Source of the DNA: Akkermansia massiliensis
GTDB taxonomy: Bacteria > Verrucomicrobiota > Verrucomicrobiia > Verrucomicrobiales > Akkermansiaceae
Length of the DNA: 64,000 nt
NCBI RefSeq assembly: GCF_023516715.1
Contig: NZ_JAMGSI010000001.1
Location: forward strand, 1,302,001 to 1,366,000
Direction: 5' to 3'
Shown: one piece after another, positions 1-64,000 of the stretch
Layout of the letters: each line of letters opens with the position of its first letter
Position numbering within the stretch: the first letter of the stretch is position 1
Position numbers and translations under genes: made by a program
Notes under the pieces: model-generated
What the model was told of the DNA's origin: nothing
Database searches by the model: none
Seen by the model: the letters and a program-made list of their open reading frames with translations, nothing else

Positions 1-149
1 CCTATTTCCCGCACGTCAAACGTCAGCATGGCCGCAAGCAGCGCAGCCCCGCCCAGCAGGGACACGACGCCCCACGCCATTCCTATCCAAACAGGGGGAC
101 GCCCCTCTTCACGCTCAAATGCATGATGCTCCTGCACATCCAATGCCAT
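1..149 (-). CDS. N-terminal fragment of a membrane protein, possibly FtsK/SpoIIIE-like
   Basis: Only the first 49 codons lie in the window, and the gene continues beyond base 1. The ATG at 149 (minus strand) follows a purine-rich GGATAGAAGG stretch. A short charged cytoplasmic start of about 19 residues is followed by a hydrophobic segment (about residues 20-42) and then a TFDVREI stretch. A short polar N-terminus, a first membrane helix and a loop of the type 'LTFDxRD' are usual at the start of FtsK-type DNA translocases. This is a resemblance only, since no motor domain is visible. The gene is divergent from the exopolysaccharide locus. Confidence 0.5.
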   Translation of the reverse strand, partial: MALDVQEHHAFEREEGRPPVWIGMAWGVVSLLGGAALLAAMLTFDVREI

Positions 150-686
150 ACCTGCCTTCTATCCTAACAACTCCGCGCCCCCAACTCAAGGCTAAACAAA
201 AGGAGGGGGTCCGGAAGGCCGCAGGTTTCTCCCGATTACGGTGGAAATGACAGATTTCAGGAAGGAAAAACCCGGAAGAGCCTCCTTTCCGGACTCCACC
301 GAACAGCGTCATGCATAGTCCTTCCCTTACCTGCGCAAACGGCTTCATTCCCCTTCAAACCAACACAAATACAGCAATAACCAATTCAACCTTCCTATCT
401 TATTGATTACACTAATTCAACCATATTTCTATTATAAAAAGACATGTTATTCAATACTTGGGCACCTGTAATAAAATATCCAGCGGATTGCAAATCCTAT
501 CAAAATAATAGGGTACGATAAATTCCATCATAACACACTTAATTACATATATTTATATACAGAAAACAATAGTTTGAGTTAAATTTTTTTAGTTTTTTAA
601 GGCGCGGGAATGATAAATAAGTATTTTTTCTTTAATGATTACTATTGACATCGGATTTGCAATCCGGTAACTCTGCCGCGCCGCTT
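150..686. other. AT-rich intergenic leader of the exopolysaccharide locus
   Basis: This gap separates the divergent membrane-protein gene from the first exopolysaccharide gene. Bases 350-640 are far richer in A and T than the coding DNA around them, which fits a promoter and leader region. An imperfect inverted repeat (GGTCCGGAAGG near 208 against CCTTTCCGGACT near 286) brackets the GC-richer first part. The short open frame there (115-348, minus) overlaps the start of the neighbouring gene and looks non-coding. No antiterminator gene or recognisable riboswitch was seen. Confidence 0.5.
407..435 (+). promoter_or_regulatory. Candidate sigma-70-like promoter for the exopolysaccharide locus
   Basis: TTACAC at 407-412 and TATTAT at 430-435 are separated by 17 bases in AT-rich DNA. 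If used, the transcript would carry a leader of more than 200 bases before the first gene. A second weaker pair lies about 20 bases further on (TTCAAT, 16 bases, TAAAAT). These are read by eye against the sigma-70 consensus. Confidence 0.3.
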
Positions 687-1379
687 ATGTACATACATAT
701 CTGCAAACCGTTTCTTGGAAGCCTCCTTGCCGGAATAGCTCTCATCATCCTCATTCCGCTGCTGCTGACCGTTTCGGTACTTCTTGTACTTTCTACAGGG
801 AAATCCCCGTTTTTTCTTCAAACGCGCGTAGGGTACAGGGGAAGACTGTTCAAGATCATCAAATTCAAAACGATGAACGACCGGAAGGATGAAAACGGGC
901 AGCTCCTGCCCGATGAGCAGAGGCTGTTCCCGCTGGGGCGCTTCCTCCGCAGCTCCTCCCTGGACGAACTTCCCCAGCTCATCAACATCCTGAAGGGTGA
1001 CATGGCTTTTGTGGGCCCCCGTCCCTGGATTCCGTCCCAAATGGCCGCGTTCCCGCCCAACTACTGCCGGAAGCGCTGCTCCGTGCGTCCCGGCATCACC
1101 GGCATGGCCCAGATCCACGGCCGCAATGGCATCCCCTTCTGCCGCCGCCTTTGCTATGACCTGATCTACGTCCAGAACGTCAATCTGAGAATGGATCTCT
1201 CCCTCCTTTTCCAGACGGCCCGCACGGTCGTCATCCGTGAAGGAATCCAGCAGTGCAACGAGGCGTTCCAGAGCAAGCTGGGGCAGACCCTCGTTCATAA
1301 CGACCTTTCCCTGCCCTCCTCCCCCCCTTCCCAGAAGATCATTCTGAATACCTCCATCCAACCTCTCTCCAACCAATGA
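687..1379 (+). CDS. Initiating phosphoglycosyltransferase, PglC/WcaJ-type sugar transferase
   Basis: Transfers the first sugar phosphate from a UDP-sugar to undecaprenyl phosphate at the inner membrane, starting repeat-unit assembly. The 230-residue length and single N-terminal hydrophobic segment (about residues 5-30) fit the small monotopic PglC class rather than full-length WbaP. The family signature is visible: QTRVGYRGRLFKIIKFKTM, then the catalytic Asp-Glu pair in SSLDELPQ (about residues 93-94), then GDMAFVGPRP and RPGITG. ATG 687 places the hydrophobic segment where PglC proteins have it. An in-frame TTG at 645 would add 14 residues and cannot be excluded. It is the first gene of the locus and its stop overlaps the next ATG by 4 bases. 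Confidence 0.9.
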   Translation: MYIHICKPFLGSLLAGIALIILIPLLLTVSVLLVLSTGKSPFFLQTRVGYRGRLFKIIKFKTMNDRKDENGQLLPDEQRLFPLGRFLRSSSLDELPQLINILKGDMAFVGPRPWIPSQMAAFPPNYCRKRCSVRPGITGMAQIHGRNGIPFCRRLCYDLIYVQNVNLRMDLSLLFQTARTVVIREGIQQCNEAFQSKLGQTLVHNDLSLPSSPPSQKIILNTSIQPLSNQ

Positions 1380-2158
1380 ACATCAACAACCTAATCAGCA
1401 AAGCCGCCCTCTGCTCCGCAGCGCTGGCCGCTTCCTCCCTCCTGCCCTCCTGCGTCAGCCCCAAGGAAGTCCTGTATATCCAGGACGTCTCCGGACAGAC
1501 CAATGAAAAGATCAAGGGGAATTACCAGACCGTCATCCAGAAGGACGACCAGTTATCCATCACCGTCAGCAGCAAGCAGCCTGAACTGGCCGCCCCCTTT
1601 GCCGTCTCCGAAATAGGGTCCAGCAGCCAGGGCACCAGCTCACGAAAGGGTTACCTGGTGGACGCCAACGGCTACATCGTCCTGCCGGTCATCGGAAAGA
1701 TCAAGGCGGCCGGCAAGACCTGCTCCCGGCTGGGGGATGAAATTGCCGCCACCCTGCGGAACAGGGACTACATCAGCGACGCCTCCGTCAACGTCCAGAT
1801 CACCAACTTCAAGTTCTCCGTCCTGGGTGAAGTGGCCTCCCCGGGCACCTACAACGTGGACGGCCAGCGCCTGACGATTCTGGAAGCCCTCAGCCGCGCC
1901 GGAGACCTGAACATCGACGGCAACCGGGACATCACCCTGATCCGTGAAACCAACGGACGCCGCCAGATCGCCACCGTGGACCTCCGCAGCAAGGACCTCT
2001 TCCAGTCCCCCTATTATTACATTCAGCAGAACGACACCATTTACGTGACGCCTGCCGAACGCAAGATCAACACCCGCAGCGATACCGTCCAATACATCGG
2101 CTGGACGGCTTCCGGCCTCGGCCTGATTATCGGCATCGTTGCCCTGTGCGCCCTGTAA
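1376..2158 (+). CDS. wza: Polysaccharide export outer-membrane lipoprotein, Wza/BexD type
   Basis: Forms the outer-membrane exit channel for the polymer. The 260-residue protein has a lipoprotein signal ending at Cys26 (LLPSC). The poly-export domain follows (QTVIQKDDQLSITVSSKQPE, then VDANGYIVLPVIGKI), then one SLBB-type domain (FSVLGEVASPGTYNVDGQRL) and a hydrophobic C-terminal segment (about residues 240-260) that could be the membrane-spanning helix. It is shorter than E. coli Wza and has one clear SLBB repeat, as in Bacteroidota-type exporters. The ATG overlaps the preceding stop (ATGA), which suggests translational coupling. A strong hairpin follows before the kinase gene. Confidence 0.9.
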   Translation: MNINNLISKAALCSAALAASSLLPSCVSPKEVLYIQDVSGQTNEKIKGNYQTVIQKDDQLSITVSSKQPELAAPFAVSEIGSSSQGTSSRKGYLVDANGYIVLPVIGKIKAAGKTCSRLGDEIAATLRNRDYISDASVNVQITNFKFSVLGEVASPGTYNVDGQRLTILEALSRAGDLNIDGNRDITLIRETNGRRQIATVDLRSKDLFQSPYYYIQQNDTIYVTPAERKINTRSDTVQYIGWTASGLGLIIGIVALCAL

Positions 2159-2177
2159 GCGCACATCCCCCCATTTC

Positions 2178-2204
2178 CCGCCTTTCCGTCCTCCGGAAAG
2201 GCGG
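2178..2204 (+). terminator. Strong intra-operon hairpin between wza and wzc
   Basis: An 11-base-pair perfect stem (CCGCCTTTCCG paired with CGGAAAGGCGG, loop TCCTC) is followed by a T-rich stretch (TTCTTTGATTGATTCCTTTTT) running to the next ATG. It lies inside a same-strand gene run. It may therefore act as a partial terminator or a processing or stability element that sets the ratio of exporter to kinase. Confidence 0.5.
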
Positions 2205-2229
2205 AGCCTTCTTTGATTGATTCCTTTTT

Positions 2230-4599
2230 ATGCCAGATACTCCTGCTCCCCCCGCAGCCCCTCCCGCCGAGGAACCGGAATCTTCCCTGTCACTGGATGT
2301 CATCACCAGCATCCTTCTGAGACGCTGGTACTGGATTTTGCTCTTCGCCCTTCTCGGAGGCGCCGGAGCCTATTACGTGACCGGCAAGCAGAATTACATT
2401 TTTGAAAAAACGGCCAGCGTCATCATGCGGGAATCCAACAAGGATTCCTCCTCCTCGGACCGCATCAAGGTGGAACTGGGCATGGATTCCGGAGCCGCCA
2501 ACCTGGCCAATGAAAGCTTCATCCTCCGCTCAAGCACAGTGATGCGGAACACGGTGGAGGACCTGACGCTGAACGTCTCCTACTGGAAGCAGCAGGACCT
2601 GCGCCAAATAGACCTGTACAAGGACAGCCCCATCACCGTGACGTTTGACGACATCGCGGAGAACCGCTTCTGCACCTTTGACGTTACGCTGGAGCCGGAA
2701 AACGCCGTGACGCTGACGTACCATGACGCCGCCGGCAACCCCATCCAGGAGAAAGGGAAGCTCCACGCCCCCATTTCCCTCCCCTTCGCCACCGTCACGG
2801 TTTACCCCACCTCCAACATGCCGGAAACCGTTTCCGGGACCACCATCACCGTGCGCCGCATTCCCGTGAACGCCGCTGCGGACCAGCTCCTTGCCAATTT
2901 TACGGTCACGCGTCCGGACGCCAAGGAATCCAGCATCCTGCAAATGACGCTGACCTCCACCAATCCGGACAAGGCCGCGGACACGCTGAACAAGCTGATC
3001 GCGGTTTACAATGACCACTCCACGGAGGAACGCCGCACGAAGGCGGTGAAGACGAAGGATTTCATCCGGCGGCAGCGCGGCCAGATCGGCGCGGACCTGA
3101 AGGAAGTGGACCAGAAAATGGATGATATCAAAATCAAAAACGACATCATCGCAGACACGGAAGCGTCCATCTCCGCAGACTTCAACGCGGCCCAAACCCT
3201 GGACAATTCCATCTTTGAGCTCCAGACGCAGATGAAGCTGGCGGACGGCCTGAAGGAAAACCTGGACGCCCTGGGCCACAAGGCGGGTCTCATTTCCCTG
3301 GATACCGGCATTGCGGATTCCGGGGTTTCCCGCCAGATTGAAGCCTACAACGCCGCCTATCTGGAATACCAGAAGGTCGCCGGAAGCGCCGGGGGGCAGA
3401 ACCCCATTGTCGTCACCCTCACGAAGAGGATGGACGCCACCCGCAGCGCGGCGTCCAGGTCCCTGGACAATCTCCGCAACAATCTGGAGCTGAAACTCCA
3501 GGAACTCACCAGGAAGAGGCAGGACATCGCCAAGCGGCTGACGGCCACCTCCGGAAAGGCCCGGGAGCTGACCCCCCTGGACCGTGAACACCGGGTGAAG
3601 GAGGAACTTTACCTGACGCTTTTAAGCAAGGAGCTGGAAAACGACCTGACGCTGGCCCTGACGGAATCCTCCGCGCGCGTGCTGGAATCCGCCCACGGCA
3701 CGGATTACCCCATCTCTCCCAACACCAGAAAATCCGTGCTGACCGCGGCGGCGGGGGGCGCCATCGTCTGCATCCTCGGCTTCCTGGGGCTGGCCCTGCT
3801 CAACAACAAGATAAAGAACAGGAAGGACCTGAACGCCGTCACGCACCTTCCCGTGGTCGCGGAGCTTCCGGCCATGACCAAGAAGGAGCAGCGGCAGGTG
3901 GCCCGCATGTTCACGGATGAACACTCCGTCATTTCTGAGTATTTCCAGATCCTGTGCCACAATGCGGACTCCATGCTCCCCGTCACCCGGAACCAGGGGC
4001 ACGTCATCCTCCTCACCTCCACCATGCAGGGGGAAGGGAAAACGTTCATCTCCGCCAACCTCGCCATGTCCTTTGCCAACATCGGCAAGCGCGTCCTGGT
4101 CATTGACGGGGACCTGCGCAAGGCCTCCCTGTCCAAGCAGCTTGACGGCAAGGGCCGCAAGGGGCTGAGCACCATCCTTCTCCGCAAGGTGGAAGACCCG
4201 TTCTCCGTCATCCGCACCCTGCCGGAACATCCCGGAGTGGACATCCTGTACGCCGGGCCCCAGGTTCCCAACCCGGTCACCCTCCTTTCCCTGCCGGAAA
4301 TGGAGGAGCTCATCCGCCTCTTCAAGGAACGCTATGACGCCGTCATCATTGACTCCCCGCCGTACGGCATCCTGGCAGACACGGCCATCCTCGCCAGCCA
4401 CGCGGATATTTCCCTGTACGTCATCCGCAGCAACAGGATAGACAAGCGGCACATCGCCACCGTCCAGCAGCTTGCGGAATCCGGCCAGCTTCCCAACATG
4501 GGCTTCGTCATCAACGCCGTGGATTTCAAATCCAGCAGCTACAGCTATTACGGCTACGGCTACCACTACGGCAACACCTCCAAGAACAACCCCTCCTGA
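2230..4599 (+). CDS. wzc: Chain-length determinant with fused tyrosine autokinase, Wzc type
   Basis: Co-polymerase in the inner membrane that controls polymer length and export by cycles of tyrosine autophosphorylation. The first membrane helix is at about residues 32-52, followed by a periplasmic Wzz domain with long coiled-coil stretches (about 250-480) and the second helix at about 500-520. The cytoplasmic BY-kinase has Walker A in MQGEGKT (about residue 600), Walker A' in VLVIDGDLRK and Walker B in DAVIIDSPP. The C-terminus carries a tyrosine cluster (SYSYYGYGYHYG), the usual phosphorylation site. The 789-residue single-chain layout is the Gram-negative type, yet the next gene is a PHP phosphatase of the kind usually paired with split Gram-positive kinases. 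Confidence 0.93.
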   Translation: MPDTPAPPAAPPAEEPESSLSLDVITSILLRRWYWILLFALLGGAGAYYVTGKQNYIFEKTASVIMRESNKDSSSSDRIKVELGMDSGAANLANESFILRSSTVMRNTVEDLTLNVSYWKQQDLRQIDLYKDSPITVTFDDIAENRFCTFDVTLEPENAVTLTYHDAAGNPIQEKGKLHAPISLPFATVTVYPTSNMPETVSGTTITVRRIPVNAAADQLLANFTVTRPDAKESSILQMTLTSTNPDKAADTLNKLIAVYNDHSTEERRTKAVKTKDFIRRQRGQIGADLKEVDQKMDDIKIKNDIIADTEASISADFNAAQTLDNSIFELQTQMKLADGLKENLDALGHKAGLISLDTGIADSGVSRQIEAYNAAYLEYQKVAGSAGGQNPIVVTLTKRMDATRSAASRSLDNLRNNLELKLQELTRKRQDIAKRLTATSGKARELTPLDREHRVKEELYLTLLSKELENDLTLALTESSARVLESAHGTDYPISPNTRKSVLTAAAGGAIVCILGFLGLALLNNKIKNRKDLNAVTHLPVVAELPAMTKKEQRQVARMFTDEHSVISEYFQILCHNADSMLPVTRNQGHVILLTSTMQGEGKTFISANLAMSFANIGKRVLVIDGDLRKASLSKQLDGKGRKGLSTILLRKVEDPFSVIRTLPEHPGVDILYAGPQVPNPVTLLSLPEMEELIRLFKERYDAVIIDSPPYGILADTAILASHADISLYVIRSNRIDKRHIATVQQLAESGQLPNMGFVINAVDFKSSSYSYYGYGYHYGNTSKNNPS

Positions 4600-4608
4600 T
4601 TCCCGGCC

Positions 4609-5271
4609 TTGTTTTCCTCCCTCTTTCAACCCAGGTTTAAAACCGCTGCGCTCTGTCCGGACGGAATGGATATGCACTGCCATTTGCTGTGGGGCGTGGA
4701 CGACGGAGCGCACATCCTCCGGGACAGTCTGGAAATCATTTCCCGATTGAAAGAAAAAGGATTCAGGGGAGCCTATTGCACCCCCCACATCAGCAGCCGC
4801 TATCCCTCCAACACGCCCGCCCGCCTGAAGGCCCGCTTCCAGCAGCTTCTGGATGCACTGCCGGACCGGGATTTCGACCTGCGCCTGGCGGCGGAATACA
4901 TGCTGGACCACCATTTTGAACAGGCGCTTGAGGAGGAAGAGCCGCTCAGCCACGACGGCAGCCACCTGCTCGTGGAGCTTCCCCAGTTCCGCCTTCCCAG
5001 CGCCTGGAGGGACAGGCTCCAACTGGTCCAGGAGAAAGGCTTCGTTCCCGTCCTGGCCCATCCGGAACGCTACGGGAAGATCATGCCTCCGGAGGAACTG
5101 GCTGCCCTGGCCTCACAGGGAATCAGCTTCCAGGGGAACATAGGCTCCCTGTTCGGGCTTTACGGGAAATCCTGCCAGGCGGCCGCCCGGAAATTCCAGA
5201 AGGAAAACCTGTACCTGTGGTGGGGAACAGACGCCCACAATGCCAACATGCTCACCAAACTCCGCCTGTAA
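4609..5271 (+). CDS. PHP-family tyrosine-protein phosphatase, CpsB/Wzb-replacing
   Basis: Probably dephosphorylates the tyrosine tail of the preceding autokinase. Metal ligands of the PHP fold are visible as DMHCHLL near the N-terminus, CTPHIS, the LAAEYMLD region, LAHPERY and GTDAHN near the C-terminus. The 220-residue length fits CpsB/YwqE. TTG at 4609 gives an N-terminus MFSSLFQPRFK, like the MFSFFKKK start of many homologues, so it is preferred over ATG 4666. No Shine-Dalgarno sequence is seen for either. It lies 9 bases after the kinase gene. Confidence 0.88.
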   Translation: MFSSLFQPRFKTAALCPDGMDMHCHLLWGVDDGAHILRDSLEIISRLKEKGFRGAYCTPHISSRYPSNTPARLKARFQQLLDALPDRDFDLRLAAEYMLDHHFEQALEEEEPLSHDGSHLLVELPQFRLPSAWRDRLQLVQEKGFVPVLAHPERYGKIMPPEELAALASQGISFQGNIGSLFGLYGKSCQAAARKFQKENLYLWWGTDAHNANMLTKLRL

Positions 5272-5274
5272 CAC

Positions 5275-5309
5275 CTTCCCCGCCGGGAAGGGCGGGACGC
5301 CCGCTTTTT
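5275..5309 (+). terminator. Intra-operon double hairpin with U-tract
   Basis: Two adjacent stems, CTTCCC/GGGAAG and GGGCG/CGCCC, are followed by GC and TTTTT (5305-5309). This is a compact intrinsic-terminator shape, but the next gene starts only 17 bases later on the same strand. It divides the export and control genes from the glycosyltransferase genes, so it may lower expression of the latter. Confidence 0.5.
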
Positions 5310-5325
5310 CCCTGCATCCGCCGCC

Positions 5326-6102
5326 ATGAAAATCACCGTCATCACCGTTTGCCGCAACAGCGCCGCCACTCTCCAGGACACCCTGGAAAGCGTGCTGGCG
5401 CAGTCCTGGACCGGCTATGAATACCTGGTCGTGGACGGCGGCAGCACGGACGGCACCCTGGAAATGCTTCAGGACGTTGAAGAGCGCTTCCACGGGCGGC
5501 TGAAATGGATTTCCGAACCGGACAACGGCATTTACGACGCCATGAACAAGGGTGTCCGCATGAGTTCCGGAGACGTCGTCGGCTTTCTGAACGCGGACGA
5601 CTATTACCAGGACAACGGCGTTCTGGAAACCATTGCCGGAGCCTTCGCGCAGCACGGGACGGACGCCGTTCACGGCAACCTGCATTACATCAATGCGGCC
5701 CGGAAAGTCGTCCGGACATGGCGCGGAACGGACTACAAGCCCGGCTCCTTCCAGCGCGGATGGTGCCCGGCGCACCCCACGTTCTACTGCAAAAAGGACT
5801 GCTTCACCCGCTATGGCGGCTTTGACCCCTCCATCGGCAGCGCGGCGGATTTTGAGCTGATGCTCCGCTTTATTGAAAAGAACCGCGTCTCCACAGCCTA
5901 TATCGACCGCAACATGGTCTTCATGCGCACCGGCGGTTCCAGCACGGCGGGATTGCGGGCCATCCTGCGCAATACGCGCCAGAACAGGCAGGCCTTCAGG
6001 AAAAACAGCCTTCCGTGCCCGTGGCACTACGGCGTCACCCGGCTGCTGTCCAAGGCGGGCACCACGGGCAATCCCGTCCGCTACTTTTTCCAAACCCGGT
6101 AA
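5326..6102 (+). CDS. Glycosyltransferase family 2
   Basis: Transfers a sugar from a nucleotide donor to the growing lipid-linked repeat unit on the cytoplasmic face. The GT-A fold is shown by ITVCRNSAATLQDTLESV, the first metal and nucleotide site LVVDGGSTDGTLEM, then NGIYDAMNKG and the DxD-type site FLNADDYY. The 258-residue protein resembles WcaA/colanic-acid type GT2 enzymes and has no membrane helix. Donor and linkage cannot be read from sequence. The ATG at 5326 is the natural start and follows a terminator-like hairpin. Confidence 0.88.
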   Translation: MKITVITVCRNSAATLQDTLESVLAQSWTGYEYLVVDGGSTDGTLEMLQDVEERFHGRLKWISEPDNGIYDAMNKGVRMSSGDVVGFLNADDYYQDNGVLETIAGAFAQHGTDAVHGNLHYINAARKVVRTWRGTDYKPGSFQRGWCPAHPTFYCKKDCFTRYGGFDPSIGSAADFELMLRFIEKNRVSTAYIDRNMVFMRTGGSSTAGLRAILRNTRQNRQAFRKNSLPCPWHYGVTRLLSKAGTTGNPVRYFFQTR

Positions 6103-6132
6103 TATCCCCTTTCACTGTCCCATTTGCCTTCC

Positions 6133-7287
6133 ATGAACCTGCTCTTCTATTTTGACCATCCCATCCTGCCCCATGCGGGCGGAACGGAACGGGCGGCGTA
6201 TCTTCTGGCGCAGGCCCTGTCACGGCACGGCCACCGGGTTTCCTTCCTGTCCCTCCGGGGCGCGGATTCACTGCCTGCGGAACCGCCTTATTTCCTCCTT
6301 CCCCGCACAGGCACGCTCTCCTGCGCGGAAAACAGGGAGTACGTGGAAACCCTGTGCGCCGGGCAGCAGACGGACTGCATCATCAACTGCGGAGCCAACC
6401 AGGACGACTCCTTCTTTTTCAGCCATGAGCGCCTTTCCGTCCAGGCGTCCATCGTCTCCTGGATCTCCTTTGACGTCCATACCGGGCTGGATTACTTTTC
6501 CGCCCTGCTCCGGAAGGATTTCAGCACCTGGGGCAACACCGTGAAAACGCTGCTGCGCCGGGCGCTCCTGCCGTACAAAAAGCATGTGGCCGTCAGCAAC
6601 AAGAGGAGGAAATACAGGGACATGTTCCGCGGCTCGGACAAGGTGGTGTTCCTTTCCCCCCGCTACACGGAAGACGCCCTTCAACTGGCGGGCGAACCGG
6701 AAAGGGCGCGCCTGTACGCCATCCCCAACCTGCTGACCTATGATCCCGTGCAGCCCGGCCTTTCCGGGAAGGAAAACGCCGTTCTTTACGTGGGGAGGCT
6801 GGTGGATTCCCCCAAGAAGGCGGACCGCCTGCTGAAGGTCTGGAAAAGGGTGCAGCCCCTGCATCCGGACTGGCGCCTGTACCTGGTCGGGGACGGCCCG
6901 GAACGCGGCAACCTGGAACGGCTGGCGGCACGGCTGAACCTGGAAAACGTCCATTTTGAAGGAGTGCAGGACCCCGCGCCCTACTACCGGAAGGCCCGGA
7001 TACTCTGCCTCACCTCCACGCACGAAGGCATGCCCATGGTGATTAACGAGGCCCTTTCCTACGGCTGCACCCCCATCGCCTTCAACAGCTTCCACGCTGC
7101 TGAAGATATGCTGCCGGACCGGGAGACGGGGCGGCTCATTCCGCCCTTCAGCCTGCGCCTCTTCGCCCGGGAGCTGGATGAGCTGATGAGCGGCCCCTAC
7201 GTGCCGCCCAGCACCAGGGTATTAACCAATTATCAACCGGAAAAAGTGATTCCCCTCTGGATGGAATGCCTGCAAGAACAACCATGA
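6133..7287 (+). CDS. Glycosyltransferase family 4 (GT-B)
   Basis: Retaining GT-B glycosyltransferase, 384 residues. The N-terminal acceptor domain starts FDHPILPHAGGTERAAYLLA, with the glycine loop typical of GT4. The donor domain has VLYVGRLVDSPKKADRLL, LVGDGPERGNLE and the nucleotide-contacting motif THEGMPMVINEAL (E-x7-E). ATG 6133 is chosen over an upstream in-frame TTG (6124). It belongs to a set of similar GT4 enzymes in this locus (with 7284, 8486 and 15296), which share a KxxDRLLKxW stretch and FEG...PxxYYRKA. The 3' end overlaps the next ATG by 4 bases. Confidence 0.88.
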   Translation: MNLLFYFDHPILPHAGGTERAAYLLAQALSRHGHRVSFLSLRGADSLPAEPPYFLLPRTGTLSCAENREYVETLCAGQQTDCIINCGANQDDSFFFSHERLSVQASIVSWISFDVHTGLDYFSALLRKDFSTWGNTVKTLLRRALLPYKKHVAVSNKRRKYRDMFRGSDKVVFLSPRYTEDALQLAGEPERARLYAIPNLLTYDPVQPGLSGKENAVLYVGRLVDSPKKADRLLKVWKRVQPLHPDWRLYLVGDGPERGNLERLAARLNLENVHFEGVQDPAPYYRKARILCLTSTHEGMPMVINEALSYGCTPIAFNSFHAAEDMLPDRETGRLIPPFSLRLFARELDELMSGPYVPPSTRVLTNYQPEKVIPLWMECLQEQP

Positions 7288-8471
7288 GCAACATCGTCAT
7301 CTATCTCCCTTACGAGCCTCTGGGCAAGCAGGGCGGCATGGAGCGCGCCACCCATGGCCTGGCTGAAATGCTGCGGGACGCCGGACACAGGGTTCTGCTG
7401 CTCTGCCGTGAGAAAAACAGGCTGGGGGAAACGTACTTTGCGCCCGTTCCCCTCGCCTTCCTTCCTTCCGGCCTTTCCCGCAGCGGAGAGAGGGACTACC
7501 TGCTGAAACTGCTGCGGGAGGAAAAGACGGACGTGCTTATTGACCAGACGGAGGGGGGCGTCACGGGCCGCTGGGGCATCTTCCGCACGCGCACCCAGAT
7601 GGAGGAGGCTCCCGTGAAGCTGGTCGCCGTGCAGCACAGCTCCCAATACTCCGCCCTGCGTTATTACCATCTTGTCCACAAGCGCCGGGGCGCCGCCTCC
7701 TTCTCCGGAAAATGCAGGGACTTCCTGTTCAACGCACTGGCGCTCCCCGTGAAGCGGCTCCGGGCGCGGCGGCTGCAAAAAAGCCTGTTCCGGGAACTGG
7801 CGGCCAATTATGACCGCATCGTCACTCTTTCCCGCGGCGGCATGGAGGAATTCCGGCTGCTGGCTCCCGGCACGCCTGCGGAAAAACTGGCGGCCATTCC
7901 CAACCCCGTCCCGCCGATTGAAGCGCCGCCCCTGCCGCAGGAAAAGGAACAACGCGTCCTCTTCGTCGGCAGGCTGGACAACTCCGTCAAGGGCGTGGAC
8001 AGACTGCTGAGGATATGGGCGCGCGCCGGAAAATCCCTGCCGGACTGGCACCTGGACATTGTGGGAGACGGCCCGGACGCCGCCGCCCTGAAAGAACTAG
8101 CGGAACGCCTGCGACTTTCCAACGTTTCCTTTGAAGGCTTCCGGAACCCGGCCCCCTATTACCGGCGGGCCTCCATCTTCTGCATGACCTCCACGTTTGA
8201 GGGCTTCGGGCTGGTTCTGCCGGAAGCCATGCAGCACGGCTGCGTTCCCATGGCCTTCAACAGCTACGCCGCCGTGCGCGACCTCGTCATCCCCGGTGAA
8301 ACCGGCATCCTGGCCCCCCCCTTTGACGAGGAGGAATACGCGCGCCAGCTCCTCCGCCTGATGCAGGACGACCCCCTCCGCTCCGCCATGGCGCAGGCAG
8401 GCCCGCAGCATGCCGCCCTTTTCTCCCCGGCGAACGTCGTGCGGGAATGGAACTCCCTGCTTCAGCACTAA
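7284..8471 (+). CDS. Glycosyltransferase family 4 (GT-B)
   Basis: A 395-residue GT4 enzyme. The N-terminus reads YLPYEPLGKQGGMERATHGLAEML. The donor domain has LFVGRLDNSVKGVDRLLRIW, IVGDGPDAAALKEL, FRNPAPYYRRA and STFEGFGLVLPEAM (E-x7-E). The start at ATG 7284 overlaps the previous stop (ATGA). An ATG at 7266 in the same frame is less likely. Its C-terminal domain is very close to that of the next gene, which points to tandem duplication followed by divergence of the acceptor half. Confidence 0.88.
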   Translation: MSNIVIYLPYEPLGKQGGMERATHGLAEMLRDAGHRVLLLCREKNRLGETYFAPVPLAFLPSGLSRSGERDYLLKLLREEKTDVLIDQTEGGVTGRWGIFRTRTQMEEAPVKLVAVQHSSQYSALRYYHLVHKRRGAASFSGKCRDFLFNALALPVKRLRARRLQKSLFRELAANYDRIVTLSRGGMEEFRLLAPGTPAEKLAAIPNPVPPIEAPPLPQEKEQRVLFVGRLDNSVKGVDRLLRIWARAGKSLPDWHLDIVGDGPDAAALKELAERLRLSNVSFEGFRNPAPYYRRASIFCMTSTFEGFGLVLPEAMQHGCVPMAFNSYAAVRDLVIPGETGILAPPFDEEEYARQLLRLMQDDPLRSAMAQAGPQHAALFSPANVVREWNSLLQH

Positions 8472-8485
8472 CCGTCCACCTTTCA

Positions 8486-9625
8486 ATGAAGATTCTCTTT
8501 TGTTTCATGGGCACGCTCAATCCATCCTGCGGCGGGGTGGAGCGCACCATGTGCAATCTGATTCATGAATTGCAGGCCCATGGGCATGAATGCGCCATCG
8601 TGAGCTGGTACCGGAACACCCCCTACGAGCCCTTTTCCGGGATTCAGAAAATCCTGCCCACTCCTTCCTCCCGGATAAGGGAGGAGCGGCAGGCGGCTTT
8701 CAGGCAGGCCCTGGAGGAACGGCAGCCGGATATCATCATTCATGACGGGGAACTGCTGGGGGCGGGAGCCCTGTTCCCCGGTCCGGCAGGCAGGAAGCGC
8801 CTTCTGGAAGCCTTTTCCGGGAAAACTCCCGCCATTGTCGACATGCACCACTCGGACATCCGCGGCCGCCTCCGCGCGCCTTTCCTGAAAAGGATGTATT
8901 ACAACGTCACGTGGCGCAGGAATTTCTATCTCCGCATCTCGCAGGCGGACGCCTTCGTCGTCCTGTCAGAGTCCTTCAAACAGGACTTTTACGACTTTCT
9001 GCCGGGAGTCCGGAAGGAAAAAATCACCGCCATCCCCAACATGAATTCCTTTGAGAACGGGAGCATCCCTTCCGGAAAGGCCAGGGAAGTCCTGTTCGTG
9101 GGGAGGCTGGACAATCCAGTGAAGGGGGTGGACCGCCTGCTGAAGATATGGAGCATGGTCTGCCGCCGGGAACCCGGCTGGTTCCTGCGCATCGTGGGGG
9201 ACGGACCGGACCGGGAATACCTGGCCGCGCTGGCGGAGGAATGCGGCTGCACCAACTATTCCTTTGAAGGAGCCACGGACCATCCGGAAGAATACTACCG
9301 CAAAGCCGGAATCCTGTGCATGACGTCCACCTTTGAGGGCTTCGGCATGGTCCTGATTGAAGGCATGCAGCACGGCTGCATCCCGATGGCCTTTGAATCC
9401 TTTACCGCCGTGCGGGACATCATTGAACCGGACCGGACCGGAATCCTGGTCCCTCCCTTTGACCTGGAGCAGTACGCCGCCCGGCTCCTGGACCTGATGA
9501 GGGACGGAGGGAAGAGGGAAGCCATGTCCGCGGCCTGCTTCCGGAGCAGCGGGAAATTCGGCAAATCCCGCATCGCCGGACTGTGGGAAAACCTGCTCTC
9601 CAAGCTGGCGGAAAAGCCCAGATGA
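8486..9625 (+). CDS. Glycosyltransferase family 4 (GT-B)
   Basis: A 379-residue GT4 enzyme that starts KILFCFMGTLNPSCGGVER. The donor domain carries LFVGRLDNPVKGVDRLLKIW, IVGDGPDREYLAAL and STFEGFGMVLIEGM (E-x7-E). It matches the preceding gene almost motif for motif. ATG 8486 gives the usual short lead into the first beta strand, while an in-frame ATG at 8447 lies inside the previous gene and adds 13 unconserved residues. It is separated from its neighbours by 14 and 22 bases. Confidence 0.88.
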   Translation: MKILFCFMGTLNPSCGGVERTMCNLIHELQAHGHECAIVSWYRNTPYEPFSGIQKILPTPSSRIREERQAAFRQALEERQPDIIIHDGELLGAGALFPGPAGRKRLLEAFSGKTPAIVDMHHSDIRGRLRAPFLKRMYYNVTWRRNFYLRISQADAFVVLSESFKQDFYDFLPGVRKEKITAIPNMNSFENGSIPSGKAREVLFVGRLDNPVKGVDRLLKIWSMVCRREPGWFLRIVGDGPDREYLAALAEECGCTNYSFEGATDHPEEYYRKAGILCMTSTFEGFGMVLIEGMQHGCIPMAFESFTAVRDIIEPDRTGILVPPFDLEQYAARLLDLMRDGGKREAMSAACFRSSGKFGKSRIAGLWENLLSKLAEKPR

Positions 9626-9647
9626 ACCGAACCCTTTCCGTTTACTC

Positions 9648-10820
9648 ATGAATATCTGTTTCATCGCCTGGGAACATTTCGGCGTGGGGGGAGTCTCCCG
9701 CGTCCTGACGCGCATCATGAATGCGCTGTGCCGGGAGCATGAAATCAGCGTGTACTGCCTGCGGCGCCCACCGCTGGAAAACGCGTACGGGCTGGACCTG
9801 GAGAACATCCGCTTTTTCCACCATGAAATGAACGTTTACGAGAAAATGAGGCGTTCCGTGATGGACAGGCTCGTCACCCGGACTCCCCTGTTCTCCTCCT
9901 CCGCAGGCGCCCGCGCGTACGCTTTCCTGCGGTACACGCATTCCTTTAAAAAGCGCCTCACCAGCCACATCAACCGCCACCAATATGACGCCGTCGTCTT
10001 CGGGTCCGGCTTTGAGGACTCCCTGCTGCTCGCCCTGCTCCGGCCGCGGCTTTCCCCCCGCACCAGAATCATCTCCTGGTCCCACGCGGCCTATGAAGAC
10101 TACTTCGGGTTCAAGGGCCCCCATTTCTCCCGTTACTTCCGCCATGCGCTCAAGCGGTTCTACCACCGCTTCGACCAAATCGTCGTCCTGTCGGACCACG
10201 ACAGGCGGAACTTTGAAACGCGCCAGCACCTGGCAACGCGGCGCATCTACAACCCGGCCAGCTTCACGGCGGAACGGCATTCCGCGCTGACGTCAAAAAC
10301 GTTCGTCTTCGCGGGCTCCCTGTCCTCCCACAAGGGGGCGGACCTGGCCCTGGTGGCATTCGGGGAATTCAGCAGGAATAACGGGGAATGGAACCTGCAC
10401 GTGTACGGAGACGGCCCCCTGCGCCCGTGGATGGAGGAATTCATCCGGGAACACGGCCTGCAATCCCGCGTTCGCCTGCACGGCAGCCACACAGCCATGG
10501 AGCGGGAATACCCCAAACACGCCATTCTGCTCTTCCCCTCCCGGTGCGAGGGCTTCGGCCTCGTGCAGATTGAGGCCATGAGCTGCGGCCTCCCCGTCAT
10601 CGCCGCAGACATCCCCATCTGCCGGGAACTCATACGGGACAGCGGAGCGGGGCGCCTGTTCCCCGCCGGGGACAGCCGCGCCCTGTGCGGAGCCATGCAC
10701 TCCATGGCCGGGGAAGACCTGGCACTGTACGCGCGGAAGGCGCGCGCGCAGGAACAATTTTTCACGCTGGAACGGATTATCCGCGAATGGAACGGCATGC
10801 TCAAGGAGGTGAACCCATGA
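9648..10820 (+). CDS. Glycosyltransferase family 4 (GT-B)
   Basis: A 390-residue GT4 enzyme. The N-terminus is ICFIAWEHFGVGGVSRVLTRIM. The donor domain has TFVFAGSLSSHKGADLALVAF, VYGDGPLRPWMEEF and RCEGFGLVQIEAMSCGLPVIA (E-x7-E). Its acceptor half is unlike the neighbouring GT4 proteins, so it probably makes a different linkage. Its last codons contain an AAGGAGGTG site that serves the next gene, whose ATG overlaps this stop. Confidence 0.88.
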   Translation: MNICFIAWEHFGVGGVSRVLTRIMNALCREHEISVYCLRRPPLENAYGLDLENIRFFHHEMNVYEKMRRSVMDRLVTRTPLFSSSAGARAYAFLRYTHSFKKRLTSHINRHQYDAVVFGSGFEDSLLLALLRPRLSPRTRIISWSHAAYEDYFGFKGPHFSRYFRHALKRFYHRFDQIVVLSDHDRRNFETRQHLATRRIYNPASFTAERHSALTSKTFVFAGSLSSHKGADLALVAFGEFSRNNGEWNLHVYGDGPLRPWMEEFIREHGLQSRVRLHGSHTAMEREYPKHAILLFPSRCEGFGLVQIEAMSCGLPVIAADIPICRELIRDSGAGRLFPAGDSRALCGAMHSMAGEDLALYARKARAQEQFFTLERIIREWNGMLKEVNP

Positions 10821-11800
10821 AAAAGCTTCTTCTGCTGGAACCTGTCCGCAAAAAGGGGAACCACCAGTTCTTCATGGACTGGTTTGCCCGGGCGTGGCAG
10901 GCCTGTGGGGGCGGCATCAAGCGCAGGCGCCCCCTTCCCTGGCCCGCGCTGCTGGCCGTGGCCCGGCTGAAGCTGTCCGCCAACCTGCCTCCGCTTTCCT
11001 CCCGCCGGAACGCCCTGCTGGTCCCCGGCGCGGGCTATCCGGACTCCTTCGCATGGCCGCATGCCTACACGCATGAAATCATCCCCATGCTGTGGGACGT
11101 CTGGCCGCGGTACTGGCCGCGCCTCATCTCCTCCCTGAAGCGCCACCGCGTCCGCACCTTCCTGTGCACCTCCTCCCAGGTCTGCGAACACGTCCGGAAG
11201 GAACTGCCCCGTATCCGGACCGTCCACGTTCCGGAAGGCATTGACCCGGCGGGCTACCTGCCCGGAAAGGACCTCCGGGAAAGGCCCGCCGATATTCTGG
11301 AGCTCGGCAGGCAGATGCCCTTCTTCCACCGCGCCGCCGTCCGGGCCTGCCGGGAACATCCCGAATGGGTTCATCTGTTCCCCGCCGCGGAGGGTCCCCT
11401 CCTGTTCCCGGACTTCCGCTCCCTCTGCGAGGGGCTGGCCTCCGCAAAAATCACCGTCTCCTACCCCCGCTGCGATACGCACCCGGCCATGGCCGGAGAG
11501 GTGGAAACCCTGACCCAGCGCTACTGGGAATGCATGCTGTCCCGCACGCTCCCGGCAGGCAGGGCCCCGCAGGAACTGGTCAACCTGCTGGGGTACAATC
11601 CCGTCGTTGAAATAAGCGAACGGAACGCCCATGAACAAATCACGAACCTTTTAACGAACATTTCCTCCTATCAGGACCTGGTGGATAAAAACTACCGGGC
11701 GGCCTGCGAGCACGCTCCCTGGGAAGCGCGGATAGCCTCCCTGCTCCCGCAGCTGGAACGCCTGGGCTACCGGATAGGAACGCCTTCCCCGTCCGCATGA
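10817..11800 (+). CDS. GT-B-like glycosyltransferase, family uncertain
   Basis: A 327-residue protein. ATG 10817 overlaps the previous stop and has one of the best Shine-Dalgarno sites in the window (AAGGAGGTG at 10803-10811), which decides the start. The middle part (MLWDVWPRYW, then VRTFLCTSSQVCEHV and VHVPEGIDP) looks like the linker and donor-domain entry of GT-B enzymes that describe an acceptor search. The end has LTQRYWECMLSRTLPAG, like the C-terminal nucleotide-binding helix of CgeB/YkvP-type transferases. The classical E-x7-E motif is not seen. The role is inferred from context and these weak patterns. Confidence 0.65.
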   Translation: MKKLLLLEPVRKKGNHQFFMDWFARAWQACGGGIKRRRPLPWPALLAVARLKLSANLPPLSSRRNALLVPGAGYPDSFAWPHAYTHEIIPMLWDVWPRYWPRLISSLKRHRVRTFLCTSSQVCEHVRKELPRIRTVHVPEGIDPAGYLPGKDLRERPADILELGRQMPFFHRAAVRACREHPEWVHLFPAAEGPLLFPDFRSLCEGLASAKITVSYPRCDTHPAMAGEVETLTQRYWECMLSRTLPAGRAPQELVNLLGYNPVVEISERNAHEQITNLLTNISSYQDLVDKNYRAACEHAPWEARIASLLPQLERLGYRIGTPSPSA

Positions 11801-11816
11801 ATTTCCCCTGAACAGC

Positions 11817-13028
11817 ATGGCATCCCTTCTGCAATACATCAAGAAACACGGAACCTGGTCATTCCTGGTAATGGCGGCGATCGCCTCCACCATGACGGGC
11901 GCCATCTCCTTTCTTGCCCCCCTGTATCCGGTGATGCTGGCGGTGGCCGCTGCGGTGTGCGTGACGAAAATGAAGAAGACCAGCATGCCCCTGGTCATCA
12001 TGGCGGCGGCATGCGTCCTCAGCCTGGCGTTCAACCATCCGCCCGCCATTTTCAAGCCCTGGTACCGCCTGGCCTATTTCCTTCTCCTCCTGCTGGCGCT
12101 TACCCCGCTGACTTCCTCCCGCCTGTTGAACGCGTTCCGCCTGAACCTGTTCCTCTGGCTCATGCGCTTCTGCGTCTTCATCGGGGCCGGCTCCTTCATC
12201 GGCTACTTCCTGGGCATCAACTACATGCGCTACAATACCAGTGAGATGATCAATGTGGCGGGCCTCTTCGGGGGGCTGGTCTGGCAATCCATCACGCTGG
12301 GCCTGCTCGCCGGGCTGGGGCTGGTTTATCTGACCGTCCTCCATCTGGAAAACCGGGATTCCGGCAGGAAGGAGACCAAACTCCGCCTGGGCCTGATGGT
12401 CGCGTGCCTGGGCTCCATCCTGCTTTCCGCCTCCCGCTCCGCCCTGGTAGCCACCCTGATGGGGGTGGGGTACGTCTTCTTCATGTACTTCAGGCATGCC
12501 CCCAAAAAGCTTTTCCGGGCGCTGCTCGCCCTGTTCTTCCTGGGCATTCTGCTGGTGCCCTTTGTCCAGCACTTCGGCGCCAACACGCTTGCCAAGCAGC
12601 AGGCCAACCTGAGCATGGGGAGCGCCATGTCCTCCCGCACCCAGTTGTGGGAAGACCGCGCAACGGAGTTCCTTTCCTCCCCCCTGTACGGCGTGGGGTT
12701 CGCCTCACAGAAAATCATTTCATTCAAGCAATCCCTGGTGACCGGCATCATTGAACCGGGCACGTCCTACGGGGCCGTGTTCGCCATGACAGGACTGCTG
12801 GGGGGAATTCCCTTCCTCTTCATCCTGTTCGGCAACCTGCTCAAACGCCCGTTCCGCGCGCCGGGCTCTCCGCCCGTTTCCCCGGCGCAGGCGGCCCTGG
12901 CCCTCTTCGCCGTCCACATGATTGCGGAAGGGTACGTCTTTGCAGCCGGTTCCGGACTTTCCGCCGTCTTCTGGGCCGTCATCGGGGGGGCCCATGCGTA
13001 CCGCAACCTGCCCAATGGAGGAAAATAA
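11817..13028 (+). CDS. O-antigen ligase/polymerase-like membrane protein (Wzy candidate)
   Basis: A polytopic inner-membrane protein of 403 residues with roughly ten hydrophobic segments. It has the periplasmic-loop pattern of the Wzy_C/O-antigen ligase family: SRSALVATLMG before a helix, then SSRTQLWEDRATEFLSSPLYGVGF with the conserved Arg and Gly. In a Wzx/Wzy pathway the likely role is polymerisation of repeat units on the periplasmic side. It lies among glycosyltransferase genes, 16 bases after the previous gene. A ligase role is also possible because family members cannot be told apart by sequence. Confidence 0.82.
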   Translation: MASLLQYIKKHGTWSFLVMAAIASTMTGAISFLAPLYPVMLAVAAAVCVTKMKKTSMPLVIMAAACVLSLAFNHPPAIFKPWYRLAYFLLLLLALTPLTSSRLLNAFRLNLFLWLMRFCVFIGAGSFIGYFLGINYMRYNTSEMINVAGLFGGLVWQSITLGLLAGLGLVYLTVLHLENRDSGRKETKLRLGLMVACLGSILLSASRSALVATLMGVGYVFFMYFRHAPKKLFRALLALFFLGILLVPFVQHFGANTLAKQQANLSMGSAMSSRTQLWEDRATEFLSSPLYGVGFASQKIISFKQSLVTGIIEPGTSYGAVFAMTGLLGGIPFLFILFGNLLKRPFRAPGSPPVSPAQAALALFAVHMIAEGYVFAAGSGLSAVFWAVIGGAHAYRNLPNGGK

Positions 13029-13032
13029 CACC

Positions 13033-14166
13033 ATGCAATTCGTCTTCTGGCAAAACATGATCAGCATCCACCAGTCAGCCCTCATCAAGGCGCTGGCCCG
13101 GGAGCACGGCGTCCTGCTGGCGGTCCAGACGGACTTTGAAGGGGAGAGGGAATCCAGCGGCTGGACGGTGCCGGACATGGGGAACGCCCGCATCCTCATC
13201 TCCCCGGACGCCCGGACGGTGGAGGAAACCCTGCGCGCCCATCCCGCGGCCGTCCACGTCTTTTCCGGCATCAGCACCTACCCGATGGTTTACGCGGCGT
13301 TCAAGCAGGCCGTCCGCCGCGGCCTGAAAACCATGGTGTACGCGGAACCCTACCGCCGCCAGGGCTGGCGCGGCTTGCTCAGGAGCGTCAAGTACCGCTT
13401 TCTCCGCCTGCGGTACGGGAAAAAGATCGCGGCCCTGCTGGCGACGGGGCGGCTGGGCGTGGAATGCTACCGCCGCGCCGGATTCCCGGCGGACTCCGTC
13501 TTTGAATGGGGCTATTTCACGGAATCAGCCGCATCCGCGGCTGGCGCGGAAACTCCCGCCATGTCTCCCCCCGCTCCCGGGGAAAAGCCCGATCTCCTGT
13601 TCGTGGGCCAGCTCATCCCCCGGAAGAACCTCCTGCCCTTCCTCCGCGCGGCCCGGCAATGCCGCGGCGCCTTCCGCCGCTGCCTCGTGGTGGGGGACGG
13701 CCCGCTGCGGGAACAGGCCGCCCTGGAGGCGCAGGGCTGCGCGCAGATTTCCCTGCTGGGCACGCAGGGGAATGAAGAAACGCGCCGCCTGATGCGGCAG
13801 TGCGACCTGCTCGTCCTGCCCAGCCTGTTTGACGGGTGGGGAGCCGTGGTGAATGAGGCCCTCCAGGCCGGCATGAGGGTGCTGTGCTCCACGGCGTGCG
13901 GAGCCGCCAGCCTGCTTGACGGCCGCCAGCGCGGCGGCTCCTTTGACCCGGACCGTCCGGAAAGCCTGCGCCGCGCCCTGCGGGAATGGCTGGACAAGGG
14001 CCGCCTCTCCCCCGCGGAACGGAACGCCATCGCCGCGTGGGCGGAACAAACCATCAGCGGAGCCGCGGCGGCCCGCTATCTGGTCCATATCGTTCATTAT
14101 ACGGAAGGCCGGGAAGAAAACCGCCCCGCAGCTCCCTGGGCTCCACTCAAGGAAACGGCATCATGA
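13033..14166 (+). CDS. Glycosyltransferase family 4 (GT-B)
   Basis: A 377-residue GT4-like enzyme. The donor domain shows LLFVGQLIPRKNLLPFLRAA, VVGDGPLREQAAL and SLFDGWGAVVNEALQAGMRVL. The first acidic residue of the E-x7-E motif is Asp, a conservative change. The N-terminus QFVFWQNMISIHQSALIKAL resembles enzymes acting on lipid-linked saccharides. ATG 13033 is preferred because GGAGGA lies about 11 bases upstream, overlapping the end of the previous gene. An in-frame ATG at 13015 is possible. Confidence 0.85.
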   Translation: MQFVFWQNMISIHQSALIKALAREHGVLLAVQTDFEGERESSGWTVPDMGNARILISPDARTVEETLRAHPAAVHVFSGISTYPMVYAAFKQAVRRGLKTMVYAEPYRRQGWRGLLRSVKYRFLRLRYGKKIAALLATGRLGVECYRRAGFPADSVFEWGYFTESAASAAGAETPAMSPPAPGEKPDLLFVGQLIPRKNLLPFLRAARQCRGAFRRCLVVGDGPLREQAALEAQGCAQISLLGTQGNEETRRLMRQCDLLVLPSLFDGWGAVVNEALQAGMRVLCSTACGAASLLDGRQRGGSFDPDRPESLRRALREWLDKGRLSPAERNAIAAWAEQTISGAAAARYLVHIVHYTEGREENRPAAPWAPLKETAS

Positions 14167-15299
14167 AGATCCTGCACACCATCGCCTCCATGGCCTCCCA
14201 GTCCGGGGGAACCACGGCCTGCACCCGCGAACTGGTGCAGACCCTGAACGACCTCGGCTGCGCTACGGACATCCTCACTGTGGAGGACAAGGCCGGGAAT
14301 CCCGCGGAAGAGGAAAGCTCCTTCATCCACGCCGTCCCCAACGACCTCCGCACCCCTCTGGGCATTTCCATGAATCTGCGCCGCCGGCTCGGGGCCTGGC
14401 GGGACTACGACCTTTACCACACCAACGGCCTGTGGCTGGACGTCAACCACGCCACCTGCGCGCAAGCCCGGAAAACGCGCAAGCCCTGCGTGGCCTCCCC
14501 CCACGGCATGCTTTACCCGCAGGCGCTGGCCATCAAGCCGTGGAGGAAAAAGCTCATGCTGGCGCTGGGCCACCGCCGGGACCTGGCGCAGGCGGACTGC
14601 CTTCACGCCACCTGCCGGGAGGAAGCGCGGCACCTGCGCGAACTGGGCTTTGCCAACCCCGTGGCGGTCATCCCCAATCCGGTGGCCGTGCCTTCATGGA
14701 TTGACCAGATCCGGCGGAGAGAGGGAGAGCGTTTCCGCGCCGGGTTCCTGGGCCGTTTCCACCCCATTAAAAATCTGGAAAGCCTCATCCGGGCCTGGGG
14801 CAGCCTCAACCTCCGGGACGCGGAGCTCCTTCTCATCGGGGACGGCCCGGAGGACTACGCAGCGCAGTTGAAACGGCTGGCGGCGGAAGTGGGCGGCCCC
14901 GGCATCCGCTTTACGGGCTTCGCCGCGGGGAGGGAGAAATACGAACTGCTCGCCTCGCTCAACGTCCTCTGCGCTCCCAGCCATCAGGAAAACTTCGGCA
15001 TGAGCATTGCGGAAGGGCTGCTGGCGGGAACGCCCGTCATCGCCAGTAAAGGAACGCCGTGGGAGGAGCTGGATACCCGCCGATGCGGCTGGTGGCGGGA
15101 CAACAGCCCCGCCGCCCTGGCCGCCGCGCTGGAAGAAGCCTTCAACCTCACGCCGGAGGAAAGCCGCGCCATGGGGGACCGCGGGCGCAGCCTCATCATG
15201 GAAACCTACGCCTCGCCCCAGGTGGCCGCCAGCATGAAACGCCTGTACCGTTACCTGCTGGGGCAGGAACCCAAACCGGAATTCGTCGACCTTTCATGA
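14163..15299 (+). CDS. Glycosyltransferase family 4 (GT-B)
   Basis: A 378-residue GT4 enzyme. It has the N-terminal loop TIASMASQSGGTTACTRELV, the VASPHGMLYPQAL region and a donor domain with AGFLGRFHPIKNLESLIRAW, IGDGPEDYAAQL and SHQENFGMSIAEGLLAGTPVI (E-x7-E). The HGML and QALAIKPWRKK pattern is common in WcaC/WfgS-like transferases. The start overlaps the previous stop by 4 bases (ATGA), and its own stop overlaps the next ATG in the same way, so three consecutive genes are translationally linked. Confidence 0.88.
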   Translation: MKILHTIASMASQSGGTTACTRELVQTLNDLGCATDILTVEDKAGNPAEEESSFIHAVPNDLRTPLGISMNLRRRLGAWRDYDLYHTNGLWLDVNHATCAQARKTRKPCVASPHGMLYPQALAIKPWRKKLMLALGHRRDLAQADCLHATCREEARHLRELGFANPVAVIPNPVAVPSWIDQIRRREGERFRAGFLGRFHPIKNLESLIRAWGSLNLRDAELLLIGDGPEDYAAQLKRLAAEVGGPGIRFTGFAAGREKYELLASLNVLCAPSHQENFGMSIAEGLLAGTPVIASKGTPWEELDTRRCGWWRDNSPAALAAALEEAFNLTPEESRAMGDRGRSLIMETYASPQVAASMKRLYRYLLGQEPKPEFVDLS

Positions 15300-16477
15300 A
15301 CCTCCTCTTTCTGCTTGGGAAATTCCCCTCCATAGGCGGCGTGGAAACCGTCACCGCCATTCTGGCGAATGAATTCTCCGCACGGGGCCATGAGGTGCAT
15401 GTGGTCTCCTTTGAACAAGTGACGGAGACGCCCTCCCCCGCGCTGGACAGCCGCGTCACCCTGCACCGGCTGGGCTATCCTGTCTCCAGCCAGGCCAATC
15501 TCGCCGCCCTCCGGGACCTCCTCTCCTCCCGCCGCATTGACATCGTCATCAACCAGTGGTGCCTGCCCTTCCACGTCACCCGGCTGTGCCGGAAGGCCAT
15601 GCGGGGCCTCTCCTGCCGCCTGCTGGCCGTGCACCACAACGCCCCGGACTGCAACGCGCGGCTGGAAGGCCTCAGAATGCGCATGGCCCGGGCGGGGAAT
15701 CCGGTAAACAGGGCCTTCCTGCGCCTCCTGCTGAAAGGCTGCGCCATGGCTACCGGGGCCAGCCTGCGCTACGTTTATGCCCATAGCGACCGTTACATCC
15801 TCCTTTCCGACAGCTTCCACCGGGCCTTCCGGAACATCACCGGACTGAAGAATACCGGGAAACTCCTGACGATTCCCAACCCCGTCACCGTGGAAAACCG
15901 GGAATTCCGCTATGATCCGGCCTTCAAGAAGAAGGAGCTTCTTTTTGTGGGGCGGCTGGAACCCAACCAGAAGAGAGTCTCCCGCGTGCTGGAAACGTGG
16001 GCCCTGCTGGAACCCCGCTTCCCGGACTGGACCCTCCGCCTGGTGGGGGACGGCCCGGAAAAGGAGGCCCTTCAGGCATTCTGCGCGGAGCGCCGCCTGG
16101 AACGTGTCTCCTTTGAGGGCTTCCGGAACCCGGCCCCGTATTACGAACAGGCCTCCCTGCTCCTTCTGGCCTCGGAATACGAGGGACTGCCGCTCGTCGT
16201 GGTGGAGGGCATGTCCTTCGGCGCCGTGCCTCTTCTCTATGGAAGCTTCTCTTCCGCGTATGACCTGGTGGACCACGGGCAGAACGGCTGCATCCTGCCG
16301 GCGTCCGGCGGGTTCCAGGCGCGGCAGATGGCTGACATGGCCGCCGGGCTGATGCAGTCCCCCGCCGCCCTGCACGCCATGGCGCGGGAAGCCGCCGCCA
16401 AAAGCCGGAAATTCACGCGGGAACACGTCGTCCGCCAGTGGGAGGAAGTCTTCCGCAATAATACGCCCACCCCCTAG
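15296..16477 (+). CDS. Glycosyltransferase family 4 (GT-B)
   Basis: A 393-residue GT4 enzyme that starts LLFLLGKFPSIGGVETVTAI. The donor domain has LLFVGRLEPNQKRVSRVLETW, LVGDGPEKEALQAF, FEGFRNPAPYYEQA and SEYEGLPLVVVEGM (E-x7-E). The FEGFRNPAPYY stretch is shared with the enzyme at 7284, so it belongs to the same paralogous group though it lies about 7 kb away. ATG 15296 overlaps the previous stop. Confidence 0.88.
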   Translation: MNLLFLLGKFPSIGGVETVTAILANEFSARGHEVHVVSFEQVTETPSPALDSRVTLHRLGYPVSSQANLAALRDLLSSRRIDIVINQWCLPFHVTRLCRKAMRGLSCRLLAVHHNAPDCNARLEGLRMRMARAGNPVNRAFLRLLLKGCAMATGASLRYVYAHSDRYILLSDSFHRAFRNITGLKNTGKLLTIPNPVTVENREFRYDPAFKKKELLFVGRLEPNQKRVSRVLETWALLEPRFPDWTLRLVGDGPEKEALQAFCAERRLERVSFEGFRNPAPYYEQASLLLLASEYEGLPLVVVEGMSFGAVPLLYGSFSSAYDLVDHGQNGCILPASGGFQARQMADMAAGLMQSPAALHAMAREAAAKSRKFTREHVVRQWEEVFRNNTPTP

Positions 16478-16499
16478 CAGAACTTCATTCAGCCACCTC

Positions 16500-18080
16500 A
16501 TGGAACAGACACGGAAAAACACGGACACAGCGTTCACCATCAGCGGCAGGCTCCTGGCTTCCTGCGCCGTGGCCTATATGGCTCTGCCCACCATCCTCTT
16601 CCTGCTGGGCTGGGTCAGGCCCCTGTTCTCCGTTCCGGCGGCCATGGCCGTGGCGGCGGCTTCCGTCCTGCTGTGCGTGAAGCTCCCGGTCCCCACGCTT
16701 CACTTCACCAGGCGGCAGCTGGCCGTTTACCTCTGCGCCCTTCTTCTTTCCCTCCTGTGGCTGCTGGCGGGAGGAATAACGGGGGTGGCCCTCCAGCACG
16801 CGGACTTCGTGGTCCGCAACCCCATTTACGAAACACTCATCCGGTGCGACTGGCCGCTGGCGGAAGCGGACGGCAGGCACTTCATCTACTACCTCGCCTT
16901 CTGGCTGCCTCCGGCCCTGATATGCAAATGCTTCTCCTGGTCGGACGTCTTCATCGTCAACTATGTCCTGACCGCCTGGATTGAACTGGGCCTGGCGCTG
17001 GCGCTCACGGTCCTCTGGGGCAAATTCCGCATGGCCACCCTGCTCTTCCTGGTCCTGCTCATCTTCCAGGGCCCGCTGGACGGCGTGGTCAGATGGAGCG
17101 TTCATTTATTCAACCCGCAGGGGCAGACGGCCCATGAACTTTACCTGACGGTGCTGGCCTTCTTCGGCGGCGTGGCCCCCACCATGCAGCTCCATTACAC
17201 CTTTCACCACACCACGCTGCTGTGGCTGTTCCTCGCCATGGCGGTTGCCTGGGACATACCGCCCCGGCACCAGCTCTTCCTGGCCTCCCTGTGCCTGCTG
17301 GCCTCCCCCATCGGTTCGCTGGGCCTGCTGGTCTTCATTGCCGTCCGCGCGCTGGTCCGCCGCATTCCCGCCAGGCAGTACTTCTCCTCCTGGACGGTGC
17401 TGGCGGGCGGCGCGCTCGTCCTGCTGGCCGGAATCTACTTCACGAGCAGCAACGGGAACAACCGCATCCGCCTGACCTGGGAGGACTCCCCCTTTGACCT
17501 GCTCCGGCACGGCGGCTGGAAATTCTGGGGCGCGCTGGCCGGGTCCTGGCTGCTGACGGTCGGCGCTCCGGCGGTCCTCCTGTTCCGCCGGTTTAAAAAA
17601 GACGACCTCTTCTGGACCGCGCTGGCCGTTCTGACCCTCACCTACTTCATTTACATAGGTTCCGTGGGCGGCTACAATGAGTTCTGCTACAAGGCCTCAA
17701 GCGTCAGCTTCTTCTGCCTGGCCCTCCTTTTCACCCGCATCTTTGCGGAGCCGGTGGGCACCCGCCCGTGGCGCGCATGGTGCGTCTGCTATCTGGCGCT
17801 GGCGGCCCTGCCCAGCCTCTCCGTCTTCGCCAAGGCCGCGCCCACGCTCGCCTTCACGGAATCCGCGCGACTTGCCAACATGCAGCGTCTGTGGGAGGGC
17901 CACCTCCACCACCCGGAGCATCCCTGGAACGCCCCGCTATGGGGCAGCGGAGAGGGAGCCGCCTTCCGGGCCGCCTATTTCCAGAAAGCAGGGGAATCCG
18001 CGGACGGCCCCCTGCGCCCCTTCTCCACCGGAATGAGAACAGACGCGGAACCTTCCGCCGCTCCGGCCTCCCGGCCCTGA
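16500..18080 (+). CDS. Unrecognised polytopic membrane protein of the exopolysaccharide locus
   Basis: A 526-residue protein with about 11 hydrophobic segments, a first extracytoplasmic loop containing RCDWPLAEADGRHFIYYLAF, and a soluble C-terminal tail of about 75 residues rich in Pro, Ala and Arg. No family motif is certain. The size, an acidic first loop and the neighbours would fit a GT-C-type enzyme using a polyprenyl-phosphate sugar, or a second polymerase. Since an O-antigen polymerase-like gene is already present at 11817, the two may have distinct roles. It is flanked by a GT4 gene and an acetyltransferase on the same strand, with gaps of 22 and 34 bases. Confidence 0.6.
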   Translation: MEQTRKNTDTAFTISGRLLASCAVAYMALPTILFLLGWVRPLFSVPAAMAVAAASVLLCVKLPVPTLHFTRRQLAVYLCALLLSLLWLLAGGITGVALQHADFVVRNPIYETLIRCDWPLAEADGRHFIYYLAFWLPPALICKCFSWSDVFIVNYVLTAWIELGLALALTVLWGKFRMATLLFLVLLIFQGPLDGVVRWSVHLFNPQGQTAHELYLTVLAFFGGVAPTMQLHYTFHHTTLLWLFLAMAVAWDIPPRHQLFLASLCLLASPIGSLGLLVFIAVRALVRRIPARQYFSSWTVLAGGALVLLAGIYFTSSNGNNRIRLTWEDSPFDLLRHGGWKFWGALAGSWLLTVGAPAVLLFRRFKKDDLFWTALAVLTLTYFIYIGSVGGYNEFCYKASSVSFFCLALLFTRIFAEPVGTRPWRAWCVCYLALAALPSLSVFAKAAPTLAFTESARLANMQRLWEGHLHHPEHPWNAPLWGSGEGAAFRAAYFQKAGESADGPLRPFSTGMRTDAEPSAAPASRP

Positions 18081-18114
18081 ACGCCTTTCACCATTCAAAC
18101 GACATCCTCCCGCC

Positions 18115-18654
18115 ATGAACCTGTCCCGTTACCAGGAACACTACTCCCTCAGCCACCGCCTCAAACGGTACGGCTGGTACGTCATCAACCGGACCCTCTT
18201 CCGGATGATGGCCACCAACGCCATGAAGGTGCCCCGGAATCTGCTGCTGCGCCTGTTCGGGGCAAAAATACCGCTCGTCTCCCTCGTGTACCCCAGCAGC
18301 AGGATATGGGCGCCGTGGAACCTCTCCATGGGGGAATACGCCTGCATCGGCCCGGATACGGAAATCTACAACAAGGCCCCCATCTCCATCGGCAGCCACG
18401 CCGTCATCTCCCAGGGAACCTTCCTCTGCACGGCCTCTCATGACATTTCAGACCCCGGCCACGCCCTCGTCACCGCCCCCATCACCGTGGAAGACCGGGC
18501 CTGGGTGGCGGCGCAGGCCTTCGTGGGCATGGGGGTGACAATAGGCACGGGAGCCGTGGTAGGAGCCCGCAGCACCGTCTTCAGGGACGTGGCCCCCTGG
18601 ACGGTAGTGGGAGGGAATCCGGCCAAGTTCATCAAACAACGCACGCTCCGCTGA
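18115..18654 (+). CDS. Left-handed beta-helix acetyltransferase, WcaF-like
   Basis: A 179-residue hexapeptide-repeat acyltransferase that probably moves an acetyl group from acetyl-CoA to a sugar of the repeat unit in the cytoplasm. Hexapeptide steps are visible from about residue 75 (IGPDTEIYNKAPISIGSHA, ISQGTF). The catalytic His is likely in TASHDIS, followed by ITVEDRAWVAAQAFVGMGVTI, IGTGAVVGARSTV and the closing VVGGNPAKFIK. The N-terminus (RLKRYGWYVINRTLFRM) is the short helical lead found in colanic-acid WcaF. It is followed by a GT2 gene after only three bases. Confidence 0.88.
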   Translation: MNLSRYQEHYSLSHRLKRYGWYVINRTLFRMMATNAMKVPRNLLLRLFGAKIPLVSLVYPSSRIWAPWNLSMGEYACIGPDTEIYNKAPISIGSHAVISQGTFLCTASHDISDPGHALVTAPITVEDRAWVAAQAFVGMGVTIGTGAVVGARSTVFRDVAPWTVVGGNPAKFIKQRTLR

Positions 18655-18657
18655 ACC

Positions 18658-19506
18658 ATGCTCGACCTTTCCGTCATCATCCTTGCCAAGAATGAGGAAC
18701 TTCACATCCGCCGCTGCCTGGAGAACATCCTTCCGGCGGCCAAAGAAGTTTTCGTCATCGACTGCTTTTCCACGGACAACACCGCCGCCATCTGCCGGGA
18801 ATACCCCCGCGTGCAGGTCCTCCAGCACGAATGGCCCGGCCTCTACGCCCCGCAATTCAACTGGGCGCTGGACCACTGCCCCATCACCACCGCCTGGGTT
18901 CTGCGCCTGGACGCGGACGAGTGGTTCATGCCGGAAGCCCTGGAGGAGCTGAAGGAAAAATTGCCCGCCCTTCCCCCGGACGTCACCGGAGTCATCCACA
19001 AGCGCAGGCACATCTTCCTGGGCCGGTGGATGAAGCACGGCGTTTACCCGGTCAAGCTGCTGCGCCTGTTCCGGCACGGAGCGGCCAGATGCGAACAGCG
19101 CCATATGGACGAGCACATGGAGCTCAGCCGCGGGCGCGCCGTGGAATTCGAGCACGACTTCGTGGACGAGAACCTGAACGGACTGGGCTGGTGGGCGCAC
19201 AAGCACGTGGACTACTCCGCCCGGGAGCTGGCTGACCTGGAAGACATTCTTTCCTCCGCTGCGGCGGACTCCGGCATCAACGGGCAGGCGGAAAGGAAGC
19301 GCGCCATGAAGGAACGCTACGCCCGGCAGCCTCTCTTCTGGCGCTCCTTCGCCTACTTCTGCTACCGCTACTTCCTCAAGCTGGGTTTTCTGGACGGACG
19401 GGAAGGATTTTTGTGGCATTTCATGCAGGGCTGGTGGTACAGAACCCTCGTGGACGCCCGGCAATTTGAGAAACAGAAAAAAGGCTCCGGCAAGACGGCG
19501 CGCTGA
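18658..19506 (+). CDS. Glycosyltransferase family 2, WaaE/KdtX-like
   Basis: A 282-residue GT2 enzyme. It has SVIILAKNEELHIRRCLENI, VIDCFSTDNTAAIC, LQHEWPGLYAPQFNWAL and the DxD-like LRLDADEWF, followed by the C-terminal KLLRLFRHGAA and EHDFVDENLNGLGWWAHKH stretch. This layout (short GT-A domain with HxxxD-rich tail and YxxR(Y)F helix) is that of lipopolysaccharide core transferases such as WaaE/KdtX. The acceptor may therefore be a core-like or lipid-anchored sugar, but the context favours the exopolysaccharide. It starts 3 bases after the acetyltransferase stop. Confidence 0.86.
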   Translation: MLDLSVIILAKNEELHIRRCLENILPAAKEVFVIDCFSTDNTAAICREYPRVQVLQHEWPGLYAPQFNWALDHCPITTAWVLRLDADEWFMPEALEELKEKLPALPPDVTGVIHKRRHIFLGRWMKHGVYPVKLLRLFRHGAARCEQRHMDEHMELSRGRAVEFEHDFVDENLNGLGWWAHKHVDYSARELADLEDILSSAAADSGINGQAERKRAMKERYARQPLFWRSFAYFCYRYFLKLGFLDGREGFLWHFMQGWWYRTLVDARQFEKQKKGSGKTAR

Positions 19507-19529
19507 CCCCCATTTCTTCCCGCTTTTCC

Positions 19530-20534
19530 ATGAATCCCTTCTTTTCCATCATCATTCCCGTTTACCGTTCCGGCCCCTTTCTCCGGGATTGCCTGGATTC
19601 CGTCAGGAACCAGGCCATGACGGACTGGGAATGCATCTGCATCAATGACGGCTCTCCGGACGGGAGCGGCGCCATTCTGGACGAATACGCCCGGAAGGAC
19701 GCGCGCTTCACTGCCATCCACCAGGAAAACCGCGGCGTGAGCGCCGCCCGCAACGCGGGCCTTTCCCGGGCGCGGGGAACCTGGACCGCCTTCGTGGACG
19801 GGGACGACTCCGTGGAGCCGGACATGCTGGCCTGCCTTCATGACGCCGCCCTCCGCACGCCGGAAGCCGCGCTCCACTGCTACGGAATCAGCAAGGACTT
19901 CCACACGGGCTGCCGCCTTACCCGCACGGAAACCGCGCTGCCCAGCCGGGACCAGTACATTCCCGCGGAAGAAACGGGCGCCTTCCTGCGCTACCTGCTG
20001 ACCAGCTTGGACATGGAATCCTCCTGCAACAAACTGTTCCGCACGGAGCTTCTGGAAAAAAACGGCATCCGCTTCAACGCCTCCGCGGTGGTGTTTGAGG
20101 ACTTCCAGTTCGTCCTGGACTACCTCTCCGCCTGCGCTCCGGGCATCAGCCTGGTGAAAAGGGCCTTCTACCACTACCGGGTGCGGGAGGAGGAAAACGG
20201 CGCGGCCAAGCGCAGCCGCTTCAACCTCGTGCAGGACATAGACATGCTGGCAGCCAAATTCCTGGCGTGGACGGACACGCTGGCCCTCCCGCAGGAAGAC
20301 GTTCCCGTGGTCAAAGGCTACATCCTGCAAAAAATCAACGTGATCTTCCACGCCCTCCAGCAGCAGCCCTACGCCGCCCGCAAGGCGGTGTTCCGGGACT
20401 TCCTCTCCAGCGGACTGGCCGCGCGCGGAGCTGACCTGCGCCTGTGCGGCCCCTACTTCCACCTGGTCTGCCGCCTGCTGGCCGCACGCAGGTACCGCAT
20501 GGCCCATCTCCTGCTGAAAACAAGGCATCTTTAA
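19530..20534 (+). CDS. Glycosyltransferase family 2
   Basis: A 334-residue GT2 enzyme with SIIIPVYRSGPFLRDCLDSV, CINDGSPDGSGAILDEYA, NRGVSAARNAGLSRA and the DxD site FVDGDDSVEPDML. It is of the EpsH/WfgS type often used for galactose, glucose or N-acetylated sugars. Its first 90 residues are nearly identical to those of the gene at 21618, while the C-terminal acceptor regions differ. The two genes are separated by one acyltransferase gene. Confidence 0.88.
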   Translation: MNPFFSIIIPVYRSGPFLRDCLDSVRNQAMTDWECICINDGSPDGSGAILDEYARKDARFTAIHQENRGVSAARNAGLSRARGTWTAFVDGDDSVEPDMLACLHDAALRTPEAALHCYGISKDFHTGCRLTRTETALPSRDQYIPAEETGAFLRYLLTSLDMESSCNKLFRTELLEKNGIRFNASAVVFEDFQFVLDYLSACAPGISLVKRAFYHYRVREEENGAAKRSRFNLVQDIDMLAAKFLAWTDTLALPQEDVPVVKGYILQKINVIFHALQQQPYAARKAVFRDFLSSGLAARGADLRLCGPYFHLVCRLLAARRYRMAHLLLKTRHL

Positions 20535-20583
20535 CGCCTCATGCGCCACTCAACCGTTTTTTTCCGCCGCCCATTTTCCAGCC

Positions 20584-21621
20584 ATGCAAGCAGCCATTGA
20601 CAGCGCCATTCCCCCGCCCGCAGCCGCGCTCGGCAGGGGCCGGATTCCGCAAGTGGACTACCTCAAGGGAATTCTCATCACCCTGATGGTCCTTTTCCAC
20701 CTGTCCTGGTTCTCCACGCACTACCTGGACGTCACGCGGTACGTGTACGTCTTCCACATGTCCGGCTTCATCATCCTTTCCGGCTTCTTCGCCAATACCG
20801 GCAAGACTCCGGGCCAGTTCCTGAAAACGTGGCTGGGCATTCTGGCGCCGTACCTGGTCTTTGAATCGCTGTACTACCTGGCCCTGTCCCATCTGCCCGC
20901 CTCCGTTCCCGCCAGCAACCGGCTGGACCCGGCGTTCCCCGCCTTCTGGAAGGCGCTGCTGCTGGCCCCCGCCGGAACGTACTGGTACCTCTACCTGCTG
21001 GCCGTATGCCTGCCCGTTTACTATGCCGTCTCCCGCATTCCGCGCCTGTCCCCTCCGGCCCGGCTGGCCGTATGCGCCGCCCTCCTGGCCGCCGTCTCCT
21101 GGTTCAATCCGGCGTTCCAAATGATTCACGCCGCTTACTTTCTCCTGGGGGCTTTCTTCCGGATGACCGGGCTCCCCATCCTGAAATGCTTCTTCCCCAC
21201 CCTGTGGGCGGCTGTCCCCGCCGCCGCGCTCTGCCTCCTTTTCCCCCTCCCCTCCCGGGACAGCATGCTGGGGCTCTGCCTCTGCATGCTCACGCTCAGC
21301 TTTCTGGTAAAAACCTGCGATTCCGCAGGCAGGGCCATCCGGGAACTGTTCGCCTACCTGGGCAGGAATTCCCTGTCCATCGTCATCTTTTCCCCCGCCT
21401 TCACGCTCCTGTGCAAGCCGCTGGTCCCGGTGCTGGCCTTTGATTCCAGCAGAATCTGCTTTGCCGCCCTGTCCGTGGCGCTGGTGCTGGCGGCCTGCCT
21501 GGGAGTCACCAGATTATGCGATGCCCTGGGCTGGAGCAGGTTCCTGTTCCTCAAAAAGAAGATGTACTCCCCCCTCGCCCTTTCCGTTGAACCCGCCGCC
21601 CCCCTGACTTTCCCTTCATGA
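20584..21621 (+). CDS. Acyltransferase-3 family membrane protein (sugar O-acyltransferase)
   Basis: Integral membrane O-acyltransferase of 345 residues with about ten hydrophobic segments, likely adding acetyl or another acyl group to the polysaccharide. Family marks are VDYLKGILITLMVLFHLSW near the N-terminus, with the conserved His on helix 1, and FHMSGFIILSGFF on helix 2. The form is close to the Fucose4NAc/YcfT-like subgroup with the FHMPxFFxLSGF motif. Its stop overlaps the ATG of the GT2 gene at 21618, so the pair is coupled. Confidence 0.85.
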   Translation: MQAAIDSAIPPPAAALGRGRIPQVDYLKGILITLMVLFHLSWFSTHYLDVTRYVYVFHMSGFIILSGFFANTGKTPGQFLKTWLGILAPYLVFESLYYLALSHLPASVPASNRLDPAFPAFWKALLLAPAGTYWYLYLLAVCLPVYYAVSRIPRLSPPARLAVCAALLAAVSWFNPAFQMIHAAYFLLGAFFRMTGLPILKCFFPTLWAAVPAAALCLLFPLPSRDSMLGLCLCMLTLSFLVKTCDSAGRAIRELFAYLGRNSLSIVIFSPAFTLLCKPLVPVLAFDSSRICFAALSVALVLAACLGVTRLCDALGWSRFLFLKKKMYSPLALSVEPAAPLTFPS

Positions 21622-22640
21622 CCCCGGACGCGTACACCCCCCTGTTCAGCATCATCATCCCGGTGTACCGGAATGAAAAGCAGCTTGCGGCCTGCCTGGA
21701 CTCCGTCAGGAACCAGACCCTGGCGGACTGGGAATGCCTCTGCATTGACGACGGCTCTACGGACGGCAGCGGCGCGATTCTGGATGAATACGCCCGGAAG
21801 GACGCGCGCTTCCGCGTCATCCACAAGCGGAATGAAGGGGTGTCCGCGGCGCGCAACCTGGGGATAAGCCTGGCGCATGCCCCGCATCTGGCGTTTGTGG
21901 ACGCGGACGACCGGCTCCTCCCGGAAACGCTCCAGGCCTGCCATGAAACGATGCGGGAGACCGCAGCGGACATGGTCGTCTTCGGCGCAAGCCTCGTTTC
22001 CTGCGCGGCGGAATGGACGGGCTTCATGTCCCCTTCCATCCGCTCCCTGCCTCCGGATTCCACGGCTGTTTTCCACGCGGGAACACCGTTTGTGGAAAAC
22101 AACAACATTCCGGCCTGCTGGGCCAAGATATATAAAAAGGAAATTCTGGTTAAAAATAAAATTAAATTCCCGGAAAACGTCAAATTTGCGGAAGATCTTT
22201 ATTTCACGGCTCAATGTTTCTGCCATTGCAGCTCCGTAACCGTCATCAACAAGCCTTTTTATCAATATTCCGCCGACGGGGAAACAGGGGTTACCAGCAA
22301 TTTCTTCAACCGGAAAAGGCCTCTGGAGGATTACATGAACGCCCTTCGCGCCATCCTGGACTTGAGCAACTGCATTGACGGGCGTTCCCCGTACAGCAGC
22401 AACTATTTCCAGCGGAGCCGGAGCCTCCTGGTCCTGTTCAGGCTTTGCTATGCCAACTATAAACTTCTTGCGGATAGAATAAAAAGCCTTTACCCCGACC
22501 GGGAAAAGGCCATACGGAAAGAAGCTTTTTCCGCCTTAAAAAAATATGTGACGCTTGCCAACCTGCCGCGGATACTTTACTTTTCCCTCAAATCAAATTA
22601 CGGGCACCTGCTCGGGAACCTGCTGGCCAACAAGAAATAA
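21618..22640 (+). CDS. Glycosyltransferase family 2, mosaic paralogue of the enzyme at 19530
   Basis: A 340-residue GT2 enzyme with SIIIPVYRNEKQLAACLDSV, CIDDGSTDGSGAILDEYA, NEGVSAARNLGISLA and the DxD site FVDADDRLLPE. The N-terminal third closely follows the gene at 19530 at the DNA level. From about 22110 the composition shifts to more A and T (for example around 22130-22180), and the C-terminal region is unrelated to the paralogue. This fits a mosaic formed by recombination between a resident GT2 start and an imported acceptor region. ATG 21618 overlaps the previous stop. Confidence 0.87.
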   Translation: MTPDAYTPLFSIIIPVYRNEKQLAACLDSVRNQTLADWECLCIDDGSTDGSGAILDEYARKDARFRVIHKRNEGVSAARNLGISLAHAPHLAFVDADDRLLPETLQACHETMRETAADMVVFGASLVSCAAEWTGFMSPSIRSLPPDSTAVFHAGTPFVENNNIPACWAKIYKKEILVKNKIKFPENVKFAEDLYFTAQCFCHCSSVTVINKPFYQYSADGETGVTSNFFNRKRPLEDYMNALRAILDLSNCIDGRSPYSSNYFQRSRSLLVLFRLCYANYKLLADRIKSLYPDREKAIRKEAFSALKKYVTLANLPRILYFSLKSNYGHLLGNLLANKK

Positions 22641-22647
22641 ATTCCAC

Positions 22648-24183
22648 ATGAATGAAATCAAGACGGGGGCCTGCATTAATTACATATCCATCATCGTCAG
22701 GCTGGCGACGCAGTTCTTTCTGACCCCGTTTACCCTGTCCAGTCTGGGAGAAAATGAATACGGCATTTTCATGCTCAGCAATTCCGTGATTGCGTGGCTG
22801 TCCCTGACGGACTTCGGCCTGGGGGTGACCGTCAACAAATACATCGCCACCTATCACGCGAAAAAGGAGAACGACCGGGAGGCCCATTTCCTGGGACAGG
22901 CCATGATGCTGTTCTCCTTCCTGGGGCTGCTCACCTTCGCGGCGGGCATGATCTGCTATGTAAACCTGGGCGCCCTGTTCCCCAATCTGTCCGGGCCGGA
23001 GCTTGACACCCTGAAAATCCTGTACCTGCTGACGCTGGGCAACATCATCCTGGCCTTTCCCCTGCGGCCGCTGTCCTGCGTGCCTGGGTCCTACATGAAA
23101 TTCATCGTTCCCGGGCTGGTCAGCCTGGGCCTCTCCCTCTTCAATACGCTTCTTACTGTTCTGCTTCTGGTGTGGGGGTACAAGGCGATCGCCCTCACCG
23201 TCCTGGGCGTGGGCATCGGCGTAGCCAGCCTGGCGTGGGGAACGTATTACACCATCCGCTGCCTGGGCGTGCGCATCATTTTCCGCAAGCCTGACTGGAA
23301 GCTGTACCGGGAGATGTTCACCTTTTCCTTCTGGATTCTGCTGAACCAGCTCATGGACCTGTTCTACTGGCGGGCGGGCACTCCCATCCTGGCAAGGACG
23401 GCGGGGGCCCAGGCGGTCACCCTGTTCACGCTGGGAATCTCGTTCTCCCAGTACTTCATGACGGCTTCCACCGCCATTTCCGGAGTCATTGCCCCCAAAA
23501 TCATGCAGATGGTGGCCCTGGATTCCACCAAGGAGCAGCTCACCCGCATGATGATACGGGTGGGGCGCCTTCAACTGGCCCTGCTGAGCGTCATCCTGGT
23601 TTCCTTCATCAGCTGCGGCCACGACTTCCTGCACCTGTGGGTGGGGAAAACCATCGGGGACCAGACAGGCACGGTCTGGGTGGGGGCCGTCATCGTGCTG
23701 CTCCCCCTGCTGGTTCCGCTGACTCAAAACACGGGCCTCGCCATCCTCCAGGCCCTCAACATCCACAAGGGGAGGGCCATCATCCTCTTTTACTCCTCCC
23801 TGCTCTGCGTCATCCTGGGCTACTTCATCTCCCTGTACTACGGCACCATCGGAATGTTCATCGGCACCGCCATTTCCCTGTTCATCGGCCAGGTGCTGAT
23901 GATCAACCGCTACTACGCCCGCACCGCCGGTCTGGACATGAGGCGCTTCTTCCGCCGCACCTACGGGCCCCTGCTGCTGCCCTCCGCCGTCATGATCCTG
24001 GCGGGGCTGGGAGCGGTTGCCCTGCTAACGCTGGACAACTGGTTCTCCTTCCTGGCCTTCGCCTTCTGCTACGGCCTCCTGGCCGTGGGAACCATCTGGT
24101 TCTTCTACCTCAACCGGGATGAACGGGACATGTTTCTCGGCCCCCTGCAAAAACTGATTCCTTCCCGCCATGATAAAAACTGA
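22648..24183 (+). CDS. Polysaccharide flippase, Wzx/MOP superfamily
   Basis: A 511-residue protein with about 12-14 hydrophobic segments. The N-terminus YISIIVRLATQFFLTPFTLSSLGENEYGIFML is typical of PST/Wzx exporters, with WLSLTDFGLGVTVNKYIA following. It would flip the lipid-linked repeat unit from the cytoplasmic to the periplasmic face before polymerisation. ATG 22648 gives the standard short lead, and an upstream extension would run into the previous gene. The last 14 bases overlap the start of the next gene. Confidence 0.9.
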   Translation: MNEIKTGACINYISIIVRLATQFFLTPFTLSSLGENEYGIFMLSNSVIAWLSLTDFGLGVTVNKYIATYHAKKENDREAHFLGQAMMLFSFLGLLTFAAGMICYVNLGALFPNLSGPELDTLKILYLLTLGNIILAFPLRPLSCVPGSYMKFIVPGLVSLGLSLFNTLLTVLLLVWGYKAIALTVLGVGIGVASLAWGTYYTIRCLGVRIIFRKPDWKLYREMFTFSFWILLNQLMDLFYWRAGTPILARTAGAQAVTLFTLGISFSQYFMTASTAISGVIAPKIMQMVALDSTKEQLTRMMIRVGRLQLALLSVILVSFISCGHDFLHLWVGKTIGDQTGTVWVGAVIVLLPLLVPLTQNTGLAILQALNIHKGRAIILFYSSLLCVILGYFISLYYGTIGMFIGTAISLFIGQVLMINRYYARTAGLDMRRFFRRTYGPLLLPSAVMILAGLGAVALLTLDNWFSFLAFAFCYGLLAVGTIWFFYLNRDERDMFLGPLQKLIPSRHDKN

Positions 24184-26479
24184 CGCCCCGCCTGAGCTCT
24201 CCACCCTGTGCACGGGCTGCTCCGCCTGCGCCAACATCTGCCCCAGGGACGCTATTTCCATGAACTGGAGCCCCTCCGGCTTCTTAACGCCCGCGGTTAA
24301 TCTGGAAGCGTGCGTCCACTGCGGCCTCTGCACCAAAACCTGCCCGGACCTGAATCCGCCCGCACGGCCCCCCCAGGCGTTTGACGAGCCCAGGGCATAC
24401 GCGGCCTGGGCGCTGGACGAGGCCGTGCGCCTGAACTCCTCCAGCGGAGGCGTATTCACCATCCTGGCCCGGCATATTCTTGCACAGGGAGGCGTGGTCT
24501 ACGGCGTGGCGTGGAACACGGACGGGGAACTTTCCGTCCGCCATGTGCGCCTGGACTCCCTGCCGGAGCTCAAGCTCCTGAACGGCAGCAAATACCTTCA
24601 GGCGGACCCCGGCCACGCCTACCGGGACATCAAGAAGGACCTGAAAGAGGGAAAAACGGTCCTGTTTTCCGGCACGCCCTGCCAGGCGGCGGCCCTGAGA
24701 GCCTATCTGAAAAAGCCCTGGGACAGCCTCTTCATCATTGACATCGCCTGCCACGGCGTACCCTCCAAAAACCTTTTTGACGCGTACCGACAGGATTACG
24801 AACGGAGCACGGACCGGCAGATAAGCTGCATCAACTTCCGGGACAAAACCCACGGATGGAACCACTACTCCGTGATGAAATTCCACCGGGACGGCTCCGG
24901 TTCCGGCGCGCGCATTTATACGGAAGACCTTTTCATGCAGGCGTACCTGTCAGACATCTGCCTGGGGGAAGCATGCTACAACTGCCCGCATGCTTCCGGC
25001 CCCCGCACCAGTGACCTGACCCTGGCCGACTTCTGGGGCGCGGGATACTTCCATCCCAAGTGGGATGACTCCAGGGGAATCTCCCTGGTTCTGGCAAACA
25101 CCTCCCGCGGGGAAGAACTTTTAAACCAATGCGGGAAGGAGCTCTTTCTGCACCGGGAGAACTGGCAGGCCGTCAAACACACCAACAGGGGCATCCGGCG
25201 GCAGCCTGCCTTCCCCTCCCGGCTGGCGCGCCGGAACTTCCTCCGGGACCTCCGGCAGAAACCCTTCACGGAAGCGGTGGCGCAGCACACGGCCCGCTTC
25301 AAACCCCGGGCGGAGGTGGGCCTGCTGGGCGTCTGGATGACGTGCAACTATGGAGCCGTGCTCACCTCCTTCGCCCTTTACCGGCTGCTGGAGCAAATGG
25401 GAAAAAGCGTTTCCCTGATTGATTTTTCCTTCACGGAGCGGCAGAAAGACCCTGCGACGGTATTCAGAAAATTCCTGGTCCGGGAGCGCATTTCCACAAC
25501 GCCGCTGCACTCCCTGGACTACGCCTACCACTTAAACGACCAGTTTGACACGTTCATGGTAGGCTCCGACCAGGTGTGGAACCAGGGTTTCATGGGGCAC
25601 TTCTTCTTCCTGGACTTCGCCAGGGGGGAGAAACGGAAAATCGCCTACGGGCCGTCCATGGGGCAGTTGACGGAACCTTCCGGGAAATATCTTAAAAAAA
25701 CGGCCATGCTGCTCAAACGGTTCGATGCCGTTTCCGTCCGGGAAAAACCGATGGTGGAGCACCTCAAGCGGCACTATGGGCGTGAAAGCGCCTGGGTGAT
25801 GGACCCCGTCTTCCTGCTGGGTAGGGAACGCTGGGAGGAGCTGGCACGGCAGGCGCCTCCGGCGGCCAAAGGCCGCATCGTCTCCTACATCCTGGACCCG
25901 GCGGCGGAAAAAAGGAAGCTCCTGCTGGACGCCTCCTCCAAACTCGGGCTCCCCCTGCTGAACATGGTGGACATCCAGAAAAAGGAGGTGGACAACCTCG
26001 GCAGGCTGAACCTGCCCAATACCATGAAGGAAGCCACGTTATATGAATGGCTCGGCAACATCCTCCACTGCGAGTTTTTCATTACGGACTCCTTCCACGG
26101 CGTCTGCTTCGCCCTGATCTTCAACAAGCCGTTCTTGTGCATCAACAATCCCATGCGCGGCTCCGGGCGCTTCCACTCCCTGCTGAACCTTCTCCGGCTT
26201 CAGGACCGCATGCTGCCCGAAGACGCGGAAGCCCTGCCGGAGAACGTCCCGCTCACGATGGACTACGCTCCCGTCAATGAACTGCTGGAACAGAAAATCT
26301 CGCAATCCCGGGAATGGCTTCAGCAGGCGTTCTCCGGGGAAAGGGATGCCACCCTGGAAGAATACAGCCGCCTGACGGAGAAAAAACTGACCAGGAGACC
26401 GCCGTCCCGGTGGGGGCGGCTCAGGAAAAAAGGAAGAAAACTCCTGGCACGGGCGTACCACCGCATCCGCAGATCATGA
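24170..26479 (+). CDS. Fused FrhB-type ferredoxin/flavoprotein and polysaccharide pyruvyltransferase
   Basis: A 769-residue two-part protein. The N-terminus has two 4Fe-4S motifs, Cys14/17/20/24 and Cys48/51/54/58, followed by an FrhB-like domain (LNSSSGGVFTILARHIL, VLFSGTPCQAAALRAYL, DIACHGVPS) to about residue 370. From about residue 380 it is a polysaccharide pyruvyltransferase-like (CsaB/WcaK) domain: GVWMTCNYGAVLTSFALYRL, VGSDQVWNQ, RKIAYGPSMG, FDAVSVREKPMV, and FFITDSFHGVCFALIFNKPF with the conserved SFHG. These two families often occur as adjacent genes in capsule loci, and here they are one chain. It may carry out a redox step together with pyruvyl ketal formation on the repeat unit, but the exact reaction is unknown. 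Confidence 0.87.
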   Translation: MIKTDAPPELSTLCTGCSACANICPRDAISMNWSPSGFLTPAVNLEACVHCGLCTKTCPDLNPPARPPQAFDEPRAYAAWALDEAVRLNSSSGGVFTILARHILAQGGVVYGVAWNTDGELSVRHVRLDSLPELKLLNGSKYLQADPGHAYRDIKKDLKEGKTVLFSGTPCQAAALRAYLKKPWDSLFIIDIACHGVPSKNLFDAYRQDYERSTDRQISCINFRDKTHGWNHYSVMKFHRDGSGSGARIYTEDLFMQAYLSDICLGEACYNCPHASGPRTSDLTLADFWGAGYFHPKWDDSRGISLVLANTSRGEELLNQCGKELFLHRENWQAVKHTNRGIRRQPAFPSRLARRNFLRDLRQKPFTEAVAQHTARFKPRAEVGLLGVWMTCNYGAVLTSFALYRLLEQMGKSVSLIDFSFTERQKDPATVFRKFLVRERISTTPLHSLDYAYHLNDQFDTFMVGSDQVWNQGFMGHFFFLDFARGEKRKIAYGPSMGQLTEPSGKYLKKTAMLLKRFDAVSVREKPMVEHLKRHYGRESAWVMDPVFLLGRERWEELARQAPPAAKGRIVSYILDPAAEKRKLLLDASSKLGLPLLNMVDIQKKEVDNLGRLNLPNTMKEATLYEWLGNILHCEFFITDSFHGVCFALIFNKPFLCINNPMRGSGRFHSLLNLLRLQDRMLPEDAEALPENVPLTMDYAPVNELLEQKISQSREWLQQAFSGERDATLEEYSRLTEKKLTRRPPSRWGRLRKKGRKLLARAYHRIRRS

Positions 26480-26547
26480 CGCCCGGACGGTTCCCTACCT
26501 TCCGCCCTTCATTAACTTCAACCCTCTGCCAACTCAATATCCGGCTC

Positions 26548-27573
26548 ATGCCGCAGAAAAACTCCCTTCCCATGGAAATCCCTAAAAAACGTGTCGCATG
26601 GATTGACGTGTCGCGGGTGCTTGCAGCGCTCCTGATCATGTACGTGCACCTGTCCTCCCCCTTGCTCAAGACAACGGGCATCCACCTCTTCTACAACGGC
26701 AGGGTTCCCTTCTTCCTGGTGCTGGCCGGCTACTTTCTGGCAAGAAACATCACCTGGAACAAGGCAGTTGACCGGGCTTTATGGCTGTTCATCCCGTACA
26801 TGATCTGGAACGTGCTGTACCTGTTCCTTCTCTCCTTCCCTGCCGGCAGCTCCTTCCAGCTTGCGGACCTGGCCGGCATCCGGGACGTCTTCCTGCCGGG
26901 CATGGACCTCTTCTCCTTTGGGAGCGAGTCCCCCGACGTTCCCCCCATCGGCCCCTCCTGGTTTCTGCGGGACATCATCATTCTTACCCTGCTGACGCCG
27001 CTGCTGGCCCGCATTAAAATACTGCTGCTGCCCGCGCTGCTCCTCTTTTTCTCCTTCTGCAACATGGCTCCCGATCCCCTGGTGACGCTCTCCGTGGGGT
27101 CCTGCGCCTTCTACCTGCTGGGCGTCGTGCTCAGTTCCCGCCGGATTGACGACATCCATCTGGTGCTGAACAAAAAATTCGGCGTCGTCTTCTGCGTGAG
27201 CATTCTCGTTTCCTCCGCGATGGTTCTGCTGCACTCCGCCGGAATCCTTTCCCTGTGGACGGAAACGGTCGCGGGCATGCTGCTGGGAGTCATGCTGATT
27301 ATGTACGCAGGCATCTGGATGGAAAAGCGTCTGCCCGGCGTTGCCGCCAGAATAGCCCTGCTGGCTCCCGCCTGTTTTCTGACCTTCATGCTGCACCTGC
27401 CCATTTACGAATGCCTTCCTTACTCCATGAAATTTGGTGCCTTCTCCCTGTTCACCCCGCTGCTGGCATTCACGGCTATTGTGCTGTTCTATTTTGCCTT
27501 GAAACGTTTCACCCCTTTCCTGCTGCCGTATCTGGCCCATGTTAAACGGCCGTCAGGAAAGCCGTCGGCTTAA
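26548..27573 (+). CDS. Acyltransferase-3 family membrane protein
   Basis: Membrane O-acyltransferase of about 341 residues with ten hydrophobic segments. The family start is KKRVAWIDVSRVLAALLIMYVHLSS, with the active-site His in MYVH, then GRVPFFLVLAGYFLARN and the loop GPSWFLRDIIILTLLTPLLA. The start is uncertain. ATG 26476 overlaps the previous stop (ATGA) as elsewhere in the locus, ATG 26548 is used here, and ATG 26572 gives the shortest conserved form. It is the last convincing gene of the exopolysaccharide run and likely modifies sugars. Confidence 0.82.
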   Translation: MPQKNSLPMEIPKKRVAWIDVSRVLAALLIMYVHLSSPLLKTTGIHLFYNGRVPFFLVLAGYFLARNITWNKAVDRALWLFIPYMIWNVLYLFLLSFPAGSSFQLADLAGIRDVFLPGMDLFSFGSESPDVPPIGPSWFLRDIIILTLLTPLLARIKILLLPALLLFFSFCNMAPDPLVTLSVGSCAFYLLGVVLSSRRIDDIHLVLNKKFGVVFCVSILVSSAMVLLHSAGILSLWTETVAGMLLGVMLIMYAGIWMEKRLPGVAARIALLAPACFLTFMLHLPIYECLPYSMKFGAFSLFTPLLAFTAIVLFYFALKRFTPFLLPYLAHVKRPSGKPSA

Positions 27574-27958
27574 AGGGCAAAGACCCATTAAAGACATCCG
27601 CCCCGTCCACCGGGAAAGGATACCCGGTCACAGCCGGAGAAATGCCGCCCAAGCCACATGGGGGAAGCTTCCGCCAGTTTCTGCCTGGGATAAAACACAT
27701 TCCTTACGCAGAAAAAGAATGTGCCCTCATCCCTTCGGCTGCATGCATCTCCATGAATTGATGAGCTGTCCGTCCATGTCCCTCCGGGACCGCCTTGTTA
27801 TCTTCCATGGCCGCCTGTCCCGGATGCATTCGCCAAGTTCCGGCCCCTGCAAATGCGGCAGGGCAGAATTTAAGAAAGGGCAAGGAAACTTTAATTCAAA
27901 CAATAAGATTCCGGAGAATGGAGAATGTCCCTAACGGAATCAACAAGGATTACGGGCC

Positions 27959-27986
27959 GCGGCAAGAACGCCGCCGATGATTTTTT
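27959..27986 (+). terminator. Candidate intrinsic terminator
   Basis: GCGGC at 27959-27963 pairs with GCCGC at 27970-27974 around an AAGAAC loop. After CGATGA comes a run of six T (27981-27986). It could end the exopolysaccharide transcript, although it lies about 390 bases after the last gene. The stem is short. Confidence 0.35.
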
Positions 27987-28110
27987 ATTCATTTCTGACC
28001 AATGGATGAAGTATCCAGAAAAGAAAGGAAGGCATATGCCTCCCTCCAAAAATTACCCGGCTCTCCGGGGAATCCACAACACTCATTGATGGCAACCACC
28101 CTTTATTGTG

Positions 28111-28157
28111 TTCAACAAGGACATTCATTGAGCGATTATCAATCATACTCCGCTCAA
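28111..28157 (+). promoter_or_regulatory. Candidate promoter with operator-like inverted repeat
   Basis: TTCAAC (28111-28116), 17 bases, then GATTAT (28134-28139) resembles a sigma-70 promoter. A perfect inverted repeat TTGAGCG (28128-28134) / CGCTCAA (28151-28157) overlaps its -10 end and the expected start of transcription, just ahead of the DNA-binding protein gene at 28179. That placement suggests autoregulation. Confidence 0.4.
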
Positions 28158-28178
28158 AATCTTTGATTCATCATTACA

Positions 28179-28544
28179 ATGAGCAAAGTACCCCACATGG
28201 AAGAACCTCTTGTGGATATTCTGGAGCTGGGGCGTTGGATGGCTGAAAATCATATCAGCCGCTCCACGCTGGCTTCGGCCATTGGCATGAACAGAAGCGC
28301 CATCGACAACTACTTTGTCAGAAAAAAGCTCTCCCGGCATGCCCAAATCCTCATCAAGCGGTTCATGGACGGCCAGGAAGCCCTGGCCGCCTCCAATGAG
28401 GTATCTTCCCTCATCACGGTTCCCCTGAAAAACCGGATCATCAATCTTGCCATGAAAGCCGCCGTCCGGAAAAACCTCACGCTGGAGGAATTCATGGCGC
28501 GGGCCGTGGAGGGAGCCGCGAAGAACGTTGAGGAAGAAAAATAA
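28179..28544 (+). CDS. Small DNA-binding protein with HTH and ribbon-helix-helix-like parts
   Basis: A 121-residue protein, probably a transcription regulator. Residues 14-45 (ILELGRWMAENHISRSTLAS, then IGMNRSAIDNYFVRKKLSR) look like a helix-turn-helix of the lambda-repressor type. Residues 78-113 (ITVPLKNRIINLAMKAAVRK, then NLTLEEFMARAVEGAAKN) read as one beta strand and two helices in the ribbon-helix-helix (Arc/CopG) pattern. If both are real the protein combines two DNA-binding or dimerising modules. It lies between the exopolysaccharide locus and an acyltransferase-3 gene and is preceded by an inverted repeat that could be its operator. ATG 28179 or ATG 28197 are possible starts. The target is unknown. 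Confidence 0.65.
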   Translation: MSKVPHMEEPLVDILELGRWMAENHISRSTLASAIGMNRSAIDNYFVRKKLSRHAQILIKRFMDGQEALAASNEVSSLITVPLKNRIINLAMKAAVRKNLTLEEFMARAVEGAAKNVEEEK

Positions 28545-28623
28545 AATCATGAAGCGTTTGCAGGCAATGGCGGCAGTCCCGGCGTAAGATCCCAGCAGCA
28601 TCACCTTTTCCTTGGCATTTCTC

Positions 28624-29730
28624 ATGGCAGCCCCGGCCCATTCCAGAAATCACGGCATTGACCTTCTCCGGTGCCTGTCCATGTTCTTCGTCGTCCTTCT
28701 TCATGTGCTCAAATGGGGGGAGGGCGGCAACCTGGACAACAGCTTCCTCGGAACGCCCAATTACGCCGTCTCCTGGTATCTTGAACTCAGCGCCTACTGC
28801 GCCGTCAACTGCTTTGCCCTTATCACAGGCTACGTGGGCGTCAATGTGCCGTACCGGATTTCCCGTTTTATCAACTTATGGTTTCAGGTCTTCTTTTACA
28901 CCGCTGGAATAACCTTTTTATTTAAATGGCTCGTGCCGGGCAGTGTAAGCTTTAAGGGAATGATCCAGGCATTCTTTCCCGTGCTGCGCCTGGCCTACTG
29001 GTACTTTACGGCTTATGCCGTCCTGTTCTGCTTTATTCCCTTCCTTAATCCGGCCATCCGTTCCCTCAGCAGGGAATCCGCCAGGTGGCTCTGCCTGCTG
29101 GTCCTGATTGTCTTCTCCCTCTTTTCCACCATATCCGGCTACGGGAACTGGCTCAGCCAGGGCGGCTACAGCGCCATCTGGCTGGTCTGCCTGTACGTCG
29201 TCGGCGGCTGCCTGGGGCACTTCCAGCTCTGGAGCACGTTAAAGCGGCCCGCGCTTTACTACGTCCTGTGCTGCATCCTCCCCACCGCCGGAGTAATCGC
29301 GTTGGGGTATCTTCCCCTCAATCCGGGCATTGCGGAAAAACTCTTTGTCTCTTATACGGCGCCGTTCTGCTGCCTGTCCTCCTTCTTCCTGCTCATGGCC
29401 TGCGCGCGCATGCGCATCAGCAGCGGAACCGCCATCCGCCTCATTTCCTTCTTCGCCCCGCTTTCCTTTGCCGTTTACCTCATCCATAACAATCCCCTCA
29501 TCTGGCAAAACATCATCAAGGCGCGGTTTGCGGAATTGCAGGCCTGCCCCTGGTACTTCACGGCCGCCGGGGCGCTGGGAGCCAGCCTGGGCATCTACCT
29601 CGCCTGCTCCCTGATCGACTACGTGCGGAGCGGCCTGTTCCGGCTGCTGCACATCCGCGAACTGTCCCTTAAATTGGAAGGAACCCTGTTAAAATTGAAG
29701 GAATGGATTCTCCGGCTCATTCCATTATAA
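28624..29730 (+). CDS. Acyltransferase-3 family membrane protein
   Basis: A 368-residue protein with about ten hydrophobic segments. The N-terminal HGIDLLRCLSMFFVVLLHVL contains the conserved Arg and the helix-1 His of the family. Later stretches such as YWYFTAYAVLFCFIPFLNPA and FFAPLSFAVYLIHNNPLIW match the O-acetyltransferase group that includes WecH/OafA-type enzymes. The C-terminus has a charged helical tail (about residues 340-368). ATG 28624 is chosen over a TTG 12 bases upstream. It is the third such enzyme in about 8 kb and follows the small regulator by 79 bases, so it may be under its control. Confidence 0.84.
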   Translation: MAAPAHSRNHGIDLLRCLSMFFVVLLHVLKWGEGGNLDNSFLGTPNYAVSWYLELSAYCAVNCFALITGYVGVNVPYRISRFINLWFQVFFYTAGITFLFKWLVPGSVSFKGMIQAFFPVLRLAYWYFTAYAVLFCFIPFLNPAIRSLSRESARWLCLLVLIVFSLFSTISGYGNWLSQGGYSAIWLVCLYVVGGCLGHFQLWSTLKRPALYYVLCCILPTAGVIALGYLPLNPGIAEKLFVSYTAPFCCLSSFFLLMACARMRISSGTAIRLISFFAPLSFAVYLIHNNPLIWQNIIKARFAELQACPWYFTAAGALGASLGIYLACSLIDYVRSGLFRLLHIRELSLKLEGTLLKLKEWILRLIPL

Positions 29731-29780
29731 CTTCCCCCTGTAATTTAACTGAAAATTCTTTCGAATTTATAAAGATTGTC

Positions 29781-29808
29781 TTGCGGAATTGAACGGCGCC
29801 ATTACTAT
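29781..29808 (+). promoter_or_regulatory. Candidate promoter for the outer-membrane protein gene
   Basis: TTGCGG (29781-29786) and TACTAT (29803-29808) are 16 bases apart. The ATG follows 12 bases after the -10, which would give a very short leader. Confidence 0.25.
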
Positions 29809-29819
29809 GTCGGCAAACC

Positions 29820-30740
29820 ATGCAATATACAACTATTACCGCTGCGGCATGCACGGCGGCCTTCGCTCTCTCAGGAATGGCTTCCGCCGATATTCAAGTT
29901 CCCCTCCGGGTGCTGAATTCCACTTATGACGCGTCCCGTCCGTTTTCCGCCCTGCTGGGAACGGGCTACGCTACCAAGTACGTCAGCCGCGGACTGGCTT
30001 TCCAGCAGTCCGGCAGCGACCATGTGGTTCCCGTGGAAGCCATAGGCGCTTACGACCTCAACAAAAAATACTCCATCCTGGCCGGCGTGAAATATCAGTG
30101 GCTGACCCAGAATGACCTGACGCACAACAGCACGGGCATTTCCGACGAGGCAACGGCCCTGCTGGGCGTCAGCCGCAAATTCAGCGACTATACGATGGCC
30201 TCCCTGGGCTACCAGTTCGTCAACGGCGGCCTGCCGGGCCTGATGAACGTCCATCTGGGCCAGACCTCCAGCGACTTCCCGGCGTTTGAACACAGCCGTT
30301 CCGAAGAACACAGCTTTGTACTGGACATCCACCACGACTTCGGGAAAGGACTGGAAAACTTCTTCTGGGACTGCCGCGTGCAATACACCTTCCGCTGGAT
30401 GTCCGGCTGGTGGTTCACCAACACGCTGGGCTACAAATATGACTTCAACCCGTCTTCCTCCCTGATTGTAGCGGGAACCTGGAACGCCTCCGCCGGCTAC
30501 TTTGACAGGGACTCCCTCAACGCCAACGGAACCCAGGGCATTTCCGTGACCGTGGCCGTGCCCTTCAAGGCGGTGGACCGCCTGGTCCTCACCCCCTTCG
30601 TCAGTACCGTCTGGCTGGGCAACGGAGGCATGGCGGGCAACTACCGCGGTCCTTCCGACCGCTTCCCCTCCAGAATCCCCGCCAGAATTTACCGCAACTT
30701 CACGTTCGTGGCGGGGCTGGGGCTCACCTACTCCTTCTAA
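29820..30740 (+). CDS. Outer-membrane beta-barrel protein, unrecognised
   Basis: A 306-residue protein with a Sec signal peptide (residues 1-23, cut after ASA). The mature part is rich in alternating aromatic and polar strands, such as YSILAGVKYQWLTQ, TMASLGYQFVNGG and WWFTNTLGYKYDF. It ends in SF, with a terminal Phe after an aromatic strand (FTFVAGLGLTYSF), the usual sorting signal for barrel assembly. The ALLGTGYATKYVSRGLAFQ stretch resembles putative porins that start with a 'YVxRG' strand. It may be a porin or adhesin-like barrel. It is not clearly linked to the sugar genes downstream, because a stem-loop lies between them. Confidence 0.75.
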   Translation: MQYTTITAAACTAAFALSGMASADIQVPLRVLNSTYDASRPFSALLGTGYATKYVSRGLAFQQSGSDHVVPVEAIGAYDLNKKYSILAGVKYQWLTQNDLTHNSTGISDEATALLGVSRKFSDYTMASLGYQFVNGGLPGLMNVHLGQTSSDFPAFEHSRSEEHSFVLDIHHDFGKGLENFFWDCRVQYTFRWMSGWWFTNTLGYKYDFNPSSSLIVAGTWNASAGYFDRDSLNANGTQGISVTVAVPFKAVDRLVLTPFVSTVWLGNGGMAGNYRGPSDRFPSRIPARIYRNFTFVAGLGLTYSF

Positions 30741-30762
30741 GCCCTTCAATCCCTACTCCCGC

Positions 30763-30796
30763 GGCTCCCGGCACTTCCCCGCATGCGCCGGGAGCC
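30763..30796 (+). terminator. Intrinsic terminator after the outer-membrane protein gene
   Basis: GGCTCCCGGC (30763-30772) pairs perfectly with GCCGGGAGCC (30787-30796). A pyrimidine-rich tail TCTTCCTTCC follows. The ATG at 30783 lies inside this structure, which argues for the later start (30813) of the next gene. Confidence 0.6.
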
Positions 30797-30812
30797 TCTT
30801 CCTTCCCCGCTC

Positions 30813-31961
30813 ATGCCTCTGTCCGCCGTTTTCCATACTGATTCCCTCCAGGAACAGGTTGCCGCCCTGGGCGACGCCTTCGCCATCGCCGGAGAATTCC
30901 TCCATTGCGACACCATCAACAGCGGCCATATCAACATGACCTTCCGGGCCACCTACCGGAAAATGGACGGCACCACGGACCGCTACATCTTCCAGCGCGT
31001 GAATGACGCCGTTTTCCCGTGCCCCAGGGACGTCATGCACAACGTGGAAAAGGTAACCAACCACATCCGCTGGAAGATGCTCCGGGTGCTGAAAACGCCC
31101 TTCCGCCAGACGCTGAACCTGTACTCCGCCCGTGGAGGCCGCAAGTACCTGGAAATCCCCGGTTCCGGCTTCTGGCGCTGCTACAACTGCATTGAAAGCA
31201 CCCACACGTTTGACGTGGCGGAACATCCGCGCCAGGCGTATGAGGCCGCCCGCGCCTTCGGCGCCTTCCAGCAGCTCCTGTGCGACATGAACCCGGAGGA
31301 CATCCATGAAACCATCCCGTTCTTCCACCACACCCGCAAGCGCTTTGACCGGTTGCAGAAAGCGGCCGCCAGGGACTCCCGCGGGCGTTTGGACTCCTGC
31401 CGGAAGGAGCTGGACTTCATCCGCCGCCGCGAACGGTACGTGGACGTGCTGCTGGACCTTCAGGAACGGGGGGAACTCCCCGTCAGAATCGTCCACAACG
31501 ACACCAAGATCAACAACGTGATGCTGGACAGGGAAACGGACAAGGCCGTCTGCGTCATTGACCTGGACACCGTCATGCCCGGCAGCATCCTGTACGACTT
31601 CGGGGACATGGTGCGCACCATGACCTCTCCTGCGGCGGAAGATGAGGAAGACCTGGACAAAACCTACCTGCGCATGCCCATGTTTGAAGCCGTCGTCAAG
31701 GGCTACCTGGACGCCGTCAAAGACTTCATCACACCGCAGGAAATCTCCAAACTCGCCTTTTCCGGGCTGCTCATCACGCTGGAAACCGGCATCCGCTTCC
31801 TGACGGACTACCTGGAAGGGGACGTCTACTTTAAAACGGAAAGGGAGCGCCACAACCTGCACCGGGCGCGCACCCAGCTCAAGCTGGTGGAAAGCATGGA
31901 ACAGCAGATGCCTGAAATGGAAGAATGCATCCGTAAATGCTTTCATGCCGTTAACGGCTGA
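30813..31961 (+). CDS. Phosphotransferase of the NahK-like N-acetylhexosamine kinase group
   Basis: Likely phosphorylates the anomeric position of GlcNAc or GalNAc released from mucin glycans. The 382-residue protein has an aminoglycoside-phosphotransferase fold. [12 protein letters not shown] forms the nucleotide loop, [17 protein letters not shown] is the catalytic loop with the Asp base, and [20 protein letters not shown] is the metal-binding segment. The catalytic-loop wording matches NahK of bifidobacterial galacto-N-biose pathways. The ATG at 30813 is used because an earlier ATG sits inside the preceding terminator. The next genes are fucU and an aminotransferase-like enzyme, on the same strand. 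Confidence 0.75.
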
Positions 31962-32019
31962 GGGAGAATCATCCGCGCTCCTTCAACTTTTATGGTAGTA
32001 CCGGAACGCGGGAAGGTGC

Positions 32020-32025
32020 TATACT
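32020..32025 (+). promoter_or_regulatory. Extended -10 element before fucU
   Basis: TGCTATACT (TG at 32017-32018, TATACT at 32020-32025) is an extended -10 box. It sits 7 bases before the fucU ATG, so transcription from it would start at or next to the initiation codon and give a leaderless mRNA. Confidence 0.3.
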
Positions 32026-32032
32026 GCGGACC

Positions 32033-32452
32033 ATGTTAAAAAACATCTCTCCCCTCATCAGCCCTTCCCTGCTGAAAATTCTTGCGGAAATGGGGCATGG
32101 CGATGAAATCGTCTTTTCCGACGCCCACTTTCCCGGCCACACCTTCAACCCCACGGTGCTGAGGGCGGACGGACTGGGGGCGGACGCCCTGCTGGGCGCC
32201 GTCATCCCCCTCTTTGAACTGGACGCCTACGCCACGCCCGTCATCATGATGGCCCCGGTGCCGGGAGACTCCCTGGACCCGGCGGTGGAGGCCAAATACC
32301 GCAAGGCGCTGAACTATGACGGGGACATTGAACAAATGGAGCGCTACGCCTTCTATGAACGCGCCAAAAAGGCCTATGCCGTCGTCATTACCGGTGAAAC
32401 CGCCAAATACGGCAACATCATCCTGAAAAAGGGCGTTACCCCGCTTTCCTGA
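32033..32452 (+). CDS. fucU: L-fucose mutarotase, FucU/RbsD family
   Basis: Interconverts alpha and beta anomers of L-fucose (or a related sugar) before phosphorylation or isomerisation. The 139-residue length is normal. The family pattern [20 protein letters not shown], with the catalytic His, is at residues 16-35, and the C-terminal [19 protein letters not shown] closes the active site. The longer, FucU-like form and the GHGDEI wording favour fucose over ribose. Fucose is a terminal mucin sugar, which suits its place after a hexosamine kinase-like gene. It is cytoplasmic and decameric in known relatives. Confidence 0.9.
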
Positions 32453-32479
32453 CCTTTGCCCGCGCAGACAGACCATTCC

Positions 32480-33676
32480 ATGCAGTACGACTTTGACGAA
32501 ATAATCGACCGCCGCGGCACCGGCGCCCTGAAATATGAAGCCCTGCTGCCCCGCTGGGGCCGGGATGACCTGATCCCCCTGTGGGTGGCGGACATGGACT
32601 TCAAAACGCCCCCCTTCATCATGGAGGCCATCCGCCGCCGCTGCGAACATGAAATACTGGGCTATACCGTCAAGCCCCGCGCCTTCTTTGACGCCATCCG
32701 GAACTGGGTGGGCCGCCGCCACGGCTGGGAGGTGCGCGCCTCGGAAATCGGCTTTGCCCCGGGCATTGTTCCCGGCATTTCCAGCGCCATCCAGTGCTTC
32801 ACGGAACCGGGGGATAAAATCATGATCCAGCCTCCGGTGTACCATCCCTTTGCCATGATTATCCGGGAAAACGGACGGGAAATCGTGAACAACCCCCTCC
32901 TTCTGGAAAATGGGCGCTACCGCATGGACGTTGACCACATGCGGGAGGCCGTGCGCGGCTGCCGCATGTTCATCCTGTGCAACCCCCACAACCCCGGCGG
33001 CCGCGTGTGGAGCCCGGAGGAACTGCGCCGCGTGGCGGAAATCTGCGCGGAAAGCGGCACGCTGGTCGTCTCTGACGAAATCCATGCGGACCTGGCCCTT
33101 CCTGGCCACAGGCACACCGTATTCGCCACCGTCTCCGAACAGGCGCGCATGAACTCCGTCACGTACATGGCGCCCAGCAAGGCCTTCAACGTGCCCGGAC
33201 TGGGAAGCTCCTACCTGATCTGCCAGAATCCGGCCCTCTTCGGGAAATACCAGAGCTTCGTCAGCGGCAGGGAACTGGCGGAAGGCCATGTCTTTGCCTA
33301 CGAAGGGTTCATCAGCGCCTACTCCGGCCCGGAAGGGGAGGAATGGCTCAAGCAGGCACTGGACTACATCCAGGAAAACATCCGCTACATTGACCGGGAA
33401 CTGCGCCGCCGCATGCCTAAAATCAAGGCCATGCTTCCGGACGCCTCCTACCTGGTTTTCCTGGACTGCCGGGAACTGAACCTGCCTCAGAAGGAACTGG
33501 CGGAATTCTTTGTGGACGGAGCGCGCCTGGCCCTGAATGACGGATCCATCTTCGGCAAGGAAGGGGAAGGCTTCATGCGCCTGAACGCGGGCTGCCCGCG
33601 CTCCATCCTGGAACGGGCGCTCAACCAGCTGGAAGCGGCTTATAAGAACCGTGGCTTCCATCAGCATCAGGCATAG
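32480..33676 (+). CDS. PLP-dependent C-S lyase/aminotransferase, MalY/PatB type
   Basis: A 398-residue fold-type I PLP enzyme. It begins QYDFDEIIDRRGTGALKYE and has IPLWVADMDFKTPPFIMEA, the signature of MalY/PatB cystathionine beta-lyases. Other marks are LCNPHNPGGRVW, VVSDEIHADL and the PLP lysine in APSKAFNVPGL (Lys234). The likely reaction is beta-elimination of cystathionine or cysteine conjugates to pyruvate, ammonia and a thiol. ATG 32480 fits the family start, while TTG 32456 would add 8 residues. It lies 27 bases after fucU and is probably co-transcribed, but no sugar-related role is apparent. Confidence 0.88.
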   Translation: MQYDFDEIIDRRGTGALKYEALLPRWGRDDLIPLWVADMDFKTPPFIMEAIRRRCEHEILGYTVKPRAFFDAIRNWVGRRHGWEVRASEIGFAPGIVPGISSAIQCFTEPGDKIMIQPPVYHPFAMIIRENGREIVNNPLLLENGRYRMDVDHMREAVRGCRMFILCNPHNPGGRVWSPEELRRVAEICAESGTLVVSDEIHADLALPGHRHTVFATVSEQARMNSVTYMAPSKAFNVPGLGSSYLICQNPALFGKYQSFVSGRELAEGHVFAYEGFISAYSGPEGEEWLKQALDYIQENIRYIDRELRRRMPKIKAMLPDASYLVFLDCRELNLPQKELAEFFVDGARLALNDGSIFGKEGEGFMRLNAGCPRSILERALNQLEAAYKNRGFHQHQA

Positions 33677-34119
33677 GATCAAAACATTTTTTGTTTTCCT
33701 GCGGTGCATGTTTCCTGCCTGGAAACAGGTACTGATGAACTTTGCCGTAGCTCGCCGGTTCTCCTGCCCCGGAGCGTTCCTCTCTCCTTGAAATATTTCC
33801 TCCTGAAGTCTTCCCGGAAAGCAGCAAGATCATTTTCCACCACAGGAGGAATGGACCCTCACCCCGGAGCCGCCCTGTTAAAAAGAAAGGGGGAGGGAAT
33901 CCATGGATACCCTGTGGAGGAATAAACGCCGGGATGATAAAAAACGGTTCTTCCGTGCGCTAAGAAATAAAAGGGAAAAACAGGAATCACCGTGCCTGGA
34001 ACTCTATTGAAAGCCGGTATTATCTCTTTTAAAAATAATTTGAGGAGCAAAACGCTGCGCTATCCTTTTCAGGTGGCATGTATTGCATGGGTTTTACTTC
34101 CAAAATTATCTGTTGCTGA
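33677..34119. other. Intergenic region with one small-gene candidate
   Basis: About 440 bases, AT-richer toward the right end. It holds the 35-codon small-gene candidate at 33903-34010 and a short AAAACA/TGTTTT stem right after the preceding gene (33681-33697). Other open frames, such as one covering 33704-33925, lack a good start and look non-coding. Confidence 0.4.
33903..34010 (+). CDS. Candidate small basic protein of 35 residues
   Basis: A short open frame with an excellent ribosome site: GGGGGAGGG lies 6 bases before ATG 33903. The product starts MDTLWRNKRRDDKKRFFRAL and is highly basic, with Arg/Lys runs and a short hydrophobic end (PCLELY). No family is recognised. The strong Shine-Dalgarno site is unusual in this window, where most genes lack one. 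It could encode a nucleic-acid-binding or membrane-active peptide, or be chance. Confidence 0.3.
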   Translation: MDTLWRNKRRDDKKRFFRALRNKREKQESPCLELY

Positions 34120-35280
34120 ATGAAGAAAGGGGGTGTTATTGATTATTTCTTCATAATGAAATTACCTATTCATTTTATGATGAACGCATCACCCCATCAA
34201 ACACCTGCCGCAGCATGTTCCGTGTTGCAAGAAGGGCCGGGAACGGGAACGCCTCTCCGAATTCCATCCTGCAAGAACATGTGCAATGAGGGACGCCCTC
34301 CCGGTTCCGGAAACATTATCTACAATAACGTCCCAGTCCTTTCCCAACCGGGGAGGACCATCACGATCAGCCATCCCCAATGGAACGACGAATTCCGGAT
34401 CACCCATAGCCGCGGATGCCGGCTTCACCGCAAGGACCACGCGACCGTACTCTACCACGATGGAGAAAAACTGGTACTGAAATGGGATGATTGGGGAAAG
34501 GAACGGTTTATCCGGCGTTCCGCCGATATTTATCATTTTACCTTCTACGAGTGCACGGATTCCATCACCCCAGAAAACGTAAATGCAGAAGAACTTATTA
34601 TCAACCCATTCGACCGTCCGGGAAAACACTTTCTCTTAACGGATGACCACAGACCGACCATAAACATCCGTTACCTGCAATGGGACATGCTTCTTCATTT
34701 TCAGGAAATGTATCAGGATGTGTCTGAGCGTATCAGGCAGATGCCATGCCTGAAATCAGTCCTTCTTGCGGGATTGTGTAAAGATTGCCTGGCAGCCGTG
34801 TATTTGGCCTTTCGCTTATCTAAAAAATTCCCTGAGCTATCATTTGGAGTATGGGGATGCCCTTGGGTGGCGAATCGCAAAACAGCCGACCTTAGAAAAG
34901 GGCCGTTATGGTCCTGGGAAAACATAGAAACGTGCAACCTGCCGCCTTATAGCAGCGTTCTGTTGCGATGGGGCGATCCTGCGGATATTTTCGAGGAAAT
35001 CAGCCGCTTGTCATTGAAAGTTCGCGGATTTGCATTTTATGGAAGTTCGCCGAACTGGAACCACGACAGGGAATGTACGGAAAGACTTAATTCATATCTT
35101 TGCAAACACTACATCTATGAACCGTCATCTCCGGAATCCTGCCAAGGGCTGCATACGATCATTATCCCTATCATACGCCAAAATGCAGCCCTCTATCATC
35201 ACATGATCAACGACATGTTTTCTATAATCAACAAGACTGACCTTCCAGAAAAATGTGAGAAGGAGGCGCTTACCCTGTAA
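34120..35280 (+). CDS. Orphan protein, unrecognised, AT-richer than neighbours
   Basis: A 386-residue protein of unknown function. After an unconserved N-terminus of about 60 residues there is a beta-rich part (FRITHSRGCRLHRKDHATVL, then EKLVLKWDDWGKERFIRR). From about residue 190 an alpha/beta part follows with SVLLAGLCKDCLAAVYLAFR, reminiscent of an alpha/beta-hydrolase nucleophile turn in which the usual GxSxG is GLCKD. A late HTIIIPIIRQNAALYHHM could hold a catalytic His. This reading is weak. Codon use is less GC-rich than that of flanking genes, and the gene stands alone between two long gaps, so horizontal transfer is plausible. ATG 34156 is an alternative start. Confidence 0.6.
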   Translation: MKKGGVIDYFFIMKLPIHFMMNASPHQTPAAACSVLQEGPGTGTPLRIPSCKNMCNEGRPPGSGNIIYNNVPVLSQPGRTITISHPQWNDEFRITHSRGCRLHRKDHATVLYHDGEKLVLKWDDWGKERFIRRSADIYHFTFYECTDSITPENVNAEELIINPFDRPGKHFLLTDDHRPTINIRYLQWDMLLHFQEMYQDVSERIRQMPCLKSVLLAGLCKDCLAAVYLAFRLSKKFPELSFGVWGCPWVANRKTADLRKGPLWSWENIETCNLPPYSSVLLRWGDPADIFEEISRLSLKVRGFAFYGSSPNWNHDRECTERLNSYLCKHYIYEPSSPESCQGLHTIIIPIIRQNAALYHHMINDMFSIINKTDLPEKCEKEALTL

Positions 35281-35671
35281 AACACCACGGACATTCAGGC
35301 TCATTGGGCTTCCGGCTACGTTCCATGGGGAAAATGCAGCCATTCCCTGGGTGGCCAACTAGTGCGGAAGAATCGTCATCCGCTTCATCCAGACCTCCAG
35401 CTGCATCTGGTCAATGCCATTCAAGCGCTCATGAATGCGTCGCCGGGAAAAGCGCCAAGACGCAGAATCTTCATGGGACGCGTTCCACGCTGTCCGGAAT
35501 GCAGGATGTCAAGAAAGAAAGAGGCCGCCGGACTCCATGGAAAGGAACTTCCGTGCGCCTTCTTCCTTCATTGCAACTCCTTATTCTACCATTCCATGCT
35601 TTTAAAAATACTCGCTGGACGCCGCCATGACTTTGCTTGCAAAACGGAAGGAAAGGAGTATCGTTCCCCGC
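35281..35671. other. Intergenic region before metG
   Basis: About 390 bases with no intact gene on either strand. The minus strand holds a protein-like remnant (35359-35508). Open frames on the plus strand (35304-35630, 35362-35697) have no ribosome site and run into metG. A GGAG site (about 35653) lies before the metG ATG. Confidence 0.4.
35359..35508 (-). pseudogene. Possible C-terminal remnant of a lost gene
   Basis: This 49-codon open stretch has no usable start. It opens just after a stop, reads like a natural helical protein end (RRIHERLNGIDQMQLEVWMK) and finishes RMTILPH followed by TAG. The opposite strand and other frames do not look protein-like here. It may be a fragment left after deletion of a gene between the orphan gene and metG. 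No family is assigned. Confidence 0.25.
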
Positions 35672-37279
35672 ATGTACTATATCACCACGGCCATTGACTA
35701 CACCAACGGACCGCCCCACATCGGGCACGCCTATGAAAAAGTCCTTGCGGACGTTCTCGCGCGCTGGCACCGGATGAAGGGGGAGGAAGTCTATTTCCTG
35801 ACCGGGGTGGACCAGCATGGGCAAAAAGTACAGCAGACGGCGGAAAAACTGGGCATTACGCCGCAGGAGCATGTGGACAACATCACAGCCAAATTCCTGG
35901 CCCTGTGGGAACGCCTGGGCATCAGCAATGACGGGTGGGCCTCCACCACGGACCCGCGCCACAAGGCCTGCGTGCAGAAAATCCTGACGAACCTGAAGGA
36001 CAGGGGACAGCTTTACAAAAAATCCTACAAGGGATTCTACTCCGTGCGCCAGGAACAATTCCTGACGGACAAGGAGAGGGACGCGGAAGGCAGCTTCGGC
36101 CCGGAATGGGGGGAAGTGGTGGAACTGGAGGAAGAAAACTGGTACTTCCGCCTGACCGACCATGTGGAGTGGATGAAGAAGTTCGTGGAAAAGAGCAGCG
36201 GCTTCGTTCTTCCGGCCTTCCGCAAGGCGGAGGTGCTCAATGCCATTGACTTTGACTCGGACCTCTGCATTTCCCGCCCCAAGAGCCGCCTTTCCTGGGG
36301 AATAGAACTTCCGTTTGACCCGGAATTCGTGACTTACGTCTGGTTTGACGCTCTCATCAACTACGTCTCCTTCGCCGGTTACCTGGCGGAACCGGACAGC
36401 GGGCTGCCGGAATTCTCCAAGCTCTGGCCCGCGGACTGCGAAGTGATCGGCAAGGACATCCTGGTGCCCGCCCACGGCGTGTACTGGCCCGCCATGCTGC
36501 ATGCCATGGGCTTCTCCGACGAGGAAATGCCCACCCTGCTCGTCCACGGCTGGTGGAACATCAACGGGGAAAAAATGTCCAAATCCATCGGCAACGTGGT
36601 GGACCCCAACCTGCTGGCGGAACAGTTCGGCCCGGAACCCGTGCGCTATTACCTGGTGCGAGACATCACCACCGGAAAGGACGCCAACTTTGACGCGGAC
36701 CGCCTGGTCATGCTGTACAACACGGAGCTGGCCAATGACCTCGGCAACCTGTGCAACCGTTCCATCAACATGACGCGCCGCTACTGCGATTCCGTCATCT
36801 CCGATGCGGAGGAATACGATGACGAAGCCTCCAAGGCCCTGCGCGTCACCATGGACCAGGCCGTCACCCTGTTCTCCAAATACATGGACGACAACATGGT
36901 CTCCGACGCCCTGGCGGCCCTGAACGCCCAGGTTTCCGCCTGCAACGCGTACATTGAACAGCAGCAGCCCTGGCAGCTTGCCAAGGATGAGGCCGCCGCG
37001 CCGCGCCTCCGCTGCGTGCTGCGCCACCTGCTGGAATGCTGCGCCCAGACGGGCTACCTCATCGGCTGCGTCCTGCCGGACGCTTCCGCCCGCATCCTGG
37101 ACCAGCTCAACGCCGCGGACCTGTTCCGGGGCCGCACGCCGGATACGCTGGCCTGGGGAATCCTCCCCTCCGGGCACCGCATCAATAACCCGGCCCCCGT
37201 CTTCCCCCGCATTCTCTCGGAAGAGGAAAAGGCCAAACTGGCTGAAAAAGCGGCCAGGACGGCCAAAAAACAAGGCTGA
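35672..37279 (+). CDS. metG: Methionyl-tRNA synthetase
   Basis: Charges tRNA-Met in the cytoplasm. The 535-residue class I synthetase has MYYITTAIDYTNGPPHIGHA with the HIGH motif at about residues 16-19, and the KMSKS loop GEKMSKSIGNVVDP near residue 300. The connective region (FYSVRQEQFLTDKE) lacks the Cys pairs of the zinc knuckle, and there is no C-terminal tRNA-binding extension, so it is of the short, zinc-free form. ATG 35672 matches the usual start just ahead of the first strand and has GGAG about 14 bases upstream. A longer form from 35627 is unlikely. MenD follows after 5 bases. Confidence 0.95.
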   Translation: MYYITTAIDYTNGPPHIGHAYEKVLADVLARWHRMKGEEVYFLTGVDQHGQKVQQTAEKLGITPQEHVDNITAKFLALWERLGISNDGWASTTDPRHKACVQKILTNLKDRGQLYKKSYKGFYSVRQEQFLTDKERDAEGSFGPEWGEVVELEEENWYFRLTDHVEWMKKFVEKSSGFVLPAFRKAEVLNAIDFDSDLCISRPKSRLSWGIELPFDPEFVTYVWFDALINYVSFAGYLAEPDSGLPEFSKLWPADCEVIGKDILVPAHGVYWPAMLHAMGFSDEEMPTLLVHGWWNINGEKMSKSIGNVVDPNLLAEQFGPEPVRYYLVRDITTGKDANFDADRLVMLYNTELANDLGNLCNRSINMTRRYCDSVISDAEEYDDEASKALRVTMDQAVTLFSKYMDDNMVSDALAALNAQVSACNAYIEQQQPWQLAKDEAAAPRLRCVLRHLLECCAQTGYLIGCVLPDASARILDQLNAADLFRGRTPDTLAWGILPSGHRINNPAPVFPRILSEEEKAKLAEKAARTAKKQG

Positions 37280-37284
37280 TTCCC

Positions 37285-38880
37285 GTGAGTGCCTCCGCAT
37301 CCTTCGTCAAATCCCTGCTGGCCCAGTGCTGCCTGGGCGGCATCTGTGAATGGGTGGTCTGCCCCGGCGCGCGCAACATGGCGCTGCTCCAGGTGCTGGC
37401 CGCCGCGGAGGACCTGGTGAAATGGACCCACTTTGACGAACGGTCCGCCGCGTTCTTTGCCCTGGGACGCATTCAGGACATGGGGCTTCCCGTAGCCGTG
37501 GTCACCACGTCCGGCACGGCGGCGGCGGAACTGCTCCCCGCCGTGGTGGAGGCTTACTACCAGCGCCGGCCCCTGCTCCTGCTCACCGCGGACCGCCCGG
37601 CGGACTACCGCGGCTCCGCCGCTCCGCAGGCCATCGAACAGGCGGACCTGTTCGGCATTTACGCGCCCACGATTGATCTGGAAACGCCGGACAGCCTGCC
37701 GGAAGACATTCTGGAAGACTGGGATTACGCCTCTCCCCTGCACATCAACGTCTGCCTGCCGGACCCGGACCCCGCCTGGAATCCCGGCAACTGCGACCTT
37801 TACCCGGCGGAACCGCCGGAAGACAGCGAATTCCGCGGTTCCCTGGCGGAACTGGCCCAAGCCCTGCGCTTCAAATCGCGCGGCGGGCTGGTGGTCATGC
37901 TCGGCGGACTGGACCCCACGGAGCAGGCCCCTGCCCTGTGGCTCGCGAATGAACTGAAAGCCCCCGTGGTGGCGGACGCCACCTCCGGCCTCCGGGAGGA
38001 ACTGGCCCATCTGGCCCTGACGGATGCGGACGCCCTGCTGAGGGAAAACCCGCCCGCCATCCTGCTCAGAATAGGGGACGTGCCCGTGGCCCGCTTCTGG
38101 CGCGACCTGGAGGACATCCCTTCCACGGAAGTCTTCTCCGTCACCCGCACCGGATTCTCCGGGCTGGCCCGGCCCTCCGCCGTCGTCACCGGAGACCTAG
38201 AAGCCATTCTGCACGCTCTGGGCGACGTGGACCCCGTGGGGGACGTCAACGGCCTGCGCGCCATGAACAAGCGCAGAAAGGCCCTGATGGAGGAACTGCT
38301 CATCACCTGCCCGGACAGCGAGCAGGCCATGGTGCGCGCCTTCTCCTGCTTTGCCGCGGACGGCGACTGCATTTACCTGGGCAACTCCATGCCCGTGCGG
38401 TACTGGAACAGCTTCGCCCAGATGGCCGTCCCCACGGAAAACGTCCGCGCCAACCGCGGGGCCAACGGCATTGACGGGCAAATCTCCGGCTTTCTGGGGG
38501 TCTCCGCCCGGTGTTCCCGTTCCTGGGCCCTCGTGGGGGACCTGACCGCCATGTACGATTCCAACGCCCTGGCCCTCCTTCCCCAGCTGGACACGGGAAC
38601 CCGCGTGCTCGGCGTCATCAACAACGGCGGGGGCGGCATCTTCCGCGCCCTGCCCGGAGCGGCCAGCCATTCGGAAGCCATGCGTAACCTGCTTGTGCAG
38701 CCCCACGCCTACTCCTTCAAGGCCATTGCGGAACAATGGGGCATGCGCTACCTAGCCATCCGCACGGCGGAAGATTTCGACCAGCTTGACGCCCTGGAGG
38801 AAAACAGCCAGGTTCTCGCGGAACTCATCCCGGACCGGGAACAGACGGAACAGGTCAGAAACGCGCTGGCTAAGCACTGA
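37285..38880 (+). CDS. menD: 2-succinyl-5-enolpyruvyl-6-hydroxy-3-cyclohexene-1-carboxylate synthase
   Basis: Thiamine-diphosphate enzyme of menaquinone synthesis that joins isochorismate and 2-oxoglutarate. The 531-residue protein has the N-terminal EWVVCPGARNMALLQVL (family: VxxPGSRxxPL), DERSAAFFALGRI with the catalytic Glu, TSGTAAAELLPAVVEAYY and LLTADRP. The ThDP domain has RGANGIDGQISGFLG, LVGDLTAMYDSNAL and VINNGGGGIF. It starts with GTG 5 bases after metG, so the two are probably one transcript. Menaquinone fits an anaerobe with fumarate-type respiration. Confidence 0.93.
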   Translation: MSASASFVKSLLAQCCLGGICEWVVCPGARNMALLQVLAAAEDLVKWTHFDERSAAFFALGRIQDMGLPVAVVTTSGTAAAELLPAVVEAYYQRRPLLLLTADRPADYRGSAAPQAIEQADLFGIYAPTIDLETPDSLPEDILEDWDYASPLHINVCLPDPDPAWNPGNCDLYPAEPPEDSEFRGSLAELAQALRFKSRGGLVVMLGGLDPTEQAPALWLANELKAPVVADATSGLREELAHLALTDADALLRENPPAILLRIGDVPVARFWRDLEDIPSTEVFSVTRTGFSGLARPSAVVTGDLEAILHALGDVDPVGDVNGLRAMNKRRKALMEELLITCPDSEQAMVRAFSCFAADGDCIYLGNSMPVRYWNSFAQMAVPTENVRANRGANGIDGQISGFLGVSARCSRSWALVGDLTAMYDSNALALLPQLDTGTRVLGVINNGGGGIFRALPGAASHSEAMRNLLVQPHAYSFKAIAEQWGMRYLAIRTAEDFDQLDALEENSQVLAELIPDREQTEQVRNALAKH

Positions 38881-38926
38881 ACCGTTCCGCCCAACGCCCC
38901 CCTCCCTCCCATCAGCCGGATGGAGA

Positions 38927-38944
38927 GCCGCAACCCCTTGCGGC
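38927..38944. repeat. Short palindromic repeat, copy 1
   Basis: GCCGCAACCCCTTGCGGC forms a 7-base-pair stem with a CCCC loop. A nearly identical hairpin, GCCGCAAGCCCTTGCGGC, occurs at 61588-61605, also just after a gene end. Both are followed by an A-rich stretch. It may be part of a dispersed terminator-like element. Confidence 0.45.
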
Positions 38945-39100
38945 AACTGAAAAAACGGAGCGCGGACGAATGAACATTGGAAAAGCCAGTGCGTCCTTCA
39001 ACCGCCTATTCATCCGGAAGCGGCAGAGGCCGGAGGCATTCCCCCCCTGAAGGCATCTTTCCAAATGAAGGGCTCAACACCGCCTCACCGCTACCCGGCA

Positions 39101-39130
39101 TAAAAAACCGGGGGAACGGACCTCCCCCGG
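39101..39130 (-). terminator. Intrinsic terminator of the malic enzyme gene
   Basis: CCGGGGGA (39108-39115) pairs with TCCCCCGG (39123-39130). On the minus strand the stem is followed by six T (plus-strand AAAAAA at 39102-39107), a standard intrinsic terminator about 65 bases after the malic enzyme stop. It may also block read-through from menD. Confidence 0.75.
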
Positions 39131-39194
39131 CCAAATGCAGCCGCCGGGCGCGTACCACGGCGGCATGGATTTTCCGGCTTTACGCCGGAGCCGT

Positions 39195-40505
39195 TTACAA
39201 ATAACTGCGCACTACGCCGGAAACGCGCTCCCGGGCGGCGGCAATGCGCTTGCGCAGTTCAAGCGTGTAAGCCTCCATGTCTCGGATGGGGGACTGGGCC
39301 ACGCCGGAAATCATGGCCGCCTGGGCCACTGCCGGGCATTCCCATTCAATGATGCGGGGATCGATGGGCTTGGGAATCACGTAATCGATGCCGAAGCTGA
39401 GGGGAGCGCCCCCGTACAGGTCAACCACCTCCTGCGGAACGGGTTCCTTCGCCAGATCCGCCAACGCCCGGGCGGCGGCAATCTTCATCTGTTCATTGAT
39501 GACGGAAGCGTGCACGTCCAGGGCGGCGCGGAAAATGAAGGGGAAGCAGGAGACGTTGTTCACCTGGTTGGGCCAGTCGGAACGGCCGGAACCCATGATG
39601 CAGTCCGGGCGCGCCTTCTTGGCGTCCTGGTACGTAATTTCCGGATCCGGATTAGCGCAGGCGAAGATGATGGGGGAAGGAGCCATGAGCTTCACCATGT
39701 CCTGCGTGAGCAGCCCCTTGGTGGAAAGCCCCAGGAACACGTCCGCCCCGGTGAGGGCTTCATCCAGTGAGCAGTCCTCCGACTGGGAGAACTGGGCCTT
39801 CGTGGCGTGCAGGTCGATGCGCCCGGTATGAATCAGCCCCTTGGAGTCAAACATGTAGATATGTTCGCGGCGGACGCCCAGCGTCATGTAAAACTTGGCG
39901 CAGGAAATGCCCGCGGCCCCGGCCCCTACGACGACCACCTTCATGTCTTCCAGCTTGCGGCCCGTCAGTTCTGCGGCGTTCAGCAGGGCGGCGCCGGAGA
40001 TGACGGCCGTTCCGTGCTGGTCGTCATGGAACACGGGGATGTTCATTTCCTCGCGGAGGCGTTCCTCCACCATGAAGCATTCCGGGGCCTTGATGTCTTC
40101 CAGGTTGATGGCGCCGAAGGTGGGCTCCATGGTCTTGATAACCTCGATCAGTTTTTCCGGCTCCTTGACGTTCAATTCAATGTCAAAAACGTCAATGTCC
40201 GCGAACACCTTGAACAGAACGCCCTTGCCTTCCATCACCGGCTTGGCCGCATCCGGACCGATGTTGCCCAGGCCCAGAACGGCGGTGCCGTTGGTCACCA
40301 CGCCCACCAGGTTGGAGCGTCCTGTGTACAGGGCGCTCTGGGAAGGATCCTCCTTGATGCGGAGGCAGGGTTCGGCTACGCCCGGAGAATAGGCAAGCGT
40401 CAAATCCCGTTGCGAAAAGCAGGGCTTGCAGGGCAGCGTTTCCACCTTGCCGGGGCGGGGCTGGGAATGGTACTGCAAGGCATCTAATCTAATGTCGGAA
40501 CTCAT
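39195..40505 (-). CDS. Malic enzyme, NAD(P)-dependent, short form
   Basis: Oxidatively decarboxylates malate to pyruvate. The 436-residue protein has LAYSPGVAEPCLRIKEDP with the active-site Tyr, NGTAVLGLGNIGP, the metal site INLEDIKAPECF, IPVFHDDQHGTAVI and the nucleotide fold VVVGAGAAGISCAKFYM. It corresponds to the catalytic half of MaeB and lacks the phosphotransacetylase-like C-terminal domain. ATG 40505 gives the family start SSDIRLDALQYH, and the longer reading upstream is unconserved. It is a single gene on the minus strand, closed by a terminator at 39101-39130. Confidence 0.92.
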   Translation of the reverse strand: MSSDIRLDALQYHSQPRPGKVETLPCKPCFSQRDLTLAYSPGVAEPCLRIKEDPSQSALYTGRSNLVGVVTNGTAVLGLGNIGPDAAKPVMEGKGVLFKVFADIDVFDIELNVKEPEKLIEVIKTMEPTFGAINLEDIKAPECFMVEERLREEMNIPVFHDDQHGTAVISGAALLNAAELTGRKLEDMKVVVVGAGAAGISCAKFYMTLGVRREHIYMFDSKGLIHTGRIDLHATKAQFSQSEDCSLDEALTGADVFLGLSTKGLLTQDMVKLMAPSPIIFACANPDPEITYQDAKKARPDCIMGSGRSDWPNQVNNVSCFPFIFRAALDVHASVINEQMKIAAARALADLAKEPVPQEVVDLYGGAPLSFGIDYVIPKPIDPRIIEWECPAVAQAAMISGVAQSPIRDMEAYTLELRKRIAAARERVSGVVRSYL

Positions 40506-40622
40506 GATCGTAATGAAAAAAACAAAAAATCGAGCCTTGCTTGCACCACATAATAGCCATGTATTCAAGTAAATAATCAATTAATCGCGTCACACGCCGC
40601 AGCCGGAAAGCGCCCTTTTACA

Positions 40623-40651
40623 TTGAAAGAGCTCTCCGGATGTGGTAATAA
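40623..40651 (+). promoter_or_regulatory. Candidate promoter of the large membrane-protein gene
   Basis: TTGAAA (40623-40628) and TAATAA (40646-40651) are exactly 17 bases apart, 30 bases before the ATG at 40681. This is a good sigma-70-like pair in the gap between divergent genes. Confidence 0.45.
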
Positions 40652-40680
40652 GTAGCTGGATTATCAATTGCCTCCTGACC

Positions 40681-43600
40681 ATGGAAACCACTCCCCCACT
40701 GCCTTCCGGATTTAATATCAACGGCTACCTTATCCAGTCACTGAAGCAGACGGATGCCCTCTGCCATGTCTATTACGCGTCGGACGCCAACCACGTGCAA
40801 TACCTGGTCCGTGAATTCTGTCCGCAGGGCCTTGCCGTGCGCGATCCGGAAAGCGGAAAACTGCGTTATCCGGAAACTACGGACATCGAACAGGAAGTCC
40901 TTCCGCTGAAAAACGATTTTGAAGCCCAGTTCCGCACCGGCTCCCTGGGGGAAATTCCCGCCCTGGGCACCATGTACCTGGTTTATGCCCTGCCCGGCGT
41001 TCATCCCGCCGCGGAGCAGTCCCCGCTTCCGGCTACTCCCGTGGAGCCCCTCCAGCGCGACCAGAGAACCCTGGCCACTCCCGCAGCAGGAGCGCCCCCC
41101 GTCCATGCGGTACCCCTTTCCCAGCCCCGGAAAAAGAAAAGCTCCGCCGGCATCTGGATCCTTATCCTGATTCTGCTGGGAGGCGCCTGCGCCGCTTATT
41201 ACTACACGCAGAAGCCTGCGGAGGACTCCGCCGCCCCGCAGGAACCGTCCAGTACGCAGCCCAAAAAAGAGAAGAAGGAAGCACCCAAACCGGAAAAGAA
41301 AGCCGCCCTGCCTGCTGCGGAAGTGGAAGACCCCTTTGAACAGGAAAGCGCCGCCGCGGAGGCCCCCCCGGGTGGAGCAGCGGAACAGCCGGAAGAAACG
41401 CCGTCCGCCAGTGCCCCTGAGGAACAGGACGAAGACGGCTCCGCCACTCCCGCGGAAGAACCTGCTCCCGAACCTGAACAGCCTGCCGGAGAGGCGGACG
41501 CTCCGGCAGACGACGCCACGTCTGCGGAACAGCCGGAACCGGAAACTCCCACCAAACAGAAGGATGCTCCGGCCCTGGCGGCACAAGCTGCCGTCAAACC
41601 CGCCTCCCCCGGCCGTCCGCGCGGAAAAGCCGCCAGGCAGACCACCAACATGGGGGACGTCAACGCCTACGTGAAAAAATTCGCCAAGGCCATGACGCTG
41701 AACCAGTGGAGGAAGCAGTACGCCAACCTGTACACGAGCTGGTTCGGCAACTCCGAGGAAGTGGCCAAGGGCTGGATCACCACCTTCGGCCCTCTGGGCT
41801 TCCGCGCCCGCGGCCTGGACGCCTCCTGGCCGGACACGAACTTCCGGGGCTTTTTCCCAAAAACCCTGCTGGACCCCAATGGGGAACCCGTGGCGAACCT
41901 CTACATGGTCACCCAGGTGATTGAAGGCTCCCCTGCTGAAAAATACGTGAAGGAGGGCGACCTGATCCTGGGCATTGACGGCCAGCCCTTCAAGACGGCC
42001 CAAAGCCTGGATGTGCTTTACGGTCCCTACCAGCACCAGGACAGGCGCGGCCTGGACATGCACGCGGGCCTGCTGGTGGACAAGGCGGAAGGCGCCGGAA
42101 AAATCACCCTGAACCTCATTCCTGCGGAAAATGTGGAGAAAATCCAGGGCATCCAGCCGCTCTGGAAGGAAGTCTTCCGGGAGGAACGGGCCAAAAAGCC
42201 CGTCTCCCTCTCCATTCCGGTGAAGGGAGGCCAGCAGGTGCGCCTTCATGTGGATGACGGCGGCAACGGCATCGGCAGCGACGGCTTCGAATGGTCGGAC
42301 CTGAGGCTGGAAGGCCCCGGCGGCCCCGTTCCGCTGACCAAGCTCAAGCCCCTGCAATACAGCGTGGGCTACGGCGCGGCCAAATATGACCCCGAGCGCA
42401 AGGTGTGGCTGGCTCACGCCGTCTCCTCCCTGGTCTTTGACATTCCCAAGGGAGACTGGAAGCTGAAAGGCACCGGAACGCCCGGAGGGGCGGCCTCCGT
42501 AGGTGTGGCTGTCCATGTGGGCGGTTCCGCCACCCTGCCGGACTCCGTGAAGAAATACGTGAAAAACGTCACGTTCAAGATTCCCCAGCTGGGAAGCTAC
42601 GCTCTCGGCTTCCCGAAAAACTGCGCCAAGAGCAAGGCCGTGGTCCACATGATGAGCGAATGGCTGGCGGCCCAGCAGCGCGAGGACGGCTCCTGGGAAC
42701 GCCCGGGCGGCTACTGCGGCAACCACTACGACACGGGCTGGGCCGGGCTGGCCCTGATGGCCACGGGCAACCCGAAATATGATCCCGTCATTAAAAAGGC
42801 GGCTCAGTACATCGCCTTCTCCGGCTCCCAGTGCTGGTGGGCCGTCCCCCAGGCCTCCGCGGGCATCTTCCTGTGCGAATACTGGCTGCGCTACCGGGAC
42901 AACTCCGTTCTGCCGGCCATCCGCAACGGCGTGCAGCGCATGAAAAACGAGGTTCTTTACGGGGACTTCGTCACCGGCCACGGCATCCACCCCGGCTATG
43001 CGGGCACGGGCGTCAGCATCGGCGGCTCCCACATGTGCCTGTTCCTGGCGCTGGCCAGCAAGACCCCGGCGCGCACGGAAGACGACGTGCTGGACAAGAT
43101 GATGGACCACGCCCAGTCCATCTGCCCCACCGGCATGGGCCCGTACGGCCGCATGACGGAGGCCTTCACCTTTGAACCCAACCGCGAATGCGGGGGCACC
43201 TACTCCGGCCGCCACGGCCCGTACTACATCGCCTCCCTCATCTGCGGGGGACCGGAACTCTACACTAAAAACAGCCGCATCATGTACGGGGAAGGCCCCA
43301 TCGGCGGCTGCGACCAGGGCCACTCCTCCGAGACGCTCTCCATCATGTGGGCCCTTCCCGCCTACTGGCGGACGAACCCGGAAGTCTACTACAAGAACAT
43401 GGAGGCGTTCCGCTGGAAGCTGACGCTCCTGCGCCCGTTTGACGGCGGCATGATGCAAAACCCCAACCGCCTGGAACTGATGACGGCAGACCCGGTCATC
43501 GGCACCTACATCCGCACCAGCGTCTGGATCACGGCGCTGTGCGCGGAACGCCAGAACCTGGCGATCACGGGCAAGCCGGAATTCCAGGCCAAATCCTTCC

Positions 43601-45063
43601 GGAAGGTTCCCCCCATCATTGACACGGAATCCCGCTTCCTGAACACCTATGTGCGCAACTGGTCCATGGTCAGCGCCGCGCTGGGCGCCAAGGCTCCCGG
43701 CTCCCTGAAATCCGCCATCCGGGAACTGAAAAACATCCCCGTGGAACAGGGCTGCCGCTTCAAGCTCATGAGCGTCGTCAATGCCCGGGCCCTTCCCGTC
43801 GCCAAGGCCATCATGGCCATTCCCGGCCTGGACCAGCTCACCAAGGCCACCTGTGCGGAAATGATCCTGGGCATGGACGTGCGCATCTTCTTTGAACCCA
43901 AGCGGAAGGACGACAAGCCCCAGCCCGGGGAATACTCCCTGAACGTGGACGTCCAGCAGCCGCTGGGGGGCCGCGCCCTGGGCCTTCACCGCGACAAGGA
44001 ACTGGAAGGAAAGGCCAATTCCGCCTACAAGTACGACTTTGCCGGCACCGTCCAATTCAGTGACGCCACCACCTTCTCCCCCATGGAAACCATTTCCTGG
44101 ACCCCCGACTCCAAATTCGGCGGCCAGTGGAACGTGTACTCCTACAAGAAGGAGCTCAGCGGCCCCACCCAGCCGGGCGTGCAGAAAATGAGCGCCAAAA
44201 TCAAATGGCGCGTGAACGACCTGGACGTGGAATATGACCGCCCCATCGCCGTAGGCGGCTTTGAAGTGGGCTGCGGGGAAAAAGCCCACCCGGTCACCAA
44301 CTGCAACCACCTGTGGGTGCCGGGCATCCTGATCCGCGACCACGGCAACTGGGGCTGCTCCTTCCACCTGCCGGACGGCACCTACATCTCCGCAGCCTCC
44401 CAGGGCAACCAGATAGAGGTGTACGATGAAACCGACAAGAAGAAGGAGAAAACCTGGGTCTCCCCGAACGACTCTTGCCTGACGCAAGGCTCCCGCTGCC
44501 TGTTCCGCGTTTCCACGGACTGGCACGGCCTGGAATGCCGCGTGCGAGAACTGAAGCTGCTGGGCAGCGCCACGGAGGAAGTCACGGACTACAAGCTGAA
44601 AGCCTCCACCGGAGGCCATGTGGACACCGCCAAGCTGCTGGACCGGGACGCCACCACCATCGAGGAACTGGACGCCTCCCCCACGGAAGACGATCCCCTG
44701 GTGCTGGAACTCTCCCTGAAAAACGCCGCCTCCCTGCGCGCCGTGGACATCAAGATTGAAAAGGGGTACAACCGCCTCGTCATTGAAGCCAACAAGGGCG
44801 GCAAGTGGATTCCCATCCACTGGGGTTCCCTGGGAGCCGCTACCGCCGGCGTCAGCGATGCGCAGAAAGCCATGTACGCCAATGAGCCAGAGGTGCTGCG
44901 CATGCTCCAGCTCCCCGGCAACGGCTTTATCAAGTGCATGAGGACGTTTGAGCCTATCACCACCAACAGGCTGCGCGTCAAGCTCTTCCAGAAGGGGGGC
45001 AAGGTCCGCCTGGCGGAACTGCACGTGTACAAGGCGGATTCCGCCAGAAACGTTGCGCGTTAA
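40681..45063 (+). CDS. Giant membrane protein with kinase N-lobe-like head, PDZ and toroid-like domains
   Basis: A 1460-residue protein. Residues 1-110 resemble only the N-lobe of a bacterial Ser/Thr kinase: FNINGYLIQSLKQ, then LVREFCPQGLAVRDPESGKL, ending at TMYLVYALPG where the kinase hinge would be. The Gly-rich loop is absent and the beta-3 Lys is Arg. One membrane helix follows (about 157-177), then a long acidic Pro/Glu-rich linker to about residue 325. The extracytoplasmic part has a PDZ-like domain (VIEGSPAEKYVKEGDLILGI, about 405-445), an alpha/alpha-toroid-like region (MSEWLAAQQREDGSWERPGG, about 655-1000) and a C-terminal discoidin-like end. ATG 40681 follows a promoter by 30 bases. 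Its role is unknown; envelope sensing or scaffold is a guess. Confidence 0.75.
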   Translation: METTPPLPSGFNINGYLIQSLKQTDALCHVYYASDANHVQYLVREFCPQGLAVRDPESGKLRYPETTDIEQEVLPLKNDFEAQFRTGSLGEIPALGTMYLVYALPGVHPAAEQSPLPATPVEPLQRDQRTLATPAAGAPPVHAVPLSQPRKKKSSAGIWILILILLGGACAAYYYTQKPAEDSAAPQEPSSTQPKKEKKEAPKPEKKAALPAAEVEDPFEQESAAAEAPPGGAAEQPEETPSASAPEEQDEDGSATPAEEPAPEPEQPAGEADAPADDATSAEQPEPETPTKQKDAPALAAQAAVKPASPGRPRGKAARQTTNMGDVNAYVKKFAKAMTLNQWRKQYANLYTSWFGNSEEVAKGWITTFGPLGFRARGLDASWPDTNFRGFFPKTLLDPNGEPVANLYMVTQVIEGSPAEKYVKEGDLILGIDGQPFKTAQSLDVLYGPYQHQDRRGLDMHAGLLVDKAEGAGKITLNLIPAENVEKIQGIQPLWKEVFREERAKKPVSLSIPVKGGQQVRLHVDDGGNGIGSDGFEWSDLRLEGPGGPVPLTKLKPLQYSVGYGAAKYDPERKVWLAHAVSSLVFDIPKGDWKLKGTGTPGGAASVGVAVHVGGSATLPDSVKKYVKNVTFKIPQLGSYALGFPKNCAKSKAVVHMMSEWLAAQQREDGSWERPGGYCGNHYDTGWAGLALMATGNPKYDPVIKKAAQYIAFSGSQCWWAVPQASAGIFLCEYWLRYRDNSVLPAIRNGVQRMKNEVLYGDFVTGHGIHPGYAGTGVSIGGSHMCLFLALASKTPARTEDDVLDKMMDHAQSICPTGMGPYGRMTEAFTFEPNRECGGTYSGRHGPYYIASLICGGPELYTKNSRIMYGEGPIGGCDQGHSSETLSIMWALPAYWRTNPEVYYKNMEAFRWKLTLLRPFDGGMMQNPNRLELMTADPVIGTYIRTSVWITALCAERQNLAITGKPEFQAKSFRKVPPIIDTESRFLNTYVRNWSMVSAALGAKAPGSLKSAIRELKNIPVEQGCRFKLMSVVNARALPVAKAIMAIPGLDQLTKATCAEMILGMDVRIFFEPKRKDDKPQPGEYSLNVDVQQPLGGRALGLHRDKELEGKANSAYKYDFAGTVQFSDATTFSPMETISWTPDSKFGGQWNVYSYKKELSGPTQPGVQKMSAKIKWRVNDLDVEYDRPIAVGGFEVGCGEKAHPVTNCNHLWVPGILIRDHGNWGCSFHLPDGTYISAASQGNQIEVYDETDKKKEKTWVSPNDSCLTQGSRCLFRVSTDWHGLECRVRELKLLGSATEEVTDYKLKASTGGHVDTAKLLDRDATTIEELDASPTEDDPLVLELSLKNAASLRAVDIKIEKGYNRLVIEANKGGKWIPIHWGSLGAATAGVSDAQKAMYANEPEVLRMLQLPGNGFIKCMRTFEPITTNRLRVKLFQKGGKVRLAELHVYKADSARNVAR

Positions 45064-45122
45064 CATTGGGCAGCCTTCCACAACCAACTTGCAATGACAA
45101 ACCAATCCTTGCCATAAAGAAA

Positions 45123-45188
45123 TCTTCACAGGGGCATGCCCCTGTGAAGAAAAGGGGCTCTACCTCTCCAGCGAGGAAAAGCCCCCTT
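45123..45188. repeat. Perfect 28-base palindrome followed by a second hairpin
   Basis: Bases 45123-45150 read identically on both strands (half-site TCTTCACAGGGGCA). A second stem follows at once: AGGGGCT (45153-45159) with AGCCCC (45180-45185), with an inner CCTC/GAGG. Neither is followed by a T-run on the plus strand. They lie between the giant membrane-protein gene and the GH16 gene and could be a factor-independent end structure or a protein-binding site. Confidence 0.6.
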
Positions 45189-45260
45189 ACACGATATTCG
45201 GGCTGCAGGCCCGGTTCTTGGCCATTGACGCCTCTTCCTCCTGTCCCACCCCTCCCTGTT

Positions 45261-46226
45261 ATGTCCATCAGAACAACGCTCCTTCTTCTTTTCCCCATCG
45301 TTTCCCTTGCCGGGCCGCCTGCCCTGGCGGCAACCCCGTGGGTCTCCGGCAAAGACTGGGAACTTGTTTTTGAAGACGACTTTGACGGCCCCTCCCTGAA
45401 TGCCCGCAACTGGAGCCGTATCGATTACGTAAACCATAACGCCCCGGATTGGCGCAAATACCAATCCCAGGACGAAAGCCTTGTGGAATTCCGGGAACAG
45501 GACGGCAATTCCGCCATGACCCTGTGGGGAAAATACGGAGACTACACCACCCAGACCAATCAGACCGCCCCAGCCCAGACCTATGCCTGCGGAGGAGTGT
45601 ACTCTCTGAAAACCTTCCAATTCCAATACGGCTACGTAGAAGTTCGCGCCAGATTCGATTGCGTGCAGGGCGTCTGGCCTGCTATCTGGATGATGCCCAA
45701 ATCCGACAGCATCGGATGGCCGGCAGGAGGGGAAATTGACATCATGGAACATTTGAATTACGAAGGACGTGTCTACCAGACGATCCACTGGTCTGAAAAC
45801 GGCGTTCCAAACCAAGACAAATCCCAGGGGGTCACCCCCGGCTGGAGCGACGGCGCTGAAAAAACAAACTGGCACACCTACGGAATGGAATGGACGGAAG
45901 AAGGCATCACCTTTTATGTGGACGGAAAGGAAACCGGCTCCTTTAAAAAGCCCAATAATGCAAACTGGCCTTTTGACAAAGACGGAAACGAATTTTACCT
46001 GATCATCGACCAGCAGATCGGAGGCAACTGGGTAGAAAATGCAGGGGTTAATAAAGGAATTGACCAGAATACGCTGGCCAACTCCGGAGCCGCGTTCGAC
46101 ATCGACTACGTCAAAGTCTATTCATCAAGCAAATACAACCACCTCGTGCCGGAACCGGCTACAGCCGCGCTGAGCCTGGTTGGAACGGCCATCCTGTTGA
46201 CTCGCCGCAAAAGGAGCAGACTTTAA
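45261..46226 (+). CDS. Secreted glycoside hydrolase family 16 enzyme with PEP-CTERM tail
   Basis: A 321-residue secreted enzyme. After a signal peptide (1-25, cut near ALAA) comes the GH16 jelly-roll: WELVFEDDFDGPSLNARNW, YGYVEVRARFDCVQGVWPAI and the catalytic motif GGEIDIMEH (nucleophile and acid/base Glu either side of Asp). The C-terminus is a PEP-CTERM signal: VPEP, a hydrophobic stretch (ATAALSLVGTAILL), then TRRKRSR, implying exosortase-type cell-surface sorting. GH16 enzymes cut beta-glucans or galactans, and some gut bacterial ones, including Akkermansia enzymes, are endo-acting mucin O-glycanases. Substrate cannot be fixed here. ATG 45261 is the start directly before the signal peptide. 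Confidence 0.9.
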   Translation: MSIRTTLLLLFPIVSLAGPPALAATPWVSGKDWELVFEDDFDGPSLNARNWSRIDYVNHNAPDWRKYQSQDESLVEFREQDGNSAMTLWGKYGDYTTQTNQTAPAQTYACGGVYSLKTFQFQYGYVEVRARFDCVQGVWPAIWMMPKSDSIGWPAGGEIDIMEHLNYEGRVYQTIHWSENGVPNQDKSQGVTPGWSDGAEKTNWHTYGMEWTEEGITFYVDGKETGSFKKPNNANWPFDKDGNEFYLIIDQQIGGNWVENAGVNKGIDQNTLANSGAAFDIDYVKVYSSSKYNHLVPEPATAALSLVGTAILLTRRKRSRL

Positions 46227-46315
46227 ACACTCCCTTCCTCCCCCTGTCACGGGGATAAAGCTCCCGGCTTCATTCCCGGCGCACTTTCGGCATAAGGCCG
46301 TCATCGGCATTCGCG

Positions 46316-47380
46316 TCAATACTTCTGAACCGGAGAGGAAGGCGACTCTTCATCCGCCTCCCCTTCCGCCAGGCGGCACAAGGCCTCCGCGCGGCGCAGG
46401 CAGGAATCCCACAGTCCTGCCTTTTCCGGGAACGGGAAGCACAGGGAATCGCTCAGCTTCTCCACCCGCTTGAAGGAATCATCCCGGTCATAGGCGTCCA
46501 GGCCTTCCAGGCGGGAAGCCACGCCGTCCAGCCAGGAGAGGGGGTCATGGCAAATCAGGGGAAGATCGCACCCGGCCTTCAGGGAAAGCAGGGCGGCTTC
46601 ATCCGGAGCATGCCGCGCCGCAATCGCCCCCATGCACAAATCATCCGTAAACACCACTCCCCGGAAGCCGAGCCTGTCCCGCAGAAGCCCCCTGATCACC
46701 CGTTCGGACAGGGTGGCGGGATAATCGGGATCAATCTGCGGCAGCATGATATGGGCGGACATGATGGAGGAAAGCTCCGGACACAGGGCCAGAAAGGGCA
46801 GCAGGTCCGTCTTGAACAACTCACGTTCATCCAGGTCAACCACGGGAAGGCTGAAATGGGGGTCCGCCTGGGCGCGCCCCATGCCGGGAAAATGCTTGCC
46901 GCAGCTTTGCACGCCGCCCCGGCGCAGGTTGGAGGAATAAACGCCTCCGCGCGAAATCACGTCCTGGGGATTGTCTCCCCAGCAGCGGCCGGGCAGCGCA
47001 TTGGCCGCGGACGGGTCATGGCAAATATCCAGTACCGGGGCAAAATTCAGGTTCACCCCCAGGTACCGGAGCGCCATCGCCGTCACCGCGCCCAGTTCCA
47101 CAATGCCGTTAAAACCGCCGCTCCGCGCCAGAGAAGCGGGAGAAGGCAAATTCAGGCCCAGGGAAGCGGTGCGCACAACCCTGCCCCCCTCCTGGTCCAC
47201 GGCAATGACGGGATGGTGGCGGCAGAGCTTCCGCAACGTTTCCGTCAGGCTGCGCACCTGCTCCACGGAATCCACATTCCGGGAAAACAGGATGAAGCCG
47301 GCCGGCTGCAAACGCAGGATGGCCGCCTCCTCTTCCGCGCCCACTTCATGGCCGCTTATGCCGATCAGGGCGGGGAGCAT
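46316..47380 (-). CDS. nagZ: Beta-N-acetylhexosaminidase, NagZ type (GH3)
   Basis: Removes N-acetylglucosamine from anhydromuropeptides in peptidoglycan recycling, or from other glycans. The 354-residue protein is a single-domain GH3 with LQPAGFILFSRNVDS, VIAVDQEGGRVVR, LNFAPVLDICHDPSA, the NagZ-type His-Asp pair in CGKHFPGMGRAQADPHFSLP, and the nucleophile Asp in VVFTDDLCMGAI. ATG 47380 opens 13 bases after pyrE, and an upstream extension would overlap pyrE. It has no clear signal peptide, so it is probably cytoplasmic, as is usual for NagZ. Confidence 0.9.
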   Translation of the reverse strand: MLPALIGISGHEVGAEEEAAILRLQPAGFILFSRNVDSVEQVRSLTETLRKLCRHHPVIAVDQEGGRVVRTASLGLNLPSPASLARSGGFNGIVELGAVTAMALRYLGVNLNFAPVLDICHDPSAANALPGRCWGDNPQDVISRGGVYSSNLRRGGVQSCGKHFPGMGRAQADPHFSLPVVDLDERELFKTDLLPFLALCPELSSIMSAHIMLPQIDPDYPATLSERVIRGLLRDRLGFRGVVFTDDLCMGAIAARHAPDEAALLSLKAGCDLPLICHDPLSWLDGVASRLEGLDAYDRDDSFKRVEKLSDSLCFPFPEKAGLWDSCLRRAEALCRLAEGEADEESPSSPVQKY

Positions 47381-47393
47381 GAACGGAAAAAAA

Positions 47394-47963
47394 TTATTTG
47401 CCCAGCAGGGACGTCCTGGTGTACAGGGGATAAACGGGAATGCCGCGTTCCTCAATCGCCTGGCGGCCGCCTTCCTCGCGGTCCAGCAGCACCAGGGCGG
47501 CGGCTACCTTGCCCCCTTCCGCCTCAATGGCGTCAATCGCCTTCAGGGTGGAGCCGCCCGTCGTAATGACGTCATCCACCACCACCACGGTATCCCCGGC
47601 CTGGAAATTGCCCTCAATGCGGCGTCCCCGGCCATGGTCCTTCGGCTCCTTGCGCACGGTAAACACCTGGAGCTTCTTTTCAGCCCCTTCCAGAGCGCTG
47701 GTCATGCCGACGGCCAGGGAAATGGGGTCTGCGCCCATGGTCATTCCGCCAATGGCCGCCACCTCCGGGAAACGGGGCAGAATCTCCTCCTGCACCAGCT
47801 TCCAGCCCAGCGCGCCCACCAGCGTGGCCCCCACGGGGTCCAGGGCGGTCATGCGGCAGTCCACATACAGGTCTGACACCTTGCCGGAAGCCAGCGTAAA
47901 GGTTCCCGTGCGCACGGATTTTTCCAGAAGAATGCTTTTCAGAAGGTCGTATTGTTCACTCAT
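47394..47963 (-). CDS. pyrE: Orotate phosphoribosyltransferase
   Basis: Makes orotidine 5'-phosphate from orotate and PRPP in pyrimidine synthesis. The 189-residue protein has LASGKVSDLYVDCRMTALDP, AIGGMTMGADPISLAVG, FTVRKEPKDHGRGRRIEG (the flexible loop with Lys and His) and the PRPP motif VVVVDDVITTGGST. ATG 47963 matches the family start SEQYDLLKSILLE. A long upstream extension is unlikely. The gene is first in a pyrE-nagZ unit with a good promoter immediately upstream. Confidence 0.94.
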   Translation of the reverse strand: MSEQYDLLKSILLEKSVRTGTFTLASGKVSDLYVDCRMTALDPVGATLVGALGWKLVQEEILPRFPEVAAIGGMTMGADPISLAVGMTSALEGAEKKLQVFTVRKEPKDHGRGRRIEGNFQAGDTVVVVDDVITTGGSTLKAIDAIEAEGGKVAAALVLLDREEGGRQAIEERGIPVYPLYTRTSLLGK

Positions 47964-47994
47964 GGAGATATGGATGGATGAGGTGGTTGCGCCG

Positions 47995-48023
47995 TGTATA
48001 ACAGATACCCCCGGAATAAGCAA
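47995..48023 (-). promoter_or_regulatory. Candidate promoter of pyrE-nagZ
   Basis: On the minus strand TTGCTT and TATACA are separated by 17 bases (plus-strand AAGCAA at 48018-48023 and TGTATA at 47995-48000). The pyrE ATG lies about 30 bases downstream. Confidence 0.5.
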
Positions 48024-48043
48024 CGGATAACAGCATGCAAATC

Positions 48044-48072
48044 TTGACAAAAGGGCGGACAGGCTCCATAAC
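48044..48072 (+). promoter_or_regulatory. Candidate promoter of the L,D-transpeptidase gene
   Basis: A perfect -35 box TTGACA (48044-48049) is followed 17 bases later by a weaker CATAAC (48067-48072). The first 11 bases, TTGACAAAAGG, recur exactly in the promoter at 48877. Confidence 0.4.
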
Positions 48073-48095
48073 CTGCCTGTCATTCTCCCGTTCCC

Positions 48096-48743
48096 ATGAA
48101 ACCCGGCATACTGGCATTAGCTTCTATCAGTTCCATTCTCGTTTCCTGCAATCCATATGGAAGGCCCCCCCTGTTTGATAAAATCGCCGGGAAAATCCAG
48201 GGCGCGTCCAGCCAGGACAGCTACCTGTCCGGCGTGGGCGCCACCTCCGGCGTGAACACGGACCTGCCGCCGGAAGCCCGCCTGGGCCAGGGATACTGGG
48301 ACCTGCCTTCGGGCATTCAGGGGGAAAAGCACATCATTATTGACCTCAAGCAGCAGAAAGTCTTCTACTACGTAGGGGCCACGCTGGTGGGCGTCTCTCC
48401 CATGTCCTCCGGCAAGGAAGGCTTCGGCACGCCCAGGGGAACCTACAAGATTATCCAGAAGGACGCCAACTACAAATCCGGCACGTACGGCGTTCTGCGC
48501 AGCAAATCCACCGGTGCCGTCGTCAACGGGGACTATAACGCCAGGGCCGGCGGCGCGCCCGCAGGAACCTACTTCGACCCCGCCCCCATGCCCTACTGGA
48601 TGCGGATTACGGGCGGCTACGGCATGCACGTGGGCTTTGTCACCGGATACCCGGTCAGCCACGGTTGCGTGCGTCTCCCGGCAGACATGGCCAAGACGTT
48701 CTTTGAACACACACCTCTCGGAACCAAGGTCACCATCCGCTAG
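48096..48743 (+). CDS. L,D-transpeptidase lipoprotein, YkuD family
   Basis: Probably cross-links peptidoglycan stems or attaches proteins to the wall in the periplasm. The 215-residue protein has a lipoprotein signal ending at Cys18 (ILVSC). The YkuD domain shows IIIDLKQQKVFYYVG, SSGKEGFGTPRGTYKI and the active-site block HVGFVTGYPVSHGCVRLP, with the catalytic Cys at about residue 191. It ends shortly after the domain. It has its own promoter and is divergent from pyrE. Confidence 0.92.
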   Translation: MKPGILALASISSILVSCNPYGRPPLFDKIAGKIQGASSQDSYLSGVGATSGVNTDLPPEARLGQGYWDLPSGIQGEKHIIIDLKQQKVFYYVGATLVGVSPMSSGKEGFGTPRGTYKIIQKDANYKSGTYGVLRSKSTGAVVNGDYNARAGGAPAGTYFDPAPMPYWMRITGGYGMHVGFVTGYPVSHGCVRLPADMAKTFFEHTPLGTKVTIR

Positions 48744-48756
48744 CCCTTCCCGGCGG

Positions 48757-48774
48757 CTCCCTGCTCGCAGGGAG
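48757..48774 (+). terminator. Hairpin after the L,D-transpeptidase gene
   Basis: CTCCCTGC and GCAGGGAG form a perfect 8-base-pair stem with a TC loop, 14 bases after the stop. It is followed by AAAAAGG, not by T, so it may be a stability or Rho-type end structure rather than a classical terminator. Confidence 0.3.
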
Positions 48775-48876
48775 AAAAAGGCCCTCTTCCGGCTTCCTTG
48801 AAACGAGGTTTTCCCCTTCTTCCAGACGGGTGCCCGCGCTATGCGGACGCCATGGCACAGCTTCCGCACTCCGGAA

Positions 48877-48906
48877 TTGACAAAAGGCTCCGGACCTCCT
48901 TAAATA
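48877..48906 (+). promoter_or_regulatory. Candidate promoter of the second N-lobe-like protein gene
   Basis: A perfect TTGACA (48877-48882) is followed after 18 bases by TAAATA (48901-48906), 28 bases before the ATG. It shares TTGACAAAAGG with the promoter at 48044. Confidence 0.5.
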
Positions 48907-48933
48907 AATGAGTCTTTGATCTTTTGATTCGTC

Positions 48934-51861
48934 ATGACAGTACCTCAAACCCCTGCCCTTCCGTCCCATTTCAACATAGGCGGCTATAGAATCACGGCGC
49001 TTGTAGAAAGCGGTCCGGATTATAACCTGTACCAGGCCATCTCCCCGGAAGGCCAGGCCGTCCTGATACGTGAATTCTGCCCCCAGGGCCTCGTCACCCG
49101 TGACCTGGCTACCGGGGAATTGTCCGCGGCCCCGGAAAACCGGGCTCAATTCTCCCAGGCGCAGGAAGCCTTTGAAACCCAGTACTCCGCCAATGCGGAA
49201 GGCAAGCTGAGGGGCTTCGGTACCGTGCTCTTCCTTTACCCGCTGGCACAGCCGCAGGCTCAAGCTCCGGCACAGCCCCAGCCGGCCGTTGCCCACGCCC
49301 AGGCCCTGCGCCCGGCCAAAAAGCCGCAGCAGCCCCAGCTCCGGAAGCCGGTAATCGGCGCCGTCACGCCCGGCGCGCCGCTGCCCAAGGTAAAGCGTTC
49401 CGGCGGCTTCCCCGTCATCACGGTCATCGTTACCGGAATGCTCGCCCTCTTCGGCTTCCTGGGCTACCAGATCCTCAAGGACAAAAAGGAACCCGTCGCC
49501 AAAACCGTGGCGCCCCCGGTAGTGGTTCCGCCCAAGCCCAAACCCAAGCCCGCTCCGCCCAAGCCGGAACCTGTGGTGGTTGCCCCGGAACCGGAACCCA
49601 TCGTCGTGGCGCCTGAACCGGAACCTGAGCCTGAGCCAGAACCGGTCGCGCCCGATCTTTCCCCCTCCCCGCAAGTCATCGCCATGGAAAAGGCGCTGCG
49701 GGAGGAAGCCATGGCCTCCAAGGGCAAATTTTCTGAAAAGCTTCTGGCTAAATACCCCCTTTACGCGGAAGCCTACGTGCGCGACTACGTGAAAAAGCGC
49801 GGCGGCACCTTCTCCCCGGACTTTGAAAAATGGCTGAAAAACACTAAGAACAACCGTGAAGTCTTCGCCATGTTCTTCCCGCCGGACCCCAGCGTCGCCA
49901 CCAATGTGGCCTTCATGATTGATGAACTGGGCCTGGAAATGACGGAAAAATACAACCAGCTCGTCCTGGCCTTTGCGGTGGGACGCCGCGAATTCGGCAT
50001 GGGCGCCTTCGACCTCACCCAGCAGGGCCGCTACATTGACGCCCTGGGCAAACTGAACGGCTTGAGGTCCTCCGGCGTCATGCCTCCGCCCGCGGACCTG
50101 TACTGCGCCGGCAAGCCCCCTGTGAACTGGTACGGAAACGCTCCGCGCACGGTGGATGAAGAATGCTACAAAAAGGTGGAAGCCTACCTGGACCGCAAGA
50201 AAATCACGCCCAAGCAGGCATGGATCAACAAATACCCCACGGTCTCGGAAATAGGGGACACCGCCATTACGGAAGGCAACCTGGCCGGCTTCCTGCACGA
50301 ATACCTGTACCGCCACGGCCAGCTGAGGCGCAAGAGGGACCCGTTCCCCACCCCGGTGGAATTCTTCACCTACCTGGTGGACAAATATGAAAACTGCAGC
50401 AAGCTGCGGGACGTGGACCACAAGCGCGTGGAATGGACCGGCGTGTCCCTGGAAGGAACGCCCTGGCCGGCCATGATGGCCCTCTCGGAAACGCGCCCCC
50501 TGCGGGAATGCGACAGCGTGTGGGAACGCTACATGGGCCAGCGCGGCCCGACGCGCCTGTGGCTGTACGGCCCCTACCGCATGGATGACGACAAGGAGCC
50601 GCCCATCCTGTTCAGCTTTGACCCTGATCCGGAATGGTCCCGGGAATCCAATGAACGCAAGCTTCATGAAGGCGGCGTTTGCGGCACCATGTCCCTCATC
50701 TCCCGCAACTCCCAGATTGCCCGCGGCATCCCCGCCGCCCCTGCCGGACAGCCCGGCCACGGCAACCTGATGACCACCAACTTCAACGGCAACGGCTGCT
50801 GGCTGAGCGTGGGCCAGAGCGTAGACACCCTGAAAGCCACCACGGGATTCTGGTACTTCCGGGACTCCAAGGCGCCGCGCACCGGGAATGCGGAATACCA
50901 GTCCGGACTGGCCCTGTCCATGAACATCGACTACGAGAAATTCATCGACAGCCGCTTCGCCATGAACATCTACAAGCTCGCGGGCGCGAACTCTTCCACG
51001 GAAGAGGCTCAAGACCCCTCCGGCACGCTGCCCAGGGAATTCACGCAGACCGCCATGAGAACCGTTCTCAAGGCCAACCCGTTCTACACGGAAGCCTGGT
51101 ACACGCTCTTCAAGCAGGCTCCCCAGGACCTCATGGGGGCCACCAAGATGGTGGATGAAGTACGTGAGGCCCTTCCGGACGGCATGGGCATCAGAAAGCT
51201 CTGGAAAACGCGCAAATACGTCTCTTCCGTAGGCCGCGGGGACAAAAACGGCAAGGAAATGCTGGCCAACCACGCCAAGGAATACGTCAATGTGCTCTGC
51301 TCCGTGATTCTGGAAAACGCCCTGAAGCAGGAACATGACTACAAGACCTTCCAGTGGGCGGACCTCATGTCCTGGCTCAAGTCCGAGTCCAAGCGCAACT
51401 CCTACCCGGAACCCCAGGCCGCCTACCAGATAGCCTATGCCAAGGCCCAGGGCACGGACAGGCTCAAGAGGACCGTGGACAGGGGCTTCAAGAAAGCCCT
51501 CAACTTCTACCGGGATGAAAACAATGCCCTGAACGCTCCCAAGGACGTGGATCAGGAGGAAATGTCCTTCTCCCTGGACGCCCTGTGCCTGGCCCTGCCC
51601 AAGGAGGAACTGATCCCCTGGATGAAAAACATGGTGGACACCTGCCCGGACGGGTTCAGGTACAAGCCCAAGAACAAGAAGGAAACGAAAATTCACCCCT
51701 TCTACAGTGCCCTGACGAAGAACTACATGTCCCTGGCCGACGGTACGGAAAAATCCCGCGTCAAGAAGGAGATGAAGGACTCTTCCGCCAGGATTCTGGA
51801 ACTCTCCCAGAACAAGAAGGGCGACGGGGAAGGAACCTCCGGACGCCGCCGGAGACGCTGA
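48934..51861 (+). CDS. Large membrane protein with kinase N-lobe-like head and transglutaminase-like core
   Basis: A 975-residue paralogue, in its head, of the protein at 40681. Residues 1-108 match a kinase N-lobe (FNIGGYRITALVESG, then VLIREFCPQGLVTRDLATGE, ending GTVLFLYPLA), again with no Gly-rich loop and Arg in place of the beta-3 Lys. A membrane helix lies at about 155-180, then a Pro/Glu repeat linker (KPKPKPAPPKPEP, EPEPEPEPEP) to about residue 245. The large C-terminal part has GGVCGTMSLISRNSQIARGI followed by GQPGHGNLM. That is the Cys (583) and His (609) pattern of transglutaminase-like domains in Planctomycetes/Verrucomicrobia proteins. Function unknown. It is followed 15 bases later by hemW. 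Confidence 0.75.
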   Translation: MTVPQTPALPSHFNIGGYRITALVESGPDYNLYQAISPEGQAVLIREFCPQGLVTRDLATGELSAAPENRAQFSQAQEAFETQYSANAEGKLRGFGTVLFLYPLAQPQAQAPAQPQPAVAHAQALRPAKKPQQPQLRKPVIGAVTPGAPLPKVKRSGGFPVITVIVTGMLALFGFLGYQILKDKKEPVAKTVAPPVVVPPKPKPKPAPPKPEPVVVAPEPEPIVVAPEPEPEPEPEPVAPDLSPSPQVIAMEKALREEAMASKGKFSEKLLAKYPLYAEAYVRDYVKKRGGTFSPDFEKWLKNTKNNREVFAMFFPPDPSVATNVAFMIDELGLEMTEKYNQLVLAFAVGRREFGMGAFDLTQQGRYIDALGKLNGLRSSGVMPPPADLYCAGKPPVNWYGNAPRTVDEECYKKVEAYLDRKKITPKQAWINKYPTVSEIGDTAITEGNLAGFLHEYLYRHGQLRRKRDPFPTPVEFFTYLVDKYENCSKLRDVDHKRVEWTGVSLEGTPWPAMMALSETRPLRECDSVWERYMGQRGPTRLWLYGPYRMDDDKEPPILFSFDPDPEWSRESNERKLHEGGVCGTMSLISRNSQIARGIPAAPAGQPGHGNLMTTNFNGNGCWLSVGQSVDTLKATTGFWYFRDSKAPRTGNAEYQSGLALSMNIDYEKFIDSRFAMNIYKLAGANSSTEEAQDPSGTLPREFTQTAMRTVLKANPFYTEAWYTLFKQAPQDLMGATKMVDEVREALPDGMGIRKLWKTRKYVSSVGRGDKNGKEMLANHAKEYVNVLCSVILENALKQEHDYKTFQWADLMSWLKSESKRNSYPEPQAAYQIAYAKAQGTDRLKRTVDRGFKKALNFYRDENNALNAPKDVDQEEMSFSLDALCLALPKEELIPWMKNMVDTCPDGFRYKPKNKKETKIHPFYSALTKNYMSLADGTEKSRVKKEMKDSSARILELSQNKKGDGEGTSGRRRRR

Positions 51862-51876
51862 TTCCCGCCGCACCCC

Positions 51877-52986
51877 GTGCATCTTTACGTCCACATCCCC
51901 TTCTGCCACCGCATCTGCCCGTACTGCGCCTTCTTCAAGCACACGCCGGCCTCCACGGACATGAAGCTCTTCATCCGTGCGCTGGGGCGGGAGGTGGAAT
52001 CCCGCGCCGCCGCCCTGTCCACGGACCGCGGGGGGGAAACGGCCACGCTCTACTTTGGGGGGGGAACGCCTTCCATGCTCTCGGACACGCACCTGGGACG
52101 CCTCATGGAAACCCTGGACCGGCTCGTGCCCGTAGACAGGCTGGACGAATTCTCCTTTGAGGCCAACCCCGCCACCTTTACGGAAAAAAAAGTGCGCTTC
52201 TGGCGTAGCCTGGGCATGAACCGCGTCTCCCTGGGCGTGCAATCCCTGGACCCCGGCATTCTGCATCTGCTGGGACGCGAACACACCCCGGAACAGGCCC
52301 TGCACTCCGTGGAAATGCTGAAAAACGCGGGAATGCCCCATATCAACATGGACCTCATGTTCGCCATTCCGGGGCAAACCCTCTCCACCTGGGAAGCCAC
52401 CCTCAGGGAAGCCGTCCGTGCCGGAACGGACCATGTCTCCGCCTACAACCTCACCTATGAGGAAGACACGGAATTCTTCCGGAGCCTGCTGCGGGGGGAA
52501 AAAAGGCAGGATCCGGACGAAGACGCAGCCTACTTTGAACTGGCGGAACACATGCTGGAAGCGGCAGGCATGCAACACTATGAAACCTCCAACTACGCCC
52601 GGGAGGGCTGCCGCTCCCCCCACAACATGGCGTACTGGAAGGGTGAGGACTACGTGGGCATAGGCCCCGGCGCAGTCAGCACCATCAACGGCATACGGTA
52701 CTCCAACACGCGGGACACGGACGCCTACATACGCAGCACGCTGGAAAACGGCCTCCCCCTCTCCGAACAGGAACCCGTCACCGCGGAAGACTACCGCCTG
52801 GAACGCATTGCCCTGATGCTCCGGACGGATGAAGGGCTGCCATTGAAATATATCCTTCCGGAATCCCGCCCCCTGCTGGAACAATACCGGGAACTGGGCC
52901 TGGCGGACATTTCCCCGGAACAAAGGCTCATCCTGAAAGGCCGCGGCCGACTGCTCGTGGACGCCATTGCGGCGGAACTGTGCTGA
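51877..52986 (+). CDS. hemW: Radical SAM protein HemW (coproporphyrinogen III oxidase-like)
   Basis: A 369-residue radical SAM protein. It has YVHIPFCHRICPYCAFF with the CxxxCxxC cluster ligands, TLYFGGGTPSML, FEANPATFTEKKVRF, MNRVSLGVQSLDPGILHLLG and MDLMFAIPGQT. The C-terminal HemN-type domain includes YETSNYAREGC and VGIGPGAVS. HemW proteins bind or deliver heme rather than act as HemN, and the single Cys set with Phe after the last Cys fits HemW. The GTG at 51877 begins directly at the first strand. It is close behind the N-lobe-like protein gene. Confidence 0.9.
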   Translation: MHLYVHIPFCHRICPYCAFFKHTPASTDMKLFIRALGREVESRAAALSTDRGGETATLYFGGGTPSMLSDTHLGRLMETLDRLVPVDRLDEFSFEANPATFTEKKVRFWRSLGMNRVSLGVQSLDPGILHLLGREHTPEQALHSVEMLKNAGMPHINMDLMFAIPGQTLSTWEATLREAVRAGTDHVSAYNLTYEEDTEFFRSLLRGEKRQDPDEDAAYFELAEHMLEAAGMQHYETSNYAREGCRSPHNMAYWKGEDYVGIGPGAVSTINGIRYSNTRDTDAYIRSTLENGLPLSEQEPVTAEDYRLERIALMLRTDEGLPLKYILPESRPLLEQYRELGLADISPEQRLILKGRGRLLVDAIAAELC

Positions 52987-53205
52987 CGGAGGGGATTTTT
53001 CTTCTCAAAAGGCTGCGGTTCCCGGCATCCATGGAAGCCGGATGTTGAAATAATCAGGCATGAGCCATATTATTCTTGGCATTTCAATATCCAGAGGATA
53101 TTCTGTCCTATAGACAATGGTGTCTGCGTATTCGGATTTTAACTTCTAATCCCGGCTCTTCGGGAATGCATTTAAGAATAATCAGATCACTTGTCTTTTG
53201 ATCAT
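52987..53205. other. Gap between hemW and the RNA-binding protein gene
   Basis: A short CCGGC/GCCGG hairpin (53022-53041) follows hemW. The candidate promoter of the RRM gene lies at 53076-53104. The leader after it is about 95 bases with a CCCG/CGGG stem-loop, and a structured leader is common for cold-responsive RNA-binding proteins. Confidence 0.4.
53076..53104 (+). promoter_or_regulatory. Candidate promoter of the RRM protein gene
   Basis: TTGGCA (53076-53081) and TATTCT (53099-53104) are 17 bases apart, about 100 bases before the ATG. Confidence 0.45.
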
Positions 53206-53544
53206 ATGAACACAAAAATGTACGTAGGGAATTTGTCCTTCAATTCCACCGAACAGGACCTGAGGGATTTGTTTGGTTCCCATGGCGAAGTGACTGAAGT
53301 ATTCATTCCAACCGACCGTGAATCCGGAAGGCCCAGAGGTTTCGCATTCGTCACCATGGATTCCACCGATTCCATGAACGATGCCATTTCCGCCCTGAAC
53401 GGAAATGAGTTTCAGGGTCGCCCCCTGGTTGTCAATGAAGCCAAACCGCAGGCCAACACAGGCGGCGGCGGTGGAGGCGGTTACCGTGGCAATGGCGGCG
53501 GCGGCAGACGCGACAACAACGGCTATGGCCGCAACCGCCGCTAA
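53206..53544 (+). CDS. RRM-type glycine-rich RNA-binding protein
   Basis: A 112-residue protein with one RNA recognition motif. RNP2 is KMYVGNLSF (residues 4-12) and RNP1 is RGFAFVTM. A Gly/Arg/Asn-rich tail follows (from about residue 85). Such Rbp proteins bind single-stranded RNA and are often cold-induced in cyanobacteria and other groups. ATG 53206 is preferred, and a TTG at 53191 would add five residues. It is a single gene with its own promoter and terminator. Confidence 0.92.
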
Positions 53545-53642
53545 CAGCGGTAAAATTGCGGGAAGAACATTCGCTTCTTCCTGATCACCACACTTCCAGT
53601 AAGGCCCGGCGCTTTCATGCTCCTGGCCTTATTATTTATACA

Positions 53643-53683
53643 AGGCTTCCCGGGAAAGGCCATTCTCCGGGAAGCCTCTTTTT
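53643..53683 (+). terminator. Intrinsic terminator of the RRM gene
   Basis: AGGCTTCCCGG (53643-53653) pairs with CCGGGAAGCCT (53667-53677) and is followed by CTTTTT. A TA-rich stretch on its left side could make it work for the convergent minus-strand unit too. Two further small stems lie before it: ACCGC/GCGGT, spanning the stop codon at about 53535-53551, and GGAAGAA/TTCTTCC at 53561-53581. Confidence 0.75.
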
Positions 53684-53787
53684 ATGGCTGCATGGAATCC
53701 CGGAGCGCTGCCTGCCCCGTGCGGCCTTTCATCAAGCCAGCCGCTTCACCGGACTATTCCTCACAACGGGAATGTCCTCCCCCCCGT

Positions 53788-54567
53788 TCAATCTATCTGG
53801 AACTGGCGCGCCATTTTTTTCAGCCACCAGTCCCGGTGCCGCATTTCATCCCTGCTGCGTTCCAGTTCCCGGAGCTCGCTGCCGCGCAGCCCTCCCTTCA
53901 TGTACCGTTCATCCAGCTTGCGCGCCTCCACCCGCGTATCCTTCCGCAGGGCCTTGTAAAACTGGGCTCCCGTTACCAGCCCGCTGGCGGCTCCCCCCTG
54001 GCCCACCAGGTTCATGTAAAGCTTCCTCAGCCTGTTGTAATCCTCCACCACCCGGTTGTATTTCAAAGCGGCGTACTGGTAGCGTTCCTTCCAGTCCTCC
54101 GGACCGGGATTGACCAGGCGGTCCTCCACGGAGCCGGGTTCCGGCGCGGGAGCCGGGGGAGCCTGTCCGCGGGAAGGCAGCGGCGTAAGCGGCGGAGGCT
54201 GGGGAACGGGGCGACGGCTCGTCCCGGGAATGCCATTGCCCGTCATGGAAAGGGGGGAACGTTCCGTCAGCAGGCTGTCCATGCGCATCTGCTCCAGCGT
54301 TTCCAGCAAATGGGCACGCTCCTTTTGCAGGGAAGCATTCGCATCGCGTTCTTCTGAAAGCGACTCTTTCAGCGTCCGCATGCCGCCGGACATTTCCGAA
54401 TAAATCAGCGCATACGCCCCGATGCACCCCAGCAGAAAGCCCAGGCCCAGCATGATTCCCCTCTCCCGCCACGGTCCGGGACTGCGTTCCGGAGCCGGTT
54501 CCGGAACGTCCGGCTCCGGCTCATGGGAAACAGTCAGGTAGTGTTCCAGCGGGCCCTCGTCAGGCAT
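53788..54567 (-). CDS. Unrecognised single-pass membrane protein with coiled coil
   Basis: A 259-residue protein of unknown function. A Pro/Glu-rich cytoplasmic N-terminus of about 35 residues precedes one membrane helix (IMLGLGFLLGCIGAYALIYS, about 38-57). A coiled coil follows (about 60-100, MRTLKESLSEERDANASLQK), then a Pro-rich linker and a basic helical C-terminus (KLDERYMKGGLRGSELREL onward). The topology resembles divisome or envelope linkers, but no family is assigned. It follows serS by 36 bases on the same strand and is probably co-transcribed. Confidence 0.65.
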   Translation of the reverse strand: MPDEGPLEHYLTVSHEPEPDVPEPAPERSPGPWRERGIMLGLGFLLGCIGAYALIYSEMSGGMRTLKESLSEERDANASLQKERAHLLETLEQMRMDSLLTERSPLSMTGNGIPGTSRRPVPQPPPLTPLPSRGQAPPAPAPEPGSVEDRLVNPGPEDWKERYQYAALKYNRVVEDYNRLRKLYMNLVGQGGAASGLVTGAQFYKALRKDTRVEARKLDERYMKGGLRGSELRELERSRDEMRHRDWWLKKMARQFQID

Positions 54568-54603
54568 GGGCTTGATTCAGGGTTGGGACGTGAAAATGCC
54601 GGT

Positions 54604-55884
54604 TCAGCCCTGTTCCGGGCGGATGCTGTCCGCGCCGAAGTACGGCACGAGCGCTTCCGGAATGCGGATGGAGCCGTCCGGCTGCTGGCAGGTTTCCAGC
54701 AGGGCTACGTACAGGCGCGGCAGAGCCGTGCCGGAACCGTTCAGGGTGTGGCAGAACTGGTTCTTGCCGTCCGCGTCCTTGTAGCGCAGGCGCATGCGGC
54801 GCGCCTGGTAGTCCGTAAAGCAGGAGCAGGAGGAAACCTCCAGATACTGCCCCTGGCCCGGAGCCCATACTTCAATGTCATACGTCTTGGCGGAGGAAAA
54901 GCCGAGGTCGCCCGTGCAAAGTTCAATCACGCGGTAGTGAAGCTCCAGCTTCTGAAGAATGGATTCCGCATGGCTGCGGAGCACTTCCAGCTCCCGGAAG
55001 GAGTCTTCCGGCTTCAGAATCTGGACCAGCTCCACCTTGTCAAATTGGTGGACGCGGATCATGCCGCGGTTGATGCGTCCGGCGCTCCCGGCTTCCCGGC
55101 GGAAGCAGGGCGTGTACGCGGCCATCTTGATGGGCAGCTCGCTTTCCTGTAAAATGGTGTCCCGGTACAGGTTGGTCACGGGCACTTCCGCCGTGGGAAT
55201 CAGGAACATCTGCTGGTCTTCCGTGCCGTACATGTCTTCCTCAAATTTGGGGAGCTGCCCAGTGCCTTCCATGCACTCCCGCTTGACCACAAAGGGAACG
55301 CCCACTTCCTGATAGCCGTTCTCCCCGGTCTGCGTGTCCAGCAGGAAGTTGATCAGGGCGCGTTCCAGGCGCGCGCCCGCCCCACGGTATACCACAAAGC
55401 CGGAGCCCGTGATCCGCGCGCCGTCTTCAAAGGAAATCATGCCCAGGTTCGCGGCCAGCTCCACATGGTCCTTCGGGTTCTCAATGGCGGGTTTCTCTCC
55501 CCACAGCTTGACCTCCGGGTTGGCCGTTTCATCCGCGCCCACGGGGCATTCCGGATGCGGCAGGTTGGGAATGTTCATCAGCAGGGAGGTGAGCTGGGCG
55601 GAATTCTCTTCCGCCAGGCGGTCCAGCTCCCGGATGCGGTCCCCGATTTCGCGCACGCGCGCTTCAATGGAGGAGGTGTCCTCCCCCTTCTTCTTGAGCA
55701 TGCCGATCTGCTTGGAGGTGGCATTGCGCTCGGACTGCAAGGCCTGCTTTTCCGTCTCGGCATTGCGGCGCGCTTCATCGCACGCCAGAACGTCATCAAC
55801 AAGCTTCCACGCGTCTCCGCTGCGGGGCTTCAAACGCGCTTTCACTTCTTCCGGATTTTCTCGTATTACACGGATGTCGAGCAT
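54604..55884 (-). CDS. serS: Seryl-tRNA synthetase
   Basis: Class II synthetase of 426 residues that charges tRNA-Ser. MLDIRVIRENPEEVKARL begins the N-terminal coiled-coil arm (about residues 1-110). The catalytic core has GSGFVVYRGAGARLERALIN, LIPTAEVPVTNL, YTPCFRREAGSAG with RGMIRVHQFDKVE (motif 2) and NGSGTALPRLYVALLE (motif 3). ATG 55884 is the family start, and the extended reading upstream is unconserved. A terminator-like hairpin lies about 130 bases upstream on the leader side. Confidence 0.95.
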   Translation of the reverse strand: MLDIRVIRENPEEVKARLKPRSGDAWKLVDDVLACDEARRNAETEKQALQSERNATSKQIGMLKKKGEDTSSIEARVREIGDRIRELDRLAEENSAQLTSLLMNIPNLPHPECPVGADETANPEVKLWGEKPAIENPKDHVELAANLGMISFEDGARITGSGFVVYRGAGARLERALINFLLDTQTGENGYQEVGVPFVVKRECMEGTGQLPKFEEDMYGTEDQQMFLIPTAEVPVTNLYRDTILQESELPIKMAAYTPCFRREAGSAGRINRGMIRVHQFDKVELVQILKPEDSFRELEVLRSHAESILQKLELHYRVIELCTGDLGFSSAKTYDIEVWAPGQGQYLEVSSCSCFTDYQARRMRLRYKDADGKNQFCHTLNGSGTALPRLYVALLETCQQPDGSIRIPEALVPYFGADSIRPEQG

Positions 55885-56010
55885 AACGCGCACAGCTTGC
55901 ACTCCATCCCTCCGCCACGCAAGCCAAATGAACGGACTTTCATGGAAAAACTGCACCTGCAATAACGTGCCTTTTACTCCGGCGCGGCGCGGTTACTGCG
56001 GAAAAACACG

Positions 56011-56052
56011 CCGGGAGCGCCGCATGCCATGAAGCGCTCCCGGAGGCTTTTT
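56011..56052. terminator. Bidirectional terminator-like hairpin between serS and the alcohol dehydrogenase gene
   Basis: CCGGGAGCGC (56011-56020) pairs perfectly with GCGCTCCCGG (56034-56043). On the plus strand it is followed by AGGCTTTTT, and on the minus strand by GTGTTTTTC. The flanking genes point away from it, so it does not end either of them. It may attenuate the serS leader transcript. Confidence 0.5.
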
Positions 56053-56249
56053 GATGATAGCTGGAGAGACAGCGGAAGATTTGCTGAACAGTTTCCGGAA
56101 ACCACTGTTTTTATGCGTTTTCCCTGGATGCGGGAGTATTGCAAGAAGGGGCAAAAGGGGAATTTTTCTCCGTTTTCAGCAAGTTAATTCCCTTTCATTT
56201 TTATTTGTTCTTGAAGAGTTCAAACGGCAAAGGGTAGTGTAGGAGCACT

Positions 56250-57356
56250 ATGCAACAAACCGCACGCGCCGCTGTCCTGACAGCTCCCAAGACATTTGAA
56301 ATCCGTGAATACCCCATTCCCGCCATCGGGGATGATGAAATGCTGATCAAGGTGGAAGCCTGCGGCGTTTGCGGCACGGACGGCCACGAGTACAACCGGG
56401 ACCCCTTCGGCCTCTGCCCCGTGGTGCTGGGCCATGAAGGCACCGGGGAAATCGTCGCCATGGGCAGGAATATCACGAAGGACACGGCGGGCAATCCCCT
56501 GGCCCTGGGGGACAAGATCGTCACCTGCATCATCCCCTGCGGCACCTGTGACGCCTGCCTGAATACCCCGGCCCGCACCAACCTGTGCGAGAACGTGGGC
56601 GTGTACGGCCTGATGCCTGACGACGACGTGCATTTGAACGGCTACTTCGGGGAGTACCTGGTCATCCGCAAGGGTTCCACGTTTTTCAACGTTTCCGGCA
56701 TGACGCTGGACCAGCGCATTCTGGTGGAGCCCGCCGCCGTGGTGGTCCATTCCCTGGAACGCGCCAAGTCCACCGGACTGCTCAAGTTCAATTCCGTGGT
56801 GCTCGTGCAGGGCTGCGGCCCTATCGGCCTGCTCCAGATCGCCGCGCTGCGCACGCTGGGCATTGAAACCATCATCGCCGTGGACGGCAATGATTCCCGC
56901 CTGGAACTGGCTAAGGAAATGGGCGCCGCGCGCACGTATAATTTCACGCATTACGCGGACCTGGACGGCCTCCTTGACGCGGTGAAGAAAGATAACGGCG
57001 GCCGCCTGGCGGATTTCGTCTTCCAGTGCACGGGCGTAGGCAAGGCCGGGGCAAACGCCTGGAAGTTCGTGAAGCGCGGCGGCGGCCTGTGTGAAGTGGG
57101 CTTTTTCATGGACGGCGGGGAAAGCGTCATCAACCACCATTACGACCTCTGCAACAAGGAAGTGACCGCCGTGGGCTCCTGGGTGTATTCCCCGCAGGAT
57201 TACCCGACCACGTTCGACTTCCTGAAGCGCGCCTACGGCATCGGACTGCCGCTGACCAAGCTGATTTCCCACCGCTTCAAGCTGGATGAAATCACGGAAG
57301 CCCTGGAAACGAACGTCCAGATGAAGGGCATCAAGATTGCCGTCATCTGCGACTAA
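56250..57356 (+). CDS. Zinc-dependent alcohol dehydrogenase, medium-chain family
   Basis: A 368-residue MDR enzyme. It has the catalytic-zinc ligands in ACGVCGTDGHEYN and VVLGHEGTGEI, the structural-zinc Cys set in CGTCDACLNTPARTNLC, and a Rossmann motif VLVQGCGPIGLLQIAA. It resembles threonine/sorbitol dehydrogenase-like enzymes, so it probably oxidises or reduces an alcohol or polyol with NAD(H). Substrate is unknown. ATG 56250 has a GGAG site 8 bases upstream. It stands alone with a long, AT-rich leader. Confidence 0.88.
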   Translation: MQQTARAAVLTAPKTFEIREYPIPAIGDDEMLIKVEACGVCGTDGHEYNRDPFGLCPVVLGHEGTGEIVAMGRNITKDTAGNPLALGDKIVTCIIPCGTCDACLNTPARTNLCENVGVYGLMPDDDVHLNGYFGEYLVIRKGSTFFNVSGMTLDQRILVEPAAVVVHSLERAKSTGLLKFNSVVLVQGCGPIGLLQIAALRTLGIETIIAVDGNDSRLELAKEMGAARTYNFTHYADLDGLLDAVKKDNGGRLADFVFQCTGVGKAGANAWKFVKRGGGLCEVGFFMDGGESVINHHYDLCNKEVTAVGSWVYSPQDYPTTFDFLKRAYGIGLPLTKLISHRFKLDEITEALETNVQMKGIKIAVICD

Positions 57357-57379
57357 GCGGAAACTCTTTTTCTTACCTC

Positions 57380-57405
57380 AACGCCGTTCCTCCGGGAGCG
57401 GCGTT
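57380..57405 (+). terminator. Candidate terminator after the alcohol dehydrogenase gene
   Basis: AACGCCG (57380-57386) pairs with CGGCGTT (57399-57405), with an inner CTCC/GGAG. Only a weak T-tract (TTTCC) overlaps the end. It lies between convergent genes. Confidence 0.4.
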
Positions 57406-57419
57406 TCCAGAGGGGAACG

Positions 57420-57956
57420 TCACTCATCCAATCCAGGGTAGATATCCTTCCAGTCCAAAAAACGCTCCGTATTGGGAGGAACAGTCATGATAGCCGCGAC
57501 TTTTCTTTTCAATTGCACCAATGCGTCAGGGTCAAGAACCATGGGTTCGCTCACTTTAAGGTACGCCCCTTCCCGATGCACCTGTCTCTCCAGCGTCAAA
57601 TATTTCTTGATGACGCCGTCGGAATCCAGGGCGGCATCAATGACGAAATGCAGCAGGAAGCCGGACTCCTGAAGGAAAAAATCAAATTCATAAATCCAGG
57701 AAAAACAGCAATTCTCGTCGTCTTCCTCCTTATCATCATTCAGCTCCCTTCTGGGGATTCCGGAATCATACAGACGGTTCAGTTCCTGCAAGAGGGACAG
57801 GATGTGTTCACGTCTCAACACGGTTACCTGGCACCCCTGCTTTCCCAGCATTCCCTGCCGACAATCGATGACTAATTCACGGCACTGTCCTTCCATGGCA
57901 AGAAGCACTTCCACGGCCTGCTCCCGTTGCCGGTCCATGGGTTCCCGCGAATACAT
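57420..57956 (-). CDS. Unrecognised hypothetical protein, 178 residues
   Basis: A soluble, acidic protein without signal peptide or membrane helix. It reads as alpha/beta, with a leading helix (MDRQREQAVEVLLAMEGQ), a middle acidic loop (NDDKEEDDENCCF) and FLLHFVIDAALDSDG. No motif is recognised. It starts 20 bases after aguB on the same strand, so it is probably in the same transcript, and composition matches its neighbours. The function is unknown. Confidence 0.6.
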   Translation of the reverse strand: MYSREPMDRQREQAVEVLLAMEGQCRELVIDCRQGMLGKQGCQVTVLRREHILSLLQELNRLYDSGIPRRELNDDKEEDDENCCFSWIYEFDFFLQESGFLLHFVIDAALDSDGVIKKYLTLERQVHREGAYLKVSEPMVLDPDALVQLKRKVAAIMTVPPNTERFLDWKDIYPGLDE

Positions 57957-57976
57957 GAGCTGGGTCTTCTACAGAT

Positions 57977-58834
57977 TCACTTTCCCCACCGTTCCGTGAT
58001 GCCGCCGTAGGAGTCTATGCGGCGGTCGCGGAAGAAGGGCCAGATGCGGCGGTGGTCTTCCAGCGCGTCCAGGTCCAGCTCCGCGTACAGGATGGCTTCA
58101 TCGCTGACGGGGGCCTTGGCGACGATTTGGCCGTAGTAGTCCGCCACGAAGGACTGCCCCCAGAATTCGCTTTCCCCTTCCGTCCCCACGCGGTTGACGG
58201 CGCAGACGTAGCACCCGTTCGCCACGGCGTGGCCGCGCTGCACGGTTTCCCACGCGCAGTGCTGCTGTTCCCCCAGCAGGGGTTTTTCCTCCGGCAGCCA
58301 GCCGATGGCCGTGGGGTAAAAGATGATTTCCGCCCCCTGCATGGCCGTCAGGCGCGCGGCTTCCGGGTACCACTGGTCCCAGCAGATGAGCACGCCGATG
58401 CGCCCGAATTTGGTCTCAAACGCCTTGTAGCCCAGGTCGCCGGGGGTGAAGTAGAATTTTTCCTCAAAGCCGGGGTCCTGCGGAATGTGCATCTTGCGGT
58501 ACATGCCCAGGAACGTTCCGTCCGCGTCCACCACCCAGGCGGTGTTGTGGTACAGCCCGGTGGCGCGCTTTTCAAAGCCGGAGGCCACGATCACCACGCC
58601 CAGTTCAGCGGCCAGCTTGCAGTGGGCTTCCGTCAGTTCTCCGGGAATGGGTTCCGCCAGGTTGAAAAGGTCGCATTCCTCTGTCCTGCAAAAGTATTCC
58701 GTGGTGAAGAGTTCCTGCGTGCAGATGATCTGCGCCCCATGGGCGGCGGCCTCCCGGATGGCGGCTTCCGTCTTTTCCTTGTTCACGGAGGGCCGGGCGT
58801 CTGCGGACAGTTGAATGAGTGCGATTTTCGGCAT
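57977..58834 (-). CDS. aguB: N-carbamoylputrescine amidase
   Basis: Nitrilase-superfamily amidase that turns N-carbamoylputrescine into putrescine in the agmatine route. The Glu-Lys-Cys triad is visible in CTQELFTTEYF, YRKMHIPQDPGF and VLICWDQWYPEAARL. The 285-residue length and HIPQDPGFEEKFYF plus ILYAELDLDALEDHR are typical of plant and bacterial AguB. ATG 58834 is the family start (MPKIALIQLSAD). It is co-directional with the hypothetical gene at 57420. The partner agmatine deiminase is not in the window. Confidence 0.92.
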   Translation of the reverse strand: MPKIALIQLSADARPSVNKEKTEAAIREAAAHGAQIICTQELFTTEYFCRTEECDLFNLAEPIPGELTEAHCKLAAELGVVIVASGFEKRATGLYHNTAWVVDADGTFLGMYRKMHIPQDPGFEEKFYFTPGDLGYKAFETKFGRIGVLICWDQWYPEAARLTAMQGAEIIFYPTAIGWLPEEKPLLGEQQHCAWETVQRGHAVANGCYVCAVNRVGTEGESEFWGQSFVADYYGQIVAKAPVSDEAILYAELDLDALEDHRRIWPFFRDRRIDSYGGITERWGK

Positions 58835-58897
58835 GCCCCTTCCTTACCCCGTTTCCCCTCCCATTCCAAGCAGGGAAAATGAATGCGGCGCGATTAT

Positions 58898-58926
58898 TTG
58901 ATGGAAAAGGGCATGAAAAGTGTTAT
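58898..58926 (+). promoter_or_regulatory. Candidate promoter of the moxR gene
   Basis: TTGATG (58898-58903) and TGTTAT (58921-58926) are 17 bases apart, with ATG only 12 bases after the -10, which implies a very short leader. Confidence 0.3.
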
Positions 58927-58937
58927 GTACATGCAAT

Positions 58938-59942
58938 ATGGAACCCACCACCCCATCTCTGCCTGACGACGACGTAGCCGCCATTGACCGGCTCGGCGCC
59001 ATTTACAAGGAGCTTTCCGCGGAATTGAGCAAGATCATCATCGGCCAGCAGCGCGTCGTGGAGCTGCTGAGCATCGCCCTGTTCTCCCGCGGGCACGCGC
59101 TCCTGATGGGCGTTCCCGGCCTGGCGAAGACGCTGCTGATCAGCTCCGTGGCAAAGACGCTGGACCTCAGTTTCAACCGCATCCAGTTCACGCCGGACCT
59201 GATGCCCGCGGACATCACCGGCACGGATATCATCCAGGATGATTCCGCCGGCGGCAAGCGGCAGTTTGAGTTCATCAAGGGCCCGGTCTTCGCCAACATC
59301 GTGCTGGCGGACGAAATCAACCGCGCCCCCGCCAAGACCCAGTCCGCCCTGCTGGAAGCCATGCAGGAGCGCCGCGTCACCGTCATGGGCCGCACCTTCA
59401 CCCTTCTGCCTCCCTTCTTCGTGCTCGCCACCCAGAACCCCATTGAGCAGGAAGGCACCTATCCCCTGCCGGAAGCCCAGCTTGACCGCTTCATGTTCCT
59501 GATTGAAGTGGATTACCCCACGGAGGAGGAGGAAATGCGCATCGCCCGTGAGACCACCGGAAACCGCAGCGAGGAGCTCAAGCACGTCCTCTCCGGGGAG
59601 GAAATCATTTTTTACCAGGACCTGGTGCGCCGCGTGCCCGTCCCGGAACATATTTACGAGTACGCCGTGAAGCTGGTGCGCGCCACCCGCCCCTCCCTGG
59701 AGACTTCTCCGGAATGGGTGAAGCAGTACGTGGCCTGGGGCGCGGGCCCCCGCGCCGTCCAGTTCCTCATTCTGGGGGCCAAGACCCGCGCCGCCCTCCA
59801 GGGCAGCTACATCGTCCGCAAGGAGGACATAGACGCCATTGTGGAGCCCGTGCTGATGCACCGCGTGGTCACGAACTTCGCCGCGGAGTCCCAGGGCATC
59901 ACGCCCCGCAAGGCCGTGGCGCGCCTGGCGGCGGAAGTGTGA
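58938..59942 (+). CDS. MoxR-type AAA+ ATPase
   Basis: A 334-residue chaperone-like ATPase that usually works with a DUF58/VWA partner on envelope or metal-enzyme maturation. It has IIGQQRVVELLSIALFSRGH, Walker A LLMGVPGLAKT, Walker B NIVLADEINRAPAKTQSALL, and sensor ATQNPIEQEGTYPLPEAQLD with the arginine finger region RFMF. ATG 58938 is chosen over a GTG at 58920 that would add six residues. The DUF58 gene follows after 38 bases, the standard moxR-DUF58 pair. Confidence 0.93.
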   Translation: MEPTTPSLPDDDVAAIDRLGAIYKELSAELSKIIIGQQRVVELLSIALFSRGHALLMGVPGLAKTLLISSVAKTLDLSFNRIQFTPDLMPADITGTDIIQDDSAGGKRQFEFIKGPVFANIVLADEINRAPAKTQSALLEAMQERRVTVMGRTFTLLPPFFVLATQNPIEQEGTYPLPEAQLDRFMFLIEVDYPTEEEEMRIARETTGNRSEELKHVLSGEEIIFYQDLVRRVPVPEHIYEYAVKLVRATRPSLETSPEWVKQYVAWGAGPRAVQFLILGAKTRAALQGSYIVRKEDIDAIVEPVLMHRVVTNFAAESQGITPRKAVARLAAEV

Positions 59943-59980
59943 CCGTTCCGGCGTAATCCATCCCCTTTTCCTGCCCTCCC

Positions 59981-60883
59981 ATGAAGTACCTGAACCACGA
60001 CCTGCTCAGCCGCCTGGGGAATCTTCCCCTGGAAGCGCGCCACAGCATGACGGGGAACGTATCCGGCCGCCACAGGAGCGCCAACCGCGGCTCCTCCGTG
60101 GAGTTCGCGGAGTACCGCAAGTACGTTTCCGGGGATGATACGCGCCGGCTGGACTGGAAGGCGTATGCCCGGTCTGACAGGTATTACATCAAGGAGTTTG
60201 AGGCGGATACCAACCTGCGCGCCTACATCGTCCTGGACCTTTCCGGCTCCATGAATTACCACCCGGAGCAGGTGGAGTCCAAGTACCTGCGCGCGTGCAG
60301 GCTGGCGGCCAACCTGGCTTACATCGCCATCCGGCAGGGGGACGCCGTGGGGCTGAGCTTTTCCCGGCAGACGAAGGACGGAGCCACGCTGCATATCCCC
60401 GCCTCCCGCCGCCCTGCCCACCTGAACGTTCTCATCAGCCAGATGGATACGCAGTACCCCAAGGGGGAAACCGTGCTGGCGGAGACCCTGCATGAACTGG
60501 CGGAACGCGTCAGCCGCCGTGCCCTGGTGCTGATTTTTTCCGACCTGTTCACGGATACGGAGGAACTTAAAAACGCCCTCCGGCACCTCCACTTCCGCAA
60601 GCATGACGTGGCCGTGTTCCATCTGGTGGACCAGCTGGAAATTGATTTTGACTTTGACCGCCCCATCCGCTTTGTGGACATGGAGGGCGGCGGCTCCCTG
60701 ATTACGGAACCGGATCTCATCGCGGACGAGTACCGCGCCATCGTGGCCGGCTACCTGGAGGAAACGCGCCGCATCTGCACGGACATTAACGCGGACTACC
60801 GCCTGGTCAGGACCGGGGACGCCTTGGAAGACGTGCTGACCGGGTTCCTGATGGGGCGGCAGAAGAAGAAAGCGGGCAGATAA
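59981..60883 (+). CDS. DUF58 protein with von Willebrand A-like fold
   Basis: A 300-residue MoxR partner. It has the hallmark N-terminal RGSSVEFAEYRKYVSGDDTR and RLDWKAYARSDRYYIKEFE of DUF58, then a VWA-like part with the MIDAS sequence VLDLSGSMNY (DxSxS) and VLIFSDLFTD. There is no membrane helix, so it acts in the cytoplasm or at the inner membrane face with MoxR. It is not known what complex they mature. The next gene on this strand is pth. Confidence 0.92.
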   Translation: MKYLNHDLLSRLGNLPLEARHSMTGNVSGRHRSANRGSSVEFAEYRKYVSGDDTRRLDWKAYARSDRYYIKEFEADTNLRAYIVLDLSGSMNYHPEQVESKYLRACRLAANLAYIAIRQGDAVGLSFSRQTKDGATLHIPASRRPAHLNVLISQMDTQYPKGETVLAETLHELAERVSRRALVLIFSDLFTDTEELKNALRHLHFRKHDVAVFHLVDQLEIDFDFDRPIRFVDMEGGGSLITEPDLIADEYRAIVAGYLEETRRICTDINADYRLVRTGDALEDVLTGFLMGRQKKKAGR

Positions 60884-60978
60884 GCGCCCGGCTGTCTCAC
60901 GGAACGGTTGATTGCGCCGCGGAACGGGTGCAGGATTTCCCGCGCGCCTTCCGTGCCACCGTAAGCGGCAGTTTTCAT
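60796..60978 (-). CDS. Low-confidence antisense small frame with strong ribosome site
   Basis: AAGGAG lies 7 bases before the ATG at 60978 on the minus strand, and a 60-residue frame follows. Its first part (KTAAYGGTEGAREILHPFRG) covers the gap between the DUF58 and pth genes. The second part is antisense to the DUF58 end and looks like a shadow. A short peptide gene is possible but unproven. Confidence 0.15.
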   Translation of the reverse strand: MKTAAYGGTEGAREILHPFRGAINRSVRQPGAYLPAFFFCRPIRNPVSTSSKASPVLTRR

Positions 60979-61000
60979 TTTTTTCTCCTTCTCTTCCATC

Positions 61001-61576
61001 GTGGACGCACCCGTTAAAATGATCGTGGGCCTGGGCAATCCGGGCAGGACTTATGAAGATACCCGCCACAACGCGGGTTTCATGGTGGTGGACCGCCTGG
61101 CTGCCGGGTGGGGCGCCGTGTTCAAGACGGACAGGCAGCGCAAGTGCGAGCTGGCGGCCGGCCCCGGCGTGCTGCTGGTGAAGCCCGCCACCTTCATGAA
61201 TGAATCCGGCCTGTGCGTGGGGCCCATGATGCGCTTCTTCAAGCTGGACCCGCGCAGCGTGTTCGTCATCCATGACGAGGTGGATTTTCCGCTGGGCGTC
61301 ATGAAACTGCGGGAAAAAGGCTCCGCAGGCGGCCACAACGGCATCAAGTCGCTCATCGCCCACATGGGCACGCAGGAGTTCCCGCGCCTCCGCTTCGGCA
61401 TCGGCCTGCCACGCGGCAAAGGGGAGATGATCGGCCACGTGCTGGGCAAATTCCGCCCGGAGGAACGCGAGCTCCTGGACGTGATGCTGGGAAAGGCGGC
61501 GGACGCCGTGCTGTACACCATGGAACACGGCATCACGAAGGCAGGCAACATTTTCAACGCCGTGCAGGACCATTAG
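61001..61576 (+). CDS. pth: Peptidyl-tRNA hydrolase
   Basis: Releases peptides from peptidyl-tRNA in the cytoplasm. The 191-residue protein has IVGLGNPGRTYEDTRHNAGF with the catalytic His, LLVKPATFMNESG, VIHDEVDFPLG with the catalytic Asp, GGHNGIKSLIAHMGTQEFPR and LRFGIGLPRG. GTG 61001 gives six residues before the first strand, like many relatives. ATG 61019 is also possible. A terminator-like hairpin series follows. Confidence 0.95.
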   Translation: MDAPVKMIVGLGNPGRTYEDTRHNAGFMVVDRLAAGWGAVFKTDRQRKCELAAGPGVLLVKPATFMNESGLCVGPMMRFFKLDPRSVFVIHDEVDFPLGVMKLREKGSAGGHNGIKSLIAHMGTQEFPRLRFGIGLPRGKGEMIGHVLGKFRPEERELLDVMLGKAADAVLYTMEHGITKAGNIFNAVQDH

Positions 61577-61587
61577 CCGTCGGGACC

Positions 61588-61605
61588 GCCGCAAGCCCTT
61601 GCGGC
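61588..61605. repeat. Short palindromic repeat, copy 2
   Basis: GCCGCAAGCCCTTGCGGC forms an 8-base-pair stem, 11 bases after pth. It is nearly identical to the element at 38927-38944 after menD. An A-rich stretch and a second hairpin follow. Confidence 0.45.
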
Positions 61606-61619
61606 ATTAAAATATAAAC

Positions 61620-61643
61620 GCGCGGGGAACGGACGCGCTTTTT
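61620..61643 (+). terminator. Intrinsic terminator after pth
   Basis: GCGCG (61620-61624) pairs with CGCGC (61634-61638) and is followed by TTTTT (61639-61643). The upstream side is A-rich. The loop region GGGGAACGGAC matches exactly the one in the hairpin at 39108-39130. Confidence 0.65.
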
Positions 61644-61659
61644 CCTTAAAGCCGGCGCG

Positions 61660-61715
61660 TCCTGCGGACGCAGGATGATTCAGTAGCCTGCGGGGTTCCG
61701 GGAGATTCCCGGGAC
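61660..61715. other. Two further stable hairpins before the penicillin-binding protein gene
   Basis: TCCTGCG/CGCAGGA (61660-61675, 7-base-pair stem, GA loop) and GTTCCGGGA/TCCCGGGAC (61695-61715, 9 pairs with one G-T) lie after the pth terminator. A run of six T follows 15 bases later (61731-61736). They lie before the candidate promoter and could be an extra end structure or a small RNA. Confidence 0.4.
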
Positions 61716-61753
61716 GCATGCCTTCTTTTTTCGCTCGCCAACAGTGTACGGTA

Positions 61754-61782
61754 TTGCTAAACAAACGGGAATCCGCTAGGAT
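61754..61782 (+). promoter_or_regulatory. Candidate promoter of the penicillin-binding protein gene
   Basis: TTGCTA (61754-61759) and TAGGAT (61777-61782) are 17 bases apart, about 45 bases before the ATG at 61829. Confidence 0.4.
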
Positions 61783-61828
61783 TTTTGCACGTTTTTTCTC
61801 CTCCCAGGACAAATCCTGCTTCATCTTC

Positions 61829-64000
61829 ATGGCTGAATTAAGTTCACAAGCTCCGCGCAGGCACATGCAGGCCAACAAAAGGCGCCAACCCAAGGCCAAG
61901 CCCAGGAAGCGATTCTGGAGCTTCATCCGGAAGCTGGCGCTGTGGTGCCTGGTTCTGGCCGCCATCGGGGGGGCCGTGGGCTACTTTGGCTTCATGATGG
62001 CCTGGAAACGCTATGACAACTGGGCGGCGGAGTTTGACCTGGAACGCATCAACGACCTGGAAAAGCCCAGCATCATTTACGACCGGAACGGGGAGGAAAT
62101 AGGCCGCATTTATGTGGAAAACCGCAGCTACGTCACGCTGGACAAGATTTCGCCCGCCATGGTCAACGCGCTGATCGCCCAGGAGGACTCCCGCTTCCGG
62201 GAGCATCCGGGCTATGACTTCCTGGGGATTTTGCGGGCAGGCAGGGAATACATCCACAACAGCGGGGACGCCAACCAGGGAGCCTCTTCCATCACCCAGC
62301 AGCTTGCCAGAAACGCGTACGACCTGAAGAACCGGGCCAAGGCCAGGAATGAAGGCAGCTTTGGCCGCAAATTCGTGGAAATAGCGCTGGCGCGCCGCAT
62401 TACGGAACGGTACAGCAAGGACCAGGTGCTGGAGTTTTACCTGAACCGCGTTTACTTCGGCAGCGGGTTCTACGGCATCCGCGCCGCCTCTCTGGGCTAC
62501 TTCGGCAAGGAACCTGCGGACCTCACTACGCGGGAGGCCGCCTCCATCGCCGCCCTGATTAAAAACCCGAACGGCCTTTCCCCCCTCAATAATCCGGAAA
62601 GCAACCTGAAATGGCGCAACCATGTGCTCAACCGCATGGCACGGGAAAAGTACATTACGCCGGATGAAGCGGAACGCCTCTCCGCCATGGACCTGGGGCT
62701 CAACCCCAGGCCGCTGAAACGCGGCGTCTCCCACATTTACGACCGCATTTCCGCAGAGATTACCGCCTATCTGGGGGAGGACCGCGTGAATGCCGCCGGC
62801 CTCAAGATTTACACCACCCTTGACAGGAAGCTTCAGGAGGCCACCGGGAAATCCCTGGAACAGGCCCTGGAAAACATTGAAAAACGCCCCGGCTACCGCC
62901 ACCAGAAGGCCGCGGACTACCACGGCGCCTCCGGGGACAAGCCGCGCTACCTGGAAGGAGCCCTGCTGGTGGTGGACAACCAGTCCGGCGCCGTCCTGGC
63001 CTACCACGGAGGCAGGGACTACACCAAGCGCCAGTATGACGCCATCAAGGACGGCGCCCGCCCCACCGGCACCGCCATCCTGCCCTTCCTGTACGCTACG
63101 GCCTTTGACACGGGCAAAAGCCCCGTCACCCGCATTCTGGACGACGCCATTGACAACCGCCTGACGGGCATCGGCGGCTCGGAAGGCATCCTGGGGGAAT
63201 GGGGCGCGGAAAGCTCCAAAAACCGCTATGAAGGCATGATTACCGCCCACCGCGGCCTGTCCGCCTCCAAGATTGCCGCCTCCCTGCGCATGGGGATGGA
63301 CATGGGCACATCCCCCTTCGTGAAAAAGCTCACGGACTTCGGCATCCGCAAGCCCGTGCGTGAAGCGGGCAGCACGGAGGTAAACCCCGTTTACCGCCCC
63401 AAGATTTTCGTGGGCACGGAACCCGCCTCCCTGAAGGAAATGACGCTGGCCTACACCGCCATCCCGAACGGCGGCTCCCGCCCGCAGGATATTTATTACC
63501 TGGACAGGATAGAGGATGAGGACGGCCAGTTGATCTGGGAATCCAACCAGGCCATTGAAACCCGGAACAACGCCCAGGTGCGGAAGGGGGCCACCTCCAC
63601 CGCCACGGCCTTCCAGCTCCACAACATCCTGAATTCCTCCCTGAAAAACGGCTCCGCCCAGCGCGTGGCCCCGCATCTGCCGAAAGACTTCAAGGGGGGC
63701 GTGAAAACGGGGACTACGTATGACTTTGCGGACAACTGGCTGTTCGGCTATGACAGCCGCATCACCTGCGGCATATGGGTAGGCTTCCTGGAAGGGAAAA
63801 AACCCATTTACAACGGGGCCTTCTCGTCGGACACCTGCGCCTCCGTCCTGGGCGCCGCCGTCACGGAGGCGGAACGCCTCTTCCCCGCCGGGGAACTGGC
63901 CCCGCCCCCCAGCGTGGAACGGGTGGAAATCTGCCTGACCACCGGGAAGAGAGCCACGCACAGTTGCTATGACATTGACCCGGTGGACAAGAAATACCGC
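61829..64000 (+). CDS. Class A penicillin-binding protein, partial, with degenerate transpeptidase motifs
   Basis: At least 724 residues, running off the window. A basic cytoplasmic start and one membrane helix (about 36-58) precede a normal GT51 glycosyltransferase domain: AQEDSRFREHPGYDFLGILR (catalytic Glu about 119), QGASSITQQLARNAYDL, and FYLNRVYFGSGFYGIRAA. The transpeptidase domain is present in outline (VVDNQSGAVLAYHGGRDYTK), but the SxxK site reads GTAILPFLY, with Thr415 for Ser and Leu418 for Lys. The SxN region reads SASKIAAS. The KTGT motif (VKTGTTYDFADNWLFGYD) is kept. It may only polymerise glycan, or act as a scaffold. ATG 61829 follows a promoter. Its stop is not in the window. 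Confidence 0.88.
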   Translation, partial: MAELSSQAPRRHMQANKRRQPKAKPRKRFWSFIRKLALWCLVLAAIGGAVGYFGFMMAWKRYDNWAAEFDLERINDLEKPSIIYDRNGEEIGRIYVENRSYVTLDKISPAMVNALIAQEDSRFREHPGYDFLGILRAGREYIHNSGDANQGASSITQQLARNAYDLKNRAKARNEGSFGRKFVEIALARRITERYSKDQVLEFYLNRVYFGSGFYGIRAASLGYFGKEPADLTTREAASIAALIKNPNGLSPLNNPESNLKWRNHVLNRMAREKYITPDEAERLSAMDLGLNPRPLKRGVSHIYDRISAEITAYLGEDRVNAAGLKIYTTLDRKLQEATGKSLEQALENIEKRPGYRHQKAADYHGASGDKPRYLEGALLVVDNQSGAVLAYHGGRDYTKRQYDAIKDGARPTGTAILPFLYATAFDTGKSPVTRILDDAIDNRLTGIGGSEGILGEWGAESSKNRYEGMITAHRGLSASKIAASLRMGMDMGTSPFVKKLTDFGIRKPVREAGSTEVNPVYRPKIFVGTEPASLKEMTLAYTAIPNGGSRPQDIYYLDRIEDEDGQLIWESNQAIETRNNAQVRKGATSTATAFQLHNILNSSLKNGSAQRVAPHLPKDFKGGVKTGTTYDFADNWLFGYDSRITCGIWVGFLEGKKPIYNGAFSSDTCASVLGAAVTEAERLFPAGELAPPPSVERVEICLTTGKRATHSCYDIDPVDKKYR

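Follow-up and report, generated by a model that had tools for sequence, protein, structure and literature searches.

The N-terminal heads of two large Akkermansia massiliensis proteins are, by structure prediction and profile comparison, the N-lobe of a protein kinase fold, which has lost its catalytic residues and is followed by a membrane helix in place of a C-lobe. Estimates of dN/dS indicate that selection keeps this half-kinase and, judging from the sequences, the same head is reused on two different outer parts. It probably serves as a docking plug on the cytosolic side of the membrane.

The two genes lie within the 64,000-nucleotide stretch that was analysed (the window; G000:C1:1302001-1366000) of a 3.28-Mb genome, and are open on the + strand: P0001 at 40681-45063 (1460 aa) and P0002 at 48934-51861 (975 aa). 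They share a layout, in which a head of about 106 residues is joined through a short linker of about 50 residues to a single membrane helix, with a large remainder beyond it. The heads are 37% identical to each other; the rest of the two proteins is unlike. The original prediction, which was made from the sequence alone, had described two giant proteins that share an N-terminal pattern and also have a Pro/Glu-rich linker and a membrane helix, and all of these are found where it put them. The proteins are large, but "giant" is a generous term for them. The motif REFCPQGL..RD is likewise present, but its ending was given too narrowly and should read (S/T)G.L, with ESG in P0001 and ATG in P0002.

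In P0001, the head (residues 1-106; 40681..40998, + strand) was assigned by sequence, alignment, a shuffle test, and profile-profile comparison. The membrane helix (about residues 154-175; 41140..41205, +), which has RKKK just before it, was located by sequence and a hydropathy scan, the Pro/Glu-rich linker (about residues 176-320; 41206..41640, +) by sequence, and the outer part (41641..45060, +) by a Pfam search. In P0002, the head (residues 1-106; 48934..49251, +) was assigned by an AlphaFold model and structure searches, and the helix (residues 161-181; 49414..49476, +) by the full-length model and a hydropathy scan. The Pro/Glu-rich linker (about residues 182-245; 49477..49668, +) was again read from the sequence, and the outer part with its conserved Cys583 and His609 in GGVCG..GQPGH (49669..51858, +) was defined by a Pfam search and alignments.

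A kinase N-lobe without a C-lobe

The modelling and fold comparison that the original prediction had proposed point to a kinase N-lobe and not to an unrelated fold. An AlphaFold model of the head, for which 12 aligned heads were supplied (the 2 of the window and 10 from Akkermansia or Akkermansiaceae loci), reached a pLDDT of 89.5 and a pTM of 0.82, and its strands and helices follow the order b1-b2-b3-hairpin-helix C-b4-b5. The top match of this model among solved structures in Foldseek was PpkA (E 8.7e-5, TMq 0.80), and all of the 50 matches listed were kinases or kinase domains. With VIA, the head was superposed on residues 11-123 of PpkA over 101/107 residues (Z 14.1, rmsd 2.2 A); the runners-up were CLK and SRPK kinases, at Z 9.5 and below. 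These matches to kinases rule out an unrelated fold.

Is the relationship also visible in the sequences? Compared as profiles by hhalign, the heads match kinase N-lobes with a probability of 98.0 and E 2.3e-13 over 94 columns; the kinase profile held 16 N-lobes, 15 intact and one dead, 14 of them from the same genus. For a shuffle test, a model was built from 21 full kinases, 19 of them members of the genus and two of another family, with the heads excluded; scored against it, five of six heads exceeded the best of their own 500 shuffles. The sixth, the second copy in genome G262, scored 2.8 bits, below its shuffle best of 4.9. The shuffle test and the profile-profile match together rule out a chance motif. 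A search of PDB sequences with the head profile is insufficient by itself to settle homology, since PpkA appears at E 0.24 beside unrelated chains; the N-lobe profile of full kinases finds PpkA as its best match, at E 8.5e-25. Searches of Pfam and NCBIfam with single heads (12 rows each) returned matches to unrelated families alone, at E 0.039 or worse. Kinase surveys built on these collections would therefore miss the heads.

What is left of the catalytic apparatus? In the hhalign alignment, the column of the catalytic Lys coincides with R46 of the head and that of the helix-C Glu with Q83. The predicted Arg at the Lys site is thus found, with His in its place in one G262 copy, and both window heads carry Gln in the Glu column. 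The Gly-rich loop is missing, as had been claimed, except that P0002 retains a single Gly of the former loop (ESGPDY).

The C-lobe is missing as well. All 22 distinct heads have a membrane helix 35-52 residues downstream, and no HRD- or DFG-like motif occurs in the 220 residues that follow any of them. A 23rd row of this survey, L091, is a full-length dead kinase and was flagged by its degenerate HRD-like motif. Pkinase is found at six places in the genome, none of them inside the window or near P0001 or P0002. These two results rule out a C-lobe close by, which the original prediction had named as a finding that would overturn it. Compared with an active Hanks-type kinase of the PpkA kind, the head has strands b1-b5 and helix C, but neither the catalytic residues nor the C-lobe; a whole-domain pseudokinase keeps the two-lobed fold with lost motifs, whereas the head has one lobe only. 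Alignment and model both indicate that the catalytic parts have been lost.

Occurrence and phylogeny of the heads

How widespread is the half-kinase? Among 387 genomes of the phylum, strong matches to the head (E <= 0.001) were found in 13 of the 23 sampled genomes of the genus and in none of the 364 others. The genus contains more genomes than these 23, at least 40 having been scanned with the kinase N-lobe profile. A family exists, therefore, but it is narrower than had been suggested. It comprises 25 loci in the genus, 11 of the P0001 kind and 14 of the P0002 kind. G262 has two near each other, and the P0001 copy in the draft genome G283 is broken across two frames. Weaker matches within the genus, where opened, proved to be full kinases or pseudokinases.

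Beyond the genus, weak matches to the head profile (E <= 0.1) occur in 11/262 genomes of the class. Of the five that were opened, two are full kinases (L078 and L081) and two look like chance (L084 and L089); L080 begins like a phosphatase and continues into a kinase-like stretch that is cut off by its frame. Nine further candidate half-kinases, mostly short frames, were taken from the matches listed in 40 genus genomes, and none is another example: L195, L198, and L199 run off the contig end, L196 has a C-lobe in another frame, and HRD is present in L197 and L200-L203.

In a tree, nine representative heads form one clade (support 100/100) that is separate from the 24 N-lobes of kinases or pseudokinases included. 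The P0001 heads nest among the P0002 heads. This placement fits a P0002-like protein as the donor of the head and a P0001-like protein as its recipient, a transfer that can only be suggested because the root of the tree is uncertain. The closest neighbour of the heads is the dead kinase L091; support is modest, at 86/85 for the rest, on the basis of 114 short columns, and the bootstrap was unsettled.

Other kinases of the genus show signs of decay or expansion. The same genome contains a dead kinase, L059 (G000:C1:16876-17292, - strand), in which HGG replaces HRD, and which also carries a membrane helix, a Pro/Ala-rich linker, and an F5/8 type C domain. Among the matches listed, the genus genome G203 has 38 to the kinase N-lobe profile, against 2-10 in each of the 39 others scanned; this is a large kinase expansion, and some of its copies are degenerate (L092, L097).

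Outer parts, selection, and the role of the head

Which side of the membrane does the head face? In P0001 copies, there are four Lys or Arg residues before the helix and 0-2 after it, a pattern that fits a cytosolic head. In those P0002 copies that are close relatives of the one in the window, the counts are 2-4 before and mostly 3-4 after, with three before and four after in most of them, and favour neither side. We infer a cytosolic head from its kinase origin and from the enzyme-like outer parts.

The outer parts differ, as had been predicted. In P0001, Pfam finds a weak PDZ-like match (residues 409-444), a weak NPCBM-like match (504-543), and DUF6288 (PF19805; 624-965) at 126 bits, well above the Pfam cut-off of 26.3, followed by an untyped C-terminal part. 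For P0002, Pfam returns nothing at E <= 1, and beyond the head and helix its full-length model is of poor quality (mean pLDDT 49.4). A transglutaminase-like Cys-His fold is a possible lead for its outer part; the Cys and His are invariant in 14/14 aligned rows of this segment, where the model is poor, and no transglutaminase match to the Cys/His part was found in Pfam or PDB. The segment, GGVCG..G(Q/E)PGH (P0002 residues 580-612), is present in 14 aligned proteins from several genera, which besides P0002 are L012, L090, L091, L095, L170, L172, L174, L175, L177, L178, L180, L181, and L184. It has no Pfam domain of its own (some rows give a weak TPR match) and no significant PDB match. The stretch directly after P0001, at 45066-46226, encodes a glycoside hydrolase of the GH16 type, whose tail weakly resembles PEP-CTERM, below the Pfam cut-off.

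Relatives of the outer parts have other starts. In other genera, the head of P0001 is replaced, by eye, by a bare helix in L165 and by a signal-peptide-like start in L166. A zinc ribbon and a membrane helix stand in its place in relatives from two genera: L167 in G009 (Zn_ribbon_4, E 4.2e-8) and L168 in G030 (E 1e-5, below the Pfam cut-off). The P0002 outer part has relatives, L171-L173, that likewise lack a kinase-like domain at their start. These different starts and headless relatives imply that modules can be exchanged in the position ahead of the helix, the half-kinase being one that is reused.

Two proteins of the same genus resemble P0002 in their layout, their kind of N-lobe, and the Cys/His signature of the outer part. 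L095 (G262:C1:2918000-2924000) is a full kinase that retains HRD and DFG (Pkinase 135 bits), and L091 (G100:C4:13500-19500) is a full-length dead kinase with a degenerate C-lobe (Pkinase 63 bits); in each, a helix and a GGVCG..GQPGH outer part follow. Both look like receptor kinases with an enzyme-like outer domain, and the C-terminal end of L095 has an F5/8-like domain just below the Pfam cut-off. Unlike P0002, they have a C-lobe, and their outer segments are only 17% (L095) and 20% (L091) identical to that of P0002. L095, L091, and P0002 suggested a straight series of erosion on one outer part, from active kinase to dead kinase to N-lobe only, but the outer parts are so distantly alike that this idea is unsupported.

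What might the head do? In the reading that we regard as probable, a dead PpkA-like N-lobe without a C-lobe, mounted on a helix and an outer part, acts as a cytosolic plug that docks a partner, for example kinases or envelope machinery. Binding would use the helix C side, the N-lobe surface through which some Hanks-type kinases form dimers, and which a lone N-lobe could retain after losing the catalytic half; alternatively, contact could be made by the face that in a complete kinase packs against the C-lobe. Partners would most likely be those membrane kinases of the genus itself that have the same kind of N-lobe. One of these candidates, 349 aa long, ends in a membrane helix and lacks an outer sensor. 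Orthologues of it (at 52-100% identity and E <= 1e-60) occur in just those 13 of the 23 genomes that carry heads, and in 0/10 others at this threshold. Further kinases, 42-45% like it, pass E <= 1e-60 in those same 13 genomes, so that shared ancestry may explain the co-occurrence as well. Descent of the P0001 helix from this kinase is unsupported: the best other match in the genome to the helix and its flank has E 0.06, and is not that kinase. A selected free-standing kinase N-lobe would show half of a very common fold serving as a portable interaction module and, in a much-studied gut commensal such as Akkermansia, it would tie envelope proteins to kinases in a way that can be tested.

It is possible, if somewhat unlikely, that the head has no kinase partner and is a cap that orients the helix or tethers the protein to general membrane machinery. 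The zinc ribbons that occupy the same position in L167 and L168 speak for such a role, as they imply a slot that takes different small domains. However, a bare helix appears to suffice in L165, and the conservation of the REFCPQG segment across the 12 aligned heads suggests a specific surface.

A more elaborate version of docking, which we consider doubtful, is that receptor kinases are split in trans, with N-lobe-only sensor proteins plugging into sensorless membrane kinases, N-lobe to N-lobe. If so, one kinase could read several interchangeable outer sensors.

Pairwise dN/dS was estimated by the Nei-Gojobori method for the first ~600 residues of each protein. For P0001 (11 rows; 55 pairs, 48 of them usable for the helix and outer part), the median is lowest in the head (0.076) among five regions, the others being the linkers (0.302 and 0.306), the helix (0.230), and the outer part (0.110). 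For P0002, with G253, G100, and the two copies of G262 excluded (10/14 rows; 45 pairs, of which 44 served for the helix), the medians are 0.217 for the head, 0.168 and 0.119 for the linkers, 0.079 for the helix, and 0.069 for the outer part. The P0002 head evolves faster than every other region compared; by these estimates it is under selection, yet it is the least-kept region of its protein.

Could the head be a passive leftover of a kinase gene broken long ago, tolerated before the membrane anchor? Its place as the fastest-changing region of P0002 would suit a vestige, as would the loss of every catalytic residue and the headless relatives of both outer parts. Nevertheless, this is quite improbable given the low medians in both sets of pairs, the retention of the head in 13 genomes, and the 15 positions that are invariant across the 12 aligned heads (L9, P10, F13, G17, Y18, Y33, R46, E47, F48, P50, R56, F80, G96, T97, and Y102), some of which deviate in the two G262 copies, which lie outside that alignment. 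That the head and a separate C-lobe protein rebuild an active kinase has nothing in its favour beyond the fold and only a negligible chance of being right, as other residues stand in for the Lys and the helix-C Glu, there is no Gly-rich loop, and 0/6 Pkinase places in the genome lie near P0001 or P0002.

Relation to known kinases and pseudokinases

The closest structural match to the head, the N-terminal kinase domain of PpkA (PDB 5hnv, 5x1r), has a C-lobe; the head lacks this lobe together with the Gly-rich loop, the catalytic Lys, and the helix-C Glu. The literature searches found no N-lobe-only membrane protein among the matches listed, most subscription papers being outside their scope, and the accessible text of a 2025 review of bacterial pseudokinase families (PMC12599244) does not contain "C-lobe", "truncat", or "Verrucomicrobi".

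Precedents for N-lobe docking come from dimers. According to two reports, the MviN pseudokinase forms a back-to-back dimer with family-specific N-lobe constraints at the interface (PMC12599244), and the kinase PknB forms a back-to-back dimer for which an allosteric role is proposed (PMC6333020). MviN and other ActPs3 bacterial pseudokinases are dead, like the head, and the MviN dimer offers a model for its docking; as described there, they have a whole pseudokinase domain, in contrast to the N-lobe alone.

In layout, although with the orientation of our proteins inferred, the nearest parallel is EssB/YukC, the membrane pseudokinase of type VII secretion, which is reported to have a dead N-terminal kinase-like domain, one helix, and an outer domain, and to act as a non-catalytic membrane scaffold (PMC3694306, PMC12599244). 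EssB-N, as described there, has both an N-lobe and a C-lobe, separated by a cleft, whereas the heads of P0001 and P0002 consist of the N-lobe only (PMC3694306, PMC12599244). The half-kinase proteins thus appear to be an N-lobe-only variant of membrane pseudokinases, the nearest known examples of which keep both lobes.
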